Assembly: GCA_016932965.1 (NCBI GenBank)
Contig: JAFGBW010000143.1
Location: 1 to 15,706, forward strand
Direction: 5' to 3'
Source of the DNA: Candidatus Auribacterota bacterium
GTDB taxonomy: Bacteria > Auribacterota > JAFGBW01
DNA: 15,706 nt
Each line of letters opens with the position of its first letter. Position 1 is the stretch's first letter. Shown one piece after another: positions 1-15,706 of this stretch. The position numbers and the translations under genes were made by a program. The notes under the pieces were generated by a model, which was given only the letters and a program-made list of their open reading frames with translations, had not been told where the DNA came from and made no database searches.

Positions 1-438
1 GACTGGCACCTGAATGAATATTATTTTCATCAGGGCCTGCAAAGGCTGGTGAGGGATCTGAATTTACTCTATAAAAAAGAACCGGCTCTTTACGAAGTGG
101 ATTTCCGGCCGTCAGGATTCGAATGGATCGACTGTTCTGACTGGGAAAGCAGCATGGTTTCGTTTATCCGCTGGTCAAAAAATTACAAAACTTTCATCAT
201 GGTCGTATGCAATTTCACGCCCGTCTTGCGTGACAATTACCGGGTGGGAGCTCCTTTTAAAGGATGGTACAAAGAAATCTTAAATTCAGATGCGGAAATG
301 TATGGCGGGGGCAATAAGGGAAATTACGGCCGCATCCATACTGATGATATTCCCTGGATGAACCGGCCATGTTCCTTAAACCTGACCATTCCTCCATTGG
401 GGGTCTTGTATCTGAAAATGGATAAAAATCCACAATAG
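1..438 (+). CDS. glgB: 1,4-alpha-glucan branching enzyme, C-terminal part (5' end outside window)
   Basis: The open frame runs from the first base to a TAG stop, giving 145 residues. They match from memory the C-terminus of bacterial GlgB: a HQGLQRLVRDLN helix, a GFEWIDCSD segment, a VVCNFTPVLRDNYRVG strand, a GGGNKGN turn and a PPLGVLYLKM end. This covers the end of the GH13 barrel and the all-beta alpha-amylase C-terminal domain. The catalytic residues lie upstream of the window. GlgB makes the alpha-1,6 branches of glycogen in the cytoplasm. A GTG at 49 is an internal codon and not the true start. The next gene begins 11 nt after the stop, so the two are probably co-transcribed. Confidence 0.95.
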   Translation, partial: DWHLNEYYFHQGLQRLVRDLNLLYKKEPALYEVDFRPSGFEWIDCSDWESSMVSFIRWSKNYKTFIMVVCNFTPVLRDNYRVGAPFKGWYKEILNSDAEMYGGGNKGNYGRIHTDDIPWMNRPCSLNLTIPPLGVLYLKMDKNPQ

Positions 439-449
439 GTCTGTCCATC

Positions 450-1652
450 ATGAATGTGGATCTGATGCGAGGAATTGATTACTGGCTGGGAATCCCCATG
501 TGTTTCATCATGACTTTATTCTGCCGCCTCAGGGATGTGTTCATCCCGGATTCGGGCGACATCAAAAATGTTTTATTCATCGAATTGTCTGAAATGGGAA
601 GCGCTGTGCTGGCCGACCCTGCCATGCAAAAAGTCAAAAAAGAAACCTCCGCAAACCTCTTTTTCCTGATTTTCAAACGAAATAAAGACAGTCTGAAACT
701 CCTTGCCACCGTGCCGGACAACCAGATATTTTCCATTCGTGAAAACTCTATTATACTCCTGGTGTGGGACTCATTCCGTTATTTCTTCTGGTGCCGAAAA
801 AACCGGATCGACACCGTGGTCGATTTGGAGCTTTTTTCCAGATACACCGCTTTACTGAATGCCTTTTCAGGGGCCGGAAAGCGGGTGGGTTTTCATGTTT
901 TTTTTCAGGAAGGACTCTACCGGGGGAATTTATTGACACACAAGGTCCTGTATAATCCCCACATCCATATAACAAAAAATTATCTGTCTCTGGTTCATGC
1001 CCTTCTTTCCGAGAAAAAGGATACCCCTTTTTCAAAAACAGCCATTCCGGAAACTGAAATACAAAAACTCATGGTTTCCCCTGAACAAAAAAACCGTATG
1101 GAGGAGCTCATTCTTAAGCATGCCCCTCTTTTTCAAACAGGGAAAAACAGGCTCGTCCTGGTCAATGCCAATGCCAGTGAACTCTTGCCGCAGCGAAAAT
1201 GGCCGATGGAATATTACGAAGATCTGATCAAATGCATCCTGGATCATTTTAAAGATATCTATGTTTTTCTGACCGGATCTGGGGCAGAATGGAATGAACT
1301 TGAAGAATTAAAAAGAAACGTGAATCATTCCAACTGCATCAATTTTGCGGGAGCGGTGCCCTTGACAGATATTCCTGTTTTATACGAACTTTCCCACTGC
1401 ATGATCACGAACGATTCAGGTCCGGCGCATTTTGCCTCAGTGACCAACATGAAAACTTTTGTCCTATACGGACCGGAAACTCCCAGACTATACGGAGCTC
1501 TGGGAAACACAACAGCCATTTATGCAGAACTGGCCTGTTCTCCATGTGTGAATGCCTTCAATCACAGAAAAACGCCGTGCCTTGATCCTGTTTGTCTGAA
1601 AACCATCCGGCCTGAAAAAGTCTTTAACTTGATCAAACCATCTTTGGAATAG
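450..1652 (+). CDS. Glycosyltransferase family 9 (heptosyltransferase-like)
   Basis: The 400-residue product resembles GT9 ADP-heptose:LPS heptosyltransferases. An N-terminal hydrophobic stretch (about residues 10-26) precedes a KNVLFIELSEMGSAVLADPA strand-loop, the usual GT9 N-terminal Rossmann entry. The C-terminal domain carries the family motif NDSGPAH (residues 321-327), followed by VLYGPETP. Four cysteines near the end (ACSPC, then two more) are frequent in a GT9 subgroup. These enzymes usually add sugars to lipopolysaccharide core at the inner face of the inner membrane. The exact donor and acceptor cannot be read here. No strong ribosome site precedes ATG 450. ATG 465, five codons in, is a reasonable alternative because relatives often start just before the RxxDYWLG segment. 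The position 11 nt after glgB suggests an operon. Confidence 0.9.
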   Translation: MNVDLMRGIDYWLGIPMCFIMTLFCRLRDVFIPDSGDIKNVLFIELSEMGSAVLADPAMQKVKKETSANLFFLIFKRNKDSLKLLATVPDNQIFSIRENSIILLVWDSFRYFFWCRKNRIDTVVDLELFSRYTALLNAFSGAGKRVGFHVFFQEGLYRGNLLTHKVLYNPHIHITKNYLSLVHALLSEKKDTPFSKTAIPETEIQKLMVSPEQKNRMEELILKHAPLFQTGKNRLVLVNANASELLPQRKWPMEYYEDLIKCILDHFKDIYVFLTGSGAEWNELEELKRNVNHSNCINFAGAVPLTDIPVLYELSHCMITNDSGPAHFASVTNMKTFVLYGPETPRLYGALGNTTAIYAELACSPCVNAFNHRKTPCLDPVCLKTIRPEKVFNLIKPSLE

Positions 1653-1654
1653 AA

Positions 1655-1693
1655 AGGCCGCTTTCTAAAATAGACATGGCCTCGTATTTTTTT
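1655..1693 (+). terminator. Possible weak intrinsic terminator after the GT9 gene
   Basis: AGGCC (1655-1659) can pair with GGCCT (1678-1682) across an 18-nt loop, and seven T residues follow at 1687-1693. A second small hairpin, TAGAAAG/CTTTCTA with a GCCG loop (1650-1667), overlaps the stop codon. The stem is short and the T-run is 4 nt away, so this is only a candidate. Confidence 0.25.
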
Positions 1694-1720
1694 GAATCAA
1701 AGAATAAATTTTAGTAATAT
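1692..1720 (+). promoter_or_regulatory. Predicted sigma-70-like promoter for the coiled-coil and PilZ-like genes
   Basis: A -35 element TTGAAT (1692-1697), an exact 17-nt spacer and a -10 element TAATAT (1715-1720) lie in an AT-rich stretch about 75 nt upstream of the next start codon. Each box matches consensus at four of six positions. Transcription would begin near 1727. Confidence 0.5.
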
Positions 1721-1795
1721 TCTTAAATAGCATGCTCAGGGAGAACACAAACAAATCATAACGATCCTCCAATCAGGACTTGAACTAGATCATCC

Positions 1796-2674
1796 ATGAA
1801 TGTTCCCATTAACATATTCGAAAAATCCTTGTCTTGGATAAAACAGGCCAAAAAAGGCGTTGTATCCCAGATCCACGTACGAAAATTAAAAAAAGCTTTA
1901 TCTCCCCTGCAGGAAAAATGGAACGCCTCTCTGACTGAGTTAGGACGGGCTTATGTTCAAGCGAACCGTCATCAAATAGACGATTTCAAAAAATGGCATA
2001 TTCCTTCCCTCCTCAGCCAGAACGATTTTATTGAAGACCAAATCATCAAGCAGGAACAAATCCTGGACCAGCAAAAAGAACAATTGAAAGTCAAGGCCGA
2101 AACGCTGCGTAAAACCATCAAGAAAAAGAGTCAGGATTTGAAAGCCAAAAAAATACGTTGCGAAGTGGCGAACCGTGACCAGTTTTACGAGAATAAAATT
2201 AAAAAAGTAGAAAAATCCATTACGGAAACAGAAAAAAGAAAAAAACGTGCGCAGGAATACAGGACGTTTGCGCCTATTCCTTTATTAGAAAATGAAAAAA
2301 GCAAGCTGAAACGTCAATTTGAGCATTTGAGGGAGATTCTTTTCCGCAAGGAACAAAATGTTTCCATGATGACCAGGGAATTAAAAGAAGCCAATGAAGA
2401 AGTCAACCGTCTTTCTGTAGAATTGAATGAATATCTGAAGGAGATGGAATCATTGAACTCAAATGACAACATAACCATTAAAAAAATAAAAGAGCTGAAA
2501 AAGAAAAAAAGCGCCTTTCAAGAGGCTTTGGATCAGGCTTTTTTTCAGCTGGGACAGTTTTTACAGGAAAAGGTTGAGTGTCCTGATTCATTACAGCCGC
2601 TGATTAAAAAGATCGACCTGATCAAAAATGAGATGAACACATTGACAACCCAGATGGGTTCTTTACTTGAATGA
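1796..2674 (+). CDS. Lysine-rich coiled-coil protein of unknown function
   Basis: I do not recognise a family. The 292-residue product has no signal peptide and no membrane segment, so it is probably cytoplasmic. It is rich in Lys, Glu and Gln. Residues about 75-170 and 178-255 read as long amphipathic helices, with runs such as KQEQILDQQKEQLKVKAETL and KEANEEVNRLSVELNEYL. They are interrupted by a short proline-containing break (FAPIPLLENEK). The N-terminus (about 1-70) is helical but less regular. ATG 1796 is chosen because it opens the frame; its ribosome site is weak. The PilZ-like gene begins 26 nt after the stop, so the two probably share a transcript just ahead of the Tad operon. A scaffold or adaptor role is conceivable but not shown. 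Confidence 0.75.
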   Translation: MNVPINIFEKSLSWIKQAKKGVVSQIHVRKLKKALSPLQEKWNASLTELGRAYVQANRHQIDDFKKWHIPSLLSQNDFIEDQIIKQEQILDQQKEQLKVKAETLRKTIKKKSQDLKAKKIRCEVANRDQFYENKIKKVEKSITETEKRKKRAQEYRTFAPIPLLENEKSKLKRQFEHLREILFRKEQNVSMMTRELKEANEEVNRLSVELNEYLKEMESLNSNDNITIKKIKELKKKKSAFQEALDQAFFQLGQFLQEKVECPDSLQPLIKKIDLIKNEMNTLTTQMGSLLE

Positions 2675-2700
2675 GGAAAATGAGTTAAGGAGCACATCCA

Positions 2701-3039
2701 TTGAAAAACAACCGAAAAATTGAACGAATCCACCTCGTGGATTATCTTCATGTGTTGGACAGCAGCAATGACCGTCTTGTCGGCTATCTTCTTGATATTC
2801 ATTTACATGGATTGATGCTTGCTGGATTGGAGCCCATCAAAGCAGACTCCCTGTTTCACTTGAAAGTGATGCTGCCGGAAGACATCCAGGGGAAAAGTCA
2901 TTTTCCAATTGAGGCGTCCTGCCGATGGTGTAAAAAAAACTCTAAAGAGGACTGGTATGACATCGGATTTAAAATCATCCAGATAGCAAGGGAGGATATA
3001 GAAATTGTCCGTACCTTCCTGCCCGACTCTTATTTTTAA
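2701..3039 (+). CDS. Small PilZ-domain-like protein
   Basis: The 112-residue product has the layout of a stand-alone PilZ domain. An N-terminal R5-x-x-x-R9 motif (RKIER) is followed by a beta-strand and D32-I-H-L-H-G37, matching the canonical D/NxSxxG motif except that the Ser is His. Further strands follow: SLFHLKVMLPED, EASCRWCKK and WYDIGFKII. PilZ domains bind cyclic di-GMP and control motility, polysaccharide export and pili. The Ser-to-His change could weaken or alter binding. The start is TTG at 2701, supported by AAGGAG at 2687-2692 with normal spacing and by the RxxxR motif directly after it. The gene follows the coiled-coil gene by 26 nt and precedes the Tad operon, which makes a regulatory link plausible. 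Confidence 0.7.
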   Translation: MKNNRKIERIHLVDYLHVLDSSNDRLVGYLLDIHLHGLMLAGLEPIKADSLFHLKVMLPEDIQGKSHFPIEASCRWCKKNSKEDWYDIGFKIIQIAREDIEIVRTFLPDSYF

Positions 3040-3070
3040 CCTGACTTCAAGATAATTCCTTGTTTCCCTG

Positions 3071-3099
3071 TTGCCGATTTCTTCATAAAAAGGTATGAT
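3071..3099 (+). promoter_or_regulatory. Predicted promoter of the FHA-Tad operon
   Basis: TTGCCG (3071-3076) and TATGAT (3094-3099) are separated by exactly 17 nt, in the 110-nt gap between the PilZ-like gene and cpaB. The -10 box differs from consensus at one position. Transcription would begin near 3106, leaving a leader of about 44 nt with AGGAG at 3136-3140, 9 nt before the cpaB start. Confidence 0.6.
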
Positions 3100-3149
3100 C
3101 GACCTCAATTCTTAATCTTAATAAGCATTATATCCAGGAGTTTGAAACT

Positions 3150-4001
3150 ATGAAAAAAATATTGCCGTTGATTGTAGCCGTAGTATTAGGCCTGGTGGCT
3201 GTGTTAGGCGTTCAAAATTATTTAAAGAAAAAAGATGAAGAATACAGGGAAAAAGTCCGGCCTAAACAGGTGATCGTGGCTCAGCGCAATATCAAATCCG
3301 GTGAACAGCTGACTCTGGATATTCTCGCCATACGGGAATTTCCTGAAGCCATGCTGCCGGAAAACGTCGTGACATCCCAGGACAAGGATTCCGTGCTGTA
3401 TCAGCCTGTTTCCCGTGATTTTTCACAAGGCGAACCTTTGCTCTGGACGTACCTTGGCACTCCCAAAGCGGCCAAAGCCATGTCGCAAGTCATTCGGGCT
3501 GATGAGCGCGCCATCACTATTTCCGTTGATAATGTGGCAGGAGTGGATGGATATATCCAGCCTAACGACCGGGTAGACATCTATGTCTCGATCAAAATTC
3601 CCGATACCAAAAAACAGCAGGTTCCCACCAAGGATAGCGAACAAGTCACAATGATTGATGTGGATACCCTCAAACCCGTGACCTTTATTCTGCTTCAAAA
3701 TGTCACGGTTCTGGCAACAGGATCCTCTTTTTTCCAGGAACAGGTTGCGACCGATCATGAATATCATTCCGTGACTCTCGCAGTGACGCCCATGGAAGCG
3801 GCATTAGTCAAATTCGCAAGTGAAAACGGCTCGCTCTGTCTTGCGTTGCGCAACAGTCAGGATTTCGGGGAAGCATCCAAAGTCGAAATCATCGAAATGA
3901 ATACCATTTTGGACTTGGCCAAACTTCGCGAACTACAGGAAGACCGTAAAAAAAGAGTCGAAGTCTATCGTCAGGGAAAAATGCAGGTCGTGGAACGTTA
4001 A
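3150..4001 (+). CDS. cpaB: Flp pilus assembly protein CpaB/RcpC
   Basis: The 283-residue product has the CpaB architecture. A single N-terminal membrane anchor (residues 4-21) is followed by a SAF domain (about 38-101, with VIVAQRNIKSGEQLTLDIL and REFPEAMLPENVV) and a CpaB/RcpC domain (about 112-238, with ITISVDNVAGVDGYIQPNDRVDIYV). CpaB is a periplasmic, membrane-anchored part of Tad/Flp machines that is thought to work with the secretin. The length is near the family norm. ATG 3150 has a good AGGAG 9 nt upstream. It is the first gene of the operon and lies 15 nt before the secretin gene, with the GA-rich ribosome site of the latter in between. Confidence 0.92.
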   Translation: MKKILPLIVAVVLGLVAVLGVQNYLKKKDEEYREKVRPKQVIVAQRNIKSGEQLTLDILAIREFPEAMLPENVVTSQDKDSVLYQPVSRDFSQGEPLLWTYLGTPKAAKAMSQVIRADERAITISVDNVAGVDGYIQPNDRVDIYVSIKIPDTKKQQVPTKDSEQVTMIDVDTLKPVTFILLQNVTVLATGSSFFQEQVATDHEYHSVTLAVTPMEAALVKFASENGSLCLALRNSQDFGEASKVEIIEMNTILDLAKLRELQEDRKKRVEVYRQGKMQVVER

Positions 4002-4016
4002 GGAGAAGAGGAGAAA

Positions 4017-5219
4017 ATGAAAAAATTTTTTCTATTGCTTCTGGCCGGATGGATATCAGCATCTTTTCCGGTTTTTGGCGGTAATGTAAAAAAAGAAAAT
4101 GTCTCATTGGGTTCAAACGAAGAAAAAATCATCACCATAACGAATCTAAAAGGGATCTCCAATGCCGGAGACATCGTTGAAACCGTACTGTTAAAAGACG
4201 GGGATTCGGTCATGTTTCGAGGCATACACTGGGGAGATACCCAGGTGACGGCGTGGGATGAATCAGGAAATCAGTGGATTTATTATATTCACGTTGAGGT
4301 CCCGAAATTCATCAAGGAACTTCAGGGCTTTTTGGAGGACATCGAAGGGGTGAACGTCAATTTCCTTGGAAAGGATGCCGTTGTCGAAGGGCAATTGTTG
4401 CGAAAAAGCGACATCAACCGTTTGAATCAGATATTAGCGAATTATCCCCAGGTCAAAAATATGGTGAGCCTGAACGTTGTCAAGTCAGATGAACTGCTCC
4501 TGGATGCTGTCAAAGCCGAGATTTACGATCCCAATGTGAGATGCAATTTTTTAGGCAGCGGCCTGATGATGGAGGGGACGGTTTTGTCTCCCCAGCTCAA
4601 ATCAGCGAATGAATCAGCAGCTAAATTCTATTTTCCTTCCATTTATCCGGCTCTCAATATAGCGCTACCGGACTTTTCTTTTAGCCTGGAATGGATAGGA
4701 ATGAAAATTCCGGATAGCCAAACAACAGACTCCTCCTTTTCCGCCTTTATTCAGGGCGTGAAAAAACAAAACATGAAAAAATTGATCCCCTATACTTTTT
4801 TTACGGTAAAAAATCATGAACAGATGCTCACTCTGATTTCCGAATCCGGGCAATCCCGCATTCTATCTCAGTCAAAGTTGAATGTCCAAAGCGGGAATAA
4901 AAATGCCTGGGAAGAAAAAAATCCGAACGGCTTCAATTTTACGGCAGAACTTCAGCCTACTATCATGGATGACAATCGTGTGGATTGCCGGATAACTCTG
5001 ACGCTTACCAGCGCCGGAACCAATCTGGTCTGGCAGACATGCCGTCTGGTGTTCAACAAGGGACAAAGCATTGCTATTACCGGATTGCGGCAAATGCTGG
5101 AATCCTCCCTTGGGGATAAAAAAGAAATACTGAAAAATTCCGCTGTCCTTTCCGCCATTTCATCCTCAAATGAGGAAATCATCCTGATTTTAACCCCTGA
5201 ATGGAGCGCGAGACAATAA
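4017..5219 (+). CDS. cpaC: Divergent, shortened CpaC/RcpA-type secretin
   Basis: A signal peptide (about residues 1-21) is followed by a pilus-type N-terminal domain (about 30-95, ending in DTQVTAWDESGNQWIYYIHVEV) and a BON-like module (about 98-155). The C-terminal half retains parts of a secretin core: SRILSQSKLNVQSGNK (280-295), FTAELQPTIMDDNRVDCRITL (308-328) and KGQSIAITGL (348-357). It ends with EEIILILTPEW. The usual secretin signature between these last two blocks, with its VPxLGDIPxLGxLF pattern, is absent; a short segment around KNSAVLSAIS takes its place. At 400 residues it is shorter than typical CpaC. The family forms the outer-membrane channel of Tad machines. Whether this member still forms a gated pore is uncertain. 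The GGAG-rich site at about 4002-4013 supports ATG 4017. Confidence 0.8.
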   Translation: MKKFFLLLLAGWISASFPVFGGNVKKENVSLGSNEEKIITITNLKGISNAGDIVETVLLKDGDSVMFRGIHWGDTQVTAWDESGNQWIYYIHVEVPKFIKELQGFLEDIEGVNVNFLGKDAVVEGQLLRKSDINRLNQILANYPQVKNMVSLNVVKSDELLLDAVKAEIYDPNVRCNFLGSGLMMEGTVLSPQLKSANESAAKFYFPSIYPALNIALPDFSFSLEWIGMKIPDSQTTDSSFSAFIQGVKKQNMKKLIPYTFFTVKNHEQMLTLISESGQSRILSQSKLNVQSGNKNAWEEKNPNGFNFTAELQPTIMDDNRVDCRITLTLTSAGTNLVWQTCRLVFNKGQSIAITGLRQMLESSLGDKKEILKNSAVLSAISSSNEEIILILTPEWSARQ

Positions 5220-5221
5220 CG

Positions 5222-6871
5222 ATGCCTGGTCCTTTTTATCTCATTCCCTTAAATGATCCTGAAGGCAGAGGCATGGCACCTATCCTGGTGGAAAAGGAAA
5301 TCATAGCAGGAAGAGACGAAAAAAATTTTCTGGTTCTTCATGATTCCAATGTTTCCAGAAAACATGTGCGTTTTGAAGCCACAAATGACGGACTGTTGAT
5401 TGAAGATTTGAAAAGCGCGAACGGAACTTTCATCAATAACAACCGCATTCAAAAAAAATTAGCCAATCCGGGTGACGTCATCGAGATCGGGCCATACCGG
5501 TTCAGAATGCAGCAGGACATTTCTCCCGTAGAAAACGCCAAACCGTCGAAGCCGGAAATGGTGGCGACCCGCGCATTGGAGCTCTCGGACAGAGTTGTTC
5601 TATTTAAAACACGGATTCATGAAGAACTGCTCGGCCGGATGGATTTAAAACGCCTTGAATTCGGCGATGATTCAAGCGAACTCCGGAAAAAAACCGAGGA
5701 AGCTGTCCGGCTTTTGCTGGCGGAAAAATCCGATGAACTCCGCGGCGAAGTAAACCCGGATCAGCTCTTACAGGAAATCATAGACGAGGCATTGGGATTG
5801 GGTCCGTTGGAAGATCTGCTGGCTGACCCGTCAGTCTCGGAAATCATGGTCAATCATAAGGATCAGATATACGTCGAGCAAAACGGAAAGCTGACCTTGA
5901 GTCCTAAACGGTTTATCAGCGAGGTACAAGTCCGCTCCGTCATTGAAAGAATCGTGGCCCCTTTGGGAAGAAGGATAGATGAAAGCTCTCCTTTAGTGGA
6001 CGCACGGTTGAAAGACGGAAGCCGTGTGAATGCCATCATTCCTCCGCTGGCCCTGAAAGGATCATCCATTACCATTCGTAAATTTTCAAAAAAACCCTTT
6101 GTGATTGATGATCTGATTCGTTTTGGAAGCATGAACCGTCACATTGCCGAATTTTTAAAACTGGCTGTGGAATACAGGAAAAACATCGTGATTTCAGGCG
6201 GAACCGGTTCCGGAAAAACAACGCTTTTAAATGTGGTGTCAGGTTTCATCCCGTCTGATGAAAGAATCGTCACCGTTGAAGATGCGGCGGAATTAAAACT
6301 GCCGCAGGATCATGTGGTTTCCTTGGAAAGCAGGCCGCCCAATATCGAGGGCAAAGGAGCGATCACCATTCGCGACCTCGTGAAAAATTGTCTCCGCATG
6401 CGTCCTGACCGTATTGTGGTCGGAGAATGCCGTGGCGCAGAAGCCCTGGACATGCTCCAGGCCATGAACACTGGTCATGACGGATCCCTGACCACCGGTC
6501 ACGCCAACACGCCGCGGGACATGCTGGCAAGATTGGAAACTATGGTGCTCATGGCAGGAATGGATTTACCCTCCCGAGCCATCCGTGAACAAATCGCGTC
6601 TGCTATCGCTATTATCGTTCAACAGTCCAGACTTGCTGACGGCAGCCGCAAAATTACTCATGTGACTGAAATCACGGGCATGGAAAACAATACTCTCACC
6701 ATGCAGGATATTTATCTATATAAACAAACCGGATTTAACGCACAGGGTAAAGTTGAAGGGTATTTCACGGCCACCGGCTGTGTTCCAAAATTCGTTGAAG
6801 AATTAAAATCCAGAGGGATTCCCGTTAATATGGATTTATTTGAAGAAAGCATTAATCCAAAACATTCATGA
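5222..6871 (+). CDS. cpaF: FHA-CpaF fusion: Tad secretion ATPase with N-terminal FHA domain
   Basis: The N-terminus (residues 1-100) is a FHA domain with its phosphothreonine-binding residues intact: G30-R31, S45-R46-K-H48 and N67-G68. The remainder is a CpaF/TadA-type ATPase. It has the CpaF N-terminal helical region (about 120-190), a [20 protein letters not shown] segment, Walker [10 protein letters not shown] (326-334), a Walker B region RIVVGECRG (397-405) and the [15 protein letters not shown] histidine region. CpaF hexamers power Tad pilus assembly or secretion at the inner membrane. I chose ATG 5222, which lies 2 nt past the secretin stop. ATG 5201 is possible (seven more residues, 19-nt overlap) but has no ribosome site, whereas GGAG/GAG sequences precede 5222. 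The FHA fusion suggests that ATPase docking or activity depends on protein phosphorylation. Confidence 0.93.
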
Positions 6872-6899
6872 ACCAGATTAAAGCATTAAGGGTTTAAAT

Positions 6900-7787
6900 A
6901 TGGCTCATTCTCAATACTTCATCATGTATCTGGTACTTTTTGCCACCCTGATTTCGGTGATCATCTTTATATACGGAGCATGGAAAATCATCCAGATGCC
7001 CTATGGGAAATATGAAGAGAGATATCTCCAGGTCGCCTCAGGAAAATTAAACCAAATGTTCGTATTTCTTCCTCCGGAAGCTGTCCTTTACCTGAAATTT
7101 TCCGCTCTGTTTTTCGGTTTCCTGATATTTTATTATATTTTTTCAGGGGTTCAGTTCAAAATCGTACAATATGTTGTGGCAATTACGGCCAGCATTTGCG
7201 GATTCTTTCTTCCGGAATGGATCATGAACATGATGCAGAATAAAAGGCTGAATAAATTCGAATTACAGCTAGTAGAGGGTTTAACCACTCTCTCAAACTC
7301 TTTGAAAGCGGGTTTCAGTTTTCCCCAAGCTCTGGATCTTCTGGTTAAAGAAGGTACTCCACCTATTTCCCAGGAATTCGGCCTGGTCCTGAAAGAAAAT
7401 AAACTGGGAGTATCTCTGGAAGATGCCCTTGTGAATCTCACACGCCGTGTTGCCAGTGAAGATCTGGACCTGGTTGTCACTTCCGTTGTTCTCACACGGG
7501 AATTGGGAGGCAATCTTTCGACTATTTTCGAAAGACTGGCACATACTATCCGTGAGCGGCTGAAATTAAAAGGGAAAATCCAGGCTTTGACTTCCCAGGG
7601 TATCATGCAGGGCTGGGTCGTGGGACTCATGCCGGTAGGCCTAGGGGTCATGATTTCCGTCATCAGCCCTGACATGATGGACGCCTTTCTGGCTTCTATA
7701 GTCGGATGGATTCTAATCGGTCTCATCATCATCCTGGAAGTAATAGGGGCTTTCGTTATAAAAAAAATCGTAACCATTGATATATAA
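6900..7787 (+). CDS. tadB: Tad inner-membrane platform protein TadB
   Basis: The 295-residue product is a GspF/T2SF-family platform protein. Hydrophobic segments lie at about 6-27, 62-82 and 87-105, then 236-256 and 264-288. The cytoplasmic T2SF domain (about 120-235) reads LVEGLTTLSNSLKAGFSFPQAL, then ALVNLTRRVASEDLDLVVTSV and RELGGNLSTIFERL, the usual TadB pattern. With TadC it forms the inner-membrane platform on which the CpaF ATPase acts. An AAGGG site at about 6888-6892 precedes ATG 6900. The gene lies 28 nt after cpaF, which fits the operon. Confidence 0.94.
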   Translation: MAHSQYFIMYLVLFATLISVIIFIYGAWKIIQMPYGKYEERYLQVASGKLNQMFVFLPPEAVLYLKFSALFFGFLIFYYIFSGVQFKIVQYVVAITASICGFFLPEWIMNMMQNKRLNKFELQLVEGLTTLSNSLKAGFSFPQALDLLVKEGTPPISQEFGLVLKENKLGVSLEDALVNLTRRVASEDLDLVVTSVVLTRELGGNLSTIFERLAHTIRERLKLKGKIQALTSQGIMQGWVVGLMPVGLGVMISVISPDMMDAFLASIVGWILIGLIIILEVIGAFVIKKIVTIDI

Positions 7788-7834
7788 TAGTGAATGTTAA
7801 ACAGTGAAATGAATAGCAGATAGACAAAATATAA

Positions 7835-8746
7835 ATGAAGAGTTTAATTTATCTTGAATCTTTTATCATTGGAATAGCCGTCGCCTGGATGTTCGTTCCT
7901 AAGGACATTGAAAAACTCCAGACCTTGTGGAAAGCACAAAGTGAAAAGAAAAAAGGCGTGCTGCTCTGGATCGCCCCTTTTTTATCAGAATGGGGAAAAG
8001 TAGTTGAAGGAATACGGTTTCCAGCCTTGCAGCGATTCATGCAAAAAATCGCCCGATCCCTTGTCATGGCAGGCGTGGAAGAAGCAATGACCCCGGCTGA
8101 ATTTGTGGCGCTGCAGGCCATGGTTCCGGCACTCATACTGGCGGTCATGCTGATCGGTTCTTTTCGCATAGAATTCCTGCATTTCATGCAAACTCCCGGA
8201 GGATTTATTCTAGGGTTGTTCTCCACCTGCCTCATTGGAAGTTATCTGCCGGTTGCTATCCTTCAGGATCAGGTCAGTAAACGTCAGAAATCCATCAGCA
8301 GGGAACTGCCGTTTGCTCTCGATATGCTTACATCCGCTGTGCAGGCCGGTCTCGATTTTGCCGGAGCCATCAGGCGTCTCATAAAAAAAACAAACAAAAC
8401 CAGTCCCTTGATGGATGAATTTACCCTGATGCTGAAAGAAATCAATCTGGGAAAAACCAGAACTGAGGCCTTAAAAAGAATGGCTGAACGGGTAGGTTTG
8501 GCTGAACTCAATTCCGTCGTTTCCGCTTTGGTTCAGGCTGACCAGCTCGGAACAGGTTTGGGAACCACCCTCACCAATCTCTCAGATGATTTAAGGGTTA
8601 AACGCTTTCAAAAAGCCGAAAAAATGGCTTTAGAAGCGCCGGTAAAAATGCTTTTCCCGCTGATTTTTTTTATTTTCCCTTCCGTATTCATCATTTTAAT
8701 CGGTCCCCTTATTTTACAAATGGGGCAGGAATTGGCGAAGAGATAA
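7835..8746 (+). CDS. tadC: Tad inner-membrane platform protein TadC
   Basis: The 303-residue product is the second T2SF-family platform protein. Predicted membrane segments lie at about 4-21, 90-110, 122-143 and 272-294. The T2SF domain is at about 155-265, with ELPFALDMLTSAVQAGLDF, LMLKEINLGKTRTEALKRMA and ALVQADQLGTGLGTTL. The partner is TadB and the energy source is the CpaF fusion. The 47-nt gap after tadB holds no recognisable strong ribosome site, so translation may be modest or coupled in another way. The stop at 8744-8746 is followed after one base by the next start codon, which suggests translational coupling with the FHA protein gene. Confidence 0.93.
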   Translation: MKSLIYLESFIIGIAVAWMFVPKDIEKLQTLWKAQSEKKKGVLLWIAPFLSEWGKVVEGIRFPALQRFMQKIARSLVMAGVEEAMTPAEFVALQAMVPALILAVMLIGSFRIEFLHFMQTPGGFILGLFSTCLIGSYLPVAILQDQVSKRQKSISRELPFALDMLTSAVQAGLDFAGAIRRLIKKTNKTSPLMDEFTLMLKEINLGKTRTEALKRMAERVGLAELNSVVSALVQADQLGTGLGTTLTNLSDDLRVKRFQKAEKMALEAPVKMLFPLIFFIFPSVFIILIGPLILQMGQELAKR

Positions 8747-8747
8747 T

Positions 8748-10235
8748 ATGGGCGATATCAAATTACAGGTATACAAGTCCTCCAGCTTAAAAGCCGGCCA
8801 GCAATTCATTCTGAATCAGGGTGAGACCGTGATCGGACGGAAAGCGGAAGATGCTCAGATCGTGGTGCCGGAACCGTTGGTCTCAAGAAAACACTGCGTA
8901 TTTCATGTTGAAGGCGACGCCGTTTCTATCGATGATTTAAAAAGCGGCAACGGAACTTTTTTTAACGGCAAAAAGATACAAAATAAGACCCAATTAAAAG
9001 GAGGCGATAAAATCCAGGTTGGAGACACCTATTTTGAAATTCTCCACCCCTCTCAGGCTGAAAAAAAAACGTCCCCTCCTCCTCGAATTGAAAAAAAACC
9101 CGAAGCGCCAAAAAAGCCCGTTTCCGAACCAATAAAACTTCCACCTCCTTCCAGCCGTCCTCAGGACAAAATCAAGGAAGACATAAATAAAATCAGACTT
9201 AAAAAAATAACGACTCTGGCCATGGCGCTCCTTTTTGTCCTTGGCATCGGAGCCTTGTTTTTTCTGGGCAAATCTGGGCTTTCTCAACGAAACGAGTTGA
9301 AGCTCCTTACAACAAAAGATGTGAATACGACTTACTCCTGGGTGGACGGAGGCTGTAAATTCCGTCATCCTGAAACCTGGCAGCGCCTGCAGATGTATAC
9401 AGAACCCGTTTTTGCTTATTCGTATTTTGACCATTCTGTCTTATTTTTCGGATTCAGCTATAACGGAGAGGATGTGATTTTTGCCGTTGACCTGTTGAAA
9501 GGCATGCCGGCTACGCTTTCCGTGGAGGGAATAGCCAAATCCTCTTCTGACGTATTCCCCAGGGTCATGGCTTACGGACTGGATTTTTTGCATTGGAAAA
9601 AATCTACGCTTTCAGGAAGAGAGGCCATTTTTACCGAGACCCCGGTTTTTGAAAGAGGGGGGAAACCATTAAAAGCGCTTGAAGCCTATATATTGGACCA
9701 GGGACGCCGGTATCTGGTGATCGCCTTCACAAGCGAATCCCTTTTCCCGCAGTTTAGCCCTATTTTTCAGGAAATGATGGCCAGTTTTGAAATCGATCCT
9801 TATACGGAAGAATTTCCCCATCCCGCCTCCCCAAGGGATGATGTCCGGCTTTTGGTGAAATCTTCCAATGCATTGGTGGAAAAGCAGGACGTGAAATCCG
9901 AAAATCTTTATCTGGCTCTGAAAGACTACCGCAAAGCTGCCATCTTATGGAACCGCTATGCTTTTGATCCCAACGACCCCTTGCAGAAGGAATTGCTCAC
10001 CAACTTTCAAAAAGCGCAGACACTTCTGGATAACCGTTATAAGAATCTGAAATTTAAAATCGAACGCGGATTGAGAATAGGAGATGATGAATCCATTTAC
10101 CGGGCTGTAAAGGAAATCATGGCCATGATTCCTAATCCGGAAGATGAGCGCTATAAATACGCTATTTCCTATTGTACTCCTGAATTAAAAGAAAAATTTG
10201 AAAATATGCAGAACAAGGAAAACTATTCCTATTAA
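8748..10235 (+). CDS. FHA domain membrane protein with DcrB/PsbP-like and helical periplasmic regions
   Basis: The 495-residue product has four parts. First is an intact FHA domain (1-100; G30-R31, S46-R47-K-H49, N68-G69). Next is a Pro/Lys-rich linker (about 109-140). A single membrane segment follows (about 154-174), and its preceding KIRLKK suggests a cytoplasmic N-terminus. The C-terminal part should then be periplasmic. Residues about 195-350 have a FRHPETWQR start and an ASFEI end, reminiscent of the DcrB/PsbP fold; I give this as a fold guess only. Residues about 362-495 look TPR-like helical. The gene starts one base after tadC. Its FHA resembles that of the CpaF fusion closely (VSRKH, DLKS-NGTF, IQ-K), so the two may be paralogous domains. 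I infer that it couples phosphorylation in the cytoplasm to the Tad machine. Confidence 0.85.
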   Translation: MGDIKLQVYKSSSLKAGQQFILNQGETVIGRKAEDAQIVVPEPLVSRKHCVFHVEGDAVSIDDLKSGNGTFFNGKKIQNKTQLKGGDKIQVGDTYFEILHPSQAEKKTSPPPRIEKKPEAPKKPVSEPIKLPPPSSRPQDKIKEDINKIRLKKITTLAMALLFVLGIGALFFLGKSGLSQRNELKLLTTKDVNTTYSWVDGGCKFRHPETWQRLQMYTEPVFAYSYFDHSVLFFGFSYNGEDVIFAVDLLKGMPATLSVEGIAKSSSDVFPRVMAYGLDFLHWKKSTLSGREAIFTETPVFERGGKPLKALEAYILDQGRRYLVIAFTSESLFPQFSPIFQEMMASFEIDPYTEEFPHPASPRDDVRLLVKSSNALVEKQDVKSENLYLALKDYRKAAILWNRYAFDPNDPLQKELLTNFQKAQTLLDNRYKNLKFKIERGLRIGDDESIYRAVKEIMAMIPNPEDERYKYAISYCTPELKEKFENMQNKENYSY

Positions 10236-10253
10236 ATAGTTTCCTTGCTATTT
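10214..10253 (+). promoter_or_regulatory. Stem-loop overlapping the stop codon between the two FHA genes
   Basis: CAAGGAAAACTATT (10214-10227) pairs with AATAGTTTCCTTG (10235-10247), with one bulged A and a 7-nt loop, across the stop codon of the upstream gene. Part of the right arm can alternatively pair AAATAG (10234-10239) with CTATTT (10248-10253). No T-run follows, so it is not an ordinary terminator. It may tune expression or RNA stability between the two genes. Confidence 0.45.
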
Positions 10254-10280
10254 AAAATCAAACCGCATGTGAGGTGAACC

Positions 10281-11993
10281 ATGGCTGAAGATATAAATGA
10301 GAAAAAAAATTCTGAAGATTTTGAGGAAAAAACCAATAAACTGCCTCCGTTGAATGCGGATGCCGATGACGGGAGCGCAACCGTCATCCGGGATGCGAAT
10401 GAAACGGTTATGGGCAGCTCTCCGGACATGGAAATGCTGGTTTTAGGAGCCAGGTTTGTGGTGATTTCCGGCCAGGACACTGGAAAAGAATTTTTAATAA
10501 CCAACAAAGACATGATCGCGGGAAGAGGGGACGATTGTGATTTCAGGTTGGATTATAAGGGAGTTTCCAGGCGCCATTTTAAAATCAGCTATGCCAATGG
10601 CAAAGTGATGCTTGAAGACCTGGAAAGTAAATTCGGAACCATACTCAAAGGAAATAAAATCGGGGGTCCTGTCGCCTTGTGTTCAGGTGATATGATCCAG
10701 CTGGGAGAATTGACGCTGAAATTCATTATAGGTGAGGAAAAGAAAGCAGGAAAACCAGGCGCTAAACTGATGCTGGTTGCCTTCATTGCCGTATTCATCA
10801 TCGGTGGAGCAGGCATGTTGAAACTCATGCTGGGATCCAAACAACCTGCGGAACCCCAGCCACCCGCCGCGGTTTCCGATTCTTCTCAAGCCTCTTCAAT
10901 AAGCGGCGTATCCTCTACTGCAAGCCCGTCTGAAATAGAAAATAAAATCCATGAAGCGCAAACTTTTGCCCAGAACAATGATTATGGAAGCGCTCTGGCC
11001 ATCATTGATAAAGTGGTGGCCATGAATCCGACCCATTCAGAAGCTTTAGCCCTTCAAAAAATGTGGCGGGAAAACCTCTCTCTCACCGCTAAACTGGATC
11101 AGGCACGCCGCCTTTTTGAAGCAGGGTCCCTTGAACAGGCGCAAATCTTAACCAAACAAATTCTGGATGCTTCCCCTCAGGAGCAGGAAGCAATCGATCT
11201 GGCTGATAAAATCAAGAAAGCAAAGGAAAGTCAAAGTGTCAAGGGTGTGCTTGAAGACGCGAGAAAACTCTCCAATGAAGGAAGATTTGACGCAGCCAAA
11301 AATCTTTTACAGACCATAAAAGATGCGGCATGGAAACCTCAGGTAGATGATTTAATGAACGAAATAGATACTAAAATACAAATAGAAGTGATTTATAAAG
11401 ATGCAAAAGCTCTTTTTAATTCAGGGGATCTAAAGGGCTCACTTGAAAAAGTGCGGGAAGGGCTTAGGCAGGCCAGTCAACACAACGAGTTAAAGCAGCT
11501 TGAAGTAAAAATCGAAATGGTTCAGAAACTTCAGGAAGAAGCAGAAAAAAATCTGAACAGTCCCATGCCCTTGTCGGCACGCGAACCGCTTCAAAAAATG
11601 ATCCATGAATGCGGGGATGCCAATCCGTTATCAGCCAAAGCAAAAGACAGCCTGGCGCAATTGAATGCCAAATCCTCCATTTTGGCCCATATCGCCTATC
11701 AGGAAGCGTTAGCCCAGGCGGCGGACGGCAATTTCCCGGAGGCCATTGGACAACTGAATCAATTGGTCAAAGATTTTCCCCAGGAAACTTATTTCAGGGA
11801 GAGCCGTGACGATCTGGCGTTGCGGCTGGATAATCTGGGCAAATCCCTTTTCAGAGCCGGATACGTTTTGGAGGACCAAGAACCCCTGAAGGCAAAAGAG
11901 ATCTGGCTGAGGCTCCTCAATTTTCTTCCCAAAGAACACATCTACGCCCAGAAAATCAAATCCAAAATGAGAAATCTGGGGCTGTCAAGGTAA
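10281..11993 (+). CDS. FHA domain membrane protein with periplasmic TPR repeats
   Basis: The 570-residue product begins with an acidic, Asn-rich tail (1-50) containing two similar Thr sites, ATVIR (T34) and ETVMG (T42). A FHA domain follows (about 58-150), with G81-R82 and S96-R-R-H99 kept, but the usual NG is FG at 118-119. A membrane segment is at about 161-184, then a Pro/Ser-rich linker (about 187-217). Residues about 219-560 are repeated helices of TPR type, for example HEAQTFAQNNDYGSALAIID, ARRLFEAGSLEQAQILTKQI and ARKLSNEGRFDAAKNLLQTI. The TPRs are predicted periplasmic and may take the place of a TadD-like assembly protein, which is inference. GAGGTG at 10271-10276 supports ATG 10281. 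It is the last gene of the operon, just before the terminator. Confidence 0.87.
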   Translation: MAEDINEKKNSEDFEEKTNKLPPLNADADDGSATVIRDANETVMGSSPDMEMLVLGARFVVISGQDTGKEFLITNKDMIAGRGDDCDFRLDYKGVSRRHFKISYANGKVMLEDLESKFGTILKGNKIGGPVALCSGDMIQLGELTLKFIIGEEKKAGKPGAKLMLVAFIAVFIIGGAGMLKLMLGSKQPAEPQPPAAVSDSSQASSISGVSSTASPSEIENKIHEAQTFAQNNDYGSALAIIDKVVAMNPTHSEALALQKMWRENLSLTAKLDQARRLFEAGSLEQAQILTKQILDASPQEQEAIDLADKIKKAKESQSVKGVLEDARKLSNEGRFDAAKNLLQTIKDAAWKPQVDDLMNEIDTKIQIEVIYKDAKALFNSGDLKGSLEKVREGLRQASQHNELKQLEVKIEMVQKLQEEAEKNLNSPMPLSAREPLQKMIHECGDANPLSAKAKDSLAQLNAKSSILAHIAYQEALAQAADGNFPEAIGQLNQLVKDFPQETYFRESRDDLALRLDNLGKSLFRAGYVLEDQEPLKAKEIWLRLLNFLPKEHIYAQKIKSKMRNLGLSR

Positions 11994-11996
11994 GAT

Positions 11997-12013
11997 TATT
12001 AAACGTTAAGAAT
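11997..12013 (+). repeat. Upstream copy of the TATTAAACGTT repeat
   Basis: TATTAAACGTT (11997-12007) is identical to 12103-12113, and the following six bases match at four positions. This copy lies just after the FHA-TPR stop codon. It may be a second binding site for the GbsR-like regulator encoded downstream. Confidence 0.4.
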
Positions 12014-12017
12014 TGAA

Positions 12018-12059
12018 AAAAACCCGGCATTTGGCTTGTACCAAACGCCGGGTTTTTTT
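12018..12059 (+). terminator. Strong intrinsic terminator of the FHA-Tad operon
   Basis: AACCCGGCATTTGG pairs with CCAAACGCCGGGTT across a CTTGTA loop, with one A-C mismatch, and is followed by a run of T residues (to 12059). An A-run precedes the stem, so it could also act on the other strand. It closes the operon that begins at 3071. Confidence 0.92.
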
Positions 12060-12060
12060 A

Positions 12061-12091
12061 TTGACGCAAGGTGGGTATTTTATGTTATGAT
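12061..12091 (+). promoter_or_regulatory. Predicted promoter of the GbsR-like gene
   Basis: TTGACG (12061-12066) begins right after the terminator T-run. TATGAT (12086-12091) is a near-consensus -10 box, with a 19-nt spacer (longer than ideal). Transcription would begin near 12098, which excludes the upstream GTG at 12071 as the start codon. Confidence 0.5.
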
Positions 12092-12098
12092 CGTTTAG

Positions 12099-12122
12099 AA
12101 TATATTAAACGTTCAAAATATT
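12099..12122 (+). promoter_or_regulatory. Operator-like imperfect dyad before the GbsR-like gene
   Basis: The 24-nt site is symmetric about a central AACGTT, with 20 of 24 positions obeying the dyad; the ends are AATAT and ATATT. It lies directly downstream of the predicted -10 box, a typical place for autorepression. It contains the repeat also found at 11997-12007. Confidence 0.45.
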
Positions 12123-12136
12123 ATAGGAACTTTAAA

Positions 12137-12637
12137 ATGAACCCTAAGCTTTTGGAAATCAAAGACCGTTTTGTGGAAAAGCTGGGTTTTTTAGGGAGCC
12201 TTTTCGGATTCAACAAACTGCTGGGGCAAATATACGGCCTTTTATATTTAAGCCCCACCCCATTGAGCCTAGATGAGATCACCAAACAGCTCCAGGTGAG
12301 TAAAGGCAGTATCAGTCTGAATATCCGGGAACTGGAAAAGTGGGGCGGCTGTAAAAAGGTCTGGGTCAAAGGAGACCGAAAGGACTATTACGAAGCTGAG
12401 ACCCAGTTTAAAAATATCCTCAACAAACGCCTCATGGATGCCCTTAAAAGAAGGGTATCCACGGTAGGGGAAATCGCTGCTGACACATCAGCCCTATACC
12501 CGGAATCCGAACAAACCCAATCCCTCTCCCCAGAAGAAAAAAAATTACTCTCTTTTTATAAAAACAGGATTGAATCTCTGGATAAAATCCAGTCCAAACT
12601 GGACTTTTTATTAAAAACCCTGATGAAATTTTTATAA
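12137..12637 (+). CDS. GbsR/MarR-family transcriptional regulator
   Basis: The 166-residue product begins MNPKLLEIKDRFVEKLG, the usual start of GbsR-like regulators. A winged helix-turn-helix follows, with helices about 44-52 (LDEITKQL) and 55-69 (SKGSISLNIRELEKWG) and a wing at about 71-88 (KKVWVKGDRKDYYEA). A helical C-terminus (about 89-166) probably serves dimerisation. Relatives repress osmoprotectant uptake genes or act on envelope and polysaccharide loci. ATG 12137 is chosen over GTG 12071 because AGGA lies 9 nt before it, the family N-terminus begins here, and the predicted promoter sits inside the longer frame. It stands between the Tad terminator and the polysaccharide export genes, and could control either itself or the export genes. 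Confidence 0.85.
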   Translation: MNPKLLEIKDRFVEKLGFLGSLFGFNKLLGQIYGLLYLSPTPLSLDEITKQLQVSKGSISLNIRELEKWGGCKKVWVKGDRKDYYEAETQFKNILNKRLMDALKRRVSTVGEIAADTSALYPESEQTQSLSPEEKKLLSFYKNRIESLDKIQSKLDFLLKTLMKFL

Positions 12638-12644
12638 GTGGTGA

Positions 12645-12776
12645 ACGGTTAATGGGTTATGATCATTAGTTGTTGATTTATATAGTCAGCGGTTGAAGAT
12701 TACAAATCTAATTAACCGCTACTAACCAAAAACTATCCATCATCAACCGCCAACTAATGACCAATAACCAGAAACC
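12645..12776. repeat. Nested inverted repeat built from degenerate 7-nt units
   Basis: The outer arms share TCATTAGTTG (12663-12672) and its exact complement CAACTAATGA (12751-12760), with flanking partial matches such as GGTTAT/ATAACC. Inside sits a hairpin: AGCGGTT (12688-12694) with AACCGCT (12714-12720), and AGATT with AATCT around an ACA loop. The right arm shows an ACC-like triplet every 7 nt from about 12736 to 12777. The left arm shows the same 7-nt period on the opposite strand. It fills most of the gap between the regulator and wzm. Confidence 0.7.
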
Positions 12777-12800
12777 GAAAATCATAAACCTTCTCCCGGT

Positions 12801-12817
12801 CCCTGTGACCCACAGGG
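12801..12817 (+). promoter_or_regulatory. Hairpin in the wzm leader
   Basis: CCCTGTG (12801-12807) pairs perfectly with CACAGGG (12811-12817) around an ACC loop, about 50 nt before the wzm start. No T-run follows, so it is not a terminator. Its role is unknown. Confidence 0.4.
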
Positions 12818-12867
12818 CGGAGCTGTATCCGGATATTCCCTTACATAAATGAATCCTGAGGATAGAG

Positions 12868-13692
12868 ATGACTGATTATCATTTAGTTATCGAGGCAGGA
12901 AAAACCGAGCGCCAGTATGTGAAGGATTTATGGCGTTATCGGGAACTGTTCGCCTTTCTGGCCTGGAGGGAAATTTTAATACGGTATAAACAGACGGTTT
13001 TGGGGATATTATGGGCCATCATGCGGCCTTTATTAACCATGCTGGTTTTTACCTTTGTTTTTGGAAAACTGGCAAAATTCCCTTCAAACGGAATCCCTTA
13101 TCCCTTATTGGTTTTTGCCGGAATGCTTCCCTGGCAGTTTTTTTCCAGTTCATTGCAGGAGAGCGGCGGCAGCCTGATCGCCAATGCCAACATGATTTCC
13201 AAAGTCTATTTTCCCAGACTCGTGATTCCTGTGAGCTCAGTGATCGTCAGTCTGGTTGATTTTCTCATTTCATTCGGAATCTTGCTGGTCATGATGATCT
13301 TCTATCCGGTCTCTTTCAGCTGGAACCTTCTTCTGCTCCCGTTTTTACTATTGATTGCCTTTGCCTGTTCACTTGGCGCGGGATTATGGCTGTCAGCCTT
13401 GAGCGTGAAATACCGGGATTTTCGCTACATCATACCGTTTCTTCTGCAGTTCGGACTGTATATCTCTCCGGTAGGATTTTTAAGCAGCGTGATTCCTGAA
13501 AAATGGAGGCTTTTATATTCCATGAATCCCATGGTCGGTGTCATTGACGGTTTCCGCTGGGCCTTACTCGGAGAAAAGCTTTCCTTTTACTGGCCAGGAT
13601 TTCTAATTTCTCTTCTTCTGGTTCTTTTTCTTTTCAGCACCGGATTATGGTATTTCCGCAACACGGAAAAAACCTTTGCGGATGTGATTTAG
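12868..13692 (+). CDS. wzm: ABC-2 type polysaccharide export permease
   Basis: The 274-residue product matches Wzm/TagG-like permeases. A cytoplasmic N-terminus with LWRYRELFAFLAWREILIRYKQT is followed by about six membrane segments (44-66, 77-93, 120-145, 153-178, 187-207, 243-264). It has the KVYFPRLVIPVSSV loop, the MNPMVGVIDGFRWALLG segment and the YFRNTEKTFADVI end typical of this family. With Wzt it exports O-antigen or another surface polysaccharide across the inner membrane. ATG 12868 has a GAGGATAG ribosome site. The expected partner gene does not follow directly; an ATPase gene of another type lies in between. Confidence 0.93.
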   Translation: MTDYHLVIEAGKTERQYVKDLWRYRELFAFLAWREILIRYKQTVLGILWAIMRPLLTMLVFTFVFGKLAKFPSNGIPYPLLVFAGMLPWQFFSSSLQESGGSLIANANMISKVYFPRLVIPVSSVIVSLVDFLISFGILLVMMIFYPVSFSWNLLLLPFLLLIAFACSLGAGLWLSALSVKYRDFRYIIPFLLQFGLYISPVGFLSSVIPEKWRLLYSMNPMVGVIDGFRWALLGEKLSFYWPGFLISLLLVLFLFSTGLWYFRNTEKTFADVI

Positions 13693-13702
13693 CAATGATT
13701 TT

Positions 13703-13732
13703 AACTTTTTTAAATATCTATTTAAAAAAGTT
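13703..13732. repeat. Perfect 14-bp AT-rich inverted repeat after wzm
   Basis: AACTTTTTTAAATA (13703-13716) and TATTTAAAAAAGTT (13719-13732) are exact complements around a TC centre, 11 nt past the wzm stop. A TTGACT (13732-13737) at its right edge could be a -35 box for the next gene, though no good -10 is seen. It could be a boundary of inserted DNA, a weak terminator or an operator. Confidence 0.6.
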
Positions 13733-13766
13733 TGACTAATTTAAATAATACTTTAATACGGTAAAT

Positions 13767-14981
13767 ATGATCAAACGGTCACTATATTCTATAGCCTTTT
13801 CAAATGAATGGGGGAGGCAAATGAGATTTATCAGCGGCCCAAGGCAATGTGGTAAAACCACCCTTGCCAGAGAAAAATTAAAGGCCGAAAAAACAGAACA
13901 GCTTTACTATTTATGGGATGAAAGAAGTGTCCGGAATCATTATAGAGACAATGAACTTTTCTTTACCCAAGACTCTCCCCCTATTCAAACAAAGCAGTGG
14001 GTCTGTTTTGATGAAATTCACAAAATGCCCAAATGGAAAAATATCCTGAAAGGAATTTTTGACTCGAGCGATAATCATTATCATTTCATTATAACGGGAT
14101 CTGCAAAACTAAGTGTAATAAAAAAAGCCGGGGACAGCCTTGCAGGAAGATATTTTACCTTTCATCTGATGCCTTTAACTCTCATGGAAGTAACCAAAGA
14201 AAGCCCAGATGAACCAGCCGTTCCTGATTCTGCGGAAAATTTTATTGAGTTAAAATTGAGTTCAAAATCTTCGCATCATGAACAGATGAAAGATTTACTT
14301 GAATACAGCGGGTTTCCTGAACCTTTTATAAGCCAGTCAAAAATATTTCATTCAAAATGGGCAGAGAATTATATCGATACAGTGATAAAAGAAGACATTG
14401 GAGCTTTAACCAGAATTATAGACCGGGAATATCTGTCGGAATTATACAGGATTCTTCCTGAAATGACTGGAAGCCCTATATCAGAATCTTCCCTTGCATC
14501 GCATATTCAGGTCAGCCCTCCCACGATAAAAAATTATCTGAAAAAACTGGAAGATTTTTATCTGATATTTCTTCTAAAACCTTATTCAAAAAATATTAAA
14601 AGGTCACTTTTAAGGGCATCGAAATGTTATTTGTACGACTGGACAAGAAACAAGGAAGAGTCGTTTCAATTTGAAAATTACATTGCTATGGAGCTGAAAA
14701 CAAGAATCAACCTATGGAATGACAGAATGGGTGAAAAATTTGATTTGTTTTATATACGGAACAAACAGAAGGAAGAAACTGACTTTCTTATATCCAAAAA
14801 GGATAAACCCTGGATGCTCATAGAAACAAAATTGAAAGATCAGACCATTGCGCATCATCATTTTAGCAACGCTTTTACCCTTGGAAATATTCCCTTTGTT
14901 CAGTTATGCAAAGAACCCGGCATTGCGTCCATTCAAAAAAAAGGATTTTTCCGCATTTCAGCCAACACATTTTTTACTTGA
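13767..14981 (+). CDS. AAA_14/DUF4143 family ATPase
   Basis: The 404-residue product has Walker A GPRQCGKTT (24-32), Walker B WVCFDE (78-83), a sensor-like IITGSA (108-113) and SLAGRY (124-129). A winged-helix-like part of the DUF4143 region follows (for example SLASHIQVSPPTIKNYLKKLEDFYLI). The C-terminus has a D339 ... E353-T-K355 arrangement reminiscent of the PD-(D/E)xK nuclease fold. The family is widespread in bacteria and archaea and occurs patchily; its cellular function is not well defined. The start matches the family pattern (MIKRxLY...), although no clear ribosome site precedes it. It separates wzm from wzt and is more AT-rich than wzm: two sampled 60-nt lines have 17 G+C each, against 28 in a wzm line. 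I infer a later insertion. Confidence 0.9.
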   Translation: MIKRSLYSIAFSNEWGRQMRFISGPRQCGKTTLAREKLKAEKTEQLYYLWDERSVRNHYRDNELFFTQDSPPIQTKQWVCFDEIHKMPKWKNILKGIFDSSDNHYHFIITGSAKLSVIKKAGDSLAGRYFTFHLMPLTLMEVTKESPDEPAVPDSAENFIELKLSSKSSHHEQMKDLLEYSGFPEPFISQSKIFHSKWAENYIDTVIKEDIGALTRIIDREYLSELYRILPEMTGSPISESSLASHIQVSPPTIKNYLKKLEDFYLIFLLKPYSKNIKRSLLRASKCYLYDWTRNKEESFQFENYIAMELKTRINLWNDRMGEKFDLFYIRNKQKEETDFLISKKDKPWMLIETKLKDQTIAHHHFSNAFTLGNIPFVQLCKEPGIASIQKKGFFRISANTFFT

Positions 14982-15063
14982 AACCGTGTGGGACTGTTTT
15001 AATTAATAAAATCGAACAAATCTTTCTTTTTTTAATCAATTTAAACTCTCTTTCAGTCATTTT

Positions 15064-15706
15064 ATGACTTCCATTATTACAGTAGAAAACCTTGGTAAAA
15101 AATACCTGATCCGTCATCAGCAGGATAAATACGTGACTCTACGGGATGTAATTACTAAAAAAACCAAAAATATTTTTTCCTTTTTTCACCATCAACCAGC
15201 AACCAGCAGCCAGCAACCCACAGAGGAATTCTGGGCTTTAAAAAATGTTTCTTTTGAAGTGAATCAGGGGGACCGGATCGGCATCATCGGCCGGAACGGG
15301 GCCGGAAAAACCACCTTATTGAAAATTTTAAGCCGGATTACCGAGCCCACAAAAGGAAAAGTGACTCTGCGGGGACGCATCGCCAGCTTACTGGAAGTCG
15401 GGACGGGTTTTCACCCGGAATTGACAGGACGGGAAAACATTTATTTAAACGGTGCCATCTTGGGAATGACCCGGGCAGAAATCCAAAAAAAATTCGATGA
15501 GATCGTGGCCTTTGCCGAAGTGGAAAAATTCCTGGACACTCCGGTCAAACGTTACTCCTCCGGCATGTACGTGCGGCTCGCCTTTGCCGTGGCAGCGCAC
15601 CTGGAATCCGAAATTTTGCTTGTGGACGAAGTACTGGCCGTGGGCGACGCCCAGTTCCAAAAAAAATGTCTGGGAAAAATGGAGGATGTAGCAAACAAAC
15701 AAGGAA
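15064..15706 (+). CDS. wzt: ABC transporter ATP-binding protein Wzt, N-terminal part (3' end outside window)
   Basis: The open frame runs to the window end (214 residues). The order is typical of Wzt/TagH ATPases: an N-terminal SIITVENLGKKYLIR strand, a linker, EEFWALKNVSFEVNQGDRI, Walker A GRNGAGKTT (76-84), LEVGTGFHPELTGREN, the signature YSSGM (164-168) and Walker B LLVDE (to D188-E189) followed by VLAVGD. It powers the Wzm permease. The linker before EEFW contains HHQPATSSQQPT (42-53), encoded by a 7-nt tandem repeat. A carbohydrate-binding C-terminal domain, present in some Wzt proteins, would lie outside the window. ATG 15064 fits the family start, though there is no clear ribosome site in the T-rich sequence before it. 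Confidence 0.95.
   Translation, partial: MTSIITVENLGKKYLIRHQQDKYVTLRDVITKKTKNIFSFFHHQPATSSQQPTEEFWALKNVSFEVNQGDRIGIIGRNGAGKTTLLKILSRITEPTKGKVTLRGRIASLLEVGTGFHPELTGRENIYLNGAILGMTRAEIQKKFDEIVAFAEVEKFLDTPVKRYSSGMYVRLAFAVAAHLESEILLVDEVLAVGDAQFQKKCLGKMEDVANKQG
15188..15222 (+). repeat. Five-unit heptamer repeat inside wzt
   Basis: The units are ACCATCA, ACCAGCA, ACCAGCA, GCCAGCA and ACCCACA, with an exact 7-nt period. They encode a Gln/Pro/Thr/Ser-rich linker segment in the ATPase. The same 7-nt rhythm and A/C bias appear in the intergenic repeat at 12736-12777. Confidence 0.85.

What the first reader, a model, noticed from the sequence alone, without database searches (positions are those of the whole stretch)
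3071..12059. A closed FHA-rich Tad-like operon with no pilin or locator gene
The sequence shows a promoter, seven same-strand genes and a strong terminator. The genes give CpaB, a secretin-like protein, a FHA-CpaF fusion, TadB, TadC and two FHA membrane proteins. Pilin, prepilin peptidase, TadE/F/G, TadD and CpaE/TadZ are absent from the operon. Standard Tad loci normally carry several of these. I infer a variant Tad machine in which FHA domains replace CpaE-type positioning, possibly for secretion or an atypical filament. Missing parts could be encoded elsewhere.
Basis: partly seen in the sequence, partly recalled or inferred. Interest (0 to 1): 0.8.

Follow-up and report, generated by a model that had tools for sequence, protein, structure and literature searches.

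The report
Split Tad pilus locus lacking CpaE
This is half of a real bacterial Tad (tight adherence) pilus machine whose pilin genes lie elsewhere in the same genome, and it belongs to a widespread branch of Tad machines that carry a phosphothreonine-reading FHA domain on the motor where other Tad machines have the positioning protein CpaE.

Summary
The seven-gene operon is real (3150-11993, terminator 12016-12059); the promoter match is at chance level. It is not pilin-less: the same genome (contig C291) carries tadG, tadE, two Flp-like pilins and cpaA, plus a tandem tadE paralogue on C262. A relative of the same order (G001) has flp-flp-cpaA directly upstream of the same seven genes. So this is the motor half of a split Tad (type IVc) pilus locus, not a pilin-free secretion machine. 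The CpaE absence does hold: the genome and two order-mates have only MinD/FlhG-type ParA ATPases. Across 115 CpaF motors, all 53 with an N-terminal FHA domain lack CpaE in the stretch examined. Of 62 without FHA, 56 have CpaE, fused to the same end of CpaF (21) or in a separate gene (35). Genomes with two Tad loci obey the rule locus by locus. The tree allows only 1-3 switches, so independent events are few. FHA-CpaF ("class III") and the FHA-rich Kil apparatus are published; I found no report of the FHA/CpaE exclusion, and a 2026 paper calls CpaE ubiquitous in Tad. Mechanism (inferred): phosphothreonine docking replaces CpaE. The Tad secretin here is strongly shortened.

The parts
3150..4001 (+). 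CpaB/RcpC: periplasmic alignment-ring protein of Tad
   Evidence: TIGR03177 5.1e-51 over cut-off; RcpC 8e-23
4017..5219 (+). CpaC/RcpA homologue: N-terminal VirB9-like sandwich, two BON-like domains, shortened secretin-like C-terminus lacking the GGExP hairpin
   Evidence: PF13629 weak, no PF00263 hit; alignment; AF2 model pLDDT 74, residues 217-400 secretin-like, Z 8-9
5201..6871 (+). FHA-CpaF (TadA) motor ATPase, FHA at residues 24-106, ATPase 133-550
   Evidence: closest solved structure CpaF 1e-124; GR, SRxH and NGT motifs intact
6900..7787 (+). TadB inner-membrane platform
   Evidence: T2SSF 2.7e-19
7835..8746 (+). TadC inner-membrane platform
   Evidence: T2SSF 1.5e-15
8748..10235 (+). 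FHA1: cytoplasmic FHA, one TM (about 151-175), periplasmic C-terminus; FHA motifs intact
   Evidence: FHA 1.4e-18; TM; C-terminus orthologous to G001 FHA1, 3e-14
10281..11993 (+). FHA2: FHA, one TM (about 156-180), periplasmic TPR-like repeats; the NG of the NGT motif is FG here
   Evidence: FHA 2.5e-16, TPR; TM; C-terminus matches G001 FHA2 at 8e-10; motif
12016..12059 (+). intrinsic terminator closing the operon
2701..3039 (+). PilZ-domain gene 110 bp upstream of cpaB (possible c-di-GMP input; membership in the operon uncertain)
   Evidence: PilZ 1.4e-6, spacing

Best explanation
The operon encodes the envelope and motor half of one Tad (type IVc) pilus machine of the FHA-CpaF (class III) lineage. 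Its filament half (TadE, TadG, TadE, a 256-aa protein, two Flp-like pilins and the CpaA peptidase) is encoded at a second locus of the same genome. CpaE/TadZ is truly missing. Proposed mechanism (inferred): a Ser/Thr kinase phosphorylates a threonine on a machine or membrane partner, and the FHA domains of CpaF and FHA1 (FHA2 is doubtful, since its NG motif is FG) read that mark. The membrane-anchored FHA1 and FHA2 thus gather FHA-CpaF hexamers at TadB/TadC, doing the recruiting and positioning that the CpaE ring does elsewhere. CpaF then drives Flp extension through CpaB and a shortened CpaC. Shown: gene content, orthology, the split, CpaE absence and the FHA/CpaE exclusion. Inferred: docking, kinase control, filament formation.
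For: Own genome: one CpaF-type ATPase; C291 holds tadG, tadE, Flp-like pilins and cpaA. G001 has flp2-flp-cpaA-cpaB-cpaC-FHAcpaF-tadB-tadC-DUF192-FHA1-FHA2-kinase contiguous. Lentisphaerota/Verrucomicrobiota loci put the pilin/cpaA/tadE genes in the same cluster. In G000-G002 no ParA-type hit exceeds 95 bits, against 170-617 for most CpaE; the G000 hits are 320- and 292-aa MinD/ParA proteins. Exclusion: 53 FHA-CpaF, none with CpaE; 56 of 62 FHA-less CpaF with CpaE. In two-Tad genomes every CpaE goes with an FHA-less CpaF. FHA1-FHA2 follow tadC in the window, G001, L020, L027 and six Lentisphaerota/Verrucomicrobiota-type loci. A kinase gene directly follows FHA2 in G001 and L020; G000 has 24 kinase-domain matches. 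CpaE rings CpaF in situ in Caulobacter (PMC13170226).
Against: No functional data. The window genome is a draft MAG (300 contigs, 92.6% complete), so the split and the absences depend on assembly. The FHA label needs as few as 1-3 changes on the CpaF tree, so the exclusion rests on few independent events. Pseudomonadota FHA-CpaF loci lack the extra FHA membrane proteins. FHA2 has FG instead of NG. The FHA pair also occurs beside CpaE-CpaF fusions in Bdellovibrionota, so it is not a strict CpaE substitute. L042 has neither CpaE nor FHA. The shortened CpaC may not form a normal pore.
Confidence: 0.7

Rival explanations
1. A variant Tad-derived secretion or contact machine without its own pilus filament, or a Kil-like contact apparatus.
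For: No pilin in the operon; FHA-rich with FHA-CpaF like Myxococcus Kil, which acts in prey killing (PMC8460266); shortened secretin.
Against: Flp-like pilins, CpaA and TadE/G are in the same genome, and flp-flp-cpaA adjoin the orthologous operon in G001. Kil itself uses Flp-like pilins. Nothing here points to a secreted cargo.
Confidence: 0.12
2. The FHA domains only tune an otherwise ordinary Tad machine (for example kinase-gated activation of the motor), and CpaE loss is an unrelated lineage accident rather than a replacement.
For: Few independent switches on the tree; FHA pair present also with CpaE-CpaF fusions; a Tad with neither module exists (L042).
Against: No locus in 115 carries both modules, both sit at the same N-terminal end of CpaF when fused, and two-Tad genomes keep the rule locus by locus.
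Confidence: 0.3
3. The split is an assembly or binning artefact: C291 and C262 come from another organism, or join the window in the real genome.
For: Draft MAG with 300 contigs; C262 and C291 end in tandem tadE paralogues 80% identical, a typical break point.
Against: In C291 cpaA is followed by opposite-strand unrelated genes, and cpaB in the window is preceded by other genes, so the two cannot adjoin at cpaA-cpaB as in G001. The C291 Flp-like pilins and CpaA resemble those of G001. Contamination is 2%.
Confidence: 0.08

Closest known systems
Tad / Flp / type IVc pilus (Caulobacter Cpa, Pseudomonas Rcp/Tad, Aggregatibacter Tad)
   Same: CpaB, CpaC-like, CpaF, TadB, TadC in order; Flp-like pilins, CpaA, TadE and TadG in the same genome
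   Different: no CpaE/TadZ; FHA on the motor; two FHA membrane proteins; genes split in two loci; secretin shortened
Class III CpaF (FHA-IDR-CpaF), PMC12019362
   Same: identical domain order FHA-linker-CpaF
   Different: published as mostly betaproteobacterial, and the searched text does not mention CpaE; here in an uncultured lineage and tied to CpaE absence
Kil contact-dependent killing apparatus of Myxococcus xanthus, PMC8460266
   Same: FHA-KilF ATPase, several FHA proteins, two gene clusters, short secretin, Flp-like pilins
   Different: TadG is present here; FHA genes are placed differently; the secretin is short at its C-terminal end; no evidence for predation
CpaE/TadZ-dependent Tad (PMC13170226)
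   Same: same motor and platform
   Different: CpaE ring absent; that paper calls CpaE ubiquitous, which the FHA-CpaF lineage contradicts

Membership tests
Tad (type IVc) pilus system | CpaF-type ATPase with TadB and TadC platform pair | tested here: met
Tad (type IVc) pilus system | CpaB/RcpC | tested here: met
   TIGR03177 over cut-off
Tad (type IVc) pilus system | Flp pilin, CpaA peptidase, TadE/TadG minor pilins in the genome | tested here: met
   C291, C262; Flp_Fap score below Pfam cut-off (18.6 vs 32.2 bits) but placed next to cpaA and matched to G001 flp by sequence and position
Tad (type IVc) pilus system | CpaC/RcpA secretin with a full secretin domain | tested here: inconclusive
   no PF00263 hit, two hairpins short, fold still secretin-like in a model built with secretin rows
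Tad (type IVc) pilus system | CpaE/TadZ ParA-MinD protein (called ubiquitous in PMC13170226) | tested here: not met
   absent from locus and genome; absent from the whole FHA-CpaF branch examined, so not treated as defining
Class III CpaF | N-terminal FHA, linker, then CpaF ATPase | tested here: met
Kil apparatus | FHA-CpaF plus several FHA proteins, genes in two clusters | tested here: met
   PMC8460266
Kil apparatus | TadG, RcpB and TadD missing | tested here: not met
   TadG-like protein on C291 (Pfam Tad 5.5e-6, over cut-off)
Kil apparatus | contact-dependent killing of prey | not testable with these tools
   needs culture

The most novel reading that the evidence does not exclude
A widespread ancient branch of Tad machines swapped the ParA/MinD-type positioning ATPase CpaE for phosphothreonine (FHA) docking on the motor, so pilus placement there follows Ser/Thr kinase signalling; in the window's order the Tad secretin has also been reduced to a shortened form.
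Probability: 0.45. Interest if true: 0.75.

Novelty: new variant of a known kind. Interest (0 to 1): 0.52.

Why it matters
CpaE/TadZ is described as a ubiquitous Tad part that surrounds the motor and localises the secretin (PMC13170226). If a whole branch spanning Pseudomonadota, Myxococcota, the Lentisphaerota/Verrucomicrobiota group and this lineage does without it and carries FHA on the same end of the motor, then how a Tad pilus is placed can be tested directly by swapping modules. It also gives a reason for the unexplained FHA abundance in the Kil killing apparatus.

Tried and rejected
Promoter scan: matches at chance level, not used. The CpaE model A1 includes a receiver domain and drew many response regulators; only hits over the ATPase half were read, and the best of these in G062 and G064 lie beside FlhF-like proteins (FlhG type). 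Genome-wide CpaE absence by score alone is weak for diverged gammaproteobacterial TadZ (L166, L167 score in the MinD range), so the locus test carries the weight. The plasmid search added one FHA-CpaF record, Moraxella bovis, obeying the rule. The FHA1 structure model was poor (pLDDT 57) and its periplasmic fold stays unknown. The CpaC fold match is not independent, because the alignment fed to the model held true secretins. The closeness of the window to the Kil motor was considered; the tree puts the window with its order-mates with modest support (85), in an unresolved part of the FHA branch. The organism's phylum could not be named.

Full report
What is there. The window is a whole contig (G000:C217) of a 3.14-Mb, 300-contig MAG, 92.6% complete. 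Seven tightly spaced genes run from 3150 to 11993: CpaB, a CpaC-like protein, FHA-CpaF, TadB, TadC and two FHA proteins each with one transmembrane segment. A strong intrinsic terminator follows at about 12016-12059. Flanking genes are a heptosyltransferase-like gene, a coiled-coil gene and a PilZ gene upstream, and an HTH regulator, an ABC-2 permease and a DUF4143 ATPase downstream.

The missing genes exist. The genome has a single CpaF-type ATPase. It has a second Peptidase_A24 of small CpaA size on contig C291, in a run tadE(cut)-tadG-tadE-256aa-flp2-flp-cpaA. A tadE on C262 is 80% identical to the start of C291 over the ends of both contigs, so the two contigs probably meet in a tandem tadE pair (inferred). 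The two pilin-like proteins carry a class III-type leader in front of a hydrophobic stretch; only one reaches even a weak Flp_Fap score, but both have counterparts in G001 (37.6% and 32.2% identity).

A relative links the halves. G001, in the same order, has flp2-flp-cpaA-cpaB-cpaC-FHAcpaF-tadB-tadC-DUF192-FHA1-FHA2 contiguous, then a Ser/Thr kinase; its TadE/TadG genes are elsewhere on contig C17. So G001 keeps the pilins with the motor, G000 keeps them with tadE/G, and in Lentisphaerota/Verrucomicrobiota loci (L033, L041, L043, L062, L071) one cluster holds FHA-CpaF, tadB, tadC, FHA1, FHA2, then cpaA and tadE, with flp and tadG where detected. The operon is therefore one half of an ordinary set of Tad parts. 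Orthology of FHA1 and FHA2 with G001 holds for their C-terminal parts alone (3e-14 and 8e-10).

CpaE. With profiles for FHA, CpaE and CpaF, each CpaF was classed by what lies at its N-terminus and beside it. After removing duplicates: 53 FHA-fused, 35 with a separate CpaE, 21 with CpaE fused to the N-terminus, 6 with neither. No FHA-CpaF had a CpaE in the stretch available, up to 10 kb each side (about 1.5 kb for loci from the whole-genome searches). Of the six with neither, four are second CpaF copies inside clusters of FHA-CpaF loci (L027, L046, L066, L067); the others are L042 and L165. Ten Tad loci with CpaE found in eight genomes that also own an FHA-CpaF locus were read: in nine the CpaE-linked CpaF has no FHA, and in one (L145) the CpaF is cut by the contig end. 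Twelve further FHA-CpaF and seven FHA-less CpaF from an even draw of the Massilia class were added, and none breaks the rule. In G000-G002 the best ParA-type hits are at MinD level, and those in G000 are short MinD/ParA proteins.

Limits of that result. On a tree of 115 CpaF cores the FHA label needs three changes at fewest, and well-supported branches force only one. The exclusion is thus strong as a description of lineages but rests on few independent switches.

The secretin. The CpaC homologue is the only clear Tad-type one found in each of the three genomes; it has no PF00263 match although each genome has five or six other secretins. Alignment shows the N-terminal sandwich and two BON-like domains, then a secretin-like C-terminus without the GGExP hairpin and a second loop. 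A model gives a secretin-like fold for 217-400 (Z 8-9 to InvG, PilQ, RcpA), but secretins were in its input. G001 and G002 are shorter still. Whether it makes a pore is open.

Mechanism. In Caulobacter, CpaE dimers ring CpaF and act in localisation (PMC13170226). In this lineage CpaF carries FHA with intact GR, SRxH and NGT motifs, two membrane proteins present FHA domains on the cytoplasmic side (topology inferred from the single TM), and kinase genes follow FHA2 in G001 and L020. The simplest reading is phosphothreonine docking that gathers and gates the motor. FHA-CpaF is published as class III (PMC12019362) and FHA abundance as a feature of Kil (PMC8460266). Paper searches found no statement of the FHA/CpaE exclusion; only an open-access library was searched.

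Verdict. The missing pilin is explained. The missing locator is real, and is a property of a whole branch of Tad machines.

Noticed in passing
window 2701-3039 and 1796-2674: A PilZ-domain gene and a coiled-coil gene sit directly upstream of cpaB on the same strand; a possible c-di-GMP input to the pilus.
   Followed up: no
L105:15473-15826, L106:505-837, L009:13300, L020:6188, L059:13024: A DUF192 gene recurs just after tadC in many Tad loci of different phyla, with and without FHA, but is absent from the window; role unknown.
   Followed up: partly
L105:19049 onward (L135:1049-2731), L020:9834: A Ser/Thr kinase gene directly follows FHA2 in two lineages, a candidate writer for the FHA readers.
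   Followed up: partly
L027:15198, L046:19090, L066:11111, L067:14178: Some Tad clusters, mostly Myxococcota, hold a second, diverged CpaF with neither FHA nor CpaE beside the FHA-CpaF.
   Followed up: no
L029, L030, L032, L037, L044, L047, L053, L061, L064, L072, L076, L080 and others: CpaE is fused to the N-terminus of CpaF in Bdellovibrionota, Omnitrophota, Elusimicrobiota and others, the same position that FHA takes.
   Followed up: partly
L042:8584-11272: A WOR-3 Tad locus whose CpaF has neither FHA nor CpaE.
   Followed up: no
L172 (NZ_CP087831.1 63900-85615): A Moraxella bovis plasmid carries an FHA-CpaF Tad locus without CpaE, ending in TadE and followed by an RHS-repeat gene.
   Followed up: no
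L104:4982-12847 (G000:C262): A giant ORF (over 2600 aa) that by eye combines repeats with AAA-like and von Willebrand-like parts lies on the contig with tadE.
   Followed up: no
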